Below, piece by piece: positions 1 to 64,000 of a stretch of 64,000 nucleotides of DNA (its first letter is position 1; each line of letters opens with the position of its first letter). This DNA is from Sunxiuqinia elliptica. Its GTDB lineage: Bacteria > Bacteroidota > Bacteroidia > Bacteroidales > Prolixibacteraceae. The position numbers and the translations under genes were made by a program. Under the pieces are notes generated by a model. The model worked only from the letters and a program-made list of their open reading frames with translations, searched no databases and had not been told where the DNA came from. The stretch covers positions 620,001 to 684,000 of the forward strand of contig NZ_FONW01000001.1 of the NCBI RefSeq assembly GCF_900113005.1, given 5' to 3'.

Positions 1-669
1 TTACCTTTTATTGTGGGCACGCTGATGACCTCATTTGCAGCATTGATTCTTTGTTTGCCTTTGTCGTTTGCCACCTCACTGTTTTTAGGTGAATATTTTC
101 GCGGAACGCGTGTTGCCCGTATTCTTGGGCTTTTGGTTGACTTGTTGGCAGGAATTCCATCCATTGTATATGGCTTGTGGGGCTTCTATGTCCTTCGTCC
201 GGCAATGATCGAATTGGGCTTTGGCGGACGTGGTTTCGGGATTTTTACCGCCAGTTTAATTCTGGCTGTGATGATCATTCCTTATGCTACTTCGCTGAGT
301 AACGAAATCATCAGCATGGTGCCAAACGACCTGAAGGAAGCTGCTTACTCGTTGGGAGCGACTCGCTTGGAAGTGATTTCGAGTGTTACCATTCCCAATG
401 CCCGTTCGGGAATTGTTGCCGGGTATATCCTGGCATTTGGTCGGGCACTGGGCGAAACGATGGCTGTAACGATGCTTATTGGTAACACCAACTTGGTCCC
501 CAGCAGTTTTTTCGATACGGGGAATACCATGGCGAGTGTCATTGCCAACCAGTTTGGCGAGGCCGATGGACTGAAACTAAGTTCCTTGATTGCCATTGGC
601 TTGTTGTTGTTCCTAATTACTGGTATCATCAACGCTGTTGGAAAATTGATTATAAAAAAGATGAATTAA
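1..669 (+). CDS. pstC: Phosphate ABC transporter permease PstC (5' end outside window)
   Basis: Inner-membrane permease of the high-affinity phosphate importer PstSCAB. The frame is open from base 1 and enters the window without a start codon, so about 222 C-terminal residues are seen; full PstC proteins are usually 300 residues or more. Several hydrophobic helices are present. The cytoplasmic EAA loop that docks on the ATPase is clear (EAAYSLGATRLEV), followed by the PstC/PstA-type segment FGRALGETMAV. The stop lies 7 bases before pstA, so they are one transcript with pstB, phoU and the two-component genes. PstS is presumably further upstream, outside the window. Confidence 0.95.
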   Translation, partial: LPFIVGTLMTSFAALILCLPLSFATSLFLGEYFRGTRVARILGLLVDLLAGIPSIVYGLWGFYVLRPAMIELGFGGRGFGIFTASLILAVMIIPYATSLSNEIISMVPNDLKEAAYSLGATRLEVISSVTIPNARSGIVAGYILAFGRALGETMAVTMLIGNTNLVPSSFFDTGNTMASVIANQFGEADGLKLSSLIAIGLLLFLITGIINAVGKLIIKKMN

Positions 670-676
670 GGCTGCT

Positions 677-1564
677 ATGGAGGCAATTCAAGCACTTAAA
701 AATCAGGATCACTCGGGTAGAAGGCAATTGAAAGACAAACTGTTTTTTTACGGTATAATTGTTCTTTCACTCGTTACCATATCTCCAATTATCCTGATCA
801 TATCGAAACTGGTGGTGGAAGGCTATCGGCAAATTAGCCTGGATTTTTTGATCCAAACCACTCCGGATACCTTTGAGGCCATGACGGCCGTGTCGAACGG
901 AGAGAAGATTCCGGGCGGTATTGCGAATGGAATTGTAGGAACGTTATTAATGGTTGTGCTGGCTTCAGCAATGGCTATTCCAATTGGTATTCTGACAGGA
1001 ATTTTTCTGTATGAGAATCAAGGTAAGTTTATGGCCAACCTGACCCGGAATATTTCGGATATTTTGCAGGGAATACCTTCGATTGTGTTGGGTTTGATTT
1101 CGTACCTCTGGGTAGTGAAGCATGTAACCAGCGGATTTTCGGCTTTGGCCGGTAGCGTTTCGTTGGCGATTATGATGTTGCCTATGATTGTGCGATCCAC
1201 CGAGGAAACATTGAAAATGATTCCACAAACACTGAAAGAGGCGGCATTGGCTTTAGGAGTTCCGTATCATAAAGTGATTTTACGGGTATTGGTTCCAACA
1301 GGCTTTAGTGGTTTACTCACGGGTATTTTGCTGGGTATTTCGCGTATTTTGGGCGAAACAGCACCTTTGCTGTTAACAGCTTTAGGAAGCTCAGTGATTA
1401 GTTTGGATATCACCAAGCCAACCAGTGCAATTCCGCTTTTGATCTGGGAGTTCTACAACGATCCCAACATGGTGGATCTAATTTGGAGCTCCTCTTTATT
1501 GCTGATGGCCATTGTGTTAATTTTGAATATTGTATCGAAGCAGATTGCAGCCAAAAGAAAATAG
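677..1564 (+). CDS. pstA: Phosphate ABC transporter permease PstA
   Basis: Second membrane subunit of the phosphate importer, 295 residues, a normal length for PstA. A hydrophilic N-terminus of about 20 residues is followed by about six hydrophobic segments. The EAA loop is EAALALGVPYHKVILRVLVP, followed by the family segment SRILGETAPLL. It starts 7 bases after pstC and ends 3 bases before pstB, so translation is probably coupled. It pairs with PstC to form the channel driven by PstB. No oddities seen. Confidence 0.96.
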   Translation: MEAIQALKNQDHSGRRQLKDKLFFYGIIVLSLVTISPIILIISKLVVEGYRQISLDFLIQTTPDTFEAMTAVSNGEKIPGGIANGIVGTLLMVVLASAMAIPIGILTGIFLYENQGKFMANLTRNISDILQGIPSIVLGLISYLWVVKHVTSGFSALAGSVSLAIMMLPMIVRSTEETLKMIPQTLKEAALALGVPYHKVILRVLVPTGFSGLLTGILLGISRILGETAPLLLTALGSSVISLDITKPTSAIPLLIWEFYNDPNMVDLIWSSSLLLMAIVLILNIVSKQIAAKRK

Positions 1565-1567
1565 AAA

Positions 1568-2347
1568 ATGACAAACTCGATTGCTGAAGTAAAAAAACCC
1601 ATTCTTTCGATCAAGGATTTATCGATCGCATATGATAAGCACTATGCGGTGAAAAACGTATCGGTTGAGATTAAAAAGAATACGGTTACAGCTATAATGG
1701 GGCCTTCTGGATGTGGAAAAAGTACCTTGCTCCGGGCATTGAACCGGATGCACGAACTGTACGAGAACATCACCACAGAAGGGGAGGCTTTACTGAATGG
1801 GCAGAATATCTACGATATATCTCCCATCAAACTGAGGAGGCACATGGGAATGGTTTTTCAACGTCCCAATCCCTTTCCAACCATGAGTATTTACGACAAC
1901 GTGATTGCCGGTTATAAACTGAATGGTATTCGGACTAAGAAGAAGGAGCGAGATGAAATTGTAGAGCGGTCTTTGCGCGATGTAGCCCTTTGGGATGAGG
2001 TGAAAGACTCGTTGTACAAAAAAGGAACATTCTTATCAGGTGGACAGCAGCAGCGTTTGTGTATTGCCCGGGCGCTTGCCTTCAGCCCCGAAGTGATTTT
2101 GATGGATGAGCCAACCTCGGCACTCGACCCCATTGCCACTTCAAAGGTGGAAGACCTGCTGGTCAAACTGAAGGAGAATTATACCATTGTATTGGTTACG
2201 CACAACATGTCGCAAGCAGCACGGATCTCTGATTACTCTTTATTTATGTATCTTGGAGAGTTAGTTGAGTATGGAAAAACGAAAAACATGTTTACCAACC
2301 CAATTGACCCAAGAACAGAGGAATACCTGACTGGGAAATTTGGTTAA
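1568..2347 (+). CDS. pstB: Phosphate ABC transporter ATPase PstB
   Basis: Cytoplasmic ATPase that powers PstCA, 259 residues, standard length. The Walker A motif GPSGCGKST lies at residues 45-53, the Q-loop is in [10 protein letters not shown] (the NPFP segment is typical of PstB), the signature LSGGQQQR begins near residue 156, and Walker B reads [12 protein letters not shown]. The H-loop is in [13 protein letters not shown], again PstB-like. It follows pstA by 3 bases. A 95-base gap separates it from phoU. Confidence 0.97.
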
Positions 2348-2442
2348 TGAAAAGCAAGATGATAGACCAAGAAGTAGGAAGATATAGTCTGAAAACTTGG
2401 AACTTCGAGCTTTGAATTTTGAATTTGAAAAACAGAACGATC

Positions 2443-3129
2443 ATGACAATAAAAAAAGACGATGCAATCAATCATATTCACGCTGATTTTGAGGAGCTGG
2501 CCAACCTGGTGTTGGAGCAGTTAGACCTAATGGAGCAGGTGATTATTTCCGGTGAAATAGAAGTTCCGGATGAGGATTTGAGGCGGATTCAGACCAACGA
2601 AAAAGACATTGACAAGAGAGAAGTGAAGCTGAGCGATAAGATTGTAAATGCGATCGTGCTATATAAACCAGTGGCTTCCGACTTGCGCTGGATCATGGCT
2701 TGCTACCGAATTATTTTAAGCCTGGAGCGCATTGGAGATATCGTTATTAATATAACCGATTTCATCAAGAAGATTAAAACTCCTGAAGTTTATGAGAAAC
2801 TGCGCGAGGTTTTGTCAAACATGACCATTCAAAGCATTAAAATGGTTCGTAAGTCGTTACTTGCTTACCTGAATGATGATCGGGAGTTTGCGGTATGGAC
2901 CATTAAAAATGATGTGGTTTTTGATGAGATCAACCATAAGTTGTTGAAAAAGATCATTGCAAAAACCGATACGGCCGAAAGTAATAAGCATTTGCTGATG
3001 AGTATTGTAACCATCAAAGAAATGATGTCCAATATTGAACGGATAGCTGATCACGCAACAAACATTGCAGAAGCCGCAATTTATTCCATTGAAGGGAAAG
3101 ATGTCAGACACCATAAATTAGATCAATAA
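2443..3129 (+). CDS. phoU: Phosphate signalling protein PhoU
   Basis: PhoU links the Pst transporter to the PhoR kinase and damps the phosphate-starvation response. The ATG at 2443 gives 228 residues; an upstream TTG in frame adds eight residues that do not look like PhoU. It is all helical with two PhoU repeats. The metal/ring motif is seen twice, near DLRWIMACYRIILSLERIGD and in the second half as MMSNIERIADHATNIAEA. It lies 4 bases before the response regulator gene. The 95-base gap before it is AT-rich with short repeats of TTGAATTT and has no obvious promoter. Confidence 0.95.
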   Translation: MTIKKDDAINHIHADFEELANLVLEQLDLMEQVIISGEIEVPDEDLRRIQTNEKDIDKREVKLSDKIVNAIVLYKPVASDLRWIMACYRIILSLERIGDIVINITDFIKKIKTPEVYEKLREVLSNMTIQSIKMVRKSLLAYLNDDREFAVWTIKNDVVFDEINHKLLKKIIAKTDTAESNKHLLMSIVTIKEMMSNIERIADHATNIAEAAIYSIEGKDVRHHKLDQ

Positions 3130-3133
3130 AACG

Positions 3134-3823
3134 ATGGATTATACACCCAGAATACTGATCGTTGACGATGAAAAGGATCTTCGGGAGATTCTTCAGTTTA
3201 ACCTGGCAAGCGAAGGGTTTGAGATTGATGTAGCTGCTTCAGCAGAAGAGGCTTTGGATATGGCGCTTGAAAATTATCACTTGATTTTGTTGGATGTTAT
3301 GATGGGTGGAATATCGGGCTACAAAATGGCCGATATCCTTCGCAAAGAAAGAGATCTTGACGTGCCAATTGTTTTCCTGACTGCCAAAGGATCGGAGAAC
3401 GATTTGCTGACCGGCTTTAATGTTGGCGGCGATGATTACATCATTAAACCCTTTTCCATTAAGGAAGTAGTGGTTCGCATACGGGCAATCCTGAAACGAG
3501 GACGCGGCAATGAGCAAAAGCCTTCAACCGTGCTTGAATGCGATGGTTTAAAACTTGATATCAACCGGAAGTCGGCTTCCATTGATGAGGAGCCCATTAA
3601 GCTAACCCGGAAAGAATTTGAAATCCTGGCTTTATTGCTAAAAAATGGAGGAAAGTTTATTTCCAGACACGAAATTTTAAACCGGGTGTGGAGTGATGAT
3701 GTGATTGTTACTGAGAGGAATGTAGATGTAAATATTGCCCGCTTACGAAAGAAAATCAAAGAATACGGCCCGGCAATTAAAGGAAGAACGGGCTATGGCT
3801 ATTGTTTCGACTATCAGGGCTAA
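3134..3823 (+). CDS. phoB: PhoB-type response regulator (OmpR family)
   Basis: Transcription regulator of 229 residues, the normal size for OmpR/PhoB proteins. The N-terminal receiver has acidic residues D11/D12, the phospho-acceptor D54 (LILLDVMM) and the conserved lysine in YIIKPFS. The C-terminal winged helix carries KLTRKEFEILALL and the recognition segment RNVDVNIARLRKKI. Its position right behind pstCAB-phoU and before a matching kinase makes PhoB the likely identity. Expected targets are phosphate-scavenging genes. A direct-repeat element at 23829-23847 has Pho-box-like spacing, but that link is only inference. Confidence 0.9.
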   Translation: MDYTPRILIVDDEKDLREILQFNLASEGFEIDVAASAEEALDMALENYHLILLDVMMGGISGYKMADILRKERDLDVPIVFLTAKGSENDLLTGFNVGGDDYIIKPFSIKEVVVRIRAILKRGRGNEQKPSTVLECDGLKLDINRKSASIDEEPIKLTRKEFEILALLLKNGGKFISRHEILNRVWSDDVIVTERNVDVNIARLRKKIKEYGPAIKGRTGYGYCFDYQG

Positions 3824-3872
3824 TGCTACCATATAACTTTATTTAATCGTTTCAATCTAAAACTTTAAAAAC

Positions 3873-5645
3873 GTGGTACTTCGACGAAGAACATACAAGC
3901 AGCGAATCTTCATTTACTTTTTGGCTGCCTTTTCCTTTTTTATGGTTGCCATTTTGGCTTTTCAATTTAACCGGGAAAAGCGTTACCGGACTGACCAATT
4001 GGAAAATACGCTGAATAATATTGCGGGTTTTACCCATCAGTATATCGAGCATTACGATATTTTGGACACCCGGAATTTTGCCCGGATGGATACGATTAAG
4101 TACCTGATTCCGGATAAAAACACACGGGTGACAGTTATCAACAGTAAGGGCGGAGTGCTGTACGATAGTTTTGTATCCGATTATGGGGAAATGGAGAATC
4201 ACCTGATGCGCCCAGAGGTTCAAAAGGCACTCTATTCTGAAACGGGAGGGAACATCCGTCATTCAGAAACAACCGGGCAGGATTTCTATTATTTTGCTCG
4301 TTACTACGATGGCTATTTCATTCGTTGTGCTGTGGTTTACGATATTGAAATTGAGAATTTTCTGAAGACCGAACGAGTCTTCATCTTCTTCATGTTGGCC
4401 TTGTTTGTCATTATGTGGGGATTGCTTTCTGTGGTAACTAATCGCTTAGGGAAATTCGTTAACAAGTTGCGTGATTTTGCCGTACGGGCCGCCCGAAATG
4501 AAATGATTGATCCGAACCTGGAATTTGTTGATTCTGAGTTTGGAGATATTCAACGCCAAATTATTGAGATTTATAGTGGCTTGCAAAAGACCAAAGAAGA
4601 CTTGACGGCAGAAAAGGACCGCCTGTTTAATCACCTGAACGCCCTGCAAGAAGGAATCGCCTTTTTCCAACCTAACAAGGAAAAAATACTGGCCAATAGT
4701 CACTTTATTCAGTACATCAACCTAATTTCTGAGCGCTCATCAATTTCAGCCGAGATGCTTTTCGAAATTGAGGATTTTAAGTCCTTGGTTTATGAAATTG
4801 AAAAATACCTGAAGTCGGATTATGTGATCAACCCTAAAGATTTACCGCAGTTTGCCGTCACCTTATCTAAGAATGAGCGATACTTCCAGGTTCAGAGTAT
4901 TGTGTTCCCTGATAAGAGCTTTGAGGTGCTGATTAGCGACATCACGAAGCCCGAAAAACGACGTTTGTTGAAACAGCAGTTGACCTCGAATATTGCGCAT
5001 GAGTTGAAAACGCCGTTAGCCTCTATCAAAGGTTACCTTGAAACAATTCTGAATAACAAGAACTTACCCAAGGAAAAGCTGGACTATTTTATTGAGCGGG
5101 CTTTTATTCAGAGTGAACGATTGAACGATTTGCTCAATGATATTTCCTTGCTCAACAACATTGAAGATGCCGGCGATTTATTTGAGCTGAAAGATGTTCA
5201 CATACGTCCATTGGTGATGGATGTGATTGAAAACCTGGAATCGCGCTTGAATGAGAAGAATATCCTGGTGCAGGTGTCCATCAATGAACAGTCGATGGTG
5301 TATGGAAACGATAGCTTGCTGTCATCTATTTTTCAGAACTTCATCGAAAACACGATTAACTACGCTGGCGAAAATGTGAATGTGCAAATCAAGCAATACC
5401 TGGAAGACGAAAAATTCTATTACCTGAGCTATTCCGATAGTGGTAAAGGAATTCCGGAGAAGCATTTGGCACGTATTTTCGAACGGTTTTACCGTGCCGA
5501 TGAAGGTCGTACCCGCGAAAAGGGAGGAACCGGATTGGGCCTGTCAATCGTGAAAAATGCGGTACAGCTGCATAAAGGCGAAATCTCCGTTCGCAATAAG
5601 CCCGAAGGCGGCTTGGAGTTCTTATTCTCGCTGGCTAAAGGTTAA
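3873..5645 (+). CDS. phoR: PhoR-type sensor histidine kinase
   Basis: Membrane sensor kinase of 590 residues that should phosphorylate the PhoB-like regulator. It starts with GTG at 3873. TM1 is at about residues 12-32, a periplasmic sensing region follows, and TM2 (VFIFFMLALFVIMWGLLSVV) lies near 168-188. Then come a linker, a PAS-like segment, HisKA with the phospho-acceptor H376 (IAHELKTPLASIKGY), and an ATPase domain with N box NFIENTINYA, G1 DSGKGIP, F box FERFYR and G2 GGTGLGLSIVK. It is 49 bases downstream of phoB and is the last gene of the operon, which ends at the hairpin at 5684-5720. Confidence 0.88.
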   Translation: MVLRRRTYKQRIFIYFLAAFSFFMVAILAFQFNREKRYRTDQLENTLNNIAGFTHQYIEHYDILDTRNFARMDTIKYLIPDKNTRVTVINSKGGVLYDSFVSDYGEMENHLMRPEVQKALYSETGGNIRHSETTGQDFYYFARYYDGYFIRCAVVYDIEIENFLKTERVFIFFMLALFVIMWGLLSVVTNRLGKFVNKLRDFAVRAARNEMIDPNLEFVDSEFGDIQRQIIEIYSGLQKTKEDLTAEKDRLFNHLNALQEGIAFFQPNKEKILANSHFIQYINLISERSSISAEMLFEIEDFKSLVYEIEKYLKSDYVINPKDLPQFAVTLSKNERYFQVQSIVFPDKSFEVLISDITKPEKRRLLKQQLTSNIAHELKTPLASIKGYLETILNNKNLPKEKLDYFIERAFIQSERLNDLLNDISLLNNIEDAGDLFELKDVHIRPLVMDVIENLESRLNEKNILVQVSINEQSMVYGNDSLLSSIFQNFIENTINYAGENVNVQIKQYLEDEKFYYLSYSDSGKGIPEKHLARIFERFYRADEGRTREKGGTGLGLSIVKNAVQLHKGEISVRNKPEGGLEFLFSLAKG

Positions 5646-5971
5646 AGATAGAGCGCAGAAGCGTGCTTAATTGAAACGCATTGAAATCCCTGGTTGTATT
5701 GAAACGGCTGGGGATTTTTTGTTGGTAGAAGTTATTCAGTCGGAAATACGAAGCTGATTTTCTTGTTATAAGACAACTTAATTTTGAGATATGTCGAATA
5801 AGTTTACTGGACGAACCTCTTCAATCTAAAACCATGAAACGAACATGAAATTTTTCATTTAAAAAATACAAAAAGAAGAATGAATAAATTTTTATGAGAG
5901 AGCGATGGATGGAGCGGTTTTATTTGTCAAATTTGAATTCTTACGTATCAGGAAATTAGTAATTTATACGG
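5646..5971. other. Intergenic stretch between phoR and the VOC gene
   Basis: 326 bases holding the phoR terminator and then AT-rich sequence leading to the VOC gene. A 67-codon open frame at 5905-6108 overlaps the VOC gene in another frame, has no recognisable product and looks like chance. No clear TAnnTTTG promoter was seen. Confidence 0.5.
5684..5720 (+). terminator. Intrinsic terminator of the pst-pho operon
   Basis: The arms AAATCCC (5684-5690) and GGGATTT (5711-5717) pair perfectly, and a T run follows. It lies 39 bases after the phoR stop codon. Confidence 0.75.
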
Positions 5972-6391
5972 ATGAATACGAAGAGAATTTGGGCCAATTT
6001 AGCCGTGAAAGATGTCCGAAGAACCTGGGAATTCTACCTGAAACTGGGCTTCACTCCCAATTGTCCGACGACGACCACAGAACTAGCGAGTTTCGTGGTT
6101 GGAGATGATGACTTTGTTATTCACTTTTTCGAGCAAGAACGACTAAAAACAAGTCTTGAAGGCGAAATCTCGGATTTAAGCCAGGCCAATGAAATCATGT
6201 TTACACTTTCGGCAGAAAGCAAAGAGGAGGTTGATCAATGGGTGACGGAGGTCAGCAAAGCTGGTGGAACGATTCATTTCGACTCAAAAAAAGATCGAAA
6301 GAAATTTTATGACGACAATGCTTACTACGTTTGCGTCTTTTCCGATCCTGATGGGCATAAGTTTAATGTCTTCTACAATGGAAGTAAGTAA
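5972..6391 (+). CDS. VOC / glyoxalase-fold protein
   Basis: A 139-residue protein of the vicinal oxygen chelate superfamily (glyoxalase / bleomycin-resistance / dioxygenase fold), cytoplasmic. The start segment IWANLAVKDVRRTWEFYLKLGF is the classic first strand-helix of the fold, and FSDPDGHKFNVFYN at the end is the classic last strand with the D-P-[DE]-G-x turn. Members of this group are often annotated as lactoylglutathione lyase-like, but the true substrate is unknown. It appears to be a single-gene unit. Its stop lies 67 bases from the end of the minus-strand riboswitch transcript. Confidence 0.85.
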   Translation: MNTKRIWANLAVKDVRRTWEFYLKLGFTPNCPTTTTELASFVVGDDDFVIHFFEQERLKTSLEGEISDLSQANEIMFTLSAESKEEVDQWVTEVSKAGGTIHFDSKKDRKKFYDDNAYYVCVFSDPDGHKFNVFYNGSK

Positions 6392-6457
6392 GGGGTAGCT
6401 CATTCATGCTGTTGTGATAGCTGTTCCCGAAAAGGTGCCTTTGAGCGAGCGTTTCAG

Positions 6458-6493
6458 TAAAAAAAAAGCTGTGGCCCCTGACCAACAGCTTTT
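6458..6493 (-). terminator. Intrinsic terminator ending the orphan riboswitch transcript
   Basis: Read on the minus strand, AAAGCTG and CAGCTTT pair, extended by TGG/CCA after a one-base bulge, and about nine T residues follow. It ends the transcript that starts near 6779 before it could run antisense into the VOC gene. Confidence 0.8.
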
Positions 6494-6593
6494 ATAACAG
6501 TTACATTGCCCCATAATTGGCAGAAAACAGAGCAAATGAAGTCAGGGCTATTCAATTTTCAGAACGCGCTTTTACCCCGAAAACTTCAAATTA

Positions 6594-6784
6594 ATGGCAG
6601 GTCTTCTGGCTTACCCAATTTCAAATGCCTTCCCATCCGGAAAATTCGGAATTAACCGAAAACGGACAGTGGCTTTCATATTCGAATTTTTTTTTGTGGG
6701 TTTACAGCTGCGGGGACAGCTCCTGTATTTCACAGGATTCCCTTTTCATCTCAATGAGGTTATGAGAACCATTAACCAAGGCTG
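6594..6784 (-). promoter_or_regulatory. Cobalamin (adenosylcobalamin) riboswitch, no gene downstream
   Basis: Read on the minus strand the aptamer shows every conserved block of the class I cobalamin riboswitch in order: AAAAGGGAATCCTGTGAAA, then AGGAGCTGTCCCCGCAGCTG (the B12-box core), AAGCCACTG, GGATGGGAAGGC, and the 3' block GCCAGAAGACCTGCC at 6596-6610. Such elements normally precede btuB-like transporters or cobamide-dependent or cobamide-replacing enzymes and shut them off when B12 is plentiful. Here the next 130 bases downstream hold no convincing open reading frame and end in a strong terminator. The next gene to the left is on the opposite strand. The ORF seen on the plus strand across this region is a shadow. 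Confidence 0.93.
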
Positions 6785-6815
6785 CAAAGTAACCACATTT
6801 TTTATCCTTTTGAAA
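6785..6815 (-). promoter_or_regulatory. Promoter of the orphan cobalamin riboswitch
   Basis: Minus-strand TTTC (6812-6815), 19 bases, then TTACTTTG (6785-6792). This is close to the Bacteroidota consensus TTG/TTTG-N19-21-TAnnTTTG. Transcription would start around 6779, just at the 5' edge of the aptamer, so the RNA is probably still made. Confidence 0.6.
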
Positions 6816-7000
6816 CCTTTTTGCGGCCTAATTTTAAACTTTTTAAGTATGAACTTATTTAATCATTTATATGTAAATACAGGTGATTAAGTGGGTTTTC
6901 AGGGAGAGGATGGGGGGAGATTCACCTTCAAATTTCAAGGTTATTTTAGGGGCTTGAAAATTTTAAAGAGCTGAACGATTCAACTTTCAAGATGTAATCC

Positions 7001-7008
7001 TAACTTTG
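7001..7008 (+). promoter_or_regulatory. -7 promoter element of the DUF4296 gene
   Basis: TAACTTTG matches TAnnTTTG exactly and lies 84 bases upstream of the start codon. No clear -33 element was found at the right distance. Confidence 0.4.
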
Positions 7009-7091
7009 TCAACCAGGTGCTGTTTTGCAAAATGAAGTTTTTTGAGCTGTTCGAGCTCATGAATAACGAACTTTGAAAGCAAATAGCACCA

Positions 7092-7517
7092 ATGATGAAA
7101 TTATCAATGATCATTGTAAAGCGTATGCAGACAAGAAAAACAACCAGTTATATCTTAGTGCTTCTTTTCATTCTTTTGGGCTTTTCATGCAAGGAAAAGA
7201 AAGGTTTCCCGAAGCCCAAGAACCTGATTAACGAGAAACAAATGGTTAACATGCTCTACGATATTCATTTGGGTGAAGCCTATGCCAACCAGTATCGTTT
7301 TCAGGATGAGATGGATAAAATCAAGTCGAAAGACATGTATTATTCCGTTCTGGATAAATATGAAGTTGCTGATTCAATTTTTGCTCAGTCCATTGTGTAC
7401 TATTCCAGTATGCCTAAAGTTTATGAGCGAATTTACCAGCAGGTTGTAGATCGCCTTAACATGCTTCAGGAAGAAAACAATCAAAAAGAAGAGGTGAAAA
7501 TTAAACCTGAAGAATGA
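7092..7517 (+). CDS. DUF4296 lipoprotein
   Basis: A 141-residue predicted lipoprotein of the DUF4296 family, which is restricted to Bacteroidota and has no known function. The hydrophobic signal ends in a lipobox (LLGFSC, Cys at about residue 33). A start at the internal ATG at 7125 would give a more usual 22-residue signal peptide. The mature part begins LINEKQMVNMLYDIHLGEA, the hallmark of the family, and ends in a charged tail. Its stop codon overlaps the start of the next gene by 4 bases, so the two are translationally coupled. Confidence 0.8.
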   Translation: MMKLSMIIVKRMQTRKTTSYILVLLFILLGFSCKEKKGFPKPKNLINEKQMVNMLYDIHLGEAYANQYRFQDEMDKIKSKDMYYSVLDKYEVADSIFAQSIVYYSSMPKVYERIYQQVVDRLNMLQEENNQKEEVKIKPEE

Positions 7518-8008
7518 AAAAATATGCCGCCCACTACCTTTTTCCCGGAAATAGGGCACCAATTTCGAAGGGAATCATCACCTTGGACTCAAGTGGCTTA
7601 GTGATTGACATTGTGGATCCTGCCGGGAGGTTAACAGAAGAGGCTGGCCTCGAATTTCATAATGGTATTCTGTGCCCTGCTTTCGTCAATGTGTTTCACG
7701 AGTTTGAGGGGGATCGTTTTTACCGCAAATTTCCACTCTTGGCGCCTTTTAAAGCGTTGCAGCCTCAACGCCTCAGCACGGAAAAGGACTTGTTGAGCTG
7801 GTTGATTGCCATTCAGCAGGCTGATGAACAAATTAGCCTGCAGCAATTGATTGCCACTTTTACCATTGAAGCGGCTAAAGCAATTGATCTGGACAAAGAG
7901 ATGGGGAGTCTTTTGCCAGGAAAACGTCCGGGACTGATGCTGATTTCAGGCATGGACTACCAACAACTTCGACTGACCAGCAAGAGCCACTTGAAGGTTT
8001 TGGCCTAA
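7514..8008 (+). CDS. Shrunken amidohydrolase-like protein
   Basis: 164 residues that resemble only the two ends of a cytosine-deaminase / chlorohydrolase-type amidohydrolase (usually about 380-450 residues). The N-terminal sandwich strands and the entry to the barrel are visible (GILCPAFVNVFHEFEGD), as is the closing segment MGSLLPGKRPGLMLI. The metal-binding His-x-His after the PGFVN-type turn is replaced (VFHEFE), and the rest of the catalytic barrel is missing. The frame is intact with an ATG overlapping the DUF4296 stop, so it is a maintained short protein or a clean internal deletion. Enzyme activity is unlikely. Confidence 0.6.
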   Translation: MKKYAAHYLFPGNRAPISKGIITLDSSGLVIDIVDPAGRLTEEAGLEFHNGILCPAFVNVFHEFEGDRFYRKFPLLAPFKALQPQRLSTEKDLLSWLIAIQQADEQISLQQLIATFTIEAAKAIDLDKEMGSLLPGKRPGLMLISGMDYQQLRLTSKSHLKVLA

Positions 8009-8053
8009 CCGTATTCATTTGCTGATTGGGGCATGCAAAACCAAAGAAATCCT

Positions 8054-8061
8054 TACTTTTG
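8054..8061 (+). promoter_or_regulatory. -7 promoter element of the radical SAM gene
   Basis: TACTTTTG matches TAnnTTTG exactly, 13 bases upstream of the start codon, implying a very short leader. The -33 element is unclear. Confidence 0.4.
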
Positions 8062-8074
8062 CTGAAAAAATACC

Positions 8075-8854
8075 ATGGCTACCTTTTTGTTTGATGAGAT
8101 TATTTTTGGCCCGGTTAAAAGTCGCAGACTGGGCGTTTCTTTAGGGGTTAACCTTCTTCCTACCGATAGCAAAGTTTGTTCGTTTGACTGCATTTACTGC
8201 GAATGTGGCTGGAACCCAAAGGCACGGGAGAAGAAAGCTGAACTACCCAGTCGCGAATTGGTTGCCAAAGAGTTGGATCAGAAACTTAAAGCCATGCAGA
8301 GAAAGGGAGAACTACCCGATGTTATTACCTTTGCAGGCAACGGTGAGCCGACCTTACATCCACAATTTGAGGGCGTTATTGACGACACTATTGCTTTGCG
8401 AAACCAGTTTGCTCCAAACTGCCGCATTGCTGTTCTTACCAATGCAACCATGATTCATCGTGAACCGGTGTTTCGAGCCTTACAGAAAATTGAAGACAAC
8501 ATCTTGAAGTTGGATTCGGCCATTGAAAGTACTGTTCAGGCATTGGACTGTCCGGTGGGGCACTACAATTTGGAGAAAACCATTGAGTTGTTGCAGCAAT
8601 TCGGTAAGCAAGCCATCATTCAAACGCTATTTTTACAGGGAAGCTATAACGGCCAAACCATTGATAACACCACAGAAGAGGAACTGACCGCTTGGCTGCA
8701 AGCCTTAAAAACGATCAATCCGGGGCAGGTGATGATTTATACCATTGCCCGTGATACGCCAGCGCAAGGCCTGCAAAAGGTTTCTATGGAAAAGCTCAAT
8801 GCCATAGCCAAACGAGCTGAAGAAGCCGGTTTTGAAGTGCAGGTGTCGGGCTAA
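8075..8854 (+). CDS. Radical SAM family protein
   Basis: Cytoplasmic radical S-adenosylmethionine protein of 259 residues. The [4Fe-4S] cluster motif CxxxCxxC is at C35, C39 and C42 (CSFDCIYCEC), with an additional Cys at 44. The SAM-binding GNGEPTLHPQF follows at about residues 89-99, and the barrel continues with FLQG and MIYTIARDTPAQGL. It resembles the uncharacterised radical SAM proteins related to the wyosine/MoaA groups that start FGPVKSRRLGVSLGVNLLP. The substrate is unknown. It stands alone between the DUF4296 pair and a convergent DUF2147 gene. Confidence 0.88.
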   Translation: MATFLFDEIIFGPVKSRRLGVSLGVNLLPTDSKVCSFDCIYCECGWNPKAREKKAELPSRELVAKELDQKLKAMQRKGELPDVITFAGNGEPTLHPQFEGVIDDTIALRNQFAPNCRIAVLTNATMIHREPVFRALQKIEDNILKLDSAIESTVQALDCPVGHYNLEKTIELLQQFGKQAIIQTLFLQGSYNGQTIDNTTEEELTAWLQALKTINPGQVMIYTIARDTPAQGLQKVSMEKLNAIAKRAEEAGFEVQVSG

Positions 8855-8891
8855 TTTTGGGTTGAAAGAGCCCGGACTGTTGAGAAACGAA

Positions 8892-9341
8892 TCAGTTTAA
8901 GCTTGTGCGGGTCCATTCGGTTGATTTACCCAACCAGCGGATGCCCACCACATAGCCTTTCAGGGAAAGCGTGTTGGTGTCTTTCTCAAACCAGGCAAAG
9001 CAATCGTAGGTTTTTCCTGATTTGGGATCGTAGATTCGGCCACCCTGCCATTCTTGCTTCCCGCTATCGTATGTCAGCTGACTTAAGATTTGCAAGCCAA
9101 CTATGGAGCGGTTACGCAAGGTTTCATCCGGATTTTCCTTGTCCTTTGGAGCTTCTCCATTTTCATATTTTTCGGGAATCATGTACACAATGGTCCCTAC
9201 ATAATGCCCATTTTGCTCTACGACTTCAATTTTTGATGTTTTTTCGTCATTCCACCAAATCCCGGTGATGTCGGTTGGTTTTTGGCCGAAAGCAGTTGTC
9301 AGCCACAAAGTCAATATCCCTAAAACAAGCAGTTGCTTCAT
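8892..9341 (-). CDS. DUF2147 secreted protein
   Basis: About 149 residues, exported: a typical signal peptide MKQLLVLGILTLWLTTAFG starts at the ATG at 9341 (the frame extends to a TTG six codons upstream, which is less likely). The mature part matches the DUF2147 family: ITGIWWNDEKTSKIEVVEQNG at the start, the central GGRIYDPKSGKTYDC, and LKGYVVGIRWLGKSTEWTR at the end. It is a small periplasmic or secreted beta-rich domain of unknown function. It is convergent with the radical SAM gene, with 37 bases between stops. Confidence 0.85.
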   Translation of the reverse strand: MKQLLVLGILTLWLTTAFGQKPTDITGIWWNDEKTSKIEVVEQNGHYVGTIVYMIPEKYENGEAPKDKENPDETLRNRSIVGLQILSQLTYDSGKQEWQGGRIYDPKSGKTYDCFAWFEKDTNTLSLKGYVVGIRWLGKSTEWTRTSLN

Positions 9342-9738
9342 CGATTTGTTTTTTTTCAATAAACACTGATTTACATGACAATAAATATAAGAAAAGCAAA
9401 TGAAGGGTAAGCCAGAAGTGAGATAAAATCAGAAACGCAGTGCAATGATTTCTTGCTTCCTTTTCTTCTTTCTATCAGTTGTTTGTTGAGTTTCGATACA
9501 AATGCCTGATCGTTTGAAATTTGAAAATCTAAGGAGCTATTAAAAAAAGACCGGCAGGAAATATTGGCTAACAGATACGTTGAATTGTTCCTTGTTTAGT
9601 ACTTTCGCTGTCTCTTTGTGAGCGAGTCGAGCTCAATAAGCAACATAAAAACATGACCTTCGTCTTTTTTTAAATCCATTCTTTGTAACAAATTGATCTA
9701 TTTAATACTCATATAACCACAACACAACTTTAATTTAT
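9342..9738. other. Intergenic stretch upstream of the pepF-like gene
   Basis: 397 bases between two divergent genes, AT-rich. One promoter-like element, TACTTTCG at 9600-9607 (one mismatch to TAnnTTTG), points toward the oligoendopeptidase. No open frame or structured RNA was recognised. Confidence 0.4.
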
Positions 9739-11631
9739 ATGAAGCGAATTAATCTGAAATTAAACGTGATCCTGTTAACTATTTTGGCGATGTTTGCTGC
9801 CATGAATAGTTACAGTCAACAAACCCGGGAAGAAATTCCTGCAAAGTACAAATGGAACCTAACTGACCTTTATGCTTCTGATGAGGCTTGGCGTGATGCT
9901 GTTGAGTCGCTCACGCTTAAGCTGGATGAAGTTGAACAGTTTAAAGGAACACTGACCAAATCAGCTTCTAATCTATTGAAAGCATTAGAATTCAATACGG
10001 AATTATCCAAGGAAGCATCTAAGATTTACTTGTATGCCGGCATGAATTCTGATTTGGACACTCGGGATATGAAATACAACGGGATGAAACAAGAGCTTCA
10101 GTCTTTGTTCTCCAACTTTGGAGCCAAAGCTGCTTTTATTCAACCTGAAATACTAGCGGCCGACTGGGAAACCATTGAAGGTTTTCTGAAAGAAGAGCCT
10201 AAACTGGAGATTTACCGCATGGGATTGGAAAACATGTTCCGCACCAAAGCACACACGCTTAGCGAAGCTGAAGAGCGTATTATGGCTCTTTCAGGCATGG
10301 TGGGATCCGTTCCTCAAGCAGTTTATGGTACTTTTTCCAATGCCGAAATGCCTAAACCAGAAGTTACCCTTTCGGATGGTAGCACAATTGCCATTGGAAG
10401 CGCAGAATATGGTCGCTACCGGGCATCATCGAATCGGGCTGATCGCGAGACCGTTTTTAATGCTTACTGGAACAATTTTGCCAAGTTCAAAGCCAGCTAT
10501 GGCGAAATGCTTTATGGCAATGTCAAAAGTGATATTTTCAATGCCAGAGCCCGTCATTACGACTCTTCGCTTGAAGCTTCACTGTACCCAAATAACATCC
10601 CGGCTGAGGTGTACCATTCGCTGGTTGACAATGTCAATGAAAACTTACCAGCTTTCCATCGTTACCTGAAGATTAAACAGCGCATGATGGGAGTCGACAC
10701 GCTGAAATACTTGGATTTATATGCTCCGGTTGTTAAAGATGTTGATCTGAAATATTCCTATGACGAAGCAACAACTTTGATTCTGGAAGCCTTGAAACCA
10801 TTGGGAAAAGAGTATGTTTCTACCGTTGAAAAAGCAGTTGATGAGCGCTGGATTGATGTTTATCCAACACCGGGGAAACGTTCAGGAGCTTACTCAAACG
10901 GAGCTTTCTATGATGGGCATCCGTTCATCTTGTTGAACTACAATGACCTTTATGATGATGTCAGCACTTTGGCGCATGAGTTAGGTCACACCATGCAGAG
11001 TTATTTCTCGAACAAAACACAGCCCTATCCAACGGCTGATTATGAAACCTTTGTTGCTGAAGTAGCTTCAACTTTCAATGAAGTTCTGCTTTTCAACTAC
11101 ATGATTGATCGCGTGGAAGATGACGATGTGAAACTGTCTATTTTGATGGAGTGGTTGGATCGCTTTAAAGGCACCTTATTCCGTCAAACCCAGTTTGCTG
11201 AGTTTGAATTGAAAATTCATGAGGAAGCTGAAAAAGGCAAACCATTAACCGGCGATGAATTTTCAGAAATTTATGCTGACATCGTAAACCGTTATTACGG
11301 ACACAAAGAAGGTGTATGTCATGTAGATGATTACATGCATATGGAATGGGCTTATATTCCTCATTTTTACTACAATTTCTATGTGTATCAGTATAGTACG
11401 TCATTTACAGCTTCCATTTCGTTAGCTGAAAAAGTGATGAGCGGTGATAAGCAAGCACTGGACAACTACATTGAATTTTTGTCGGCAGGTGGATCGGACT
11501 ATCCGATTGAGTTGCTGAAAAAGGCCGGAGTGGATATGACCAGCACTGAGCCATTTGAAAAGACCATTGCTTCCATGAATAAAGTCATGGACGAAATAGA
11601 AAAAATACTGGACAAGAAGGAGAAAGAATAG
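9739..11631 (+). CDS. pepF: Oligoendopeptidase F (M3B metallopeptidase), exported
   Basis: Zinc metallopeptidase of 630 residues that cleaves short oligopeptides. The signal peptide (residues 1 to about 26, ending NSYSQQ) sends it to the periplasm, whereas most PepF enzymes are cytoplasmic. The catalytic HExxH is HELGH with H413, E414 and H417, and the third zinc ligand lies in the downstream ETFVAEVASTFNE. The N-terminal part AKYKWNLTDLYASDEAW is typical of the family. A terminator follows at 11656-11690. A second, different M3 peptidase (20048-22153) is also exported, so the window has two periplasmic oligopeptidases. Confidence 0.93.
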   Translation: MKRINLKLNVILLTILAMFAAMNSYSQQTREEIPAKYKWNLTDLYASDEAWRDAVESLTLKLDEVEQFKGTLTKSASNLLKALEFNTELSKEASKIYLYAGMNSDLDTRDMKYNGMKQELQSLFSNFGAKAAFIQPEILAADWETIEGFLKEEPKLEIYRMGLENMFRTKAHTLSEAEERIMALSGMVGSVPQAVYGTFSNAEMPKPEVTLSDGSTIAIGSAEYGRYRASSNRADRETVFNAYWNNFAKFKASYGEMLYGNVKSDIFNARARHYDSSLEASLYPNNIPAEVYHSLVDNVNENLPAFHRYLKIKQRMMGVDTLKYLDLYAPVVKDVDLKYSYDEATTLILEALKPLGKEYVSTVEKAVDERWIDVYPTPGKRSGAYSNGAFYDGHPFILLNYNDLYDDVSTLAHELGHTMQSYFSNKTQPYPTADYETFVAEVASTFNEVLLFNYMIDRVEDDDVKLSILMEWLDRFKGTLFRQTQFAEFELKIHEEAEKGKPLTGDEFSEIYADIVNRYYGHKEGVCHVDDYMHMEWAYIPHFYYNFYVYQYSTSFTASISLAEKVMSGDKQALDNYIEFLSAGGSDYPIELLKKAGVDMTSTEPFEKTIASMNKVMDEIEKILDKKEKE

Positions 11632-11655
11632 TCTAGTTACTGCGTTTTTACGCAC

Positions 11656-11690
11656 AAGCCAGCTTTCTCGGGTAGGAAGCTGGCTTTTTT
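11656..11690 (+). terminator. Intrinsic terminator after the pepF-like gene
   Basis: AGCCAGCTTTC and GGAAGCTGGCT form an 11-bp stem with a short loop, followed by a T run. Confidence 0.85.
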
Positions 11691-11877
11691 GTATCTGGAA
11701 ACGGACGATTACAAGGGGATACTAAATCGCTGAAAATCGTAAATAGACTGTTGGAATCAGTTATTTTTTGGTTGATTTGAAGTCACCAGTTTTAACTTTC
11801 AATTCCACTTCTGACGGATTGATTCCCCCATTTCCCCAGTTTTCATATCTTCGCAGCAAAATAAGACGCATTGTAAA

Positions 11878-12681
11878 ATGAAGCCAGCAGAAAATTACAT
11901 TGACATCAATAAGCAATCGTGGAATAATCGGACGGAAGCCCACGTTCAATCAGACTTTTATGATTTGAAAAGTTTTCTGACAGGCCAGTCATCACTCAAC
12001 TCCATTGAGCTGGAAAGGCTGGGCGATCTTTCTGGGAAGCGGGTGCTTCATTTGCAGTGTCACTTCGGAATGGATACCCTTTCGCTGGCTCGGCTGGGAG
12101 CGCAGGTTACCGGGGTTGACTTTTCGGATAAAGCCATTGATCAGGCCAATAAACTGGCGGCAGCAACCCAGCTTGATGCCCGTTTTATTTGTTGCAACAT
12201 CTACGATTTACCTCAGTACCTTAACGAAGAGTTCGACTTGGTATTTACCAGCTATGGAACCATTGGCTGGCTGCCGGATTTGGATCGGTGGGCTCAAATT
12301 GTTCGGCAATTTTTGAAGCCCGATGGGCAGTTTCTGTTTGTCGAGTTTCATCCTGTGGTTTGGATGTTTGACGATCAGTTTAAGTCCATTGCTTACAGTT
12401 ATTTCAATACTGAGACCATCGTTGAAACTGAAACGGGTACTTATGCCGATCGGGATGCCGACATTCAACAGGACACGGTAAGTTGGAACCATCCGATCAG
12501 CGAAGTGGTGAATGCCTTGCTTCGCAGCCAGCTGGAGATAACTGCGCTGGATGAGTTCGATTATTCGCCTTACAACTGCTTTAACAACACAGCGGAAGCA
12601 GAACCGGGCAAGTTCCGGATTGCTCACCTGGACCGAAAATTGCCGATGGTATATGCACTAAAAGCACGTATAAAAAAATAG
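11878..12681 (+). CDS. Class I SAM-dependent methyltransferase
   Basis: Cytoplasmic protein of 267 residues with a Rossmann-type methyltransferase fold. Motif I is VLHLQCHFGMDTLSLARLGA at about residues 55-74, motif II is VTGVDFSDKAIDQA, and motif IV is DLVFTSYGTIGWL. It belongs to the group that starts with NKQSWNNRT.AHV and is found in many Bacteroidota; the substrate is unknown. A promoter-like TATCTTCG (11846-11853, one mismatch) lies 24 bases upstream. It is a single-gene unit. Confidence 0.85.
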   Translation: MKPAENYIDINKQSWNNRTEAHVQSDFYDLKSFLTGQSSLNSIELERLGDLSGKRVLHLQCHFGMDTLSLARLGAQVTGVDFSDKAIDQANKLAAATQLDARFICCNIYDLPQYLNEEFDLVFTSYGTIGWLPDLDRWAQIVRQFLKPDGQFLFVEFHPVVWMFDDQFKSIAYSYFNTETIVETETGTYADRDADIQQDTVSWNHPISEVVNALLRSQLEITALDEFDYSPYNCFNNTAEAEPGKFRIAHLDRKLPMVYALKARIKK

Positions 12682-12752
12682 GGACAGCCGCTGGATGAGG
12701 CCGTTGTCTTTCAAAATCACTAATTTTAGATTACAAACTCAAATACTTCAAC

Positions 12753-13940
12753 ATGAACAAATTAATCGCTATTTTTTGTTTTGCAATTCTCGCAACAGCG
12801 ATGGCCTGTACGCCAAGCACAGAGCAAGCAGCAAAGCCTGCTCGCGTGATTATGGGTTATTATTTTGCAGGAGAAGATGCACAGATTGAAAAACTTCCAC
12901 TAGACAAGTTAACGCACATCATTTTTTCGTTTACCGAAGTGTTGGACGGCGAGATGAAATTTCCAACTGCATTTAGCGCTGATCAACTTCACCGCTTGGT
13001 TGCTCAAAAGGAAAACCATCCGGAGCTGAAAGTGATGGTTGCCTGCGGAGGCTGGGTTGGCAGTAAAGGATTTTCGGAAATGGCTGCAACTCCTGAATCG
13101 CGCAAAAAATTTGTGGATAGCACCGTTGACTTCATTAACACGTACAAAATTGATGGAATTGACCTTGACTGGGAATATCCTGCTTTGCCCGGAGATAACA
13201 ACCCTTATGGCCCGGAAGATACGCCCAACTTTACTTCGCTGGTTAAAGAGCTTCGCGAAGCAATGGATAACATTGATGAAGATTTAATTCTTTCGTTTGC
13301 GTCAGCCGGATGGGCCAAGTATTACGACCATATTGAGACTCTTGAGGTGATGAAGTATGTCGATTACATGAACATCATGACTTACGACTTAACAACAGGA
13401 GCCAATCCGTTTACTGGTCACCATACCAACTTGGGGCTGGTTACAAAAGAAGACCTGGAAGGAACTCCGATGATGGAAGCCTACAAGGCTGATCCGGATT
13501 TTGATATGGAAAACTGGACGCCACGTTCCACCGAGTTTATTGTTGACTATTGCATTGAGCTTGGTATTGAGCCTTCTAAAATTGTGCTGGGAGCTGCTTT
13601 CTACGGACGTGGATGGAAAGGTGTGCCACCTGAGAACAATGGTCTTTACCAGCCCAACCAAGGAATTTTCATCAACTGGGCTTCTTACTCGCTTATGCGC
13701 GACAAGTATGAAAACAAAAATGGCTACGTTCGCCATTGGGACCCGGTAGCTGAAGCGCCTTACCTGTACAGTGCGAAAGACAGTATCTTCTTCTCGTATG
13801 ACGATAGCACCTCGCTAAAAATGAAGAGCCGCTATGCGATCGACAAAAATCTGGGAGGAATTATGTTCTGGCACTTGGGTGACGACACAACTGAAGAAAA
13901 CAGCTTGTTAGATGCCATTTATGATGAAATGACACGCTAA
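12753..13940 (+). CDS. Glycoside hydrolase family 18 lipoprotein (chitinase-like)
   Basis: 395 residues, predicted lipoprotein: signal peptide MNKLIAIFCFAILATAMAC with the lipobox Cys at 19. The rest is a GH18 TIM barrel. The catalytic DxxDxDxE signature is DGIDLDWEYP at residues 134-143, with the acid/base E141. Other family marks are HIIFSF, VMVACGGW, MNIMTYDL and the closing GGIMFWHLGDDT. It should cleave beta-1,4 N-acetylglucosamine polymers such as chitin at the cell surface or periplasm. Its stop is 22 bases before a strong bidirectional terminator. Confidence 0.93.
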   Translation: MNKLIAIFCFAILATAMACTPSTEQAAKPARVIMGYYFAGEDAQIEKLPLDKLTHIIFSFTEVLDGEMKFPTAFSADQLHRLVAQKENHPELKVMVACGGWVGSKGFSEMAATPESRKKFVDSTVDFINTYKIDGIDLDWEYPALPGDNNPYGPEDTPNFTSLVKELREAMDNIDEDLILSFASAGWAKYYDHIETLEVMKYVDYMNIMTYDLTTGANPFTGHHTNLGLVTKEDLEGTPMMEAYKADPDFDMENWTPRSTEFIVDYCIELGIEPSKIVLGAAFYGRGWKGVPPENNGLYQPNQGIFINWASYSLMRDKYENKNGYVRHWDPVAEAPYLYSAKDSIFFSYDDSTSLKMKSRYAIDKNLGGIMFWHLGDDTTEENSLLDAIYDEMTR

Positions 13941-13961
13941 GACAAGCAACTGATAACATAG

Positions 13962-13990
13962 AAAAAGGCATCTCGAAGGATGCCTTTTTT
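13962..13990. terminator. Bidirectional terminator between the GH18 gene and the convergent gene
   Basis: AAAAAGGCATC and GATGCCTTTTTT pair around a 6-base loop; there is a T run on both strands, so it can end both the GH18 gene and the minus-strand gene ending at 14020. Confidence 0.88.
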
Positions 13991-14019
13991 GATCGTTAGG
14001 TTTGGTAAGTTAATTGAAA

Positions 14020-15288
14020 TTAAGCTCCTTCTACCTTAAAGCGAACTAAGCGAAGGGGATTCCCTTTGGCTTCTTTTAGACGCTGCAGGCTGTAGATATA
14101 TCCATTGTGGAAAACCATTTTAGAGGCGCTTATATTGAGTTCATATTCGTCACAAACAAACTGGCATTTGGCGACAAATTTTCCTCCTTGATTATAGACC
14201 CACACGTGAAAGACATTGGCATCTTTTTCTGCGGGAATTTCAAAAAACAAGATGTTTCCGTCGGAATCCTTGATGATATTGGAAAAGGATGGTTTCTCTA
14301 TAGGGGTATTTATTTTTTGCAAATCGTCTTGCATCTCTACAATGATTTGTTTGAAAGCGTCCCTATTTTTTTGCACCATTTCCTCGCCACTTTCAAGATA
14401 GGCTTGATAACGTTGGATTGCTTTTTGTTGGATTGCTTTTTGTTCTTCAACAGAGATGGTATTGTTGCCCCAATTAACCTTGGTTTTTGATTTTAAGTTT
14501 CCATTTAGATCATAGACAAATAGTTCTCCCGTATTGGGAATGGCAACCAACAACTCGTTGTTAACTGTCGCTATTTGTGGCGGAAGTCCTTTGCCTGTAC
14601 TTTTTGAATAGGGCATGGTGGTGTAAGAAACTATACCTCCTCCTTTCAATGTTGCTTGATAATTAAAGGGCTGGCGTTTGTTTAAATGCTTTCCGCTACT
14701 TGAGATATTGCGGTCAATAAAGTCCTCCCAAATTACTTTTTCTTCGTTGGTATCGTAATCTACAATTGCTACAAAAGAACGGATTTTCTCTGCCCATAGC
14801 ACCCATCCAACAACAGCAAAGCTTCCATTGTTCAAGGCAATAATGTCTTTCGTCATATAATCCAGAGTCAATGTTTTTTTGTACTTGCCATCGAAATCGG
14901 TGCAAGTCATCTTGCCCATGTTGTTTAAACCTGTAAATAGGGTATTTCCGTTAATTACGCCCATAACTGCCTTGTGTCCGGCTTTCTCAAGTTCAAACTC
15001 TTTCTCATAGGCTCCCGAAGGCGAAAACTTTGTGCGATAATTACGATAGGCGTGGTTAACAATCACGGAGCCATCGGGTAATACAACCAGCGATTTTCGC
15101 ATGCCCATAGGGCGATTGTACAAGGTGTCATAATAAGAGCGGAAAACCGTATTCCAATCGTTGCCTTGTGCAAATTCAGTATCTTGCACCAGTTTTATCG
15201 TTCCTGTCTTGTATTTGCTTATCAAATCCTGGGCTAATGAACTTAACTGGAATAGGGCCAGGGCAAGAATAATTACATATTTTTTCAT
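14020..15288 (-). CDS. Secreted protein of unknown function in an ECF sigma operon
   Basis: 422 residues with a clean signal peptide (MKKYVIILALALFQLSSLAQ). I do not recognise a named family. The sequence has a repeated pattern of short strands such as LVVLPDGSVIVNHAYR, VINGNTLFTGLNNM and IALNNGSFAVVGWVLW, as in six-bladed beta-propellers of the BF3164 / NHL type. That fold call is inference. A basic, helical insert (around EEQKAIQQKAIQRYQAYLE) breaks the pattern. It follows the anti-sigma gene by about 100 bases on the same strand and may be controlled by, or be a partner of, the sigma factor pair. Confidence 0.6.
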   Translation of the reverse strand: MKKYVIILALALFQLSSLAQDLISKYKTGTIKLVQDTEFAQGNDWNTVFRSYYDTLYNRPMGMRKSLVVLPDGSVIVNHAYRNYRTKFSPSGAYEKEFELEKAGHKAVMGVINGNTLFTGLNNMGKMTCTDFDGKYKKTLTLDYMTKDIIALNNGSFAVVGWVLWAEKIRSFVAIVDYDTNEEKVIWEDFIDRNISSSGKHLNKRQPFNYQATLKGGGIVSYTTMPYSKSTGKGLPPQIATVNNELLVAIPNTGELFVYDLNGNLKSKTKVNWGNNTISVEEQKAIQQKAIQRYQAYLESGEEMVQKNRDAFKQIIVEMQDDLQKINTPIEKPSFSNIIKDSDGNILFFEIPAEKDANVFHVWVYNQGGKFVAKCQFVCDEYELNISASKMVFHNGYIYSLQRLKEAKGNPLRLVRFKVEGA

Positions 15289-15389
15289 GATGTATTTTTT
15301 TAATCGTTATCAGATCATGAGCTGAACGAAGAGCACGTTCGTTTCATCTTTTTTATTTGGGACTAACCAATCGTCATTGGTTTTCTTAT

Positions 15390-15824
15390 TTAATATTGGA
15401 TAAGCTTACCTTCCGAATCTGTAATTTTAAACTCCATATCTTGCTCTGAAATCGGCAAATTTGCGTTGAACTCACTTTCCAGATCATAGGAATACACCAG
15501 TTCTACTTTTTCTTCTTTTTTAGGCGAAATCAACAGGAATAACACAAGAATACAGGCTGCAGACAGGCCATAAATAAGCTGTCTGGTGCTGGGGTGCAAA
15601 AACCGATGTTGACTTGCTGGCCTTACAAAGCTTGGAATCTCAATGTTTTCTTCATCGATTAATCCAACCAACTGTTTAAACTGGTTGGCCTTTTTGCGCA
15701 TCTCTTCGATTTGCTCAACACATTGTGGGCAACCAGTAAGATGATTGGTGACGTATTTCTGCTCTATCGCAGTGGCTTCATTATCGATGTATTTCTGAAT
15801 TAACTCTTCGCTAATACATTTCAT
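15390..15824 (-). CDS. Zinc-finger anti-sigma factor, single-pass membrane protein
   Basis: 144 residues. The N-terminal part carries the zinc-binding anti-sigma signature H-x3-C-x2-C (HLTGCPQC, about residues 28-35), then one transmembrane helix (LIYGLSAACILVLFLLI) and a periplasmic tail of about 40 residues. It should hold the neighbouring ECF sigma factor at the membrane until a periplasmic signal releases it. Its start overlaps the end of the sigma factor gene by 14 bases. This is one polypeptide far shorter than FecR-type anti-sigma factors, so control by a TonB transducer is unlikely. Confidence 0.82.
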   Translation of the reverse strand: MKCISEELIQKYIDNEATAIEQKYVTNHLTGCPQCVEQIEEMRKKANQFKQLVGLIDEENIEIPSFVRPASQHRFLHPSTRQLIYGLSAACILVLFLLISPKKEEKVELVYSYDLESEFNANLPISEQDMEFKITDSEGKLIQY

Positions 15825-16296
15825 AATTCATTTTTTCTAAAATTTTGTCTAGCTTTTTTATCGTTCGCGCTAGCATCTTTCCTACAGAGGATAGTTTAAT
15901 CCCTGAAATTTCAGCGATTTCTTTATAAGACATCCCTTCGCTGTACAAGAGGGCCAATGTCTTTTCTTGGGGTTTTAGTTTCGATAAAGCCAAGGTGATG
16001 ATTGCTTGATCCTGCTTTCGATCAATTGGGTCTTGTCCTTCCGAAATTGGATCAATACCTTCAATTTTGGTATACTTTTTCCGGGACTTTGAATAGTCAA
16101 TGCACTTATTGATGGTTGCCCGGATAAGCCAGCTTCCAGGCTGGTTAATCGTGCTTCCATTCTGAGATTTCTGAAAATAGTACACAAAGACATCTTGAAG
16201 AATGTCACAAACGACATCTTTGTCGTTAACCATTTTAAGGGCGACACCAAACATCCTTTTATAGTTTTCTTTATATATCGTATCGAAATTGTTCAA
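15811..16296 (-). CDS. ECF-type RNA polymerase sigma factor
   Basis: 161 residues, standard for extracytoplasmic function sigma factors. Region 2 (FDTIYKENYKRMFGVALKMV and DILQDVFVYYF) and region 4 with its helix-turn-helix (MSYKEIAEISGIKLSSVGKML) are both clear. It should direct RNA polymerase to a small regulon once freed from the anti-sigma factor encoded in overlap with it. The operon order is sigma, anti-sigma, secreted protein. No obvious autoregulated promoter was identified upstream. Confidence 0.92.
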   Translation of the reverse strand: MNNFDTIYKENYKRMFGVALKMVNDKDVVCDILQDVFVYYFQKSQNGSTINQPGSWLIRATINKCIDYSKSRKKYTKIEGIDPISEGQDPIDRKQDQAIITLALSKLKPQEKTLALLYSEGMSYKEIAEISGIKLSSVGKMLARTIKKLDKILEKMNYEMY

Positions 16297-16388
16297 AGAT
16301 TGGCCTTTTATAACATATGTCTGTTTCAGATGCCTCTTTGTGACAAAAAAAGGAAGATATTTTCACTCTTCTGAATAATAGAGAGAAT

Positions 16389-16425
16389 AAAAAAGCGGTT
16401 GAAGTTTCCCCTCAATCGCTTTTTC
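16389..16425 (-). terminator. Intrinsic terminator after the second VOC gene
   Basis: Minus-strand hairpin with arms AAAGCGATTGAG and CTTCAACCGCTTT around GGGGAAA, and a T run. It separates the VOC gene (ending 16458) from the sigma factor gene. Confidence 0.75.
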
Positions 16426-16457
16426 ATTTACTCCTTCCGCGCCAACGGTTAAATAGC

Positions 16458-16880
16458 TTAAGCCATTCGCCTGGCAATCGGGTGATCCTCGTTCAGCTGC
16501 AGGAGGTCCCACAAGTTTCCATATAAATCTTTGAAAACAGCCACCATCCCATAATCGGCTTGCTTGGGTGCTCTTACAAACTCAATCCCTGTTGAAATCA
16601 TGTCGTTGTAGTCTCTCCAAAAATCATCCGAATTCAGGAAGAGAAACACCCTTCCTCCTGTTTGATTGCCAATAAAATCTTCTTGTATCGGTTTCGAGGC
16701 TTTAGCCAGTAAGATTGTCGTTCCGACCGATCCTGGAGGTGCAATAACTACCCAGCGTTTGTCTTGCTCTGGTTGATAGGTATCTTCAATTAATTCGAAG
16801 TTTAGTTTTTGGGTGTAAAATTCGATGGCATCGTCGTAATCCTTTATGACCAATGCAATATGGACGATTGCTTGTTTCAT
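16458..16880 (-). CDS. VOC / glyoxalase-fold protein
   Basis: 140 residues of the vicinal oxygen chelate fold. The start IVHIALVIKDYDDAIEFYTQKLNFE and the end MVAVFKDLYGNLWDLLQLNEDH are both diagnostic; the metal-ligand type His at position 7 is present. The subgroup is typically annotated as VOC family protein with no assigned substrate. It is not closely similar to the VOC protein at 5972-6391. It starts 30 bases from the end of the upstream lipoprotein gene on the same strand, so they may be co-transcribed. Confidence 0.87.
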   Translation of the reverse strand: MKQAIVHIALVIKDYDDAIEFYTQKLNFELIEDTYQPEQDKRWVVIAPPGSVGTTILLAKASKPIQEDFIGNQTGGRVFLFLNSDDFWRDYNDMISTGIEFVRAPKQADYGMVAVFKDLYGNLWDLLQLNEDHPIARRMA

Positions 16881-16909
16881 CTATAGGGTGAATCTATTTT
16901 TGTTAATTC

Positions 16910-17314
16910 TTAATATACGTTGACATCAAATCTAATGATTGTATGGTCTTTTTTGATAAAATCCAATGAAAAATGACCTCTGTTTTTGGGGACAAACTCG
17001 TAGGGCAATACTTGTGGAAAGGCAAACATGAGGCAAGGTGAGTTTTTTCTACTATTTCCAAAGGCTTTAATTAGAATCCTGTTTCCATGTTCGTTGGGTA
17101 ATAACTGAGAAATATAATCGCAGCTAGTTGTTCGAGGACAGTAAACATCGAGAAATAGGGTGTCATTCAGGCTAACTGAATGCTCGCCTTCGACCTTTAA
17201 AATATCCCAATGAACCAGGCCTTCCGGAGTTGGCAAGGAATAATCAATGTCCATATCCGTTTTTTGACAACCAAGGGTGAAAAGAATTAAACTAAGGGTA
17301 ACTAATTTTTTCAT
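16910..17314 (-). CDS. Small lipoprotein of unknown function
   Basis: About 134 residues from the ATG at 17314, which gives a compact lipoprotein signal MKKLVTLSLILFTLGC (Cys 16); an upstream in-frame start at 17350 would add 12 residues before it. The mature part is strand-rich with two close Cys residues (CPRTTSCDYI) and a later one. I do not recognise a family. A gap of about 125 bases separates it from the sulfatase upstream on the same strand. Confidence 0.6.
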   Translation of the reverse strand: MKKLVTLSLILFTLGCQKTDMDIDYSLPTPEGLVHWDILKVEGEHSVSLNDTLFLDVYCPRTTSCDYISQLLPNEHGNRILIKAFGNSRKNSPCLMFAFPQVLPYEFVPKNRGHFSLDFIKKDHTIIRFDVNVY

Positions 17315-17440
17315 GATACCTTTTGTTAACAAGATGGTTGTCGATGGCAAATGGTTGCTTTTCAGTTACTAGCAAAAAGCCTTAGTAGTAAAAGTAGTCA
17401 TTGAATGAGAAAAAAGGAGATGTACCTGATACAAGTGCTC

Positions 17441-18760
17441 TTAGTTACTGCTCAATCTCGGATGCTTTTTGAGTTCTTGTTCCAGCTTGGTTCTAATCTG
17501 GCGTTCATTTTGGCTCAATGAATCGGTATTCAACGGATGCTTTTCGAGATGATCTTGAGTTAGGTTGTAAAATTTGCCATCTTGATACAGCTTATAATCA
17601 AGCGTCCGGACAAACTGATTGCGATAGCGATTGACATTCTTGCCCCACTGAGGATCATAGTGAACAAAAGCGGTTTCTCTTGCTTCATTGTTTTTCCCGG
17701 TTAACAGGGGATAAAAGCTCTTGCCATCCGTTTCAACTGCTTTCCCGGCAACGTCAGCCAACGTAGGGAAGAAGTCGCTGAATTCAATGAGGTTTTCATA
17801 GGTGAATCCCTTTTTAATTGCTTGGGGCCAGGAAATAACCAGCGGAACATGAGTCCCCGCATCAATCGTATTCCCTTTTCCGCCTTGTATGGTTTCTGTC
17901 GCCAGTTTGGAGTAGATGGTGGGATGCGTTCCATTGTCTCCGGTAAAAATTACCAAGGTGTTCTCATACAGATTGAGCTCTTTCAGCTTATCGGTTAGTT
18001 TCCCGACAATCTTGTCGGTATAAGCAACCATATCCCTAAAGTAGGCGGTGTCATTTTTATTGCGTAGCGTTTCATTTGACCAATCTTCCGAATCGGGTGT
18101 GGGAACAAAAGGATCGTGGACCAACACCATGGGATAGTAAACAAAAAATGGTTTCTCCTGATTTCGTACCATAAAATCCAGGATATAGTTTGCAAAGATG
18201 TCTGGTCCATAATCCTCAGCTGATGTTTCTAGCACCTGTCCATTTTGCTCAATCAAGGGGTGAGCATATCGGCCTCCTTCGCTTCCCGCCTTTGTCAATT
18301 GCCACAAACAGTATTCATCAAATCCGAATTGATTGGGCTTGGTATTGTCATTCCAATCTGGGATTTCATCTTTGTGGTAGGCTCCGTTAAGCTGCCATTT
18401 GCCAGCAATGCAAGTGGCATAGCCTGCATCCTGCATCAAGTTACCAAAGGTGTATTGATTGGTGTTTAAATGCCCAAAATAATCGTAGTTGCGATGGTTG
18501 TATAAGCCAGTCATAATCTTAACTCTCGAAGGTGTACAAAGCGGTTGCGAAACACAGTTGCTAAAACGCACACCAACAGAAGCCAGTTGGTCGATATTCG
18601 GGGTTGCATAGGAAGTGGAACCATAAGCGCTTAGACACTCATAGCCCATATCATCAGCCATAATGAGTAAAACGTTGGGCTTATTTTCTGTTATCGTTGG
18701 TGTGCAGGAAGCTGCTGATAACAATAAAAGTGAATTAATGACGAGTGCTGGCTTTTTCAT
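17441..18760 (-). CDS. Sulfatase, arylsulfatase A family, lipoprotein
   Basis: 439 residues. It begins with a lipoprotein signal (lipobox around SAASC, Cys 19) and then the sulfatase core KPNVLLIMADDMG with metal ligands D36/D37. The formylglycine motif CxPSR is CTPSR at residues 75-79, so activity needs the anaerobic or aerobic formylglycine-generating system encoded elsewhere. Other active-site segments are VIFTGDNGTH and GGKGNTIDAGTHVPL. Members remove sulfate from polysaccharides, or in some cases act as phosphodiesterases. It lacks a neighbouring SusCD pair or glycoside hydrolase, so it is not part of a recognisable polysaccharide locus here. Confidence 0.93.
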   Translation of the reverse strand: MKKPALVINSLLLLSAASCTPTITENKPNVLLIMADDMGYECLSAYGSTSYATPNIDQLASVGVRFSNCVSQPLCTPSRVKIMTGLYNHRNYDYFGHLNTNQYTFGNLMQDAGYATCIAGKWQLNGAYHKDEIPDWNDNTKPNQFGFDEYCLWQLTKAGSEGGRYAHPLIEQNGQVLETSAEDYGPDIFANYILDFMVRNQEKPFFVYYPMVLVHDPFVPTPDSEDWSNETLRNKNDTAYFRDMVAYTDKIVGKLTDKLKELNLYENTLVIFTGDNGTHPTIYSKLATETIQGGKGNTIDAGTHVPLVISWPQAIKKGFTYENLIEFSDFFPTLADVAGKAVETDGKSFYPLLTGKNNEARETAFVHYDPQWGKNVNRYRNQFVRTLDYKLYQDGKFYNLTQDHLEKHPLNTDSLSQNERQIRTKLEQELKKHPRLSSN

Positions 18761-18860
18761 GAGGATTCGTTTAAAAGTTCGGTCGCAAATTTTCGGCTTA
18801 AAATACGCGAAATCATTTGGCCTTACAAGCTGCTTCTCATATTCTTCGATACTTTTTGAT

Positions 18861-19197
18861 GGCCATAGAGAAATGGCAATGGGGGCAAAAACTTGGCCAG
18901 TTGAATAGGAGAAATTGCCAAGGGGACGGTCATTATTGCCGATTATTCTGGAGAATTAACCGATGGGAAGCTTCGTGTTGCCAATTATTTCAAAGAAATG
19001 ACAAAAGGAGATAGTAATTGAGGCTAGGGAATCAGAAAAATGACGATATGAGGGGGTAATTCTGCCAATTGAAATCAAAAATTGGCGAAGGGGAGGAGAT
19101 AAAGTCCTGCTTGGAATAGATAAACTGGCCAGTTGAGGGGGCAATTGTTGTTGTGGAGATACCGATTGGCCGAGGGAATAGAAGGCCCCGATTGTTC
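18861..19197. repeat. Degenerate tandem array of sixteen 21-bp units (eight 42-bp pairs)
   Basis: Cutting the sequence every 21 bases from 18861 gives sixteen units that alternate between two types. Type A is close to GAATAGAGAAATTGGCAAGG (units at 18861, 18903, 18945, 18987, 19029, 19071, 19114, 19156). Type B is close to GGGGGTAATTTTGCCAATT (units at 18882, 18924, 18966, 19008, 19050, 19092, 19135, 19177). Only one single-base insertion (near 19113) breaks the phase over 337 bases. Unit identity is low, so the array is old. The period is a multiple of three. One plus-strand frame (18905 to 19018) reads 14-residue repeats such as IGEIAKGTVIIADY and SGELTDGKLRVANY before stops appear, which suggests a decayed repeat gene, but a non-coding array is equally possible. 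Confidence 0.65.
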
Positions 19198-19342
19198 CAT
19201 TAATTCCAAACCGAAAGATTCCGAAACAAGTTCGAAAAGACAAGTGGCTTTAGTTTTATCGTTTTGAAATAAGTGCAGGATAGGACTTGAAGCAGACAGG
19301 CAACTCCTGCGATGACCTCAATAGGGGTTCCCCGACTTTTTT

Positions 19343-19350
19343 TACCTTTG
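19343..19350 (+). promoter_or_regulatory. -7 promoter element of the flavin reductase gene
   Basis: TACCTTTG matches TAnnTTTG exactly and lies 15 bases upstream of the chosen ATG at 19366, supporting that start over the in-frame ATG at 19312, which lies upstream of the promoter. Confidence 0.5.
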
Positions 19351-19365
19351 CACGAAAACACAAGC

Positions 19366-19956
19366 ATGTCAAAAGTCAATTGGAAACCGGGAACCATGGT
19401 GTACCCACTACCCGTAGTGTTGGTTAGCTGTGGCGTTACGCCCGACGAATACAACCTGATTACGATTGCCTGGACAGGTACCATCTGCAGCGACCCGCCG
19501 ATGTGCTATATTTCGGTCAGGCCCAATCGACATTCCTATGAAATTATCAAACGTACCGGAGAGTATGTGATCAACCTGACCACTGAGAAACTGGCCCGGG
19601 CTACGGATTGGTGTGGAGTTCGCTCAGGCCGCAAGTTCGACAAATGGAAGGAAATGGGATTGACACCAGCTCCGGCAAGTGTCATCCAAACGCCCATTAT
19701 CGAAGAGGCGCCCATCAGCATTGAATGCCGCGTAAAGGAAATTGTACCGTTGGGCACTCACGACATGTTTATTTCCGAAGTGGTGAATGTGATGGCTGAT
19801 GAGCAATACCTGGACCCTGAAACGGGCGCTTTCAGCCTCAAACAAGCCGATCCGATATGCTATTCACACGGGCATTACTTCAAGCTCGGGAAACCCATTG
19901 GCAAGTTTGGCTGGTCGGTTGAGAAGAAGAAGCGCAAGAAGAAAAGAAAACGGTGA
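19366..19956 (+). CDS. Flavin reductase-like (FMN-binding split barrel) protein
   Basis: 196 residues from the ATG at 19366. It belongs to the flavin reductase-like domain family that binds FMN in a split barrel. The typical opening is WKPGTMVYPLPVVLVSCG, followed by NLITIAWTGTICSDPPMCYISVRPNRHSYEII and the FVINLT-like strand EYVINLTTEKLARATDWCG. Members use NAD(P)H to reduce flavin or act as uncharacterised flavoproteins; the substrate here is unknown. The C-terminus ends in a run of Lys and Arg. Confidence 0.87.
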   Translation: MSKVNWKPGTMVYPLPVVLVSCGVTPDEYNLITIAWTGTICSDPPMCYISVRPNRHSYEIIKRTGEYVINLTTEKLARATDWCGVRSGRKFDKWKEMGLTPAPASVIQTPIIEEAPISIECRVKEIVPLGTHDMFISEVVNVMADEQYLDPETGAFSLKQADPICYSHGHYFKLGKPIGKFGWSVEKKKRKKKRKR

Positions 19957-20047
19957 TGAACTATTTTTAAAGTTTTCTGTAATATTCTGTTACAACTTAC
20001 AACACATCCTATAAAATTAAATTACTGGAAACTTAAAACGAACGAGA

Positions 20048-22153
20048 ATGAAAAACAATTACAGGGTGTTGAGCACCCTCTTAGTCTTATTGATTATGAT
20101 GACAACGCAAGCAGAAAACAGCAAGAACCCGCTATTAAAGCCGTTTACCAATATTCATCAGACAGCACCGTTTGATGAAATAAAGAGCGAACATTTTGTA
20201 CCTGCTTTTGAGGCAGCCATTGAGGAGGCCCGGGCCGAAGTGCAAGCGATTATTGATAATTCGGAGGCACCAAGCTTCGAGAACACCGTGGTTGCCATGA
20301 GTAAAACTGGTGACCGTTTGTCAACAATCCGGAAGATTTTCTTCAACTTGAACTCGGCCGAAACCAATGAGGATATTCAAAAAATTGCTCAGGAAGTAGC
20401 GCCTATGCTTTCGGAGTTTGGAAACGACATTTCGTTGAACCCCGACTTGTTTGCCCGTGTAAAAGCCGTTTACGAGCAAAAGAGTTCACTTAATTTGAAT
20501 CCGGAGCAAACTACTTTGCTTGAAAATTCTTACTTGGGATTTGTTCGAAGTGGTGCTAACCTGAACGATGCTGATAAAGCTCGTTACCGTGAAATTACAG
20601 GGGAATTGTCTAAGTTAAGCCTGAAGTTTTCAGAGAATGTGCTGGCCGAAACCAATGCGTTTGAAATGCACATTACCAATGAGGATGACTTGGCAGGACT
20701 TCCTGACTTTGCCAAAGAGGCAGCTGCGCTTACTGCACAGTCAAAAGGGAAAGAAGGATGGCTTTTCACACTACAGTATCCAAGCTACATTCCTTTCATG
20801 AAGTATGCTGATAATCGTGAGTTGAGGGAAAAGATGTATCGTGCTGCTTCAACCAAAGGCAACAAAGGCAATGAATACGATAACAATGAAATTATTCACC
20901 AGATTGTTAATCTGAAGTTGGAAAAAGCGAAACTGCTGGGTTACGAATCACATGCCGATTACACTTTGCAACGCCGCATGGCCGAAACACCAGAGCGTGT
21001 CGAAGAATTCCTGAGTGATTTGCACGAAGCTTCTCGTCCGGCTGCAGAGAAAGACTTTGCCGAGGTGGTTGATTTTGCCCGTTCAGAAGGATTTGAAGGC
21101 GAATTGCAACGTTGGGACTGGAGCTATTATTCTGAAAAATTGAAAAAAGCTCGGTATGGTTTCAACGAGGAAGAGGTAAAACCTTTCTTCAAGCTTGAAA
21201 ATGTGATTGGAGGAGTGTTCGACTTGGCCAAAACACTGTATGGCATTGAGTTGAAAGAAAACAAATCGATTCCGGTTTATCATGCCGATGTTAAGGCTTA
21301 CGAAGTATTTGATGCTGATGGAAAATTCCTTTCCGTGCTTTACCTTGATTTCTTCCCACGTGACGGCAAGCGCTCAGGTGCCTGGATGACTGATTTCCGC
21401 GGGCAATGGCAAGAGGCTGGAAAAGACATTCGCCCACATGTGAGCATTGTAACCAACTTTACAAAGCCGACAGATACCAAACCCTCCTTGCTTACTTTTG
21501 ATGAGGTAACGACCTTCTTACATGAGTTTGGACACGGATTGCACGGTATGTTGAGCCAGTGTCAGTACGAAAGCACTTCGGGAACCAATGTATTTTGGGA
21601 CTTTGTAGAGTTGCCATCGCAAATGCATGAAAACTGGGCTTACGAAAAAGAATGGTTGGATCGTTTTGCTGTTCATTATGAAACGGGTGAAAAACTGCCA
21701 GCCGAGTTGATTGAAAAGATTGTGGCTGCTAAAAACTTCCAATCAGGATACATGTCTGAGCGTCAGCTAAGCTTTGGTATGCTGGATATGGCTTTCCACT
21801 CCATTGCTTTGCCACTAACAGAAGATGTTGCTCAGGTAGAAACGAAAGCGATGGCGCCAACCGAGCTTTTCCCAGCTGTTGAAGGAAGCATGATGAGTAC
21901 TGCCTTTAGCCATATTTTTGCCGGAGGTTACTCTTCAGGTTACTATAGCTACAAATGGGCTGAAGTATTGGATGCTGATGCTTTTGCAGCTTTCAAAGAA
22001 CATGGCATTTTTGACCAGAAAACGGCTAAAGCTTTCCGCACCAACATCCTTGAAAAAGGTGGTAGCGAAAACCCAATGGAATTGTACATCCGATTCCGTG
22101 GACAAGAGCCAACAGTCGATGCCCTGCTTGAACGCAGTGGACTAAAAAATTAG
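20048..22153 (+). CDS. dcp: M3A metallopeptidase, peptidyl-dipeptidase Dcp-like, exported
   Basis: 701 residues, the usual length of Dcp / oligopeptidase A. An N-terminal hydrophobic signal (about residues 1-22, ending MTTQAENS) directs it to the periplasm. The catalytic motif is HEFGH with H492, E493 and H496 in FLHEFGHGLHGML, followed by the third ligand region FVELPSQMHENW. The tail IFAGGYSSGYYSYKWAEVLDADAF is diagnostic of M3A. It removes dipeptides from peptide C-termini or cleaves oligopeptides. Dcp versus oligopeptidase A cannot be decided from sequence alone. A terminator follows. Confidence 0.92.
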   Translation: MKNNYRVLSTLLVLLIMMTTQAENSKNPLLKPFTNIHQTAPFDEIKSEHFVPAFEAAIEEARAEVQAIIDNSEAPSFENTVVAMSKTGDRLSTIRKIFFNLNSAETNEDIQKIAQEVAPMLSEFGNDISLNPDLFARVKAVYEQKSSLNLNPEQTTLLENSYLGFVRSGANLNDADKARYREITGELSKLSLKFSENVLAETNAFEMHITNEDDLAGLPDFAKEAAALTAQSKGKEGWLFTLQYPSYIPFMKYADNRELREKMYRAASTKGNKGNEYDNNEIIHQIVNLKLEKAKLLGYESHADYTLQRRMAETPERVEEFLSDLHEASRPAAEKDFAEVVDFARSEGFEGELQRWDWSYYSEKLKKARYGFNEEEVKPFFKLENVIGGVFDLAKTLYGIELKENKSIPVYHADVKAYEVFDADGKFLSVLYLDFFPRDGKRSGAWMTDFRGQWQEAGKDIRPHVSIVTNFTKPTDTKPSLLTFDEVTTFLHEFGHGLHGMLSQCQYESTSGTNVFWDFVELPSQMHENWAYEKEWLDRFAVHYETGEKLPAELIEKIVAAKNFQSGYMSERQLSFGMLDMAFHSIALPLTEDVAQVETKAMAPTELFPAVEGSMMSTAFSHIFAGGYSSGYYSYKWAEVLDADAFAAFKEHGIFDQKTAKAFRTNILEKGGSENPMELYIRFRGQEPTVDALLERSGLKN

Positions 22154-22178
22154 TAAATAGACTTTTTTCAATGATAAT

Positions 22179-22208
22179 CCCGGATCCAATTGGACCCGGG
22201 CTTTTTTG
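22179..22208 (+). terminator. Intrinsic terminator after the M3 peptidase gene
   Basis: CCCGGATCC and GGACCCGGG pair with one mismatch around AATT; a run of six T follows. Confidence 0.8.
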
Positions 22209-22319
22209 TTTTGTTTAACAAATATTCAGTCAAGCTACTCAACATTTAAAACATCCTACACGTTGTTTAGAAATGAGCTCATTGAATCAACCATTACTAA
22301 TCCAAATAAAACAAACAAC

Positions 22320-22712
22320 ATGAAGAAAATTCAACTGATTCCAGCCTTATTGATGGCATTTCTGATGATTGGGCAGTTAGCCGTGGCCAGTGAAACCCCA
22401 TCGAATAAAAAGAAAGTGATTACCATGCCTGAGAATGTCAAGAAGGTGATTGACAATTCTTGTTTTGGGTGCCACAACACCGATTCGCGTAATGACGATG
22501 CCAAAGAGGAACTGGACTTTAAAACGCTTGATCAGTTGACGGCTACCCAAAAGTTAGGCGCTTTAAAACACATTCGCGAAACGATTGAAGAGAATGAGAT
22601 GCCTCCGAAGAAGTTTTTGGAGCACAAACCTGAAAAAGCACTGACTCAGGCCCAAAAGGAACTGCTTATTAACTGGGTGAAGCAGGAAAGTACTGCACTA
22701 TTGAAAAAGTAG
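22320..22712 (+). CDS. Small exported haem-binding (CxxCH) protein
   Basis: 130 residues from the ATG at 22320, which gives a proper signal peptide (MKKIQLIPALLMAFLMIGQLAVA). The open frame extends further upstream into the terminator, which is not credible. One c-type haem attachment motif, CFGCH, follows the phrase VKKVIDNSC, as in the Bacteroidota haem-binding domain (PF14376-type). Downstream are the conserved GALKHIRETIEENEMPPKKFL and the terminal LINWVKQES. The electron-transfer partner is unknown. It is 24 bases before a second protein of the same family, so they form one operon. Confidence 0.82.
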   Translation: MKKIQLIPALLMAFLMIGQLAVASETPSNKKKVITMPENVKKVIDNSCFGCHNTDSRNDDAKEELDFKTLDQLTATQKLGALKHIRETIEENEMPPKKFLEHKPEKALTQAQKELLINWVKQESTALLKK

Positions 22713-22736
22713 GTTTTAACTTAAAGAATTACGTTT

Positions 22737-23201
22737 ATGCGAACTGCTTTTCGTTTGCTAATCCTGCTATTCATTGTGGGCTTAGTTATCATTCAGTTTT
22801 TCCAACCGGAGAAGAATATAGCGACTGAGAGCCCCAATCATCTGTTCAACCAGGAGCAAGTCCCTGAGGATGTTTCTGCCATGCTCAAGTCGGCTTGCCT
22901 CGATTGTCATTCCAACCAAACCAACTACCAGTGGTATCACCAGGTAGCGCCGGTGTCTTGGTTTATCAACAACCATATTGTTGAGGGGAAAGAAGAACTG
23001 AATCTTTCCAATTGGGGCCAAATGGAGATTTTGGATAAAATTGCTGCCTTGGAAGATATGGGGAAGGAAATCAGAAATGGCAAGATGCCCATTACGTCTT
23101 ATAAGTTGATGCATCCCAAGGCAATTTTCTCGGAACAGGAGAGCCAACGTTTGATTGAATGGACGTCAAGCTTTAGTGAGCAATTGCTGACAGGAGAATG
23201 A
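22737..23201 (+). CDS. Membrane-anchored haem-binding (CxxCH) protein
   Basis: 154 residues. A hydrophobic N-terminal segment (about residues 4-22) anchors or exports it. The haem attachment motif CLDCH is in SACLDCHSNQTNYQWYHQVAP, the classic PF14376 sequence, and the rest (SWFINNHIVEGKEELNLSNW and MPITSYKLMHPKAIFSEQE) also fits. It is paired with the preceding CxxCH protein. A role in periplasmic electron transfer or haem handling is inferred. Confidence 0.87.
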   Translation: MRTAFRLLILLFIVGLVIIQFFQPEKNIATESPNHLFNQEQVPEDVSAMLKSACLDCHSNQTNYQWYHQVAPVSWFINNHIVEGKEELNLSNWGQMEILDKIAALEDMGKEIRNGKMPITSYKLMHPKAIFSEQESQRLIEWTSSFSEQLLTGE

Positions 23202-23288
23202 AGTTATTGACCATTTAGCCAATTACAATTTACGATTGAAGTTGGAGCGATGAGCGGCACAGGAAAAGGATCCCAATCGGCTAGAAAT

Positions 23289-23318
23289 GAAAAAACCGCT
23301 TCTGCTCTCAGAAGCGGT
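23289..23318 (-). terminator. Intrinsic terminator after the carboxypeptidase-regulatory-domain gene
   Basis: Minus-strand hairpin with arms ACCGCTTCTGA and CAGAAGCGGT, followed by six T residues. It lies 34 bases after the stop at 23352. Confidence 0.85.
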
Positions 23319-23351
23319 GTCAATCTTAAGTATAGAAGCGGTCAGAAAATG

Positions 23352-23702
23352 TTAGTTCGCTGTTCTTAAACTAAAATTCACCGGACCGTTATTGAGACTT
23401 GGTTTAACATGCTCAACCGTTGCTTTTTCGTACGAAATGTATGAAGCAGTCAACTGGTATTCGCCGGCTTTCATGTTATCAAACTGGTAGTTTCCGTCAA
23501 AGTCGGTATAAGCAACTTTTTTAGTGCCCTCCAATACCACTTTAACACCTACCAAAGCTTCTTTGGTTTGCTGGTCTACAACTTGCCCTTTCAGGCTTAA
23601 TACTTGGCTTTCAGCTTGATTTTTTTCGTTGTTTCCCCGCTCGGCAGCAAAGGAATAACTCAATCCAAAAAACATTAATACGATCAGCAACGATGCTTTC
23701 AT
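23352..23702 (-). CDS. Stand-alone carboxypeptidase-regulatory-like domain protein, exported
   Basis: About 116 residues from the ATG at 23702; a TTG three codons upstream is possible but less likely. After the signal peptide (ending SYSFAAE), one CarboxypepD_reg-like beta-sandwich fills the rest: LKGQVVDQQTKEALVGVKV, YTDFDGNYQFDNMKAGEY and the final strand. The same domain normally sits at the N-terminus of SusC/TonB receptors, and the receptor encoded at 25158-27953 has one, so this is a free copy near a receptor. Its own promoter element (23801-23808) and direct repeat (23829-23847) indicate a separate transcript. Confidence 0.78.
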   Translation of the reverse strand: MKASLLIVLMFFGLSYSFAAERGNNEKNQAESQVLSLKGQVVDQQTKEALVGVKVVLEGTKKVAYTDFDGNYQFDNMKAGEYQLTASYISYEKATVEHVKPSLNNGPVNFSLRTAN

Positions 23703-23800
23703 TTGATTCAAGTGTTAGTTGTTTAAAAAATCATTTGCTATAATCTGGAATCAGAAAAGCAGATTCCATCTAGACTTATCAGCTATTTTTTTAACTACTT

Positions 23801-23808
23801 CAAATCTA
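23801..23808 (-). promoter_or_regulatory. -7 promoter element of the regulatory-domain gene
   Basis: Minus-strand TAGATTTG matches TAnnTTTG exactly. No -33 element is seen; the direct repeat at 23829-23847 sits in its place, which fits an activator-dependent promoter. Confidence 0.4.
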
Positions 23809-23828
23809 ATGGTCTATCATTACGAGCA

Positions 23829-23847
23829 GATTAAAGATCGATTAAAG
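23829..23847 (-). promoter_or_regulatory. Direct-repeat operator candidate with 11-bp spacing
   Basis: Two copies of CTTTAATC (minus strand) start 11 bases apart, so they face the same side of the helix, 20 bases upstream of the -7 element. A related 19-base element (15 of 19 matches) lies upstream of the TonB receptor at 28142-28160. The binding protein is unknown; direct repeats at 11-bp spacing are the layout of PhoB boxes in other bacteria. Confidence 0.35.
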
Positions 23848-23876
23848 TTTAATTAATCAGTTGGGTGCTCTTCATA

Positions 23877-23908
23877 GAAAAGGCCCCAACTCAAAGAATC
23901 GGGGCCTC
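23877..23908 (-). terminator. Intrinsic terminator of the TonB receptor operon
   Basis: Minus-strand AGGCCCC and GGGGCCT arms with a 13-base loop, then a T-rich run. It follows the beta-helix lipoprotein stop by 74 bases. Confidence 0.75.
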
Positions 23909-23981
23909 ACAAATTTACGGGAATTGAAGTCTGCTTAACTTCAATATTGTAGTATTGGTTTATTGCGTTTTCCTCGAACGA

Positions 23982-25115
23982 CTAATTAATAACATTTAGT
24001 GTTTCATTGACTTTGTTCAATGCATCCGGCATCCAGTCGGGCTTTTCAATTCCGTTTCCAGCTCCGGTAGCTTCTGAATTTTCGTTAAAAGTAAGTCCTT
24101 CTACAGCTTTGGTTTGACCAGCTGCCATATCAACAAAACGAACATTGTTAACGACAACATCACCTGCAGCAATGCGAGCAGCAGCATACGTATCGTCGCT
24201 ATCTGCGTAGAATATCGCTTGTTCTTTGCTATCAACCAAACCACCAATTACCAGGTTGTCAATTGTTACTTGTCCGGCACCTTCTTTCAGGTAGAAAGGT
24301 TTTTCACCCATACCGTATACAGTCAGGTTTCTTAAAGTAGCGTTAGTCATTGGAGTTGCAGCACCATTGTCGCCATTGTTTGATCCTTCAATTCCAGATT
24401 TAGTTGAGTTCAAAGCAACCCAGTATTCTCCAGTTCCTGACCAGCCATCAGCAAAGTCGATCCCATCGTCGTCGCTACCTACTGATACCAAGTGAGAAGC
24501 ATTTACGGTACCTCCAAAGAACTCAATTCCGTCGTCTTTACCCATGTAAGAAACAACGTAGTCCACTTCGGTACCAGAACCAACACCAAAGAAGGAAACA
24601 CCGTTAAATTGCTTCTCTTCGGTATAGTTAAAACCAGTATATTCAACACGTAAATACTTGATAACACCTGAATTGTCATCGGCTACGGTTCCTCCGTAAG
24701 AAAGACCTGAAACTTCAGCTCCAGCTGACGCATCTGATTTGTTGGTTGGTGCTTTTCCGCAAATAACCAAACCACCCCAAGATCCAGGCGTTTTGTCGTC
24801 AGAAGTCATTACGACTGGCTGCGTGGCTGTACCGTTAATAAAGATTTTTGCATCCTGCGCAACGGCAATGTAGGAAACTTGTCCGCCAACAGCCTCAATT
24901 ACAGTCCCCGCAGGAATTGTCAAGGAAGCACCTGCTCTTACAATAAGCTCGCCATTCAAGGTGTACTTATTGGATGCATCCAAAGTCATATCAGTTGTCA
25001 CCTCACCTTCAAGTTCATAATTCTCTTGTGGATTCTCTGGCCTTGGGTCATCTTCATTACACCCTGTTACTGCCACTAGCAAAATTGCGAATACGACTAA
25101 AAGTAAATTTTTCAT
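23982..25115 (-). CDS. Beta-helix surface lipoprotein, partner of the TonB receptor
   Basis: 377 residues from the ATG at 25115, which begins a clean lipoprotein signal (MKNLLLVVFAILLVAVTGC, Cys 19); upstream in-frame starts merely add a basic lead. The mature part has a hinge of acidic residues and Pro, then strands typical of a right-handed beta-helix: LNGELIVRAGASLTIPAGTV, GSWGGLVICGKAP, VSYMGKDDGIEFFGGTV and SVGSDDDGIDFADG. This family often lies beside TonB receptors in Bacteroidota and is sometimes misannotated as a transporter. It starts 42 bases after the receptor stop. Role as a surface ligand-binding partner is inferred. Confidence 0.75.
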   Translation of the reverse strand: MKNLLLVVFAILLVAVTGCNEDDPRPENPQENYELEGEVTTDMTLDASNKYTLNGELIVRAGASLTIPAGTVIEAVGGQVSYIAVAQDAKIFINGTATQPVVMTSDDKTPGSWGGLVICGKAPTNKSDASAGAEVSGLSYGGTVADDNSGVIKYLRVEYTGFNYTEEKQFNGVSFFGVGSGTEVDYVVSYMGKDDGIEFFGGTVNASHLVSVGSDDDGIDFADGWSGTGEYWVALNSTKSGIEGSNNGDNGAATPMTNATLRNLTVYGMGEKPFYLKEGAGQVTIDNLVIGGLVDSKEQAIFYADSDDTYAAARIAAGDVVVNNVRFVDMAAGQTKAVEGLTFNENSEATGAGNGIEKPDWMPDALNKVNETLNVIN

Positions 25116-25157
25116 TTTTCTAAAATTTAATGATTGTAATCGGTTCATTTTTTTCAT

Positions 25158-27953
25158 TTAAAATTGATAGGAAATACCTATGCTAAGCTTTACGCCTTGT
25201 TTATAGGATCTGATTAAGTGATCGCCTGAAGCATTCTCTTGCATGCGATCAATATCACTGTTTAGAATATTTTTTGCCGAAAGGCTTATGCCTAGTTTGT
25301 TGAAAGATGATTTAAGGACATAGTCCAAGGTGTGGACTTCTTTGTCGACCTGGTTTCCGAAAGAGGAGAAGCCAATCAGGTATAAACGATCGGATACGTA
25401 GCCATAAACCAAGGATGAGCTGATTGATTTAGCGCCTTCTGCCCAGCTTACTTTATACCCCAGGCTGGCATTGGCCAGCAGGGGTGCGGCTCCTTGCAAA
25501 ACATCTTCGTCTTTGTTGAAATTGGTGTTGATTAATGAGTTTCCGTTGGCATCTTTAGTTTCTTCGCGTACCTTTTCGCCATTCAGGTCTTGTTTGGTTT
25601 CCATTAGGGTCAGGTTGGCTGTTGCAAACAGTTTTTGGTAACCGCTTCCGGTGGTTATGCTCCACAGGTCTTTCTTTAACTCAAATTCAGCTCCGTACAA
25701 GTAAGCCCAATCTCCTGTGTTGGCATAGGTGAAATCGTTTGACGCGGAGGCCATCACCACGCGGTTCATCGGATCGGAAATGTATTTTCCGAAGGCGGTA
25801 ACCGAGAGGAGTTCTCCGGAACGTGGGAAAAGCTCCCATTTCAAATCGCCATTGTACACCTTGCTTGGATACAAGTAAGGGTTTCCCACTGTTGTTTCAG
25901 TAATTCCTTCGAATAGAAACAGTGCCATTTCTGTAAACTGAGGAAGCACATATGTTTTGCTGGTCGCAAAGCGCAAATTGCTTTTGTCATTCAAGGTATA
26001 GCGCATCGACAGGCTGGGAAGTATCTGAAGGTCGTCAAACTCACCCGAGCCACCCTTTGTGTCCAAAGCAGTTACGAAATCAACGGTTTGATTGACTTGC
26101 TCAAGGCGCAAGCCCAAAACTGCTTGTAATTGCGGTGAAAGCTGGTAGTTTAAATCGGCAAAGCCGGCATGGATAAACTGCTTGCCATCGTAAGTTGAAG
26201 GGCGAATGCTGTTTCCAAAGAAGGTTTTTAGGTAAAAGCCATAGCCATCGGCCCGTTGCAGGTTGGCATCATTCAGGAAAGCATCCACGTCCATTACATC
26301 CACATACACCAGGTAACCGCCCGGAGGAGGATTGAAAATGTTCCGGTTTCGGTAGATATCATGGTTAAATTGGGTGGCTTCAAAATTACGTTCTTTGTAT
26401 TTTCCTGAGTAGCCTAAGGTCAGGGTTCCCCGATGATCCGCTTTCCCCAAGCCTTCACCAAAACGGTAAGCCGTGCTCAAATTCAGCGCATACTCGTTCT
26501 CAGTGAATTCATGGAAATAGCGGAAATTGTCTGACTCATTATCATCGGTAAAGTACGCTCGTCCGTTTTCCAAACCATTCAACGACAAGTGTCGGCGGTC
26601 GGGAATTAAGTTTTTTACATGGTTAAACGACATGCCCCAGTTCATGCTCCATTGCTCATTCAGTTCATGCTTTCCAAGCAACTGGTTCACCAGGATAGTG
26701 GTTCGTTCAAACTCAGAACGCTGAATTAAGGCGCTGTCTTCTGCTAAATCTTTAATATAACCTCTCAGGTTTTTTAGCTCCTGGTTGGATGAATTCAACA
26801 TCATGGTATTGAAGTAGAAATCTGATTTTTTGCGTTCCCAATTCAGATTTAGCATGGCTGTTGTCTGCGTGGCATATTCAAATTGCTCCCCTTGCAGGTT
26901 TTTGCGAATATCATCACTTCCGTTAATGCGTCGTTGCATCAGGTTGGAATAGCTGTAATCATTATCGAATGAGGCCGTGAAAAAGGCATTTAGTTTGGAG
27001 TTGTATAGCTCGAATGATTTCCCTCCCGAAAGTGAAAAACCAAGGTTGGGAAGGGCCGTTTTCTCCACTGGGTTCCATGAAGTTTCGAACCCATAAGTGT
27101 CCAGTGAGGGCGTTTGTTGGAAATTATCAAATCCCAGGTAACCGGGCCCATCCTGCAGGTAAAATTGATCGGCATCCAATACGCTGGTGTTTAAGCCTGA
27201 CTTGATACCCAGTTCCAGAAAAGCATCGCCGGTGAACTTTTTCGAGACAATATCGACATTGGCTCCGGCAAAATCTCCATACAACGGGCTGGTAGCAACC
27301 TTCTCAACACCAATCGAGCCAATCACGTCCGAGGCAAAAAGCCCCAAGTCGATATTTTTAGTTTCGGCATTGTTTGATGGCAAAGGTAATCCGTTCAGGG
27401 TTGTCGAGTTGTAACGATCGCCAAGCCCACGAATATTCAAGGTTTTGGCGCCTTCTTGCTTGCTTACTCCCGTGATTTTAGTCGCTGCCGAAGCGGCATC
27501 AGAAACGCCTTGAGCCGATAGCTGCTGAGCCCCGATGGACTCTTTCATAACCGCAGCCTCCTTTTGATCCATCAATAACATGGTTTCGGACTCGCGATTG
27601 GCCTTGGCCACGACTTTAACATCTTCAATTTCAACGGTTGACTCTCCCAGCGCAAAATCCTGCGTTAGTTCTTGTCCTGCAGTCAAAACCAGTTGTTCAA
27701 CGCTTTTGGGTGCATAAGAGATAAAAGAACAGCGCAAGGTGTAGCTTCCTGGCTGAACATTGTCGAGCCGGTAGTTGCCATCAAAATCAGTGATGGTTCC
27801 TTGGCTTGTTCCGTCCAGGTAAATGGTTGCGCCAATTAAGGTTTCGTTTGTTTTCGCGTCGGTCACCTTTCCGGTTATTGTTGCCGTTTGTGCCGAGGCC
27901 ACTAATGAAAAGACTACCCCTAATACGGGCAGCAGAAGTTTTTTAAATCCCAT
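25158..27953 (-). CDS. TonB-dependent outer-membrane receptor
   Basis: 931 residues from the ATG at 27953, which starts a normal signal peptide (MGFKKLLLPVLGVVFSLVAS); the open frame runs further upstream only through a structured leader. Order: signal peptide, CarboxypepD_reg-like domain (about 25-105, ATITGKVTDAKTNETLIGA), plug (about 125-240, with ITGVSKQEGAKTLNIRGLGD and YNSTTLNGLPLPS), then a large beta-barrel ending in the aromatic GISYQF. It imports a ligand through the outer membrane using TonB energy. There is no SusD partner; the beta-helix lipoprotein downstream seems to take that place. The ligand is unknown. Confidence 0.92.
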   Translation of the reverse strand: MGFKKLLLPVLGVVFSLVASAQTATITGKVTDAKTNETLIGATIYLDGTSQGTITDFDGNYRLDNVQPGSYTLRCSFISYAPKSVEQLVLTAGQELTQDFALGESTVEIEDVKVVAKANRESETMLLMDQKEAAVMKESIGAQQLSAQGVSDAASAATKITGVSKQEGAKTLNIRGLGDRYNSTTLNGLPLPSNNAETKNIDLGLFASDVIGSIGVEKVATSPLYGDFAGANVDIVSKKFTGDAFLELGIKSGLNTSVLDADQFYLQDGPGYLGFDNFQQTPSLDTYGFETSWNPVEKTALPNLGFSLSGGKSFELYNSKLNAFFTASFDNDYSYSNLMQRRINGSDDIRKNLQGEQFEYATQTTAMLNLNWERKKSDFYFNTMMLNSSNQELKNLRGYIKDLAEDSALIQRSEFERTTILVNQLLGKHELNEQWSMNWGMSFNHVKNLIPDRRHLSLNGLENGRAYFTDDNESDNFRYFHEFTENEYALNLSTAYRFGEGLGKADHRGTLTLGYSGKYKERNFEATQFNHDIYRNRNIFNPPPGGYLVYVDVMDVDAFLNDANLQRADGYGFYLKTFFGNSIRPSTYDGKQFIHAGFADLNYQLSPQLQAVLGLRLEQVNQTVDFVTALDTKGGSGEFDDLQILPSLSMRYTLNDKSNLRFATSKTYVLPQFTEMALFLFEGITETTVGNPYLYPSKVYNGDLKWELFPRSGELLSVTAFGKYISDPMNRVVMASASNDFTYANTGDWAYLYGAEFELKKDLWSITTGSGYQKLFATANLTLMETKQDLNGEKVREETKDANGNSLINTNFNKDEDVLQGAAPLLANASLGYKVSWAEGAKSISSSLVYGYVSDRLYLIGFSSFGNQVDKEVHTLDYVLKSSFNKLGISLSAKNILNSDIDRMQENASGDHLIRSYKQGVKLSIGISYQF

Positions 27954-28015
27954 AAACTTGTTTTCAAATTTCAACCTGTTGGGTCGAGTTTTAAATGACC
28001 GCTGCCTGGTTTGGT

Positions 28016-28100
28016 GTCTCAGATTTTGCTGATCGCAATCCGGGAGTAGCAGATCACCCGGACGGGTTTTACCCCAATCTGAAACGCCTTGCCGAAGCAA
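28016..28100 (-). ncRNA. Structured 5' leader RNA of the TonB receptor (candidate cis-regulatory RNA)
   Basis: As minus-strand RNA it folds by eye into a hairpin TTGC-TTCG-GCAA (28089-28100) with the very stable UUCG tetraloop. A 10-bp helix then joins GTTTCAGATT (28076-28085) and AATCTGAGAC (28016-28025); the single non-Watson-Crick pair is a G-U on this strand but a C-A mismatch on the other, favouring minus-strand RNA. Inside are three hairpins: GGG/CCC, TCCGGG/CCCGGA with a 12-base loop (28039-28062), and TTGC/GCAA (28026-28038). It lies about 63 bases before the receptor start codon. It does not match a riboswitch class I know, nor tRNA. Confidence 0.4.
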
Positions 28101-28141
28101 CAAGTCGTGTTCGTTTTTCGGGAGCTAATTACGAGGAATAG

Positions 28142-28160
28142 GATTACAAGACGATTAAAG
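28142..28160 (-). promoter_or_regulatory. Second copy of the direct-repeat element, upstream of the TonB receptor
   Basis: GATTACAAGACGATTAAAG on the plus strand matches the element at 23829-23847 in 15 of 19 positions. No TAnnTTTG element is seen at the matching distance, so its role is less certain. Confidence 0.25.
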
Positions 28161-28240
28161 ATTTTATACGCTTGGATTACATTTGGATAACAGGATGAAA
28201 AACTTAGTGGCAATACTTTTGATCTTCGCTGGCTCTTCAT

Positions 28241-28270
28241 AAAAAAAGCAGACCCAAACTGGATCTGCTT
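28241..28270 (-). terminator. Intrinsic terminator after purT
   Basis: Minus-strand AAGCAGATCCA and TGGGTCTGCTT pair with one mismatch, followed by seven T residues. Confidence 0.8.
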
Positions 28271-28294
28271 ATTATGGTGGTCTAAAAAGACGAT

Positions 28295-29491
28295 TTACAA
28301 TTTCACAACGACAGAAGAACTGGCGCGATTGGCTTTATCGCGGGCTTCGTCAACAGAGTTGGCACGGGCCAGGCAAACTCCCATACGGCGCTCGCCATTC
28401 ACTCCGGGCTTTCCGAAGAGACGTACCTGCGTGTTAGTTTCTTTGAGGACTTCCCCCAGGTTGCCAAAAGCCACTTGAGTTGATTCTCCTTTCACCATGA
28501 TGACACTGCTAGCAGCTGGGCCATGAAAATGGATGTTTGGAATAGGAAGGCCAAGCACGGCTCTTACATGCAGGGCAAATTCACTTAAGTCCTGCGAAAT
28601 CATGGTCACCATGCCGGTGTCGTGTGGGCGAGGCGACAATTCGCTGAAATAGACTTGGTCATTCTTAATAAAGAATTCAACGCCAAACAAGCCATAGCCA
28701 CCCAAGGCTTCCACGACAGCTTTGGCGATGCGCTGTGCTTCAGCTAAGGCTTTTTCAGACATGGCTTGTGGTTGCCATGATTCTTGGTAGTCGCCTCCTT
28801 CCTGGCGGTGTCCAATGGGTTCGCAAAACGATACGCCATCAACATGGCTAATGGTTAACAGGGTAATTTCATAATCGAAATCAACAAAACCTTCGACAAT
28901 CACCCGGTCGCTTTTTCCACGGCCTCCTTCCAGGGCGTAGCGCCAGGCATGGTCAATATCATCGGCGCTTTTAACCACGCTTTGTCCTTTGCCCGATGAG
29001 CTCATGATGGGCTTCACCACGCAAGGAAAACCAATGGCTTCAATGGCGGCATCAAACTCTTCTTTGCTTCCGGCAAAACGGTAAGGCGAAGTTGAAAGTC
29101 CCAGCTTTTCTGCTGCCAGCGTCCGGATTCCCTCCCGGTTCATGGTCAGCTTGGTTGCATTGGCTGTAGGAATAACGTTGAAACCTTCTTTTTCCAGTTC
29201 GATCAAGGTGTCAGTGGCAATGGCTTCAACTTCAGGAATGATGAAATCGGGTTTTTCGCTGCGAATAATTTCAGCCAGCTTTTCTCCATCCAGCATGGAG
29301 GCCACATACGAGCGGTCGGCTACCTGCATGGCCGGCGCATTTTCGTAGCTGTCTACGGCAATTACTTCCAGACCGTAGCGCTGAAATTCAATAACGACTT
29401 CTTTACCCAACTCGCCCGAACCAAGCATCAACGCTTTGGTTGCTGTTGCTGAAAACGGAGTTCCTATAATCCGATCGGTTTTGTTTCCCAT
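28295..29491 (-). CDS. purT: Formate-dependent phosphoribosylglycinamide formyltransferase PurT
   Basis: 398 residues from the ATG at 29491; upstream in-frame codons to 29563 are ignored because the -7 promoter element at 29516-29523 lies inside them. PurT is an ATP-grasp enzyme that makes formyl-GAR from GAR, formate and ATP in purine synthesis, as an alternative to folate-dependent PurN. N-terminal [19 protein letters not shown] binds nucleotide, and the ATP-grasp core has [34 protein letters not shown] and HDTGMVTM. The C-terminal [10 protein letters not shown] is standard. Single-gene unit with its own terminator. Confidence 0.96.
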
Positions 29492-29515
29492 TGTTTTGAT
29501 TTTTTTTTGAAAGCA

Positions 29516-29523
29516 CAAAAGTA
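29516..29523 (-). promoter_or_regulatory. -7 promoter element of purT
   Basis: Minus-strand TACTTTTG matches TAnnTTTG exactly, 24 bases before the chosen ATG. No convincing -33 element. Confidence 0.45.
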
Positions 29524-29725
29524 ATGTTATTTGGCAAGAAGCGTTTTTCGAATGATCAACCAACTGTTTTTGCTAACAATTTTTTGAAACTGAGAAAGAA
29601 GGAGCAAGGACGGGAAGTTAGAACTAAATTTTTATCACTATTTTAACTGGCTGTTTGGTTGTTGTTTGATCCTTCCCTTGAATGGAATCTGAGTTTTCCG
29701 GGAGGCACATCTAATCGTTATAACT

Positions 29726-30292
29726 ATGGACAAGCTGATTGATCTTTTTGAAGCAATACTTCCTATTTCTGAGGACGAAAAAAATCGGATTAAAGAACTT
29801 GTTAAAAAAGAGAATATTAAAAAGAAGACGAAGTATGTTGAAGAAGGGTATGTGTGCCGGAAAATGGGGTTTGTAGTAGATGGCATCTTTAAGGTGGTAC
29901 GAACCAGCTCAGCCGGTGATGAATTTATCCCTTATTTTATCAGCGAAGGGCATTTTGCCGTAGCTTTAGAAAGCTTTACAAACCAAGTTCCTTCAGAAGA
30001 ATACATTGAGGCCATTACGCCATGTGTTGTCATCACAATCAGTCGGGAAGCTTTTAACCAGCTTGAAACAGAGGTGCAAAACTTCTCGAAGATTATCAGT
30101 TTACTGAAGGAAAAAGCGTTGATTGAAAAGCATAAACTGAAAACAGAGATGCTGAATGATGATGCGGAAACCAGGTATCGTAAGCTGGCTCAAAAACAGC
30201 CTACGGTGATTCAATACGTGCCTCAAAATAACATTGCACAATACTTAGGCATTACCCAATACACCTTAAGCCGAATTCGGGCGAAAAGTTGA
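29726..30292 (+). CDS. Crp/Fnr family transcription regulator
   Basis: 188 residues: an N-terminal cyclic-nucleotide-binding-like beta-roll (YVEEGYVCRKMGFVVDGIFKVV, DEFIPYFISEGHFAV) and a C-terminal helix-turn-helix (QNNIAQYLGITQYTLSRIRAK). No Fnr-type cysteine cluster is seen, so oxygen sensing by FeS is unlikely, and the effector is unknown. Many Bacteroidota members of this group control an adjacent oxidoreductase. Here an SDR gene starts 71 bases downstream, and a 6+6 palindrome lies between them. Confidence 0.88.
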   Translation: MDKLIDLFEAILPISEDEKNRIKELVKKENIKKKTKYVEEGYVCRKMGFVVDGIFKVVRTSSAGDEFIPYFISEGHFAVALESFTNQVPSEEYIEAITPCVVITISREAFNQLETEVQNFSKIISLLKEKALIEKHKLKTEMLNDDAETRYRKLAQKQPTVIQYVPQNNIAQYLGITQYTLSRIRAKS

Positions 30293-30294
30293 TT

Positions 30295-30312
30295 TTTTGC
30301 TATTTGGCAAAA
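30295..30312. promoter_or_regulatory. Palindromic operator candidate for the Crp-like regulator
   Basis: TTTTGC, six bases, GCAAAA: a perfect 6-bp inverted repeat starting 3 bases after the regulator stop and 20 bases before the -7 element TAGTTTTG. The right half TATTTGGCAA also occurs at 29528-29537 upstream of the regulator gene. Binding by the Crp-like protein is inference from position. Confidence 0.4.
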
Positions 30313-30332
30313 TTTCAACGAAAACGACTGTC

Positions 30333-30340
30333 TAGTTTTG
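30333..30340 (+). promoter_or_regulatory. -7 promoter element of the SDR gene
   Basis: TAGTTTTG matches TAnnTTTG exactly, 22 bases upstream of the ATG. The palindrome at 30295-30312 covers the -33 region. Confidence 0.45.
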
Positions 30341-30362
30341 GAGTGAACTTAAAATTAGACAA

Positions 30363-31106
30363 ATGAAGAAGTTAAACGGGAAAGTGGCTCTTGTAACAGG
30401 AGCCTCAAAAGGTATTGGTGCCGAAATTGCCAGGTCATTGGCAAATGCAGGGGCAAATGTTATTGTCAACTATTTTACTGACCAAGAAGGAGGTCATGCT
30501 GTCGTTGCTGATATCGTTAAGAATGGCGGGACTGCAATCGCTGTTCAGGCTGATGTTACCAAGTCCTTGGAGGTTAAGAAACTCTTTGAGAAAACAATTG
30601 AAGAATTCGGGAAGCTCGATATTCTAATAAATAATGCCGGGGTTTATACATTTGAACCGATTGAACAGGTTACGGAAGAAATTTTCCAGCGCCAGTTTGA
30701 TCACAATGTTTTAAGTGTTGTATTAACGATTCAGGAAGCCATGAAGCATTTCTCTCCCGAGCTAGGGGGAAATATCGTTAATATTAGCTCGGTCGCAAGC
30801 GTTATGCCAACGCCAAGAACAGTGGTTTATTCGGCAACCAAGAGTGCAGTCGATTCAATTACGCGGACCTTGGCCAAAGAACTTGGTGCCCTGAAGATTC
30901 GGATCAACTCAATTTTGCCAGGGCCAACACAGACCTCGGGAAACCAAATCCGAGGAACTGAGATGGAGAACTTCGTTGTAGCGAACACGCCCTTGGGGCG
31001 CATTGGCGAACCCCGCGATATTGCTTCGCTTGCCGTTTTCCTGGCTTCTGAAGAAGCATCATGGCTTACGGGGCAGAAGATTGCTGTTTCAGGTGGTTTT
31101 GAATAA
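30363..31106 (+). CDS. Short-chain dehydrogenase/reductase (FabG-like)
   Basis: 247 residues, the standard size for classical SDRs. The nucleotide-binding TGASKGIG is at about residues 13-20, NNAG is in LINNAGVYTF, the active-site Ser is in NISSVASV, and Tyr-x3-Lys is in YSATKSAVD. The terminal WLTGQKIAVSGGFE is typical. It reduces or oxidises an alcohol or ketone with NAD(P)H. The sequence looks like 3-oxoacyl-ACP reductase, but such stand-alone copies usually act on other substrates. Probably controlled by the Crp-like gene just upstream. Confidence 0.9.
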   Translation: MKKLNGKVALVTGASKGIGAEIARSLANAGANVIVNYFTDQEGGHAVVADIVKNGGTAIAVQADVTKSLEVKKLFEKTIEEFGKLDILINNAGVYTFEPIEQVTEEIFQRQFDHNVLSVVLTIQEAMKHFSPELGGNIVNISSVASVMPTPRTVVYSATKSAVDSITRTLAKELGALKIRINSILPGPTQTSGNQIRGTEMENFVVANTPLGRIGEPRDIASLAVFLASEEASWLTGQKIAVSGGFE

Positions 31107-31167
31107 GCATTTGATTACTGATGGGATCAGTCAGCAAACAACGTGTAATGCCAAATTTGTTGGGCTA

Positions 31168-31596
31168 CTATTTTTTGTCTTTTTCAAGAATGGTGCAAGC
31201 GGTTTGAATGAGCTTGGGGCAGATGTGATCAAAAACCTGGTTCTCGCGGGCTTGCTCCTGTTCTTCCGGAATAGATAGATCATAGCCCAATAGCTTTTTG
31301 CAAATCAATGCGCCATGCTCTTTTTCGAAGTCTGCATTGAACTGTCGGATCAACTGCTTGGTTGCGCTTTTGGCATTAACATCTCCGGTTGTGTGTCCAT
31401 GACGCATGCCAATAACAAGGTAAGAGGCAGTAACTGCGCCACAGGTTTCGCCACAGGCCATGCCGCCACCAAATCCGCTAGCCAGTTTTAGAGCAGTTGC
31501 TTGGTCAATACCAAGTTCGTCGGCAAAACTTGAGAAAACCGCTTGAGAGCAGTTAAATGTACCAAACAGTTGTAACGCGTGTTCTGATTTTTTCAT
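31168..31596 (-). CDS. C_GCAxxG_C_C family redox protein
   Basis: About 142 residues from the ATG at 31596 (eight more codons are open upstream). The family is defined by a spaced cysteine pattern: here FNCSQAV, GFGGGMACGETCGAVTASYLVIG, then ICKKLLGYD and HICPKLIQTAC. It is thought to be a small redox-active or metal-binding protein. In many anaerobes it is linked to oxidoreductases, but the exact role is unknown. It is convergent with the SDR gene, with 61 bases between stops. Confidence 0.87.
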   Translation of the reverse strand: MKKSEHALQLFGTFNCSQAVFSSFADELGIDQATALKLASGFGGGMACGETCGAVTASYLVIGMRHGHTTGDVNAKSATKQLIRQFNADFEKEHGALICKKLLGYDLSIPEEQEQARENQVFDHICPKLIQTACTILEKDKK

Positions 31597-31753
31597 CCTA
31601 TTGAGGTTTTGTATTTGCAAAGATAGGGATTTGGGTGCATGTTTATGGGTTATTAAATAACTGGGTACAATTATTTTATGATAAGGGTATTGTTTGTAGT
31701 TTTATCTTAGTTGTTTAGGATGAGGTGATGGAATAACCTTTAAAGTTAAAAAC

Positions 31754-32413
31754 ATGCAAGCAAGTGACTTAATTGGCAATGGGGTCTTCTTTGTTTTAGA
31801 TCTTCTTTTAATTGTTATCCTGATTCCGGTGGTTTTAAAGCTTCGTAATCGAGGGAAAATTAATCATCTAACACGGTTGACATTGACAGCGGTAAATGAG
31901 TTAATGGAGATTGGAGGAAGTACTCTGGTGAAGTTTAATCAGGTGGCTTTCGGAAGCTATCAGCAGCTGGAGCGTATTTGGCAAATGAAGGAGTCAGAAC
32001 GGGAAGCTGTTGGTTTATCAGAACAACGGATTAAAGAGGTGGTCCAGGAAAATATTAGCTGGCTGGAACAATATACTTTGGTTTTCGAAAAGGAAGTTAA
32101 TGCCTTTCGCTCTACCATTGAACTGTTTAGCCCGCATTTTGAAGATGCTGATATTTTGGTGTTTATTTCAAAATTAAACCAGAATTCGCGTTACGCTTTG
32201 GGATCGATGGAAGCTATTGTGGTGTCATTCAAACTGGGAGGAAAAATTCCAAATGATGTATTTGGCTCCATCAACCAATCGTATAAAAAAATGTATGATG
32301 ATGTGTTGGCATATAGAGATAAGAAGAAACAAACGGAGCTGGAAAACCCAAAGAGTTTGGAAAAGCTATACCGTTTGATTGAAGAGGGGGAGGCTAAGAT
32401 GCAAGCGGAATAA
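31754..32413 (+). CDS. Membrane-anchored helical protein of unknown function
   Basis: 219 residues. One hydrophobic helix near the N-terminus (about residues 11-30, GVFFVLDLLLIVILIPVVLK) is followed by a basic stop and a long helical, charged domain. The C-terminal 30 residues are strongly charged (KKKQTELENPKSLEKLYRLIEE). I do not recognise the family. A promoter-like TATCTTAG (one mismatch) lies about 50 bases upstream. It is a single gene ended by the hairpin at 32435-32470. Confidence 0.65.
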   Translation: MQASDLIGNGVFFVLDLLLIVILIPVVLKLRNRGKINHLTRLTLTAVNELMEIGGSTLVKFNQVAFGSYQQLERIWQMKESEREAVGLSEQRIKEVVQENISWLEQYTLVFEKEVNAFRSTIELFSPHFEDADILVFISKLNQNSRYALGSMEAIVVSFKLGGKIPNDVFGSINQSYKKMYDDVLAYRDKKKQTELENPKSLEKLYRLIEEGEAKMQAE

Positions 32414-32434
32414 AAAATTAGCACAAGACAATCA

Positions 32435-32470
32435 AAAAGCCGCTGATAGTAAGGTTATTCAGCGGCTTTT
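32435..32470. terminator. Bidirectional terminator between the unknown gene and the globin gene
   Basis: AAAAGCCGCTGA and TCAGCGGCTTTT pair perfectly over 12 bp with a 12-base loop. Located 51 bases from the globin stop on the other side. Confidence 0.8.
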
Positions 32471-32520
32471 AATTATTTCTTTGTTCTGAATTAACGTTTA
32501 AGCAAAAGCACGTTTGGTGC

Positions 32521-32982
32521 CTATTTCCTGACTCCAATAACCGGATAGGGATTGTCGGAAGTGTTGACCATCCAATTGGAAAAATCGTGTAAAAAACGCC
32601 AGAAAGCCATAATTAAATGCTCCGGAGCGTCTAGTTTCAGCAGAACGTCACGGTAGCATTCCAGCCAGACAATTCGTGCGTCCTCATCAATCTTAAATGG
32701 GAGGTGCCGTCTGACTAACATGGGATGCCCACGGTGCTGTTTGTAGTAGTCGGGGCCACCTAGTCGCTGCACAAAAAAATCTGCTGAACGTTCTTTGGCT
32801 GCATCCAACCCAACGGGGTTCGATGGGAAAAGATGTTTGATGGAGCTTTGCGCCAGTAAATCGTAATGATCGCTAACCATCTTGCGTACACCTTCTTCTT
32901 GCAGGTACTTATAAAGCTCCAGGTCTGGCATGTATTTATCGGGTCGTGCCCCAAAAGGCAGTCGTTCAATCTTCAGTTCCAT
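32521..32982 (-). CDS. Truncated haemoglobin (group II-like globin)
   Basis: 153 residues. The pattern DFFVQRLGGPDYYKQHRGHPMLVRRHLPFKID is typical of truncated haemoglobins: the Phe-Phe ahead of the gly-gly turn, and the proximal His in the second HP/RRH segment. It continues with ARIVWLECYRDVL (conserved WL of group II). It binds haem and oxygen or NO. Bacteroidota copies are usually annotated as globin. It is alone on the minus strand after pgk, separated by a terminator. Confidence 0.85.
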   Translation of the reverse strand: MELKIERLPFGARPDKYMPDLELYKYLQEEGVRKMVSDHYDLLAQSSIKHLFPSNPVGLDAAKERSADFFVQRLGGPDYYKQHRGHPMLVRRHLPFKIDEDARIVWLECYRDVLLKLDAPEHLIMAFWRFLHDFSNWMVNTSDNPYPVIGVRK

Positions 32983-33064
32983 GAATTTTTCTTTTTGTTT
33001 TGATACATTCCAATAACCGCCAACAAGCCTTAATGTTCAGTTTGAGAAGGGGATGCCGGGAAAT

Positions 33065-33099
33065 AAAAAAGCCCGGAGAAATGTCTCCGGGCTTTTTTA
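33065..33099. terminator. Terminator of pgk
   Basis: AAAAAGCCCGGAGA and CTCCGGGCTTTTTT pair perfectly around a short loop; T runs occur on both strands, 36 bases after the pgk stop on the minus strand. Confidence 0.9.
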
Positions 33100-33134
33100 T
33101 CGAGCGATGTCGTTTGTTTCTACAGACCTTGGTT

Positions 33135-34331
33135 TTATTCGCCGCGCACAGCTGCAACACCTGGCAATGTTTTTCCTTCAAGGTACTCAAGTAATGCACC
33201 ACCAGCAGTTGATATGTAAGAAACTTCGTCAGCCAAGCCAAATTTGTTGATACAAGCTACTGAGTCTCCTCCTCCGATCAATGAGAAAGCACCTTTTTTC
33301 GTAGCAGCAGCAATGGCATCAGCAACAGCGCGAGAACCAACGGCAAATTGGTCGAATTCGAAAACGCCAACAGGACCGTTCCAAAGGATGGTGCCTGAGT
33401 TTTCAATTACCTCTTTAAATACAGCGATACTTTCAGGACCAGCATCCAATCCTTCCCATCCTTCAGGAATGTCGTTAGCAGGAGCCAGTTTGGTGTTAGC
33501 ATCAGCTTTGAAACCATCAGCAGCAATAACGTCAGTCGCGATATAAAGTTTCACGCCTTTTTCGGCTGCTTTTTTCTGAATAGTCATCGCTGTTTCGATG
33601 AAGTCATCTTCGCAGATTGAGCTTCCAACTTTACCACCGTTTGCTTTAACAAAGGTGTAAGTCATACCGCCACCTAAAATCAGGTTGTCCACTTTGTCCA
33701 ACAGGTTTTCAATAATGGTGATTTTTGAAGATACTTTTGCTCCACCCATAATCGCAGTCATCGGACGTGTTGGGCTAGCCAAAACTTTATCAAGGCTTTC
33801 CAATTCGCCACCAATAACGTATCCAAACATTTTGTCGTTCGGGAAGAATTTAGCGATAACAGCGGTTGAAGCGTGTGCGCGGTGAGCTGTTCCAAAAGCA
33901 TCATTGATCCAGCAGTCGCCGTTTTGTGCAAGCTTGCCAGCAAACTCTTCGTCACCACCTGTTTCTTCTTTGTAGAAACGTAGGTTTTCCAGAATCAAAA
34001 CTTCGCCTGGTTGAAGCGCATCAGCCATTGCTTTTGCTTCGTCACCAATGCAGTCTGGTGCAATCTTAACAGTTGCTCCGTCCAACAAGTCAGACAAGTG
34101 CTTAACAAGGTGCTTCAGTGAGAATTTATCTTCTGGTCCGTTTTTCGGACGGCCAAGGTGAGACATGATGATTGGAGAACCGCCTTTTTCAATCACTTTC
34201 TTAATGGTTGGTAAGGCAGCACGCATACGAGTATCGTCGGTGATTTCAAAATTTTCGTTTAAAGGGACATTGAAATCAACACGGATCAATGCTTTCTTCC
34301 CTTTGAAATCGTAGGTTTCAATAGTCTGCAT
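33135..34331 (-). CDS. pgk: Phosphoglycerate kinase
   Basis: Cytoplasmic glycolytic enzyme of 398 residues, normal length, which transfers phosphate from 1,3-bisphosphoglycerate to ADP. Substrate-binding RVDFNVPLN is at about residues 17-25, HLGRP is at about 58-62, and the C-terminal nucleotide-binding [13 protein letters not shown] with the terminal [17 protein letters not shown] is standard. The -7 promoter element TATCTTTG at 34367-34374 is 35 bases upstream. A single-gene unit, divergent from holB. Confidence 0.97.
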
Positions 34332-34366
34332 AATATGTATCTTTTTAGTTTCTTAAAAATGGAACT

Positions 34367-34374
34367 CAAAGATA
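34367..34374 (-). promoter_or_regulatory. -7 promoter element of pgk
   Basis: Minus-strand TATCTTTG, exact match to TAnnTTTG, 35 bases before the start codon; the -33 element is not clear. Confidence 0.5.
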
Positions 34375-34515
34375 GCAAAAAGATCATTTTTCACTCAGTT
34401 TGACTATTTTAATCAACAATTATTAATGCAGAGGTAAACTAGCTAGTAACAAGCCTAAAACAGCGGATGTTTATAAAGTTCCAGCAAAAGAGGGCGTAAA
34501 CGAATTTGGTTTTAT

Positions 34516-34523
34516 TATTTTTG
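34516..34523 (+). promoter_or_regulatory. -7 promoter element of holB
   Basis: TATTTTTG matches TAnnTTTG, 18 bases before the ATG. No -33 element recognised. Confidence 0.35.
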
Positions 34524-34541
34524 TTTTCACAAATTTAGCCT

Positions 34542-35666
34542 ATGTTTTTTCAGGATGTAATTGGGCAGGAAGCCACTAAAAAAAGATTGATTCAATCGGT
34601 TAAAGAAGAACGCATCAGTCATGCGCAATTGTTTGCTGGTCCCGAGGGATCTGGAAAGTTGGCTTTGGCCTTGGCTTATGCGCAATATGTGTCGTGTAAA
34701 GATAAACAGGATGGCGATTCTTGTGGCCAATGTTCGTCTTGTAAAAAGTATGCCAAGCTCATTCATCCCGATCTTCATTTTGTGTTTCCGGTGGTAAAAA
34801 CGCCGAAGTTTAAAGAACCGGTTAGTGATAATTTTTTGGCAGAATGGCGTAAGCTGATTGGCGAAAATGCCTATTTCAACCTGGATGACTGGTTCAGTTT
34901 TATTGGAGTTGAGAATGCTCAAGGCTTGATTTATTCGCATGAAAGTGAGGAGATTATTCGTAAGCTAAACTTGAAGTCATTTGAAGGCGAGTACAAGGTA
35001 ATGATCATCTGGATGCCTGAAAAGATGCACGTTTCCTGTTCCAATAAACTGCTGAAAATGATTGAGGAACCGCCCATGAAAACCTTGTTTTTGTTGGTGA
35101 CCGAAAGTGAAGAAGAAATTATCACAACGATCCGTTCGCGTTGTCAGCTGGTAAAGATTCCGGGAATTCAGTCGGAACCGATGAAAACAGCCATCCAGAA
35201 GTTGGAAGGTGTAGCAGGGAGGGATATTGATAACCTGGTACATTTGAGTCGTGGGAATTACCGACAGGCTATGAATTTGTTAAACTTGAATGAAAGTACG
35301 CGGTATAATCTGGAGCGCTTTAAAGAACTCATGCGTTTTGCGTATGGACGAAAATTTATGGATTTGTTTCAATGGATTGATGATGTGTCGAGTATTGGTC
35401 GCGAACGTCAAAAGATTCTGCTTCAATATGCAATGGGACTGATCCGGGAGAATTTTATTTTCAACATGAAGAATCCGGAGCTGGTGTACATGCATGAGGA
35501 AGAACAAGCCTTTTCTTCTCGCTTCTCTCCCTTTATCAACGAACGGAATATTATTTCAATGAGTAAGGAATTGGAGTTGGCTCACCGGCATATTGCTATG
35601 AATGGAAATCCAAGGATCATTTTCACCGATATGGCACTGAAAATTGTCAAGCTTATTCGCAAGTAA
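34542..35666 (+). CDS. holB: DNA polymerase III subunit delta prime
   Basis: 374 residues, a clamp-loader subunit of the replicative polymerase. The N-terminal AAA+ domain starts FQDVIGQEATKKRLIQSV, with a P-loop GPEGSGKLALA at about residues 28-38 and a zinc module CxxCxxC (CGQCSSCKKY). The sensor region is LLKMIEEPPMKTLFLLV followed by TIRSRCQ. In delta prime the P-loop is commonly degenerate: here Lys is followed by Leu rather than Ser/Thr, so it probably does not hydrolyse ATP. It is convergent with the PAS kinase gene. Confidence 0.93.
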   Translation: MFFQDVIGQEATKKRLIQSVKEERISHAQLFAGPEGSGKLALALAYAQYVSCKDKQDGDSCGQCSSCKKYAKLIHPDLHFVFPVVKTPKFKEPVSDNFLAEWRKLIGENAYFNLDDWFSFIGVENAQGLIYSHESEEIIRKLNLKSFEGEYKVMIIWMPEKMHVSCSNKLLKMIEEPPMKTLFLLVTESEEEIITTIRSRCQLVKIPGIQSEPMKTAIQKLEGVAGRDIDNLVHLSRGNYRQAMNLLNLNESTRYNLERFKELMRFAYGRKFMDLFQWIDDVSSIGRERQKILLQYAMGLIRENFIFNMKNPELVYMHEEEQAFSSRFSPFINERNIISMSKELELAHRHIAMNGNPRIIFTDMALKIVKLIRK

Positions 35667-35692
35667 AGGCTACTTGTTCGGAAAAGGTTGTG

Positions 35693-38086
35693 TTAATGCT
35701 CTTTGGGGAGAATGGGAAATTGAACGTAGAAGGTTGTCCCAATATTTTCCTTCGAATCAAACCAGATTTTACCGTCCAGCAAATTGGTAATTCCTTGTAT
35801 AATGCTTAAGCCAAGTCCGGTACCGTGTTTCACGGTTTGGGATTCAATTTGGGTAAAGCGCTTGAAGATCGATTGCTTATACTTCTCAGGAATGCCCACC
35901 CCGGTGTCTGAAACAAAGAAGGTGATCTCATGCTCATCCAGTTGATGAACTCCAAATTCGATTTGTCCGTCATCCGTATTTTTTATGGAGTTGGTTAATA
36001 AGTTGTCAAACACCTGTTTAAGTCGAATCGGATCCGTGAAAATAATGATCGGTTTGGTGACTAGCTCGTGATGTAAAAGAAGCTTTAAATGAGGTTTGAA
36101 ACTCAATAAAGCGCTTTGCAGGTGGTAGTCGAGTGTATTTTGAAGAAAAGGGACGACTGAAAAATAGCTTTTCTCAATTTTCAATTGGTTCGATTCAATT
36201 TTGGCAATGTCGATGATGTCATCAATGATTCGAAGGAGGTGCGTCCCCGATTTTTGAATGAACTCTGTGTATTGCATCCGTTTTTCTTCTGAAATTGCCG
36301 GTTGAGCCAGTAAACTCGAAAACCCAATAATACTGTTCATAGGCGTTCGGATTTCGTGAGACATATTGGCCAGGAATGCCGATTTCAGTTGGTCACTTTC
36401 GCGTGCTTTTTGGGTGGCAATTTGAAGTTCCTGGTTGGCTTTTTGCAGTTCATTCATGGCATTTTGAAGCTCATCATTTTTCTGCATGATTTTGTCTTCC
36501 AGTTCTTTGTGTTCGGTTAGGTTATGGAAGATCAATACGAGCTTTTCTCCAATTTCGCTCCACACAATTTGAACAAAAAGAGGTGTGCCATCCTTGCAGG
36601 TTATTCGGGCTTCAAAAGGGGTGCGTTTATGACCGTCTTGTTGGCTTCTTTCAACCTCTTGGAACCAGCGTTTTTTAATCTGCTGACGATAAGTGGAACT
36701 TGGGTAAGCTATTCTAAACCAGTCTTCTATGTGAGGTATTTCATCATTGGTGTAGCCAAAGGTATTTACAAACTCTTGGTTGAGGTATTCAATATCGCCC
36801 TCTAAACTGTTAATTGCAATTGGAATGGGAGATTCATCAATGAGATTTCGGAGTCCTCGTTGATTCTCTGTTAGTTGTTGGGCTATTTCTTTTTGCTCGG
36901 TAATGTCAATCAAGGCACCAACAATGGAGGTGGTGGTTCCATTGGTTACCACAGGAGCTTCGCGTACTTCAACCCATACGTGCTTCCCATTCTTATGCAC
37001 TAGCTCAAGTTCATAAGGCTGCTGCACCTGGCCAGTTTCAATGGCTTTGATGGTTGATTCAATTCCTTTTTTGTTGATTGGATTGTCTGAGGTGAGAACG
37101 GTCCAGCTTATTTTTGCTTCTTCCGACGTGTATCCCAGCAGGTTTTCCATTTGAGGACTAACATAGGTTAGCAGGTTGTCTGGAGTATGCGAATAAAAAA
37201 CATTGGAGCTGTGCTCTATGATGTTGCGAAGTTTTTCTTCGTTTTCCCGAATTCGTTGGCGGCTTTGTTTTTCTTCCGTGATATTTCGGGTGGTGCAAAT
37301 CATGCCGTCAAAGCGGTGATTTTTAATGAGTGGAACCAGCCACCCTGCCAGGAAAGCATCCTCGCCACTTAAGGTTTGAAGGTGGGTTTCGTACTGTCGG
37401 GGTTCGAGCGTACGTTTTGCTGCGAGGTAGTCTTTCAGAAAATCGCCTAAGTTTTTTTTCTGAAAATCATGAATGTTTTTACCCAGTAAGCTGTCTTTTT
37501 GACTACCTGTGTTTAGTGTGATTCCACTATTGGTGAAAAAAATCACATCATCCTCGTTGGTTACCCAAATTCCTTCGTGTAGGTGGTCCATTAACCGTTC
37601 GTAAAAGCGTACAGGCCCCATGATTTGGCGGGTTTTTTTTTGCTCGCTCACTAAGGATAGGATGAATATTTTTTGTTGAGGGGAATGAATTTCGATATCA
37701 AAAAACTTCTTACCGTCCAATGAAAATTTTGTGTAGTGTTTTCGCTTGCCTGATTGGATGACCAAGGCAAATTTGTCAAGCCACTTTTCATCGATCTGGG
37801 GTAATACCTGGCTGGCTTTTTGCCCCTCGAGCTTCTCTTTTTTAACCTTGGCAGCATGCTCAAAAGCTTGGTTGAAGTCCAGTATTTTAAAATCAACGGG
37901 ATGACCCTGTTCATCGTAAATGATTTCATTGATCGCACACCCAAATGGAGCTTCGTCAAAAATAGTTTGATAAAAATGGAGAGGTGAGGATAAATTGTCT
38001 TTTTGAAGCGCCAACTGGTTGGATAAATCCTTTATCTGGGCTTCTAATTGTCTGATTTGTTCTTGATATTCTTTTTCACTTCTCAT
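35693..38086 (-). CDS. Multi-PAS sensor histidine kinase, cytoplasmic
   Basis: 797 residues with no transmembrane helix, so a soluble sensor. A short N-terminal coiled coil (EQIRQLEAQIKDLSNQLALQ) is followed by about four PAS domains (around 35-145, 155-275, 285-400 and 405-535), a second coiled coil, HisKA with SHEIRTPMNSIIGFSSLL, and an ATPase domain (NLLTNSIKNTD, DTGVGIPE, FTQIESQTVKHGTGLGLSI). No receiver domain and no partner regulator next to it, so it is an orphan. Its position between holB and PSP1, which are close neighbours in many Bacteroidota, suggests an insertion. Confidence 0.9.
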   Translation of the reverse strand: MRSEKEYQEQIRQLEAQIKDLSNQLALQKDNLSSPLHFYQTIFDEAPFGCAINEIIYDEQGHPVDFKILDFNQAFEHAAKVKKEKLEGQKASQVLPQIDEKWLDKFALVIQSGKRKHYTKFSLDGKKFFDIEIHSPQQKIFILSLVSEQKKTRQIMGPVRFYERLMDHLHEGIWVTNEDDVIFFTNSGITLNTGSQKDSLLGKNIHDFQKKNLGDFLKDYLAAKRTLEPRQYETHLQTLSGEDAFLAGWLVPLIKNHRFDGMICTTRNITEEKQSRQRIRENEEKLRNIIEHSSNVFYSHTPDNLLTYVSPQMENLLGYTSEEAKISWTVLTSDNPINKKGIESTIKAIETGQVQQPYELELVHKNGKHVWVEVREAPVVTNGTTTSIVGALIDITEQKEIAQQLTENQRGLRNLIDESPIPIAINSLEGDIEYLNQEFVNTFGYTNDEIPHIEDWFRIAYPSSTYRQQIKKRWFQEVERSQQDGHKRTPFEARITCKDGTPLFVQIVWSEIGEKLVLIFHNLTEHKELEDKIMQKNDELQNAMNELQKANQELQIATQKARESDQLKSAFLANMSHEIRTPMNSIIGFSSLLAQPAISEEKRMQYTEFIQKSGTHLLRIIDDIIDIAKIESNQLKIEKSYFSVVPFLQNTLDYHLQSALLSFKPHLKLLLHHELVTKPIIIFTDPIRLKQVFDNLLTNSIKNTDDGQIEFGVHQLDEHEITFFVSDTGVGIPEKYKQSIFKRFTQIESQTVKHGTGLGLSIIQGITNLLDGKIWFDSKENIGTTFYVQFPILPKEH

Positions 38087-38217
38087 ACAACATTATAAAC
38101 AAAGCATATCTAAGTTAGATTATTTCGTTGAGAATTGCCGTATTTTTTCTATTAATCTTACTGCTAATTTTTTGCGGGTTCATGTTTTATAAATTTTTTC
38201 TCATATGATGGTACTTC

Positions 38218-38247
38218 TTTGTTTGTCAGCATTATTAATTATTTTTG
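38218..38247 (+). promoter_or_regulatory. Promoter of the PSP1-gldH-trmB-atl-mrp operon
   Basis: TTTG (38218-38221), 18 bases, TATTTTTG (38240-38247). Both boxes match the Bacteroidota consensus, with spacing one base shorter than usual. It lies 60 bases before the start codon. Confidence 0.5.
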
Positions 38248-38307
38248 TAACTAAAAGCCAGAAAGGCGAAGACCGGATCTTACTCATCCGGAACTAATTC
38301 TGAAATT

Positions 38308-39453
38308 ATGGATGATCAACTATCAATCGAGCGAGGCTGTTGTAGAAAGGCGGCGGGGACTTGTTCTAAACTAGAGGTTTATGACTGGCTGGATGATGTG
38401 GTGAATAAGTCTTCTGAAGATGACATCATTGAAGTTCGATTTAAAAATACCCGAAAAGATTATTATAGAAATGTCAATAACTTAAAGCTTAAGGCTGGTG
38501 ATATTGTTGCCGTTGAAGCGAGTCCGGGACACGATATTGGAATTGTGACCCTGACCGGTGCTTTGGTAAAACACCAAATGAAAAAGCATAAGGTGACCTT
38601 GGTGAACGGTGAGCTTCGGAAAGTGTACCGTAAAGCAAAGTCGGTTGATATTGACAAGTGGCGTGAGGCCATGAGTTTGGAACACAATACGATGATCGAG
38701 TCGCGGAAAATTGCGGCAGACCTGAAACTCAATATGAAGATTGGAGATGTTGAGTACCAAGGTGATCGGACTAAGGCTATTTTCTACTACATTGCTGATG
38801 AGCGGGTCGACTTTCGGCAGCTCATTAAAGTGTTGGCAGAGACTTTCCGAATTCGCATTGAAATGAAGCAAATTGGAGCACGGCAAGAGGCTGGCCGCAT
38901 CGGTGGAATTGGCCCTTGTGGACGCGAGTTGTGCTGTGCTACCTGGATTAGCAATTTTGTGTCGGTAACGACCAATGCAGCACGCTACCAGGAGATTTCA
39001 TTAAATCCACAAAAATTGGCGGGACAATGCGGAAAATTGAAGTGTTGCCTTAATTTTGAAGTGGACGCCTATATTGATGCCCAGAAAGATTTTCCTCCAG
39101 CAAATGTGCCTTTGGATACTGCAGAAGGACGATTCTTCTTTCAGAAAGCAGATATTTTTAACCGTACCTTATATTATGCTTCCAACGGCGATTCACCTTC
39201 AGCACCCGTGGCGATATCAGTTGAGCGGGCAAAGGAAATTATTCGTTTGAACAAGCGAGGGAAAAAGGTTGAGAAGATTGCGGATCGGACGGCTCAAGCG
39301 ACCAATTCCGGAAAGCAAGTGAAAGGGTTCAAAGATGTGATTGCTCAGGAAAGTTTAACACGTTTTGACGAACCTAAGACACGGCAGCGTAAGAAGAAGC
39401 GTTTTTCGAAGAAAAAATCTTCGAACCGTCCACGGAATAATGATAAAAAATGA
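38308..39453 (+). CDS. ricT: PSP1-domain protein (RicT-like)
   Basis: 381 residues. The PSP1 C-terminal domain is recognised by ARQEAGRIGGIGPCGRELCC and CGKLKCCLNFE, which hold the family cysteines proposed to bind iron-sulfur clusters in the Bacillus RicAFT complex. In Bacteroidota the gene sits next to holB and gldH. The C-terminus is a highly basic tail ([20 protein letters not shown]), possibly RNA-binding. It overlaps gldH by 4 bases (ATGA), so translation is coupled. Function in this phylum is not established. Confidence 0.88.
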   Translation: MDDQLSIERGCCRKAAGTCSKLEVYDWLDDVVNKSSEDDIIEVRFKNTRKDYYRNVNNLKLKAGDIVAVEASPGHDIGIVTLTGALVKHQMKKHKVTLVNGELRKVYRKAKSVDIDKWREAMSLEHNTMIESRKIAADLKLNMKIGDVEYQGDRTKAIFYYIADERVDFRQLIKVLAETFRIRIEMKQIGARQEAGRIGGIGPCGRELCCATWISNFVSVTTNAARYQEISLNPQKLAGQCGKLKCCLNFEVDAYIDAQKDFPPANVPLDTAEGRFFFQKADIFNRTLYYASNGDSPSAPVAISVERAKEIIRLNKRGKKVEKIADRTAQATNSGKQVKGFKDVIAQESLTRFDEPKTRQRKKKRFSKKKSSNRPRNNDKK

Positions 39454-39914
39454 GAATTCTATTGGTTGGCATTGTAGGCATGTTGCTGTTGGTAGCATGC
39501 GATACAAACAGAGTTTATGAAGATTATCAGGCGATTGATCCTGAAGGTTGGCATAAAGATTCCTTGGCACGGTTTCAGGTTGAAATGGAGCCTGGAAGTG
39601 ATGCATATAACCTGTATATCAACATTCGAAATCAGGGAGATTACCCGAATAGTAACATCTGGTTGTTTTTAGAAGTTGAGCAGCCTGATGGAAAATTGTT
39701 AACCGACACCGTGGAATACATATTGGCCGAGAAATCAGGCAAATGGCGGGGAAGCGGTATTGGTGACCTGTTTGATAGTCAATTTATCTATCGAAAGAAT
39801 GTTCAGTTTGAGCAGGCTGGAGCTTACGAATTTCGTATTCGTCAGGGGATGCGTGCCCAAAAGCTGAAAGGAATTCATGATGTTGGATTACGGATTGAAA
39901 AATATAACGAATAG
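39450..39914 (+). CDS. gldH: Gliding motility / T9SS lipoprotein GldH
   Basis: 154 residues with a lipoprotein signal ([17 protein letters not shown], Cys 17). The mature part has the GldH marks: [40 protein letters not shown] and the glycine-rich [18 protein letters not shown]. In Flavobacterium GldH is needed for gliding, and it is widespread also in non-gliding Bacteroidota. It starts inside the end of PSP1 and is 5 bases before trmB. The other T9SS genes follow within 18 kb. Confidence 0.9.
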
Positions 39915-39919
39915 TAAAA

Positions 39920-40660
39920 GTGGGAAAAAATAAACTGGCCAAGTTTGCTGAAATGGCCACCTTTGATCATGTTATTCAAGCTCCTTACAATAAGCATGAT
40001 CATCATGATCATGAGTTGAAAGGGAAATGGTCTTCAAATTTTTTTAAGAATGATGACCCCATCATTCTGGAGTTGGGCTGTGGTAAAGGAGAATACTCGG
40101 TTGCTTTGGCTGAGTTTTTTCCGGATCGGAATTTTGTAGGGGTTGATATTAAGGGAGCTCGGATGTGGCGTGGAGCGAAGCAAGCCTATGAGAAAGGCGT
40201 TCGTAACGTTGGATTTATCCGGACAAATATCGAGATTGTAGATACGTTTTTTGCAGCGGGAGAAGTCGATGAAATCTGGTTGACGTTTCCTGACCCGCAA
40301 ATGAAAAAACATACCAAACGATTGACTTCAACCAACTTTATGGAACGTTATAAGCGTTTCTTAAAGCCGAATGGAATCATTCATCTGAAAACGGATAGTA
40401 ACTTTCAATATCAATATACCTTGGCGATGGTGCAAGAAAATGGGCTCAACATTTTGGCCCAAACCGATGACTTGTATGCTTCGTCACTATTGGACGACGT
40501 CCTTTCGATTCAAACATTTTACGAAAAGCAATGGCGCGAGCGAGGCTTGTTGATCAAATACCTTGCTTTTCAGTTAGATCCGAATAAACCATTGCGCGAG
40601 CCTGATGTTGAGATAGAAAAAGATCCGTATCGCAGTTTTGGGCGATCGGCCAGAGAATAA
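39920..40660 (+). CDS. trmB: tRNA (guanine-N7)-methyltransferase TrmB
   Basis: 246 residues starting at GTG. It methylates G46 of tRNAs with SAM. Motif I is [20 protein letters not shown], the family DVKG-type segment is [17 protein letters not shown], and the diagnostic [19 protein letters not shown] is present. A His/Asp-rich N-terminal patch (KHDHHDHEL) is unusual but within the variable region. Part of the PSP1 operon (5 bases after gldH, 8 before the next gene). Confidence 0.95.
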
Positions 40661-40668
40661 GCAATGCA

Positions 40669-41001
40669 ATGGATAACTTCTTTGAAAAGGCTTGGGAAGT
40701 TGCCTGTCTGATTCCGGTTGGACGGGTGACTAGCTATGGTGCTATCGCACGGTATTTAGGAGCAGTTCGGTCGGCCCGAATGGTTGGTTGGGCGATGAAT
40801 AATTGCAGTGCTGCAAAAGTGCAGGTGCCAGCTCATCGCGTCGTAAATGCCCGTGGGGTACTGACAGGTAAACATCATTTTCCTGGAAATTATGTGATGG
40901 AGGAGTTGCTTGCCAGCGAAGGAGTTCTGGTTAAAGATAACCAGATTGTTGATTTTGAGAAGGTCTTTTGGGATCCGGTGGAAGAATTAGGAATTCACTA
41001 A
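40669..41001 (+). CDS. Alkyltransferase-like (ATL) protein, MGMT family
   Basis: 110 residues with only the DNA-binding/active-site domain of O6-methylguanine-DNA methyltransferase. The fold is clear (VGRVTSYGAIARYLG, RMVGWAMNNC), but the methyl-acceptor Cys of the PCHRV motif is Ala (PAHRVV), so it cannot take up a methyl group. ATL proteins bind alkylated guanine and recruit nucleotide excision repair; other members have Trp there. It is 13 bases before mrp and 8 after trmB. Confidence 0.88.
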   Translation: MDNFFEKAWEVACLIPVGRVTSYGAIARYLGAVRSARMVGWAMNNCSAAKVQVPAHRVVNARGVLTGKHHFPGNYVMEELLASEGVLVKDNQIVDFEKVFWDPVEELGIH

Positions 41002-41014
41002 AAACACAAATAAA

Positions 41015-42130
41015 ATGGCTGATATACCACGTAAATTAATTGTTCCAAAAAATGTTACCGATGCCTTACGTTCGGTACAATTTCCGGGAGGAAAAGAGAA
41101 TATCGTTGATCTTGACATGGTTCAGGAAATCCGGATTGCAGGGAAAAAAGTAAGTTTCTCGCTGGTTTTTCAGCGCTCAGACGATCCGAATATGGGAGCG
41201 GTAATTCAGGCTTGTGAAGAAGCCATAGTTCGTGATCTTGGTCCTGATGTTGTTATTCAGGGAAACATCACTCCTAAAGCCATTCATCAGATGGAACGAC
41301 CGATTTTACCGGGCGTTAAAAATATTATTGCAGTTTCTTCGGGAAAAGGAGGAGTTGGAAAATCGACTGTTGCTGTAAACTTGGCGGTTAGCTTGGCCAA
41401 AACCGGAGCTTCAGTGGGGCTGATTGACGCCGACATTTTTGGTCCTTCGATCCCCAAAATGTTTGGAGCTGAGCAAATTCAGCCTCATGGAGTTCAAATC
41501 GATGGACGCGAAATGATTGAGCCCGTCTTACAACATGGGGTGAAAATATTGTCGATTGGTTTCTTTGTTTCAGGAGATGATGCTTTAGTTTGGCGTGGCC
41601 CTATGGCCAGTAATGCGTTAAAACAGCTTATTACCGAAGGAAATTGGGGCGAACTCGATTACTTGTTGATCGACCTGCCTCCAGGCACCAGTGATATTCA
41701 CTTGACTTTGGTGCAAACGGTTCCGGTTACTGGAGCCATTATTGTTTCGACACCGCAGGATGTGGCTTTAGCCGATGTGGTGAAAGGAGTCAATATGTTC
41801 CGGGGAAAGAATGTGGATGTTCCCGTCTTAGGTTTGGTGGAAAACATGGCTTGGTTTACCCCAGAAGAACTGCCGGATAACAAGTACTATATCTTTGGTA
41901 AAGATGGAGCGAAAAACCTGGCGGAGAAAATGGAAATCCCATTGCTCGGTCAAGTTCCGTTAGTGCAGGGTATCCGCGAAAGTGGTGACTCGGGAACTCC
42001 TGCTGCTGTTGATGAGCAAGCTCCGATGGGAAAGGCCTTTTTAGAATTGGCAGCTAACACCATCAAGCAGGTTGAATTGCGAAACAAAGAGATGGAACCA
42101 ACCAAAAAAGTGAAGGTTAGCAGAAAATAG
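41015..42130 (+). CDS. mrp: Mrp/NBP35-family iron-sulfur carrier ATPase
   Basis: 371 residues. An N-terminal MIP18-like region (about 1-95) is followed by a deviant Walker A, SSGKGGVGKSTVAVN (about 110-124), the switch DADIFGPSIPKMFG and DLPPGTSDIHLTL. It loads FeS clusters onto client proteins. The CPxC cluster-binding motif that many Mrp proteins carry after VENMA is absent (VENMAWFTPEELPDNKYYIFG), as I recall for other Bacteroidota copies. Last gene of the PSP1 operon; a strong terminator follows 22 bases later. Confidence 0.92.
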   Translation: MADIPRKLIVPKNVTDALRSVQFPGGKENIVDLDMVQEIRIAGKKVSFSLVFQRSDDPNMGAVIQACEEAIVRDLGPDVVIQGNITPKAIHQMERPILPGVKNIIAVSSGKGGVGKSTVAVNLAVSLAKTGASVGLIDADIFGPSIPKMFGAEQIQPHGVQIDGREMIEPVLQHGVKILSIGFFVSGDDALVWRGPMASNALKQLITEGNWGELDYLLIDLPPGTSDIHLTLVQTVPVTGAIIVSTPQDVALADVVKGVNMFRGKNVDVPVLGLVENMAWFTPEELPDNKYYIFGKDGAKNLAEKMEIPLLGQVPLVQGIRESGDSGTPAAVDEQAPMGKAFLELAANTIKQVELRNKEMEPTKKVKVSRK

Positions 42131-42152
42131 ACAAAGTTATTGATAAATAGAT

Positions 42153-42188
42153 AATCTCTGATTCGTTGACGGGTCAGAGATTTTTTTT
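42153..42188 (+). terminator. Terminator of the PSP1-mrp operon
   Basis: AATCTCTGA and TCAGAGATT pair perfectly (9 bp), and a run of T residues follows. Confidence 0.85.
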
Positions 42189-42427
42189 GCTTCTTTTTGA
42201 AAGAAAAGCTTAAAGAATGCTGATTGATCGGCAGAATCATTTTATCTTCAAGTCCCAATAAATTAGTAGCTTTTTTGTAATATTGTAAACTTTTTGGAGG
42301 AAGCGTTGAAAAGAAAAATAGCTTGACATTAGGCTTCCGGTAAAAAGGCCTGAAATCGTGCTATTTTTTTGCGGTTTTTCCATGTGCTGACAAACAATAT
42401 TATTCGAATAAATAAGTTTATCCTACA

Positions 42428-45400
42428 GTGTTAAAAGATACTCGTTTGAGCAAAAGTTTTTTACATACCCTCGGTCTTGTTTTTCTTCTGGTTGCTATCG
42501 GTGGATGTTCTACCGAAAAAAACACCCGTATGTCGCGTACATACCACAATGTAACTGCTCAATACAATGTCTATTTTAACGGGAAAGAGAGCTTAAATGC
42601 GGGTGTTGAGCGCATTAATCGGTCGGTGGAGGATGATTTTACCAAAATGCTTCCAGTGTTTAAGTCCAGCGATCCGAGCACTGCTCGTGTTGCTCAGTCG
42701 GAGATGGAATATGCGATCATGAAAGCTTCTAAGCTGATCAAAGTCCACTCGATTACGAAGAAACCACGTCGGCGTAAAAACAGAAGCAAAGCTTATTTGA
42801 AATTAGCCAGTAAAGAGGAATACAACAAATGGATTGACGACAGCTACATTTTGATGGGGAAAGCCTATTTCTACATGAAAAACTATCCGGCAGCCATCGA
42901 AAATTTGTCTTATGTCGTGCGTAAATTCAGCGAAGAAGATACGAAATATGAAGCCTATATCTGGTTAATTCGGGCTTATACCGACCAGGAACGTTATAAT
43001 GAAGCATCGGAATTGATCCAGAGTGTTGATGCCAGCACTGATTTCCCCAGAAGATACGATGAAGAGTTTGCTTTGGCTGTTGCCGATTTTCACATTCGGC
43101 AGAATGCTTTTCAGGATGCTATTCCGCATATGAAAGTGGCTATTCATAAAACCTTCTGGAAAAAAAATAAGGTGCGGCTGAAATATATTTTAGCACAGTT
43201 GTACCAGGAAACCCGGCAAAATGGGTTAGCAACAGAAACTTTCCGGGAAGTGGCTAAAATGAATCCGCCCTATGAAATGGCTTTCAATGCACGAATCAAT
43301 GCTGCAGGAGCTTTTGCGGGTGAAGGAGATGTTGAGAAATTGAAAAAAGAGCTGCGAAAGATGCTTCGTGACTCAAAGAACTACGAATATCGCGATCAGG
43401 TTTATTTTGCTCTGGGAAATATTTCTATGACTGAGGGGAATCGGGAAGGAGCCATTGATAACTACATTCAGTCGGCTGCGGCAAGCAGTGTGAACGTTTT
43501 TCAGCGTGCGTTGTCCTGCCTGACCTTAGGAGATATCTATTTTCAGGATAAAGCATATAAGAATGCGCAAAGTTACTACGATAGCGCGATGGTGGTTATT
43601 GACGAAACGTACCCGGACTACAGCTCGATTGTGGAACGATACAATAGCTTAACCAGATTGACGGATAATCTTTACACCATTGAGCGCGAAGATAGCTTGC
43701 AACACTTGGCAAGTTTGAGTGAGGATGAACGAACGGCTTTGGTTTCCCAATGGATAAAGGATGCTCGTGAGGAAGAAGAGCGTCAGCGTCAGTTGGAGAG
43801 TGCTCAAATGATGGATCGTAGCTTCTACCGGATGAATCAGTCGCGAATGGGCTTGAACCGGCGCCAACAAGGTAGTGGTTGGTATTTTTATAACCCCACG
43901 ACGGTCGCTTACGGGAAAGTTGAATTTCAGCAAATATGGGGAAACCGGAAGTTGGAAGATAACTGGCGAAGAGGCAACAAGAAATTAGCCTCTCAGTTTG
44001 AGATGGAAGAGTTGGCTGAGGCCGAAGAAGCCGAAGCGGAAACTGAAAATAGAATTGAAGATCCGATGTCTCGTGACTATTATCTGCAAGATGTGCCGGT
44101 GACTGAGGAAGATCTGGCGCTATCGCATCAGCGTATTCGGGATGCTTTGTTTAATGCGGGGCGGATCTTTAAGATTGACTTTGAGAATTATGAGCGTTCC
44201 ATCAAAGAGTACGAGGAACTGATTGAACGTTATGACAATAGTGCTTATGAGCTTTCTGCCTATTTTGAACTCTGGGATCTTTATAAGAGTCTTGGAAACT
44301 TGGAACGCTCCGAGTATTATAAAAACTTGATTGTTTCGAAATACCCGGATAGCAAATATGCAAGCTACCTGTTGAATCCGAATTTCTTTATTGAGCTTGA
44401 GGCTCGCAAGGATAGTGTTAACAACTTGTATCAGCAGGCTTTTTATAACTACCAGCAAGGAAATTATGATGCCGCAGGAGCATTGACGCAGCAGATTCGG
44501 AAGATGGAACCTGACACCTTGTTATTGCCCAAGATTGATTTCATTGAAACCATTGCCGATGGTGTTAAAACCGATTGGACACAGTTTGGCACAATGCTGA
44601 ATCAGCATATCAAAACGTATCCGAAAAGTGGAACCATTCCATTGGCTAAAGAAATTCTCGTATTGATTGAAGACAGTACATTGGCTGATTATCAGAAACT
44701 GGTTGAAATTGGTTATTTGAATGACCAAATCCAGAATGAAGAGTTGCTACCTGAGAACTTAGCTGAAAATGATGAATTTGGAGGTAAATTCTCCTACGAC
44801 GAGGACCTGTTGCATTACTTTGTAATTGCTTTCCCGCGAAGTGCAGAGGTAGATTTGAATCGCCTGAAATTTGATATTGCAAACTACAACATTGACCATT
44901 ACACCCGGATGGATTTCGATATGGAAACCGAAAACCTGAATGAGGATGTTATCCTGGTTGTGGTTCGAGCTTTACCAGACAAGGAGCAGAGTTTGATTTA
45001 TTTCCGTTCAATTATTCGTCAGCGAGAAGTATTTCAGACGTTAGAAGATATTCAGTATGTGAATTTTGTTGCTTCTTCCTATAATTACCGTGAGATTGTA
45101 GCCGACAATAGTTATTTGGAATACCTGAAGTATTTCGTGAAAAATTACAGCCGCTTTATTAGCAATGATTTCCCTGAAGATGTATTGCCTGAGCCGGAAG
45201 AATTGTTGGCTAAAGCGCGTGAGGAAGAAGAACAATTGGAAGAACGGGGATCATTTGTGGTTGTGAAAGCCGACGAGACACAAGGGCCTTTCACCCAGGA
45301 GAGTGAGGTTGCTCAGAACTTTGTGATTGCGGTAAATGATCCGAATTTTGATTTGAGAACACTCTCACCAGGATTTGATCGTTACAATCGTTCGCAGTTC

Positions 45401-46129
45401 AGCCGCTTAAATCTAAAAATTGAAGAGCGGAGGTTTGGTGATTACCGGATGATGGTGATCAAGTCGATGCCGAACATTCGGGAAGCCATGGACTATTTCA
45501 GTCAAGTAGTGGCTAACCGTAGCTTGTACGAAAGCCTTCAAACCCGAAGCTACCGGAACTTTTTGATTTCCGATAAGAACCTGGAAAAACTCATTAGCGA
45601 CAGTAATATTGGGGAGTATGTTGAGTTTTTCAGAAATTACTACATCAGTGGGGCGTTTGCTAACGACAAGGCAGAACAGCCCCAACCAACGGTGACACCA
45701 ACTGAAGAAAAGGCAACAGGTGCTGGCGTAGATTCAGCAGAGCCTGTTTATCAAGGGCCTTTTAATACCAATGTGGAAGGAAAGCAATTTTTTGTGTTGA
45801 TGGTTCCTCGTTCAGGAATTGATCAAAACCAAATAAAAACAGCCATTGAAGAACACAATACCAGTAGTTTTGCAAGTATGAACTTGACCATTGAGTCGAG
45901 TGAATTTGATGCTGACTATGGTATTTTGAAGGTTGCTGGAATTAGCGACAAGGAATCGGGAATCGGTTACTTGAGAAGCTTAGTTCGTAACCAGGAAGTG
46001 TATGGCCCGTTGATGGAAGTTAACTACCGAAATTTTGTGATCTCACCAGACAATTATAACTTACTCCTTGAAAACAAGGATTTTGGCGCCTATCTTGATT
46101 TCTATAAGACTTTCTACCTGAATCGCTAG
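42428..46129 (+). CDS. sprE: T9SS outer-membrane lipoprotein SprE/PorW with TPRs and triplicated C-terminal module
   Basis: 1233 residues from a GTG start, with a lipobox (LVAIGGC, Cys about 27). The opening TRMSRTYHNVTAQYNVYFNGKESLNAG is the mark of SprE/PorW, a lipoprotein needed for T9SS that links the secretion machinery to the outer-membrane complex. TPRs fill about residues 130-420 and 560-760. The C-terminal third is three tandem copies of one module of about 115 residues, starting near 796, 961 and 1119 (for example YFVIAFPRSAEVDLNRLK, NFVIAVNDPNFDLRTL and FFVLMVPRSGIDQNQIK), joined by acidic linkers. It is longer than PorW/SprE described in P. gingivalis and Flavobacterium as I recall them. 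It is 85 bases before porX. Confidence 0.82.
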   Translation: MLKDTRLSKSFLHTLGLVFLLVAIGGCSTEKNTRMSRTYHNVTAQYNVYFNGKESLNAGVERINRSVEDDFTKMLPVFKSSDPSTARVAQSEMEYAIMKASKLIKVHSITKKPRRRKNRSKAYLKLASKEEYNKWIDDSYILMGKAYFYMKNYPAAIENLSYVVRKFSEEDTKYEAYIWLIRAYTDQERYNEASELIQSVDASTDFPRRYDEEFALAVADFHIRQNAFQDAIPHMKVAIHKTFWKKNKVRLKYILAQLYQETRQNGLATETFREVAKMNPPYEMAFNARINAAGAFAGEGDVEKLKKELRKMLRDSKNYEYRDQVYFALGNISMTEGNREGAIDNYIQSAAASSVNVFQRALSCLTLGDIYFQDKAYKNAQSYYDSAMVVIDETYPDYSSIVERYNSLTRLTDNLYTIEREDSLQHLASLSEDERTALVSQWIKDAREEEERQRQLESAQMMDRSFYRMNQSRMGLNRRQQGSGWYFYNPTTVAYGKVEFQQIWGNRKLEDNWRRGNKKLASQFEMEELAEAEEAEAETENRIEDPMSRDYYLQDVPVTEEDLALSHQRIRDALFNAGRIFKIDFENYERSIKEYEELIERYDNSAYELSAYFELWDLYKSLGNLERSEYYKNLIVSKYPDSKYASYLLNPNFFIELEARKDSVNNLYQQAFYNYQQGNYDAAGALTQQIRKMEPDTLLLPKIDFIETIADGVKTDWTQFGTMLNQHIKTYPKSGTIPLAKEILVLIEDSTLADYQKLVEIGYLNDQIQNEELLPENLAENDEFGGKFSYDEDLLHYFVIAFPRSAEVDLNRLKFDIANYNIDHYTRMDFDMETENLNEDVILVVVRALPDKEQSLIYFRSIIRQREVFQTLEDIQYVNFVASSYNYREIVADNSYLEYLKYFVKNYSRFISNDFPEDVLPEPEELLAKAREEEEQLEERGSFVVVKADETQGPFTQESEVAQNFVIAVNDPNFDLRTLSPGFDRYNRSQFSRLNLKIEERRFGDYRMMVIKSMPNIREAMDYFSQVVANRSLYESLQTRSYRNFLISDKNLEKLISDSNIGEYVEFFRNYYISGAFANDKAEQPQPTVTPTEEKATGAGVDSAEPVYQGPFNTNVEGKQFFVLMVPRSGIDQNQIKTAIEEHNTSSFASMNLTIESSEFDADYGILKVAGISDKESGIGYLRSLVRNQEVYGPLMEVNYRNFVISPDNYNLLLENKDFGAYLDFYKTFYLNR

Positions 46130-46214
46130 TCAAGTTAAATAGTGTTAAGGATATACGTTTTAGGGAATTTTTTTGTTAGTATGGGTGTTATCTTAGAAAA
46201 CAAAGACAGAAAAC

Positions 46215-47771
46215 ATGAAGACAATACGTATACTTTGGACTGATGATGAGATCGATTTGTTGCGTGCCCACATCATTTTCTTACAAGAAAAGGGCTACGA
46301 TGTAACAACGGCCAATAATGGAGCTGATGCGATTGACTTAGTTCGCGATAATCATTTCGATATTATTTTTCTGGATGAAAATATGCCGGGTCTGACAGGC
46401 CTGCAGACGCTGGATGAGATCAAGACACTGGATCCCAATGTTCCGGTTGTGATGATCACCAAGAGTGAAGAAGAGGATATTATGGATGAGGCCATTGGTT
46501 CAAAGATGGCTGACTACCTCATAAAACCAGTGAATCCCAAGCAAATTCTGTTATCGATCAAGAAGAATGTTGATCAGAAAGAACTGGTAACCCGGAAAAC
46601 CACTTCGGCTTACCAGAGTGAATTTTCTAAAATTGGCATGCGTCTGAACGAACGTTTGGATTGGCGTGAATGGGCTGATATATACCGGAAACTGGTTTTT
46701 TGGGAGTTGGAGCTTAGTGCTTCACAGGATTCGACCATGGATGAAGTGCTGAAGATGCAAAAGGCTGAAGCCAACAAAGCTTTTGGACGTTATATCAAGG
46801 GTAACTACCTCACTTGGTTTGAGAAAGGAACTGAAGATCGTCCCATGCTATCACCTGAAGTGTTTAGTCGGAAGGTGTTTCCTCACTTGGATAAAGGACA
46901 CAAGGTGCTGGTTTTGGTTATCGATAATTTGAGATACGATCAGTTTCGAGTGCTTAGTTCTGCTGTTAATCAGTATTTTGTAACGGATTCAGAAGATCTT
47001 TACTACAGTATTCTTCCAACGGCAACCATGTATGCGCGAAATGCCATTTTTGCTGGACTGATGCCTTCAGAGATCGCTCGTTTGTTCCCTGAATATTGGG
47101 AAGATGATGATAATGAGGGAAATAAAAATGTACACGAACGTGAGTTGATGCAAACTCAGATGAAGCGAAGGGGAAGGACGGACAAGCTTTATTTTGAGAA
47201 GATTACCAATCTAAAAGCAGGCAAGAAGCTGAACGATCATCTGGGGAATATTTTGCAGAATGACTTGTCAGTGATGGTGTTCAACTTTGTGGATATGTTG
47301 TCGCATGCACGTACCGAAATGGATATGATGAAGGAACTGGCTAGTGATGAGAAAGCTTATCGTTCGTTAACGCTGAGTTGGTTTATGCATTCAACCTTGT
47401 TTGAGCTGTTAAAGTCATTGGCGGATAATAAAGTAAAAGTGGTGCTAACGACAGATCACGGAACCATTCGTGTTGATAATGCCTTGAAGGTGATCGGTGA
47501 TCGGGAGACCAATACCAACCTACGGTATAAGCTGGGGCGGAACCTGAATTACAAAGCTAAACAGGTGTTTGAGATTACCAATCCGGAGAAAGCGTTTTTG
47601 CCGGGCCGTAATGTAAGTTCCAGCTTTATTTTTGCGCTGAATAACGACTTTCTGGCTTATCCCAACAATTACAACCATTACGCGCAGTACTACCGTGATA
47701 CATATCAGCATGGAGGGGTTTCACTCGAAGAAATGATTATTCCAGTAGTTACCTTGTCGCCAAAATCTTAG
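46215..47771 (+). CDS. porX: T9SS regulator PorX (receiver plus PglZ domain)
   Basis: 518 residues. The receiver domain (1 to about 120) has D10/D11, the phospho-acceptor D54 (IIFLDENMPG) and YLIKPVN. A helical linker follows, then a PglZ alkaline-phosphatase-superfamily domain with LVLVIDNLRYDQF, the nucleophile region PTATMYARNAIFAG (Thr at residue 271), FVDMLSHAR and VVLTTDHGTIRV. PorX is the regulator that couples signals to T9SS gene expression and hydrolyses oligo-nucleotide signals in P. gingivalis. It is adjacent to sprE on the same strand. Its stop overlaps the convergent ABC transporter stop by 4 bases. Confidence 0.94.
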   Translation: MKTIRILWTDDEIDLLRAHIIFLQEKGYDVTTANNGADAIDLVRDNHFDIIFLDENMPGLTGLQTLDEIKTLDPNVPVVMITKSEEEDIMDEAIGSKMADYLIKPVNPKQILLSIKKNVDQKELVTRKTTSAYQSEFSKIGMRLNERLDWREWADIYRKLVFWELELSASQDSTMDEVLKMQKAEANKAFGRYIKGNYLTWFEKGTEDRPMLSPEVFSRKVFPHLDKGHKVLVLVIDNLRYDQFRVLSSAVNQYFVTDSEDLYYSILPTATMYARNAIFAGLMPSEIARLFPEYWEDDDNEGNKNVHERELMQTQMKRRGRTDKLYFEKITNLKAGKKLNDHLGNILQNDLSVMVFNFVDMLSHARTEMDMMKELASDEKAYRSLTLSWFMHSTLFELLKSLADNKVKVVLTTDHGTIRVDNALKVIGDRETNTNLRYKLGRNLNYKAKQVFEITNPEKAFLPGRNVSSSFIFALNNDFLAYPNNYNHYAQYYRDTYQHGGVSLEEMIIPVVTLSPKS

Positions 47772-48535
47772 TTGTTTTTTTCAATCTTCTCGTCGCGTCG
47801 CTGGCGATAGGTTTTATTGGCAAAAACGAACTCTTGCAATTTCTTGTTGTCAGCATGTAGAATGTCGTGTTTAGTTCCTTCCCACGATTTTTCTCCTTCG
47901 CTGATAAACAGGATATTGTCGCCAATTTCCATGACCGAGTTCATGTCGTGCGTGTTGATAATGGTAGTCATTTTAAAATCAACAGTTAATTCATGAATCA
48001 GCTCATCGATAACTAACGATGTTTCAGGGTCCAGCCCTGAGTTTGGTTCGTCACAAAACAGATAACTGGGGTTCATAACGATGGCACGGGCAATAGCCAC
48101 CCGCTTTTGCATACCTCCGGAAATCTCCGCAGGGAATAAGTGATGTGCGTTTTTTATATTCACACGATCAAGACAAAAATCAACTCGCTCTTGTTTTTCT
48201 TTGGCTGTTTTATTGGTAAACATGTCCAAAGGAAAACGCACGTTTTCTTCAACTGAAAAAGAATCAAAAAGCGCTCCTCCCTGAAAAACCATTCCCATTT
48301 CTTGCCTAAGCTTTTTCCGCAACTTATGGTTCATTTTAGTGAAGTCACGATCGTCGTAGAAAATCGCACCCTCATCGATCTCATGGAGCCCCACAATGGA
48401 CTTTAGAAGCACTGTTTTACCACTTCCACTACGTCCAATAATCAGGTTGGTCTTTCCAGGTGTAAACATCGTTGAAATGTCTTTGAGAACTTGTTTGCCG
48501 TCAAATGACTTATTGATATGTTGGATGGTAATCAT
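47768..48535 (-). CDS. Mla-type ABC transporter ATP-binding protein
   Basis: 255 residues. Walker A is GRSGSGKTVLLKS (about 34-46), the signature LSGG is replaced by ISGGMQKRVAIARAIV as in MlaF, and Walker B is YLFCDEPNSGLDPETS. MlaF drives phospholipid transport between inner and outer membrane with the MlaE permease, whose gene is directly upstream and abuts without a gap. A MCE-domain (MlaD) gene is not seen next to it. The charged C-terminal tail KTYRQRRDEKIEKNN is typical. Confidence 0.9.
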   Translation of the reverse strand: MITIQHINKSFDGKQVLKDISTMFTPGKTNLIIGRSGSGKTVLLKSIVGLHEIDEGAIFYDDRDFTKMNHKLRKKLRQEMGMVFQGGALFDSFSVEENVRFPLDMFTNKTAKEKQERVDFCLDRVNIKNAHHLFPAEISGGMQKRVAIARAIVMNPSYLFCDEPNSGLDPETSLVIDELIHELTVDFKMTTIINTHDMNSVMEIGDNILFISEGEKSWEGTKHDILHADNKKLQEFVFANKTYRQRRDEKIEKNN

Positions 48536-49273
48536 TTAAAATAGAAGTTGTGTTAGAATAAGGTCAAAAACCAGGATGAGAATGTTGGTGTTTACCACAG
48601 CTTTGGTACTGGCTGTTCCTACTTCAAAGGCTCCACCTTCGACAAAATAGCCAAAATAGGCTGGGATCGTCGCTACCAGGAAGCCAAAAAAGAGGGTTTT
48701 AATCATCGAGAAGGTCACGTAATAAGGGTTGAAAAGGTATTGGATCCCATTGATGTAATCCGGCGCTGTAACGGCTCCTACCGCTGGTCCTACAATCAAA
48801 CCTCCAATCAAACCAAAAAAGACGCTTAACACAAATAAAAATGGAAAAATAAAGACAACCGCCAGGGTTTTGGGTAAAATCAGGTAGCTGGCCGAGTTGA
48901 TACCCATAATTTCCAAGGAGTCAATTTGCTCGGTAACCCGCATACTGCCTATTTCAGAGGTTATATTAGATCCAATCTTTCCAGCCATAATCAAGCCCAT
49001 GATGGTTGAGGAAAATTCCAGAATTAGGGTGTCTCGGTTTCCAAGTCCAATCAGGTAGCTAGGAAACAGTGGACTAGACATATTGTAGGCTACTTGCAGG
49101 GTAATAATTCCGCCCATAAAAACAGAAATAATGGCAACAATGCCAACCGAATCCAATCCCAGTTGTTCAACTTCTACAAATAGCTTACGGAAATAAATAC
49201 GATGCTTTTCAGGTCTTGAGAAAGCCCGGGCAAGCAGAGTAAAATAACGTCCTACATGAAAAAAGAATTTCAT
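48536..49273 (-). CDS. MlaE-type ABC transporter permease
   Basis: 245 residues with five to six hydrophobic helices. The MlaE family marks are ISVFMGGIITLQVAYN, GKIGSNITSEIGSMRVTEQIDSLEIMGIN (the EQ.DAL.. loop that contacts the ATPase) and the closing NTNILILVFDLILTQLLF. It forms the membrane part of a lipid transporter with the adjacent ATPase; substrate direction is not known here. It is divergent from the mannose-1-phosphate guanylyltransferase gene. Confidence 0.92.
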   Translation of the reverse strand: MKFFFHVGRYFTLLARAFSRPEKHRIYFRKLFVEVEQLGLDSVGIVAIISVFMGGIITLQVAYNMSSPLFPSYLIGLGNRDTLILEFSSTIMGLIMAGKIGSNITSEIGSMRVTEQIDSLEIMGINSASYLILPKTLAVVFIFPFLFVLSVFFGLIGGLIVGPAVGAVTAPDYINGIQYLFNPYYVTFSMIKTLFFGFLVATIPAYFGYFVEGGAFEVGTASTKAVVNTNILILVFDLILTQLLF

Positions 49274-49379
49274 AACAATACTTTAGCCTAAAGTTACAAA
49301 TAATCGCATATGAAAAAACCCATTTATCCGTTTGTTGGGTAGTTCCGGGTTATTGCTGTTGTTTAATTCATCGAATAAC

Positions 49380-49411
49380 TTGAACTGTTCAAAGTAAAAT
49401 AGGTATATTTG
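49380..49411 (+). promoter_or_regulatory. Promoter of the mannose-1-phosphate guanylyltransferase gene
   Basis: TTG (49380-49382), 21 bases, TATATTTG (49404-49411), a full match to the Bacteroidota consensus, 30 bases before the ATG. Confidence 0.6.
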
Positions 49412-49441
49412 ATTTAATCTGACCTCAAATTTATAATAATA

Positions 49442-50530
49442 ATGGAGAACAATTTTTGCATCATTATGGCCGGAGGAATTGGCAGTCGCTTTTGGCCTAT
49501 GAGTAAGAGCACTATGCCAAAGCAGTTTCTGGATATTTTGGGAACTGGACGTACTTTCATCCAAATGACTTTCGATCGCTTTAAGCATATTTGTCCTGTA
49601 GAGAATATTTATGTCGTAACCAGTGTTGCCTATAAAGAGCTGGTTATGGAGCAACTTCCTGAGCTTGATGAGCATCAGGTGCTGCTAGAGCCATTGCGTC
49701 GAAATACAGCTCCGTGTGTAGCGTATGCGAGCTATAAAATTAAGACGATCAATCCGAAAGCGAACATCATTGTGGCGCCATCGGATCATTTAATTGTTAA
49801 GGGAGACGATTTTGTAAAGGAAATCAATAAAGGGATTGACTATGCGAAAAATAACCAGGTGCTTGTAACCTTGGGGATTACTCCAAGTCGACCGGAAACC
49901 GGCTATGGCTACATTCAAATTGATGGGCAGGCCGATTATAAAGATTACGAAAACCTTTATAAAGTAAAAACCTTTACCGAGAAGCCCAACAAAGACATGG
50001 CTGAAGTGTTTGTCTCCAGTGGTGAGTTTTTCTGGAATTCGGGTATCTTTATTTGGTCGCTTGATACCATTCTGAATGCTTTTGAAACTCACCTGGAAGA
50101 TGTTTCGTCCTTGTTTAAGAAGGGCGAAAAACTCTATGGGACGGATGATGAGGTGCACTTTATCAGTAAAACTTATTCTGAATGTCAGAATATTTCGCTT
50201 GACTATGGAATTATGGAGAAGGCAGATAATGTGTATGTTTTGTGTGCCGATTTTGGCTGGAGTGATTTGGGAACCTGGGGCTCATTGTATGAAAATAGCG
50301 ATAAAGACGAACATAAGAACTCAATTAGTGGGGGAGAGGTGTTTACTTACCAAACCCAGAATTGTATCGTCAACTTGCCGAAAGATAAACTCGTCGTTTT
50401 ACAGGGGCTTGATGGCTATATCGTTGTTGAATCGGACAATACCTTGTTGATTTGCAAGAAAGAGGACGAACAACAAATCAGACAGTTTGTAAGCGATGTG
50501 AAGATGGTGAAAGGTGACCAATTTGTATAA
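49442..50530 (+). CDS. manC: Mannose-1-phosphate guanylyltransferase
   Basis: 362 residues; makes GDP-mannose from GTP and mannose-1-phosphate for sugar polymers. The nucleotidyltransferase signature is IIMAGGIGSRFWPMSKSTMPKQFL (about 8-31), followed by VAPSDHLI, FTEKPN and FFWNSGIFIWSL. It lacks the C-terminal cupin isomerase domain found in bifunctional ManC/AlgA. Single gene with its own promoter and terminator. Confidence 0.92.
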   Translation: MENNFCIIMAGGIGSRFWPMSKSTMPKQFLDILGTGRTFIQMTFDRFKHICPVENIYVVTSVAYKELVMEQLPELDEHQVLLEPLRRNTAPCVAYASYKIKTINPKANIIVAPSDHLIVKGDDFVKEINKGIDYAKNNQVLVTLGITPSRPETGYGYIQIDGQADYKDYENLYKVKTFTEKPNKDMAEVFVSSGEFFWNSGIFIWSLDTILNAFETHLEDVSSLFKKGEKLYGTDDEVHFISKTYSECQNISLDYGIMEKADNVYVLCADFGWSDLGTWGSLYENSDKDEHKNSISGGEVFTYQTQNCIVNLPKDKLVVLQGLDGYIVVESDNTLLICKKEDEQQIRQFVSDVKMVKGDQFV

Positions 50531-50554
50531 GTAGAAGAAAAACAAATAAAATCA

Positions 50555-50586
50555 GGCTCTCTCAAATTTTGGGAGAGCTTTTTTAT
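50555..50586 (+). terminator. Terminator after manC
   Basis: GCTCTCTC and GGGAGAGC arms with a short loop, then six T residues. It reaches into the last codon of the convergent gldK-like gene. Confidence 0.75.
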
Positions 50587-51932
50587 TCTCTGAATTCATC
50601 TTTGAAAGAAGTTCGAACGCAGCGGAAGCCAATGTAAGATTTGGTTGTGTCTTCATATTCGAAGCTACGGGTGGAGTTGCGAATATAGTAGGCAACATCT
50701 TTCCAGGAACCTCCTCGGATAACTTTTCGTTTCAGCACAGGCGCATCACCTGGTTTGGAGTTGTACTCGTAAGACGGGTTGAAGTCGCTGATGTTCTCAT
50801 AGGCGGCCTCATTGAAGGCCGAACTGGTCCACTCCGCTACGTTTCCTGCCATATCATACAGCTTGTAGTCATTGGGATCAAAACTACCGACTTTCATGGT
50901 GGTCGTGCTCGATTCACTATCGGCAACGTAATTTCCTCTTCGTGGTTTGAAGTTGGCCTTAAAACAACCCGGTAAATTTCGGGTATAATAGCTACCCCAG
51001 CTGTAAAGTGTACGCTCATGGCCTCCACGAGCTGCATATTCCCATTCGGCTTCGGTTGGTAATCGGTAAGCATGCACTGGGGCCACCTCCATCATCTGTT
51101 GGTAGTTGTTCATCATTTCTGTTCGCCAGTGGCAGAATGCCTTTGCTTGGTGCCAGCTTACCCCTACAACTGGGTAATCGTCAAATCCAACGTGGGAGAA
51201 GTAGCGCTTGGTGAGTGGCTCGTTATAAGCATAGGTGTAATCGCGAATCCAGCAAAGGGTATCAGGGTAGACTGGTGTGCTTTCCCGAAAAATAAACGAA
51301 GACCGATTTTCAATAGGTACCTCATTGCCTTCTGCATCAATGACTGTTCCGTCGTAACTTTGAGTCTCCAGATTGTACATATTTCGGCGTTTAGCCGCCT
51401 GTTTGTAGTCAATCCATTGATATTCATAGATCAGTTTGCGAGTGTCAATCGTTTTAGAGAAATAGACCCGCTCTTCCTCTGGAATATACAGTTCTTCCAT
51501 CGCCTGTTGAAACTCGGGATTTTTCCACTCAATTGGAATCTGCCAATTTAAGAATGGAGGATCGAAGAAATTGCCCCGCCCATCTTCGGTGACTTGGTAC
51601 TCAGGAAAGCTTTCAGCCAGTATGGTTCGAGCGATGGAGTCGCGCACCCAATACACAAATTGGCGGTATTCGTTGTTGGTAATTTCGGTGTCATCCATCC
51701 AGAATGCTTCAACAGAAACCCGCTTGGTTGTTGTGTTAAACCCTTGTATTTCGTCGTCTTCAGCTCCCATGACATAACTTCCACGCTCAATGTAGCTCAT
51801 CCCAAAAGGAGATGGCTCAAAGAAGGGCCTTGATTCCTCTGGATACAAGTAATTGAGTGTTTCATCCTTTTTGCAAGAACTTGCAAGAAGAACGGTTACA
51901 AAAAGTGTTGCTATGGCAATAGATTTCTTCAT
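50583..51932 (-). CDS. Second GldK-like T9SS lipoprotein
   Basis: 449 residues, lipoprotein signal (lipobox LLASSC, Cys about 20). The body is one formylglycine-generating-enzyme-like domain as in GldK/PorK and GldJ: SYIERGSYVMG, WMDDTEITNNEYRQFVYWVR, RLPTEAEWEYAARGG, YDMAGNVAEWTSSAF and VIRGGSWKDV. It is strikingly similar to the gldK gene product at 55546-56883 along the whole length, so the two are paralogues. It lies after gldN but beyond a terminator (52001-52031), so it is a separate unit. Identity as GldJ is possible; GldJ also belongs to this family. Confidence 0.87.
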   Translation of the reverse strand: MKKSIAIATLFVTVLLASSCKKDETLNYLYPEESRPFFEPSPFGMSYIERGSYVMGAEDDEIQGFNTTTKRVSVEAFWMDDTEITNNEYRQFVYWVRDSIARTILAESFPEYQVTEDGRGNFFDPPFLNWQIPIEWKNPEFQQAMEELYIPEEERVYFSKTIDTRKLIYEYQWIDYKQAAKRRNMYNLETQSYDGTVIDAEGNEVPIENRSSFIFRESTPVYPDTLCWIRDYTYAYNEPLTKRYFSHVGFDDYPVVGVSWHQAKAFCHWRTEMMNNYQQMMEVAPVHAYRLPTEAEWEYAARGGHERTLYSWGSYYTRNLPGCFKANFKPRRGNYVADSESSTTTMKVGSFDPNDYKLYDMAGNVAEWTSSAFNEAAYENISDFNPSYEYNSKPGDAPVLKRKVIRGGSWKDVAYYIRNSTRSFEYEDTTKSYIGFRCVRTSFKDEFRE

Positions 51933-52000
51933 TCACAAAGTCACTCTTACACACATTGACCTAACGTAATGGGGTTTTCAATATTGTTTGTTTTTAACTC

Positions 52001-52031
52001 AAAAAAGCCTTATGAGTTTAACCCATAAGGC
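52001..52031 (-). terminator. Terminator of the porP-gldKLMN operon
   Basis: Minus-strand GCCTTATG and CATAAGGC arms (8 bp perfect), then a run of T residues, 25 bases after the gldN stop. Confidence 0.8.
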
Positions 52032-52055
52032 ATTTGTATGTTTTTCACAGGTCGT

Positions 52056-52910
52056 TTAATACTCCCAAAGGTCTTGCTCAAAATTGAAGATCTCCTGCTC
52101 AATTCGTTTTGATTCGAGCATGGCATCACGCCCGCTTAAGTATTGGCTGATTGCCCGGTTGTTATAAACGTTGGACTCTTTAACGATGTAGCTGTTGAAC
52201 TTCCGTTTGATAAATAGATCATCAAATGACATGCTGAACACGGTGTTGTGTGGATTTACAACAGGTCGAGAAGCAAGTAGTTCGCGGGCTTCCGGGTAGT
52301 AAATCCAGAAAACCTTCCGACGTTGTACGTTTTCTCGGTTGATGTCCTGGTCACGATAATACTCCTGAATTGGACAAATACCAATAATGCGCACGTTTAG
52401 CGTTGATGTTTGCTTATCAAAGAACCACTCTTCTTTAATCATGAACTGTTTTACTTCTTCTGGGCGGATTTCTCCCACAATGGTTCGATCTACCAACTGG
52501 CCAGTGTCTACGTCTCTTACCTGTCGAGTGCGTGTTGTTGCTCCAAAGGCTTCTTTGACTTGCTCGTAAGTCATCGGTACTTTGAATTCATCATCGGTAC
52601 GTGCGTCATAAGCTGTTAACAGCCCATTGTTGATCCCTTCCAGCAAAAGGTTGATGAGGTTCGAACGTCCATCCATATTGGCGGTAGGAAAGTACATCAC
52701 CTGGTTCATTTTTTCACGCAGATCAATAATTCGCCATATTTTTTTAGACCACATGACATCTGCTTCACGAATTGGAGCAAAGGCCATCGGTTTTTTATTT
52801 TCAATATTGGTGCGCTGGAATGCACCGTCTATAATCTGTGCCTGTGTGTCTTTTGCTGAGAAACCAACTGCACAACAAACAATGCCTATCGCTACAAAAA
52901 ACTTTTTCAT
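52056..52910 (-). CDS. gldN: T9SS periplasmic ring protein GldN/PorN
   Basis: 284 residues with a signal peptide (about 1-24, ending DTQAQ). Family marks: READVMWSKKIWRIIDLREKMN, the segment TRQVRDVDTGQLVDRTIVGE, IKEEWFFDKQTSTLNVRIIGI and YPEARELLASRPVVNPHN. It binds the GldK lipoprotein to form the large periplasmic ring of T9SS. It starts 4 bases after gldM on the same transcript. Last gene of the operon. Confidence 0.94.
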   Translation of the reverse strand: MKKFFVAIGIVCCAVGFSAKDTQAQIIDGAFQRTNIENKKPMAFAPIREADVMWSKKIWRIIDLREKMNQVMYFPTANMDGRSNLINLLLEGINNGLLTAYDARTDDEFKVPMTYEQVKEAFGATTRTRQVRDVDTGQLVDRTIVGEIRPEEVKQFMIKEEWFFDKQTSTLNVRIIGICPIQEYYRDQDINRENVQRRKVFWIYYPEARELLASRPVVNPHNTVFSMSFDDLFIKRKFNSYIVKESNVYNNRAISQYLSGRDAMLESKRIEQEIFNFEQDLWEY

Positions 52911-52913
52911 GGG

Positions 52914-54533
52914 TTATCTTATTTTAAAGCTAATGGGTGACAATTCACGATCTGTTCCGTCGTCACCATGTGCAAAAATATTATCAATGTATATAATGCT
53001 TCCGGGCGCTAGTTGCCTGAACTGATCCCGTTGGTCATTGGTAAAGCGGTTTGATGTTGAAGACCAAGTATTGTTATAACCACCGGCTCCGGTAAATGTA
53101 ATATCGAATTGGGTGACGACAAACTTGAGGTCAAAATCAAAGTCTTTAAGAGCTGCAAAAATACCATCTTCGGCCAATAAGTCTTCTTTGCGAATAACGC
53201 CACTGGATTTTTCAGCTATGGTTGCTTCTGGGTCGGGAACTTGTTTTACCCTGAAATCCATGCTTCCCATAAAACGTTTCTGTCCATCAAAATTCGCATT
53301 GACTGAAACTTTGGTATTTCTTCCATTAATGTCTTCTGCCTTGGGGCGAACGATGTAATCTTTACCATTCTTTTCGATGCGTCCATTGGAGATCGATACT
53401 TCCAGATTTTCAGAGGGAACACCCGGAACTGAAATACTTACCGGGTTAGGAACTCCCATGTAGAACACGTTCATCTTGGTGGGAGAAATGGTTACCGATG
53501 GTTTACTAACCTGATATTCTTCCGTAAAATCATAGGTGTTATAGCCTCCTTCAGGTGTACGGTATTTGATAATTCCTCCCCACTCGAAATTGCCGGATGA
53601 GGTTGCTGGAACTTCGTAAATGCCTTTCCCGTCTACAATCTTTAATGGCTTGTTATTAACAAGGATTATCGGTTGTTGGGTGGTATCTTCAGCTGCTAAA
53701 AATACTTCAGCACGATAAACATCGCCTTCCAAAACGTAGGATGATTTTGCAATAACTCGAGCGCCCAATTTGTTGAATTTGAATGAACTGGCGTCGATTT
53801 GGCTATACAAATAGGAGAGAATGTTGGATTCAGCATTTTGAATATCGATCTGCATTTTAGATAACAAGGTAATAACGGCAATGAGTGGTTTGTTATCGAA
53901 ATGTTCAATCTCCCAAGTTCGTTTATCAGCAACTCCTTCTTTTAAGGTAGATTTTGGATCAGAGGTATCCAATTCTTGCTCAATGGTTGCCCGTATAGGA
54001 GAATCTTCATCAAGCAGTGCTAGAAAAGCTTCTTTTAAAGCAATAATATCAGTTTTTAGATCTTCCGCTCTCCCAAGTCTGATCATGATCTCAGATGGAA
54101 TATTAAGCTCATCGTCTTTCTTGATTAGTAAGGTATCTCCTTTGGCATTCAGAATGAAGGATTGTTCTCCATGACTGTCAAATACTTCCCCTTCTTCTGT
54201 CAGGTTGGTCCCTTTGGATTTCATCACCAACTCTTCCTTTAATCTCGTAATTTTAAGGTTGAGGCTATCGGTCAGTGCTTTTACTTGATCAGACTTCTCT
54301 TTCCACTCCTTTACTTTTTGGGGATTTTCTTCATAAGCCTGCGCAAATGAGGCGTAAATCTGTTCGTTTTTCGAGTCAACACTCTTAAACGTTTGCATAA
54401 GACTTGAATCTACTACGCGGAAGGCGTCAAGTACTTCAGATGCTACGTTGAGGGCCATCATGGCCAGCAGCACCAAGTACATCATGTTGATCATCTTCTG
54501 CCTAGGAGTTTCCGGGCAATTTTTAGTTCCCAT
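52914..54533 (-). CDS. gldM: T9SS motor protein GldM/PorM
   Basis: 539 residues. A short cytoplasmic start is followed by one transmembrane helix (about 15-33, INMMYLVLLAMMALNVASEV), which pairs with the GldL helices in the proton-driven motor. The long periplasmic part (D1-D4 immunoglobulin-like domains) includes KMNVFYMGVPNPVSISVPGV, typical of the family. It spans the periplasm to reach the GldKN ring. Spacing of 22 bases from gldL and 4 to gldN indicates a shared transcript. Confidence 0.95.
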   Translation of the reverse strand: MGTKNCPETPRQKMINMMYLVLLAMMALNVASEVLDAFRVVDSSLMQTFKSVDSKNEQIYASFAQAYEENPQKVKEWKEKSDQVKALTDSLNLKITRLKEELVMKSKGTNLTEEGEVFDSHGEQSFILNAKGDTLLIKKDDELNIPSEIMIRLGRAEDLKTDIIALKEAFLALLDEDSPIRATIEQELDTSDPKSTLKEGVADKRTWEIEHFDNKPLIAVITLLSKMQIDIQNAESNILSYLYSQIDASSFKFNKLGARVIAKSSYVLEGDVYRAEVFLAAEDTTQQPIILVNNKPLKIVDGKGIYEVPATSSGNFEWGGIIKYRTPEGGYNTYDFTEEYQVSKPSVTISPTKMNVFYMGVPNPVSISVPGVPSENLEVSISNGRIEKNGKDYIVRPKAEDINGRNTKVSVNANFDGQKRFMGSMDFRVKQVPDPEATIAEKSSGVIRKEDLLAEDGIFAALKDFDFDLKFVVTQFDITFTGAGGYNNTWSSTSNRFTNDQRDQFRQLAPGSIIYIDNIFAHGDDGTDRELSPISFKIR

Positions 54534-54555
54534 ATGCGAATGAGCTTATCGGTTT

Positions 54556-55524
54556 TTATTTTTTCTTATAACTCATGGCTCCAAGCATGTTGCCATAAAC
54601 TGAGTTAAGCGCTTCCAGGTGTTTGTTTAGTTCTTCAGCGTTGGCCTTGTATTTTTTGATTTCCTCTGTTGATAAGGCAATCATTTCATTCATTTGAGCC
54701 ATTTCGTTGAAGAATTTATGTGAGGCTTTAAGCTGCTCTGAGGTGTCTTTCAATTGATTCTCGTAAGAAGAATTTAAAGATTCCAGGTTTTTGTTGAGCT
54801 TGCTTAAATTCTCTCCGTATTGATTCGAGTTTTTGCTCAATTCTTCAATGCCAGTATCAATGGTTCCAGCAACTTTCTGGTAGCTTGAAGCTAACTTATT
54901 GCTTGTTTGTGTTAGTTGATTGGTAAATTCTTCGCCCGAAACCGAAATTTTAGTTAACAATTCACTTCCGCTTTCCGAAAGATTGCGTGCTGTTGTGGCA
55001 TAAGATTCAACCAAGGTATCGAGTGACCCACTGATTTTGCCATTCGCTTGGTTGTTGACTTCTGACAGCGTGTTCATTGATTCTGATGCCGAAGTTAGGT
55101 TCTTGACATATAAATCAGTTGCCAGTGTAGCCGTGCTAATATCGCTAATGCTTGACGCGGTGTTGCTTAAATCGGTTAACCCTTTGGATACTTTGCTCAG
55201 TAACTCGGGTGAAATATCAGATTTATCAAATAAATCGGCAAAGCTGTTTTTGGATTCTTCTCCAAGCTCCTCATCCAAGTCATACTCATCTTTGAGTTGA
55301 GGATATACTTTAGACCATTCAGGCATTTCCAGCGGTGGTTCAAAAGCAGAGATAAAGAAGATAAAAGCTTCGGTACATAACCCAACGATCAGCAATAGGC
55401 CTGAGTAAGACCAGTGCTGAAGCTTAAAAAGAGCACCTAGCAAAACAATTGAGGCACCCAAGTTGTAAACGTAGCCAGTAAATACTTTCCAACGTTTGCT
55501 TTGTATGATTTCTCCGATGTTCAT
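54556..55524 (-). CDS. gldL: T9SS motor protein GldL/PorL
   Basis: 322 residues. Two N-terminal transmembrane helices (about 17-37 and 42-61) contain the family motif LGALFKLQHWSYSGLLL and the membrane-buried Glu52 in CTEAFIFFISAFEPP, the proton-path residue of GldL. The remaining 250 residues form a long coiled coil in the cytoplasm rich in Ser, Asn and Glu (SLNSSYENQLKDTSEQLKA). That is a longer coiled-coil domain than a minimal GldL but usual in this phylum. It lies 21 bases from gldK. Confidence 0.95.
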   Translation of the reverse strand: MNIGEIIQSKRWKVFTGYVYNLGASIVLLGALFKLQHWSYSGLLLIVGLCTEAFIFFISAFEPPLEMPEWSKVYPQLKDEYDLDEELGEESKNSFADLFDKSDISPELLSKVSKGLTDLSNTASSISDISTATLATDLYVKNLTSASESMNTLSEVNNQANGKISGSLDTLVESYATTARNLSESGSELLTKISVSGEEFTNQLTQTSNKLASSYQKVAGTIDTGIEELSKNSNQYGENLSKLNKNLESLNSSYENQLKDTSEQLKASHKFFNEMAQMNEMIALSTEEIKKYKANAEELNKHLEALNSVYGNMLGAMSYKKK

Positions 55525-55545
55525 TTTTTCTGAGTTAGGGTTAGT

Positions 55546-56883
55546 CTAAAATTCGTTTCCAAAGGAAGATCTTACACAACGGAATCCGATGTAGGACTTT
55601 GCTGTGTCTTGATATTCAAAGCTTCTTGTTGATACTTGAAGATAAGGCGCAATGTCTTTCCATGATCCACCGCGAATTACTTTCCGTTTCATAACAGGAG
55701 GATCATTTGGACGTGCGTTGTATTCAAAGTTTGGGTTAAAATCATTCACATACATGTAGGCGGACTCATCGTAAGCAGAGATGGTCCATTCGGCTACGTT
55801 ACCTGCCATGTCATACAAGCCAAACATATTTGGATCGTAGTTTCCAACTTTTAAAGTTGCTAAGCCTTCATCTTCAACATAGTTTCCTCGCAAAGGCTTG
55901 AAGTTAGCCAGGAAGCGTCCGTCTTCATCACGGGTGTAGTAGCCTCCCCAAGGATACATAGAGATATCTTTATCGCCTCTTGCCGCATATTCCCATTCAA
56001 CCTCAGTTGGTAAGCGGTAGTCCTGAATGGTTGGTTCTCCAGCGTTGGCCAAAAAGTCATTATGTAGCTTGGTTCTCCAGTTACAAAATGCTTTGGCTTG
56101 TTGCCAGGTTACCCCTACCACAGGATAGTCGTCAAAACCTGGGTGCCAGAAATACTTGGTGGTCCAGGGTTCGTTATAGGTATACGTATAGTCTCTGATC
56201 CAACACAGTGTGTCGGGATAGACATTGGTTGTTTCGCCGAAAATGAAAGAAGAACGATTCTCAATGGCACTAGCTTCTCCATTTTGATCAATTACGGTTC
56301 CCTCGTAGCTTTGAGTTTCGTAATTGTAGCTATTTGATCTTTTTGCAGCTTGTTGATAATCGATCCAGTAAAACGTGTAGAAAAGCTTCCGGGCATCAAC
56401 TTCTTTTTTCCCAAAGAAACGCTCGTTTTCAGGAATGTACATTTCTTCAAGAGCTTCCATGTAGTCGGGGTTATCCCACTCCAAGCGTTCATCCCAGTTG
56501 AGACGTGGAGGGTCTATCATGTTGCCATCCCGATCTTCACTAATCATGAATTCAGGATATTGTTCTCCCAGCAAGCTTCTGGCAATCGAGTCGCGCACCC
56601 AATTTACAAATTGACGGTACTCGTTGTTGGTAATTTCGGTGTCATCCATCCAAAAAGCATCAATCGAAACTGTTTTTGTGGGCGATGAAGACCAGGTAGG
56701 ATCTTGATCGTTGGGACCGATATTGACACTCCCTCGACGAACGAAAGTCATTCCATAGGGGGCTGGTTCAAACCATTTGCCCCTTCCCGGAACGCCGGTC
56801 AGTTCCCCATTTCCTGATTTTCCGCAACTCGACAAAGTCAGTATCGTTGCAATGATTAATCCTGAAGAAAATATTTTTTTCAT
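55546..56883 (-). CDS. gldK: T9SS ring lipoprotein GldK/PorK
   Basis: About 445 residues from the ATG at 56883, the start that gives a lipoprotein signal (IIATILTLSSC); an in-frame ATG at 56904 would add seven residues. Body: a formylglycine-generating-enzyme-like domain with MTFVRRGSVNIG, WMDDTEITNNEYRQFVNWVR, YRLPTEVEWEYAARG, YDMAGNVAEWTISAY and RSFEYQDTAKSYIGFRCVR. It forms the outer-membrane-attached part of the GldKN ring. The second copy at 50583-51932 is a paralogue. It lies between porP and gldL in the operon. Confidence 0.94.
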   Translation of the reverse strand: MKKIFSSGLIIATILTLSSCGKSGNGELTGVPGRGKWFEPAPYGMTFVRRGSVNIGPNDQDPTWSSSPTKTVSIDAFWMDDTEITNNEYRQFVNWVRDSIARSLLGEQYPEFMISEDRDGNMIDPPRLNWDERLEWDNPDYMEALEEMYIPENERFFGKKEVDARKLFYTFYWIDYQQAAKRSNSYNYETQSYEGTVIDQNGEASAIENRSSFIFGETTNVYPDTLCWIRDYTYTYNEPWTTKYFWHPGFDDYPVVGVTWQQAKAFCNWRTKLHNDFLANAGEPTIQDYRLPTEVEWEYAARGDKDISMYPWGGYYTRDEDGRFLANFKPLRGNYVEDEGLATLKVGNYDPNMFGLYDMAGNVAEWTISAYDESAYMYVNDFNPNFEYNARPNDPPVMKRKVIRGGSWKDIAPYLQVSTRSFEYQDTAKSYIGFRCVRSSFGNEF

Positions 56884-56913
56884 AGCTACACGTGTTGCTT
56901 TCATTAGTTCAGC

Positions 56914-57873
56914 TTATAAAAATCGGATACTTTTATATTTTTTCATTCTTCCTTTTCCAAGACCAAGTGTATAGCGCAGGTAAATCTCTTGCGATCCATA
57001 CCCATTTCTTCCCATGGCGGAAGTTGTAATGTCATAGGCTAAGCCCACATTCAGTCCGTTAAGCAATTCAACACCAACAAGCAAAGCTACAGCATCCTGT
57101 ATCCTGTAGCTAAGGCCTCCGGTGAAACGCTCGTTGTAAACCACATTCAGTGTCAGATCGACTTGTGCACTGGACAAATCTGTTTTTGCAAAAATGGCCG
57201 GTTGCAACTCAAATAACGGGTTAGCAAGGCTAATATTGTATCCCCCAGCCAGATAATAGTTTCTGAGAAGTGGATAAGAAGCTTCCTTTTCAGTTTCGTT
57301 GTAAGTAATTTCACCTTGGTTGAGATGAGTGACTGAAAGACTAGCAAAGTAATTGGTGGATTTGAGGTAAACACCAAGGCCGACATCAGGTGTTGCCTGG
57401 CTAACTTCTCCTTTAGGAATTAAGAAATCTCCTTCGCCAGAGCCTGGTTCAAAGCTTCCGTCAACATGAGTTTCCCATTCTCCATTCATGCTTACATAAT
57501 AAAGTCCTAAGGAAGTTCCAATACCGAGTTCTCCGATACTGGTTGGTATATGGTAAGAATAATTCAAATTGACTAAGACGTTTTTCGCAAACCCCAGTTG
57601 ATCGCTGATAATGTTTAAGCCTACCCCACTTGATCTTCCAAATATATTAGCAGTCGTTTCCACGCTGAAAAGTAATGTTTGTGGAGTACCCTCATGGCCA
57701 CTCCATTGATACCTGTTTAAAATTAATCCAGTTAACGCATCATTACTGCCAGCAAATCCCGGATTCACCAACAACTGAGTTTCTTTGTTGAAGCTAAATT
57801 GAGGGTCCTGCTGAGCTTTTGCGGCTAAGTTAAGGAATATAAATAAAAATAAAAAGTAAAATAATTTTTTCAT
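56914..57873 (-). CDS. porP: PorP/SprF family outer-membrane protein
   Basis: 319 residues from the ATG at 57873; the frame runs to a TTG at 57906, but the -7 element TTACTTTG (57904-57911) overlaps it. Signal peptide MKKLFYFLFLFIFLNLAAKAQ, then QDPQFSFNKETQLLVNPGFAGSNDA, the hallmark of PorP/SprF. The rest is a small beta-barrel. In T9SS, PorP members link the GldKN ring or assist secretion of specific cargo. The closeness to gldK (30 bases) as first gene of the operon is the same as in P. gingivalis porPKLMN. Confidence 0.92.
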   Translation of the reverse strand: MKKLFYFLFLFIFLNLAAKAQQDPQFSFNKETQLLVNPGFAGSNDALTGLILNRYQWSGHEGTPQTLLFSVETTANIFGRSSGVGLNIISDQLGFAKNVLVNLNYSYHIPTSIGELGIGTSLGLYYVSMNGEWETHVDGSFEPGSGEGDFLIPKGEVSQATPDVGLGVYLKSTNYFASLSVTHLNQGEITYNETEKEASYPLLRNYYLAGGYNISLANPLFELQPAIFAKTDLSSAQVDLTLNVVYNERFTGGLSYRIQDAVALLVGVELLNGLNVGLAYDITTSAMGRNGYGSQEIYLRYTLGLGKGRMKKYKSIRFL

Positions 57874-57903
57874 AAACTGGCCGTTACTGCCGATTTCCAG
57901 CGC

Positions 57904-57911
57904 CAAAGTAA
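57904..57911 (-). promoter_or_regulatory. -7 element of the porP-gldKLMN operon promoter
   Basis: Minus-strand TTACTTTG is close to the consensus TAnnTTTG and lies 31 bases before the porP start codon. No clear -33 element, so an extra activator may be needed. Confidence 0.35.
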
Positions 57912-57986
57912 GTGAAAATAATAATTCTTTCCAGCTGTTTTTTTAGTTAATGCTTAGTAAAGTTTTTCAACGCATTAGCCTTGTTT

Positions 57987-59141
57987 TTATTTTGTAAGCC
58001 GGTTCAATTTACGAATATTTTTCCACCAGCGGTCAGGAATTTCGTGCTGAGCGGCCATCTTGTAATCTTCTTCGGTACAGGCAATCATTCGTTCGTATTG
58101 ATTTTCTTCGTCTGCAATCTTCATCCACCACCGTCCTGTCTGGTGGCTTTGGTAGAATGCCAGGGGAAGGTCAATGTCATCAATCTCGAGTAGAAATTCA
58201 TTGAAATCTTCGCTTTCGGGAGTTGGCTGTTCTACCTTTTTGAAGTAAAAGCCTTCGAGAAAGTGCCAGACGACCTGAGCCATAAGTTTGCTGCTTAGCT
58301 CATTGGTGTCCAGGTGGGGAATTAAGTTGAAAAAGCCAGCTATTTTGAGTTGGTCGGCCATGCCTGCATAGTGCCCAATTTGGCATGCTTCTTCTGCATA
58401 AAGTCCATTTGGAGAGCCAAAGTATTGGGCGGGAGCTTCAAGTTGGCGGATGGCATTGATATCGAAACTTAAAATGTCAGTATCTCTTAAGTAAGGTTCA
58501 ATATGAGCCATTTCATAACGAATTTCCCCTAGGCGTTTCACGTCAATATCTTGTTCATAGCAATAATCGAGTTCGAGACTGTCAATAAAATAGTTTTGAT
58601 ACCCCAGTATTGTCTGCGCATAGAGGCAGGGTTGCTTTTCGTGAATAAAATTCAGGTAGGTTTCTGAATTAATGCTTTTAACTCCCTTTTTGTAGTCAAG
58701 TTTTGGGTCGATATTGACTAAGTTGAAAGGAGTTGCTTCAAAGGCTTTGGTAATCCCAAACGTTAAATCCTGGCTTCCTCCAAGAATGACAACTGTTTTG
58801 CCAATTTCCAATAAGTAGCTACACACATCGCGTAAAGCAAAATAGGTGTCGTTGGGAGTTTTGCCGGTCTTGATGTTTCCGAGATCCAAAATCTTAAAGC
58901 GGGGCGAAATCCGGTTTAGGTTGAAAAGGTGTTGGCGGATGATGTTGGGAGCTTTAGCGCTTCCTGTGACCACAGCGTTGCGATCTTCTTCAACACCCAG
59001 TAGGACAATTTGAGCTTTATCCAGAGAGAGTTTGGCCTGATTTTTTTCAAGGATGCTTCCCAGACTGAATTTCGATTGAATCCAGGGAGTTGGTTTAAAC
59101 TTAGAGAAATTAGTCGGTTTCAGATAAAGCGTAAGATCCAT
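57987..59141 (-). CDS. Arginase-fold protein lacking the metal ligands
   Basis: 384 residues of the ureohydrolase (arginase / formimidoylglutamase) fold. The three metal motifs are in the right order but broken: GGGHD becomes GGSQD (121-125), DAHxD becomes DPKLD (145-149), and SxDxDxxDP becomes SFDINAIRQLEAP (225-237). Two histidines and at least one aspartate that hold the Mn2+ pair are gone, so it is likely a pseudoenzyme. It is on the minus strand directly upstream of porP and downstream of topA, an arrangement I associate with Bacteroidota genomes. A binding or structural role is inferred. It has no signal peptide, so it is cytoplasmic. Confidence 0.85.
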   Translation of the reverse strand: MDLTLYLKPTNFSKFKPTPWIQSKFSLGSILEKNQAKLSLDKAQIVLLGVEEDRNAVVTGSAKAPNIIRQHLFNLNRISPRFKILDLGNIKTGKTPNDTYFALRDVCSYLLEIGKTVVILGGSQDLTFGITKAFEATPFNLVNIDPKLDYKKGVKSINSETYLNFIHEKQPCLYAQTILGYQNYFIDSLELDYCYEQDIDVKRLGEIRYEMAHIEPYLRDTDILSFDINAIRQLEAPAQYFGSPNGLYAEEACQIGHYAGMADQLKIAGFFNLIPHLDTNELSSKLMAQVVWHFLEGFYFKKVEQPTPESEDFNEFLLEIDDIDLPLAFYQSHQTGRWWMKIADEENQYERMIACTEEDYKMAAQHEIPDRWWKNIRKLNRLTK

Positions 59142-59310
59142 ATTGTCATGTTTTTCAGCAATGAAACAGTCGTTGGCGATTGCTTGTTAAGTACACGTTC
59201 TTCAGAGTAGATTGCCTCGACTTTTTGTCTGGTAATCATCTCCTTGCCCGAATGGAATTATTGCAGGCAGGTCGTTGTACTTAAGGCTGTGTTTTCACCT
59301 GATGAAAATA

Positions 59311-59343
59311 ATGAAAAAAGGCAAACATATTGAACGTTTGCCT
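59311..59343 (-). terminator. Terminator after topA
   Basis: Minus-strand GGCAAAC and GTTTGCC pair perfectly around a 9-base loop, then six T residues. It lies 9 bases after the topA stop. Confidence 0.85.
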
Positions 59344-59351
59344 TTGGGATC

Positions 59352-61676
59352 TTATTTTTTCTTTTTGCGTTTGGGCTTCGGGCCTTCCTCAATAATTTTC
59401 ATGCAATCTTCGAGGGTTAATTTCTCGGCTTCGGTGCCTTTGGCAATTTTGAAATTCTTTTTCTTGTACTTGATGTAGGGTCCCCAACGACCATTCAAAA
59501 TTTGGAGCTCAGGCTCTTCATCAAAGGTTTTGATCAATGCTTTCCGGTCTTTTTCGCGTTTTGCTTCAATCAATTCGATAGCTCGGTCAAGCTCGACGGT
59601 GTATGGATCATCAACATTCTTTTCCAGAGAGACAAACTTATTGTCGTGTCGCACATAAGGGCCAAAACGACCGATGGCAACAGAAACCTTTTTGTCTTCG
59701 TATTCACCTAGGTCGCGTGGAAGTTTAAACAGATCCAAGGCTTCCTCAAGGGTGATGGTTTCAAGATGTTGTCCAGAGCGGAGGCTTGCAAACTGTGGTT
59801 TTTCTCCTTCTTCAGTTGTTTCACCAAGCTGAGCCAGTGGCCCATAACGGCCAATTTTTACTGAAACGGGTTTGCCGGTTTTTGGATCGTCGCCAAGTAT
59901 GCGTTCTCCATTGGTTCGCTCAGAAACCTCCAAGGCATTCTCCACATTTTTATGGAATGGCTTGTAGAACTCATCGATTACTTCGTTCCAGATTCGTTTT
60001 CCACCAGCGACCTCATCAAATTCAACTTCTACCTTAGCTGTGAATCGGTAGTCCATAATTTTATCAAAGTATTTGATTAGGAAGTCATTGACAACCATGC
60101 CAATGTCAGTGGGGAAGAGTTTCGAGCGTTCGGCTCCGGTAATTTCGGTTTTTAGCGCTTCCTTCAACTCGCTGCCGGTTAGGGTTAACTGGGTGTACTC
60201 CCGCTCAACTCCAGGCCGATCTTCTTTAACAACATAGCCCCGGTTTTGTACGGTGGTAATTGTTGGTGCGTAGGTTGATGGACGCCCAATGCCTTGTTCT
60301 TCCAGTTTTTTGACAAGACTGGCTTCTGTATATCTTGGTGGTTTAAGGGTAAACCGTTCAGTTGCTTGAATTTGTTCTGCTCTTAGCTCTTGGTTTTCCT
60401 TAACTGGAGGTAACAAGGTTGATTGATCGTCGTTTTCCTCTTCATTGTCGGTTGATTCCAGGTAAACCCGAAGGAATCCATCGAATTTGATAACTTCTCC
60501 AGTTGCTTGAAATAGCTCGGGGCAGTTTGAAATTGAAATATTGATGGTGGTACGCTCCAGTTCCGCATCTGCCATTTGAGAGGCGATGGTTCGTTTCCAG
60601 ATGAGTTCGTATAAGCGTTTTTCCTGGGCTGAGCCACTGACTTCTTCTTGGTCGATGTAAGTAGGACGAATGGCTTCGTGTGCTTCTTGAGCTCCTTTCG
60701 CCTTGGTTTTGTATTGACGAAGTTTGTGGTATTTTTCACCCATCGAGTCAACAATCTTACTTTGAGCGGTGTTAATTGCCAGCGAAGATAAATTGACCGA
60801 ATCGGTACGCATGTAAGTTATCTTACCAGCCTCGTACAAGCGCTGAGCAACAGACATCGTTTGAGATACCGAAAAACCAAGTTTTCGGCTGGCCTCTTGC
60901 TGCAAAGTTGAGGTGGTAAAAGGAGCAGCAGGCGTCCTTTTTGACGGTTTGGTGACAATATCTGCAATGTTGAACTGGGCTTGCTTACATTTCTCCAAAA
61001 AGGCTTTTGCTTCATCCTTTGTTTCGAATCGTTTTTTTAATTCAGCCTTTAGCTCAACGGTCTGACCATTTTTATCAGGTACTAAGAATACTGCAGTAAC
61101 CCGAAAGCTGGACTTACTCTTGAAGTTGATGATTTCGCGTTCACGTTCAACAAGCAGACGAACGGCCACGGATTGAACCCGTCCGGCAGAAAGAGAAGGT
61201 TTTACCTTCTTCCAAAGAACGGGTGATACCTCAAAACCTACGATGCGATCGAGCACTCGGCGTGCTTGTTGCGCATTTACCAGGTTTTCATCAATAGGGC
61301 GTGGGTTTTGTACCGCTTTTAAAATTGCATCCTTAGTAATTTCGTGAAAAACAATACGTCTTGTTTTTTCTGGCTTTAGCTTGAGCACTTCCTTAAGGTG
61401 CCAGGCAATCGCTTCTCCCTCGCGGTCCTCATCGGATGCGATCCAGACCGTTTGGGCGTCTTTGGCTAATTTTTTTAACTCGGAAACAACTTTCTTTTTG
61501 TCGGGCGAAACAACATACTTTGGGGTGTAGTTGTTTTCCATGTCAATCCCAAAGTCCTTTTTTTCGAGGTCTCTGATATGCCCCATGCTGGATGTAACGA
61601 AATAATCTTTGCCTAGAAATTTTTCAATTGTTTTCGCTTTGGCAGGGGACTCAACAATAACCAGATTCTCGTGCAT
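59352..61676 (-). CDS. topA: DNA topoisomerase I
   Basis: 774 residues. Relaxes negative supercoils. The toprim domain starts NLVIVESPAKAKTIEKFLG with DEDREGEAIAWHL, and the catalytic tyrosine is Y288 in ITYMRTDS. The C-terminal part contains topoisomerase C-repeats (GRYGPLAQLG, GRFGPYVRHD and GRWGPYIKYKKKNF) instead of the zinc fingers found in E. coli TopA, and ends in a Lys-rich tail. The start codon follows a strong Shine-Dalgarno (61681-61686), rare in this phylum. Confidence 0.96.
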   Translation of the reverse strand: MHENLVIVESPAKAKTIEKFLGKDYFVTSSMGHIRDLEKKDFGIDMENNYTPKYVVSPDKKKVVSELKKLAKDAQTVWIASDEDREGEAIAWHLKEVLKLKPEKTRRIVFHEITKDAILKAVQNPRPIDENLVNAQQARRVLDRIVGFEVSPVLWKKVKPSLSAGRVQSVAVRLLVEREREIINFKSKSSFRVTAVFLVPDKNGQTVELKAELKKRFETKDEAKAFLEKCKQAQFNIADIVTKPSKRTPAAPFTTSTLQQEASRKLGFSVSQTMSVAQRLYEAGKITYMRTDSVNLSSLAINTAQSKIVDSMGEKYHKLRQYKTKAKGAQEAHEAIRPTYIDQEEVSGSAQEKRLYELIWKRTIASQMADAELERTTINISISNCPELFQATGEVIKFDGFLRVYLESTDNEEENDDQSTLLPPVKENQELRAEQIQATERFTLKPPRYTEASLVKKLEEQGIGRPSTYAPTITTVQNRGYVVKEDRPGVEREYTQLTLTGSELKEALKTEITGAERSKLFPTDIGMVVNDFLIKYFDKIMDYRFTAKVEVEFDEVAGGKRIWNEVIDEFYKPFHKNVENALEVSERTNGERILGDDPKTGKPVSVKIGRYGPLAQLGETTEEGEKPQFASLRSGQHLETITLEEALDLFKLPRDLGEYEDKKVSVAIGRFGPYVRHDNKFVSLEKNVDDPYTVELDRAIELIEAKREKDRKALIKTFDEEPELQILNGRWGPYIKYKKKNFKIAKGTEAEKLTLEDCMKIIEEGPKPKRKKKK

Positions 61677-61680
61677 AAAA

Positions 61681-61686
61681 CCTCCT
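61681..61686 (-). promoter_or_regulatory. Strong Shine-Dalgarno of topA
   Basis: AGGAGG on the minus strand, 4 bases before the topA ATG. Bacteroidota seldom use Shine-Dalgarno sequences, so this perfect match stands out and confirms the start codon. Confidence 0.5.
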
Positions 61687-61941
61687 GTTTTCTAAAAATT
61701 TCTGCAAATAAAAGAAAATGCTTGACCATCTTCAAATTTTAATTGAAGATTTTTACTTTCATATTTATTTGATAATGATTATTTTATTGCGCCTGAGCGC
61801 TTCTTTGAGTGCTGCTGAATCACCTTGCTCAGTCCTACTTAATTACTTCTTTTAGACAGGTGTTAGCTTGAAGTTTGGGTGCAATAATTGTTAATTGACT
61901 TGTTTTCAAATTGGAGAAAATAATATTCTTAATCCTTTCGT

Positions 61942-61949
61942 TATCTTTG
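61942..61949 (+). promoter_or_regulatory. -7 promoter element of the PBP1A gene
   Basis: TATCTTTG matches TAnnTTTG exactly, 25 bases before the start codon. The 298-base stretch 61677-61974 between topA and this gene holds nothing else recognised. Confidence 0.5.
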
Positions 61950-61974
61950 TCCGCGAATCTTCTTATCATACCGG

Positions 61975-64000
61975 ATGGAAAAAGAGAAAAATAAATTCAG
62001 AAAGTACAGTTACGCATTTTGGTCACTATACTTGGTTGGCCTGCTGATGGTTGTCGCCTTGTTCTTTTCGATAGCTAAAGGCAAGTTGGGCGAGATGCCT
62101 TCTTTTCGAGAGTTGGAGAACCCCCAGAGTTTATTAGCATCTGATGTTATTTCGCGAGATCATGTAACGCTGGGACGCTATTTTAGAGAGAACCGGAGTT
62201 ACGTAGCTTACGAGAATTTACCACCACAGTTGATTGATGCGTTGCTTGCAACTGAGGATGTTCGTTTTTATGAACATTCAGGGATTGACCTTCGAGGTTT
62301 GATGCGGGTTTTGAAAGGAGTGCTTTCCGGCGATACGAGCTCGGGAGGTGGAAGTACGATTAGTCAGCAGCTGGCGAAGATGCTTTTCCCGAGGAACGAA
62401 TTTGAAAATAAGCTGGAGCTGGTGATGCGCAAGTTCAAAGAATGGGTGATTGCGGTTAAACTGGAGAAAAGTTATACCAAGGAAGAAATTCTGACCATGT
62501 ACTTAAATAAGTACGACTTTTTGAATTTGGCTGTTGGAATCAAGTCGGCTTCACGAATTTATTTTAATATTGAACCGGACTCGCTGCAACTGCACCAAGC
62601 AGCAATGTTTGTGGGAATGGCGAAGAACTCGTCGTTGTATAATCCGTTGCGTCGTCCAGAGTTGACCAAAGACCGTAGAAATGTGGTTCTGGCGCAGATG
62701 GTAAAATATGGTTATATCAACAAACAAACCTATGATTCGGTGAAGGTGATGCCTTTGGGACTGGATTATCAAAAAGAAGATTTTAAGAGTGGTTTGGCAC
62801 CTTATTTTCGTGAGTATTTACGAATTACAATGGGAGCTTCGAAACCAGATCGAAGCAGATATGCCTCTTGGCAACAGATTAAATATGAAGAGGATTCAGT
62901 GGAGTGGGAGACCAATCCGCTTTTTGGCTGGTGTAAGAAGAATTTTAAGCCCGATGGAACAAACTACGATTTGTATGAGGATGGCTTAAAAATTCATACA
63001 ACCATTGATTCTCGGATGCAACGATATGCAGAAGAAGCCTTGGAGGAACACTTAAGGTTGGACCTACAGCCCAAATTTAAAAAGCACCTGAAAAGGTTGA
63101 AGAACCCTCCGTTTTCTGATGATATGAGTACTTCAGATGTTGATGATCTGTTGAATCGGGCCATTCGGCAAAGTGAAAGGTATCGGGTGCTTCGTCTGCA
63201 AGGAAAGAATTTCAAGCAAATACGGAAAGTATTCGAACAGCCAACAGAAATGGAAGTCTTTACTTGGCAAGGGGATAAAGATACCATCATGACTCCTCTG
63301 GATTCAATAAAACACTATTTGGGTTACTTCCGCTCATCCATTATGGCCATGGACTTGTCAACGGGGCAGGTTCGGGCATACGTTGGTGGTCCCAATTACA
63401 AGCATTTTATGTACGATATGGTAAAAGGAGGGAAGCGACAGGTAGGATCTACGGTCAAGCCTTTCTTGTACACGCTGGCCATGCAAAATGGCTTGTCGCC
63501 ATGTACTAAAGTGCCCAATGTAAGGCAGCAGTTTGTGATGCCTGATGGGACCATTTGGGAGGCTAAAAACTCGGGGAGTGCTCGTGAGGGTGAAATGGTA
63601 ACTCTGAAGTGGGGCTTGGCTAACTCGGTGAACCAGATTTCAGCTTGGGTGATGAAGCAATTTAATCCCCAATCGGTGGTTGATGTTATGGCTAAGATGG
63701 GGATTTATAGTTGGATTGATCCAGTACCATCGATGTTCTTGGGAACCTCCGATATTACGCTGTATGAAATGGTTGGTGCTTACGGAACATATGCGAATAA
63801 GGGCGTTTATACCCAACCGATATTTGTAACACATATTGAAGATAAACATGGCAATGTGATTGCTCGTTTCCGTCCCGAACGGCATGATGCAATTGATGAA
63901 AAAACGGCCTATCTGATGTTGAGTTTATTGCGCGGAGTGATTGATGGCGGTTCCGGAGGACGAGTGCGTTGGCATCCGGTTTATGGACAGATTAAGGGGC
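61975..64000 (+). CDS. Penicillin-binding protein 1A, class A (3' end outside window)
   Basis: 675 residues are visible from the ATG at 61975, and the frame is open to the window edge. Bifunctional peptidoglycan synthase: one TM helix (about 18-36, LYLVGLLMVVALFFSIA), a glycosyltransferase domain with the catalytic Glu in LLATEDVRFYEHSGID, and GGGSTISQQLAKMLF. The transpeptidase domain has the acyl-serine S492 in VGSTVKPFLYTLAM and the SxN-type NSVNQ. The C-terminal part is lost beyond 64000. Divergent from topA. Confidence 0.94.
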   Translation, partial: MEKEKNKFRKYSYAFWSLYLVGLLMVVALFFSIAKGKLGEMPSFRELENPQSLLASDVISRDHVTLGRYFRENRSYVAYENLPPQLIDALLATEDVRFYEHSGIDLRGLMRVLKGVLSGDTSSGGGSTISQQLAKMLFPRNEFENKLELVMRKFKEWVIAVKLEKSYTKEEILTMYLNKYDFLNLAVGIKSASRIYFNIEPDSLQLHQAAMFVGMAKNSSLYNPLRRPELTKDRRNVVLAQMVKYGYINKQTYDSVKVMPLGLDYQKEDFKSGLAPYFREYLRITMGASKPDRSRYASWQQIKYEEDSVEWETNPLFGWCKKNFKPDGTNYDLYEDGLKIHTTIDSRMQRYAEEALEEHLRLDLQPKFKKHLKRLKNPPFSDDMSTSDVDDLLNRAIRQSERYRVLRLQGKNFKQIRKVFEQPTEMEVFTWQGDKDTIMTPLDSIKHYLGYFRSSIMAMDLSTGQVRAYVGGPNYKHFMYDMVKGGKRQVGSTVKPFLYTLAMQNGLSPCTKVPNVRQQFVMPDGTIWEAKNSGSAREGEMVTLKWGLANSVNQISAWVMKQFNPQSVVDVMAKMGIYSWIDPVPSMFLGTSDITLYEMVGAYGTYANKGVYTQPIFVTHIEDKHGNVIARFRPERHDAIDEKTAYLMLSLLRGVIDGGSGGRVRWHPVYGQIKG

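Follow-up and report, generated by a model that had tools for sequence, protein, structure and literature searches.

The window, by which we mean the whole 64-kb stretch of DNA analysed here, carries on its minus strand a cobalamin riboswitch aptamer followed by a conserved non-coding tail and a terminator, and sequence comparisons make it probable that this unit specifies a trans-acting, B12-gated small RNA that would block translation of mutA when B12 is scarce. Methylmalonyl-CoA mutase is a B12-dependent enzyme and mutA encodes its small subunit. The unit itself, its structure, its conservation and its complementarity to mutA are well supported by the genomes compared. Riboswitches usually control the message that contains them; if the proposal is correct, a metabolite sensor and a trans-regulator would be combined in one molecule whose target uses the sensed cofactor, and cells would have a way to fit methylmalonyl-CoA mutase to the B12 supply.

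In the Rfam cmscan search the aptamer is matched by the cobalamin riboswitch family RF00174 at 6788–6579 (minus strand), with 112.9 bits against a gathering threshold of 31.5 (E 1.6e-27) and spanning model positions 1–189, and this is the sole match at gathering threshold across the 64 kb. The initial annotation had described a complete cobalamin aptamer on this strand, and the covariance search bears this out over the full model length, although Rfam places the limits at 6579–6788 in place of the 6594–6784 first given; L5, with the sequence CCCCG, is at 6711–6715. This aptamer is the strongest of the six cobalamin aptamers that Rfam finds in the genome, and the remaining five all precede genes by eye, including those for class I ribonucleotide reductase, TonB receptors and transport functions. 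The class I ribonucleotide reductase lies behind the cobalamin riboswitch at G000:C12:311864-312068 (L002; by eye), and the same genome also encodes the B12-dependent NrdJ (G000:C10:948747-950603).

In front of the aptamer we predict from the sequence, as had been proposed earlier, a promoter at 6785–6815 (minus strand), with TACTTTG (6785–6791), a -7 element of the Bacteroidota type, and an upstream TTTC (6812–6815). The pattern TA-N(2-4)-TTG is present 67–79 nt before L5 in all 17 units examined, a raw count with a loose pattern that has additional matches in several units; a simple scan, which covers sigma-70 promoters only, found no minus-strand promoter at the locus. The terminator reported behind the aptamer was located, by sequence and by a terminator scan, at 6459–6493 (minus strand) as AAAAGCTGTTGGTCAGGGGCCACAGCTTTTTTTTT, with nine T and with GTCAGGG in its loop (6476–6482). 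The simple scan lists three terminator-like sites over 6300–7100 against 0.6 expected, one of which is the upper stem of this terminator and the other two of which are on the plus strand. Promoter and terminator positions, with the start taken from the initial annotation, would give a complete transcript of about 320 nt at 6459–6779 (minus strand). The left neighbour, a gene of the glyoxalase family (Pfam Glyoxalase PF00903) at 5972–6391, is convergent on the plus strand and lies 67 nt beyond the terminator, as had been noted, and the right neighbour at 7092–7517 is a DUF4296 gene (Pfam) that is divergent to the RNA unit.

With the tail by itself as query, 140 Prolixibacteraceae genomes yielded 16 strong carriers (E below 1e-12), and two divergent carriers, G023 and G018, came to light with a covariance model; the unit, consisting of aptamer, tail of about 120 nt and terminator, is thereby found in 18 of the 140 genomes and in six genera. 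The carriers include Mangrovibacterium marinum, M. lignilyticum and Gaoshiqia sediminis, all Prolixibacteraceae, and the other records are metagenome bins labelled Prolixibacteraceae, Sunxiuqinia or Bacteroidota. In a DNA search of 60 relatives the whole unit is matched in two other genera, with mainly aptamer-region parts matched elsewhere. The divergent DUF4296 gene, confirmed by Pfam in each case, adjoins the unit in 17 of the 18 carriers, and the eighteenth (G072) has its contig end within the unit. By blastn, the DUF4296 locus of six same-genus siblings gave no match to the RNA. Among 30 hydrolase loci from non-carriers or divergent carriers, 20 non-carrier loci gave no Rfam match, and only G023 and G018 showed an aptamer when all 30 were scanned for the motif. 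The gene directly before DUF4296 is radA in sibling G001 and, in sibling G006, the cobalamin biosynthesis gene cbiB (NCBIfam); because the window has its glyoxalase-family gene where these siblings have radA or cbiB, the RNA sits at a rearranged spot.

Wider searches, all of which diverged members may escape, returned few further candidates. Model R1 with strict filters detected only the window's genome among 393 genomes of the order, where a loose pattern matched 11 but with the aptamer motif within 500 nt upstream in the window's genome only, and an exact pattern run against a collection of 84,980 species gave 13 contigs, each equal in length to the contig of a carrier. Model R2 yielded five weak matches in 40 genomes without the unit, of which three are other riboswitch leaders, one is a terminator behind a gene, and one (L146; G017:C1:4144782-4144928, minus strand) is an orphan cobalamin aptamer that has both a terminator and, like hairpin H1 described below, a hairpin with GCUGCCAU in its loop. 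L146, from a different genus of the family, is possibly a distant cousin of the unit (R2 E 0.046). G061 and G075 have, within a gene, 28 nt that match the tail, which we attribute to chance (E 0.002 in a search of 140 genomes).

Behind P1 the tail is built in the order P13, CCCUG, H1, GUAACUG and terminator, with all features on the minus strand. The P13 hairpin (6568–6584) exposes L13, CGGGG (6575–6579), which is complementary by sequence to L5 and would thus form a kissing loop with it; the five P13 pairs form in all 16 strong-carrier sequences, one of them with changes on both sides, and in both divergent members. An RNAalifold consensus of the 16 predicts an alternative, anti-P13 helix at 6538–6587 (6582–6587 with 6538–6543, and 6574–6578 with 6545–6549) in which the CCCUG-bearing strand is the partner of both L13 and the 5′ strand of P13, and whose formation excludes both P13 and the L5–L13 contact; its outer strand is paired in 17 of 18 predicted segment minima (the exception being L056), as well as in the predicted fold of the full window RNA. 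The CCCTGAC element (6541–6547) has, judging by conserved pairs, either L13 or the terminator loop GTCAGGG as its partner. The seven pairs with the terminator loop are standard in 16/16 sequences, and six of the seven form in each divergent member. The loop CAGGGG is able to pair with the upstream CCCUG. The five core pairs between CCCUG and CAGGG are invariant, a point against the proposed reading, and the single varying pair beside this core is G.U in 15/16, A-U in the window, C-G in G018 and broken in G023. The terminator stem is retained across the 16 sequences, with a double change at one pair.

Hairpin H1 (6506–6535) has a covarying stem that is nearly wholly different between genera yet re-formed around a constant CUGCC loop, with GGUUUCA/UGAAACC, UUGCUCUGU/AUGGGGCAA, AUAUUUUGGGA/UCCCAGAAUAU and UCAAGUCG/CGACUUGA among the stem pairs of different carriers, and unrelated stems again re-form it in the two divergent members. 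Its loop is 11–18 nt long, and the length of the stem by itself is unremarkable in several sequences, where up to 327 of 500 shuffles are equally good. GUAACUG is a single strand in all 18 tails, and conservation marks out a single-stranded linker, AUGUAACUGUU, at 6496–6506. For the tail structure as a whole, 97.3% of cells are paired, compared with 91.7% in shuffles and 35.0–62.1% in slid controls, and there are 28 double-change cells against 10.5 in shuffles; counted by pair, double changes are not above the level of the shuffles (6 pairs vs 5.2). Rfam searches of the tail up to E 10 gave sub-threshold matches only (ncS01 and STnc240).

The initial annotation had weighed a B12-controlled non-coding RNA against a recently deleted gene and, as a minor alternative, a 35-codon peptide, and the comparison of relatives favours the first of these, the unit and its tail being kept together at a single syntenic position in 18 of the 140 genomes. 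That the unit is the remnant of an ordinary riboswitch whose regulated gene disappeared would fit with the other five aptamers of the genome, which precede genes by eye, but the tail and terminator are kept at one place in six genera and no gene lies consistently behind them: the next gene beyond the terminator is convergent in 13 carriers, co-directional in three, absent within 1.1 kb in one and replaced by a contig end in one, and it varies by genus (glyoxalase family, GcpE, RadA and others). We regard this as the least probable of all the readings considered. A cis-acting riboswitch of a downstream gene was rejected in the same way, the co-directional genes being confined to three of the 18 carriers and to one genus. 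Only marginally less improbable is a role as leader for a short peptide or as antisense RNA against the adjacent gene. Frames of 43 and 33 codons are present at 6404–6555 in the window, and subsets of the relatives share certain frames that extend across P13 and the conserved end of the aptamer; the two window frames are absent from the relatives examined, and the shared ones begin inside the aptamer at differing codons, differ by genus and break up in the tail. The tail is thus kept as structure and sequence and, where a conserved frame was looked for between aptamer and terminator, none is common to the relatives across genera, so that the claim of an empty interval stands and the peptide is disfavoured. 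For an antisense role, radA is the convergent neighbour in both divergent members and, by eye, in several other carriers; against it, the neighbour differs between genera and the terminator, judged by sequence, comes 67 nt short of the neighbouring gene, and this candidate was also rejected.

A search for pairing between the 3′ part of the RNA and mRNAs, which had been suggested as a check, revealed consistent complementarity to the start of mutA. This gene was identified in 26 of 28 genomes (16 carriers and 10 non-carriers) and was not found in G147 and G065, which are 85 and 88% complete. In every one of the 16 carriers with mutA the H1 loop and the linker are complementary, and collinear, to the mutA leader and start codon, and the RNA thereby has, in 16/16, a feature of trans-acting base-pairing small RNAs, a conserved unpaired piece complementary to a translation start. 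In the window's genome mutA is on the same contig, about 410 kb from the RNA unit, and the match comprises 11 nt from the linker, with 11/11 pairs, and 9 nt from H1. Its leader is CTTAACAGTTACATTATGGCAGAAAAA, in which AACAGTTACAT is the exact complement of the linker; the linker is likewise the exact complement of AACAGUUACAU in this leader, and UUUUCUGCC in H1 (6519–6527) is the exact complement of GGCAGAAAA, which runs from the G of the start codon onwards. In the mRNA AACAGUUACAU stands just upstream of GGCAGAAAA and the two together span the start codon. The predicted pairing sites are short and exact. By NCBIfam the G061 protein is the methylmalonyl-CoA mutase small subunit (634.5 bits), and the G000 mutA protein is slightly below the cut-off (615.5 vs 617.25); 20 of the 26 mutA loci gave no Rfam match.

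Non-carriers often retain the mutA site as well, which counts against the reading. At p<0.05 the linker piece matches mutA in 16/16 carriers and 6/10 non-carriers and the H1 piece in 15/16 and 7/10, with non-carrier genes tested against the window's RNA and with the start codon misplaced for G076 and G018 in this screen; it is placed correctly in the count of exact cores. In that count CAGTTAC before the mutA start is intact in 16/16 carriers vs 4/10 non-carriers (Fisher 0.0009, kinship ignored), and both cores, CAGTTAC and GGCAGAA, in 16/16 vs 3/10 (Fisher 0.0002, kinship ignored). If G.U pairs are allowed and at least 10 of 11 pairs are asked for, the mutA site fits in 7/10 non-carriers. In non-carriers G066, G074 and G014 the site is lost, with the nearby GATTTT still there. 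Part of the conservation of the H1 site is explained by coding, because the site overlaps codons for MAEK. The terminator-loop piece matches mutA at p<0.05 in 5/16 carriers and 1/10 others, which we leave as speculation.

When 745 ORF starts were ranked with the pieces of the window's RNA as query, mutA copies took ranks 1–19, six of these 19 coming from non-carriers, and the top other gene reached -20.0 vs -29.7 for mutA of the window's genome; the ORFs were taken mechanically, and deduplicated, from the examined loci and the window. Duplexes of the excised pieces with mutA have energies of -21.0 to -28.9 kcal/mol, with the lowest duplex in G028 being at another site in place of the linker site. 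With the unfolding of tail and leader included, and pseudoknots left aside, the interaction is -9.3 to -19.2 kcal/mol in the 16 carriers, compared with means of -1.8 to -6.5 kcal/mol for shuffled mutA leaders (60 mononucleotide shuffles per carrier). Of the 60 shuffles, none is as low as the real leader in 12 carriers, one in three carriers, and two in one.

Four genes, metE, nrdJ, metH and mutA, were considered as targets under the idea of B12 sparing. The B12-independent enzyme gene metE was found in four of 30 genomes, three of 18 carriers and one of 12 others, and is not the common target because so few carriers have it. The nrdJ gene is present in 30/30 genomes, and its matches in carriers at p<0.05 are inconsistent (linker 1/18, H1 6/18, terminator loop 2/18 and CCCUG 0/18). 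The H1 piece matches the nrdJ start region (e.g. L152) at this threshold in two of 12 others as well as in the six carriers, and nrdJ is possibly a second target, as far as such matches suggest. For metH, found in 28/28 genomes and tested in 27 (the G147 copy, being without a start, was left out, and for G076, where no ATG was found, the first residue of the model was taken as the start), the carriers gave 0/17 for linker, H1 and CCCUG and 2/17 for the terminator loop at p<0.05.

From these features we infer transcription of the unit, its pairing with mutA in the cell, repression and the direction of that repression, and a switch operated by B12. The RNA would be a free-standing small RNA of about 320 nt, with the cobalamin aptamer as its 5′ half and a base-pairing module as its 3′ half, and the H1 loop and linker would cover the mutA start codon and block the initiation of translation. 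The balance of the evidence leans towards a design in which one RNA senses B12 by its own aptamer and moves CCCUG, an internal strand similar to the target leader, between L13 and the terminator loop, exposing or hiding the module that silences mutA in trans. Without B12, L13 would hold the CCCUG strand in the anti-P13 helix, leaving the terminator loop and linker open, the RNA active and mutA off. With B12, the L5–L13 kissing loop would free CCCUGAC to pair with the terminator loop, and the resulting pseudoknot would close around H1 and the linker, with the RNA inactive and mutA on. The outcome would be a sparing of B12. The coupling to B12 is a matter of interpretation, because in neither state are the linker and the H1 loop clearly sequestered.

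That same openness in both states is in keeping with a different logic for the same small RNA and target, in which B12 stabilises the active form or sets the amount of RNA instead of the exposure of the module, and corrinoid riboswitches of both signs are described in PMC10653944. Repressing a B12-dependent enzyme under plentiful B12 makes little physiological sense, though, and mutase increases with B12 in Xylanibacter ruminicola, according to PMC11575231, and we therefore think this logic unlikely. Still more doubtful, in our estimation, is that a conserved riboswitch RNA acts on a protein or on other mRNAs, with the mutA match secondary or accidental. Together, CCCUG/CAGGGG and H1 make up a conserved, compact domain to which a protein could bind, the targets examined were the four genes named above, nrdJ gives a weak signal with the H1 piece (6/18 carriers), and the mutA site is often kept in non-carriers. 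Set against these points, two separate conserved pieces fit adjacent mutA sites in the right order in 16/16 carriers, mutA tops the 745 ORF starts, and the pairing remains favourable after the cost of unfolding.

The proposed B12-gated repressor of mutA shares features with several regulatory RNAs. RyhB is an iron-sparing small RNA that is controlled by Fur and represses iron-needing enzymes; the proposed RNA would likewise save a cofactor in short supply by repressing an enzyme that depends on it, but with the sensor in the same molecule where RyhB has Fur. SreA, which pairs with a distant mRNA, arises by termination in the leader of a genuine operon. This Listeria RNA, a SAM riboswitch acting on prfA, is mentioned in PMC8079631. 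The present RNA is similar in being a riboswitch RNA with a distant mRNA as its predicted pairing partner, and unlike it in having no operon behind it. EutX is a B12 riboswitch RNA that binds EutV and acts via ANTAR hairpins with six-base loops. Rli55 is also a B12 riboswitch RNA that binds EutV (PMC8079631), and both resemble our unit as riboswitch-containing small RNAs; whereas their ANTAR hairpins act on a protein, here the conserved pieces are complementary to an mRNA and H1 has a loop of 11–18 nt. Twin ANTAR hairpins with six-base loops were seen neither by eye nor among Rfam matches up to E 10 at 6440–6620, from a library that may lack an ANTAR model.

AspocR of Listeria has, according to PMC8079631, a B12 riboswitch within an RNA that is antisense to an adjacent gene and that ends early with B12. 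In both cases a non-coding RNA contains a B12 riboswitch, and our unit would likewise tune a pathway that depends on B12; the two differ in that the predicted target here is about 410 kb away, the terminator closes the tail, and there is no overlap with the neighbour. The analogy to Listeria and Enterococcus riboswitch RNAs drawn in the initial annotation is thus right in kind, a riboswitch in a non-coding RNA, but the action probably differs, the tail being complementary to the distant mutA. In corrinoid riboswitches the ligand promotes an L5–L13 kissing loop that stabilises P13, as set out in PMC10653944. The aptamer, the L5–L13 complementarity and a P13 alternative to another helix are common to the RF00174 riboswitches, judged from the same source, and our unit; the output here is a conserved non-coding tail with its own terminator, in place of a downstream gene.

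Riboswitches inside non-coding RNAs are already known, AspocR and Rli55 being examples in PMC8079631. In literature searches limited to open-access papers we noticed no report of the present RNA, nor of a B12 riboswitch RNA pairing with the distant mRNA of a B12-dependent enzyme. For X. ruminicola, of another family, PMC11575231 reports that B12 modestly raises mutase RNA and protein and that no riboswitch is near the pathway genes; its authors call the mechanism unknown and the effect minor, and think the control mainly post-translational. If true, the proposed regulation would be a candidate answer to how B12 raises the mutase in Bacteroidota that have no riboswitch near mutA.

Two resemblances to parts of the tail were seen at other loci. 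The riboswitch-gene leaders L006 and L024, from the window's genus, have TTTCCTGCCAATT just after P13, close in sequence to the H1 loop, and this likeness reflects either a shared origin or chance. Some mutA leaders, e.g. L221 and L224, start with CCCCCTGATTTTC, a sequence similar to CCCTG(G/A)CTTC in the RNA, and with this element the RNA may imitate part of the mRNA that it is proposed to target.
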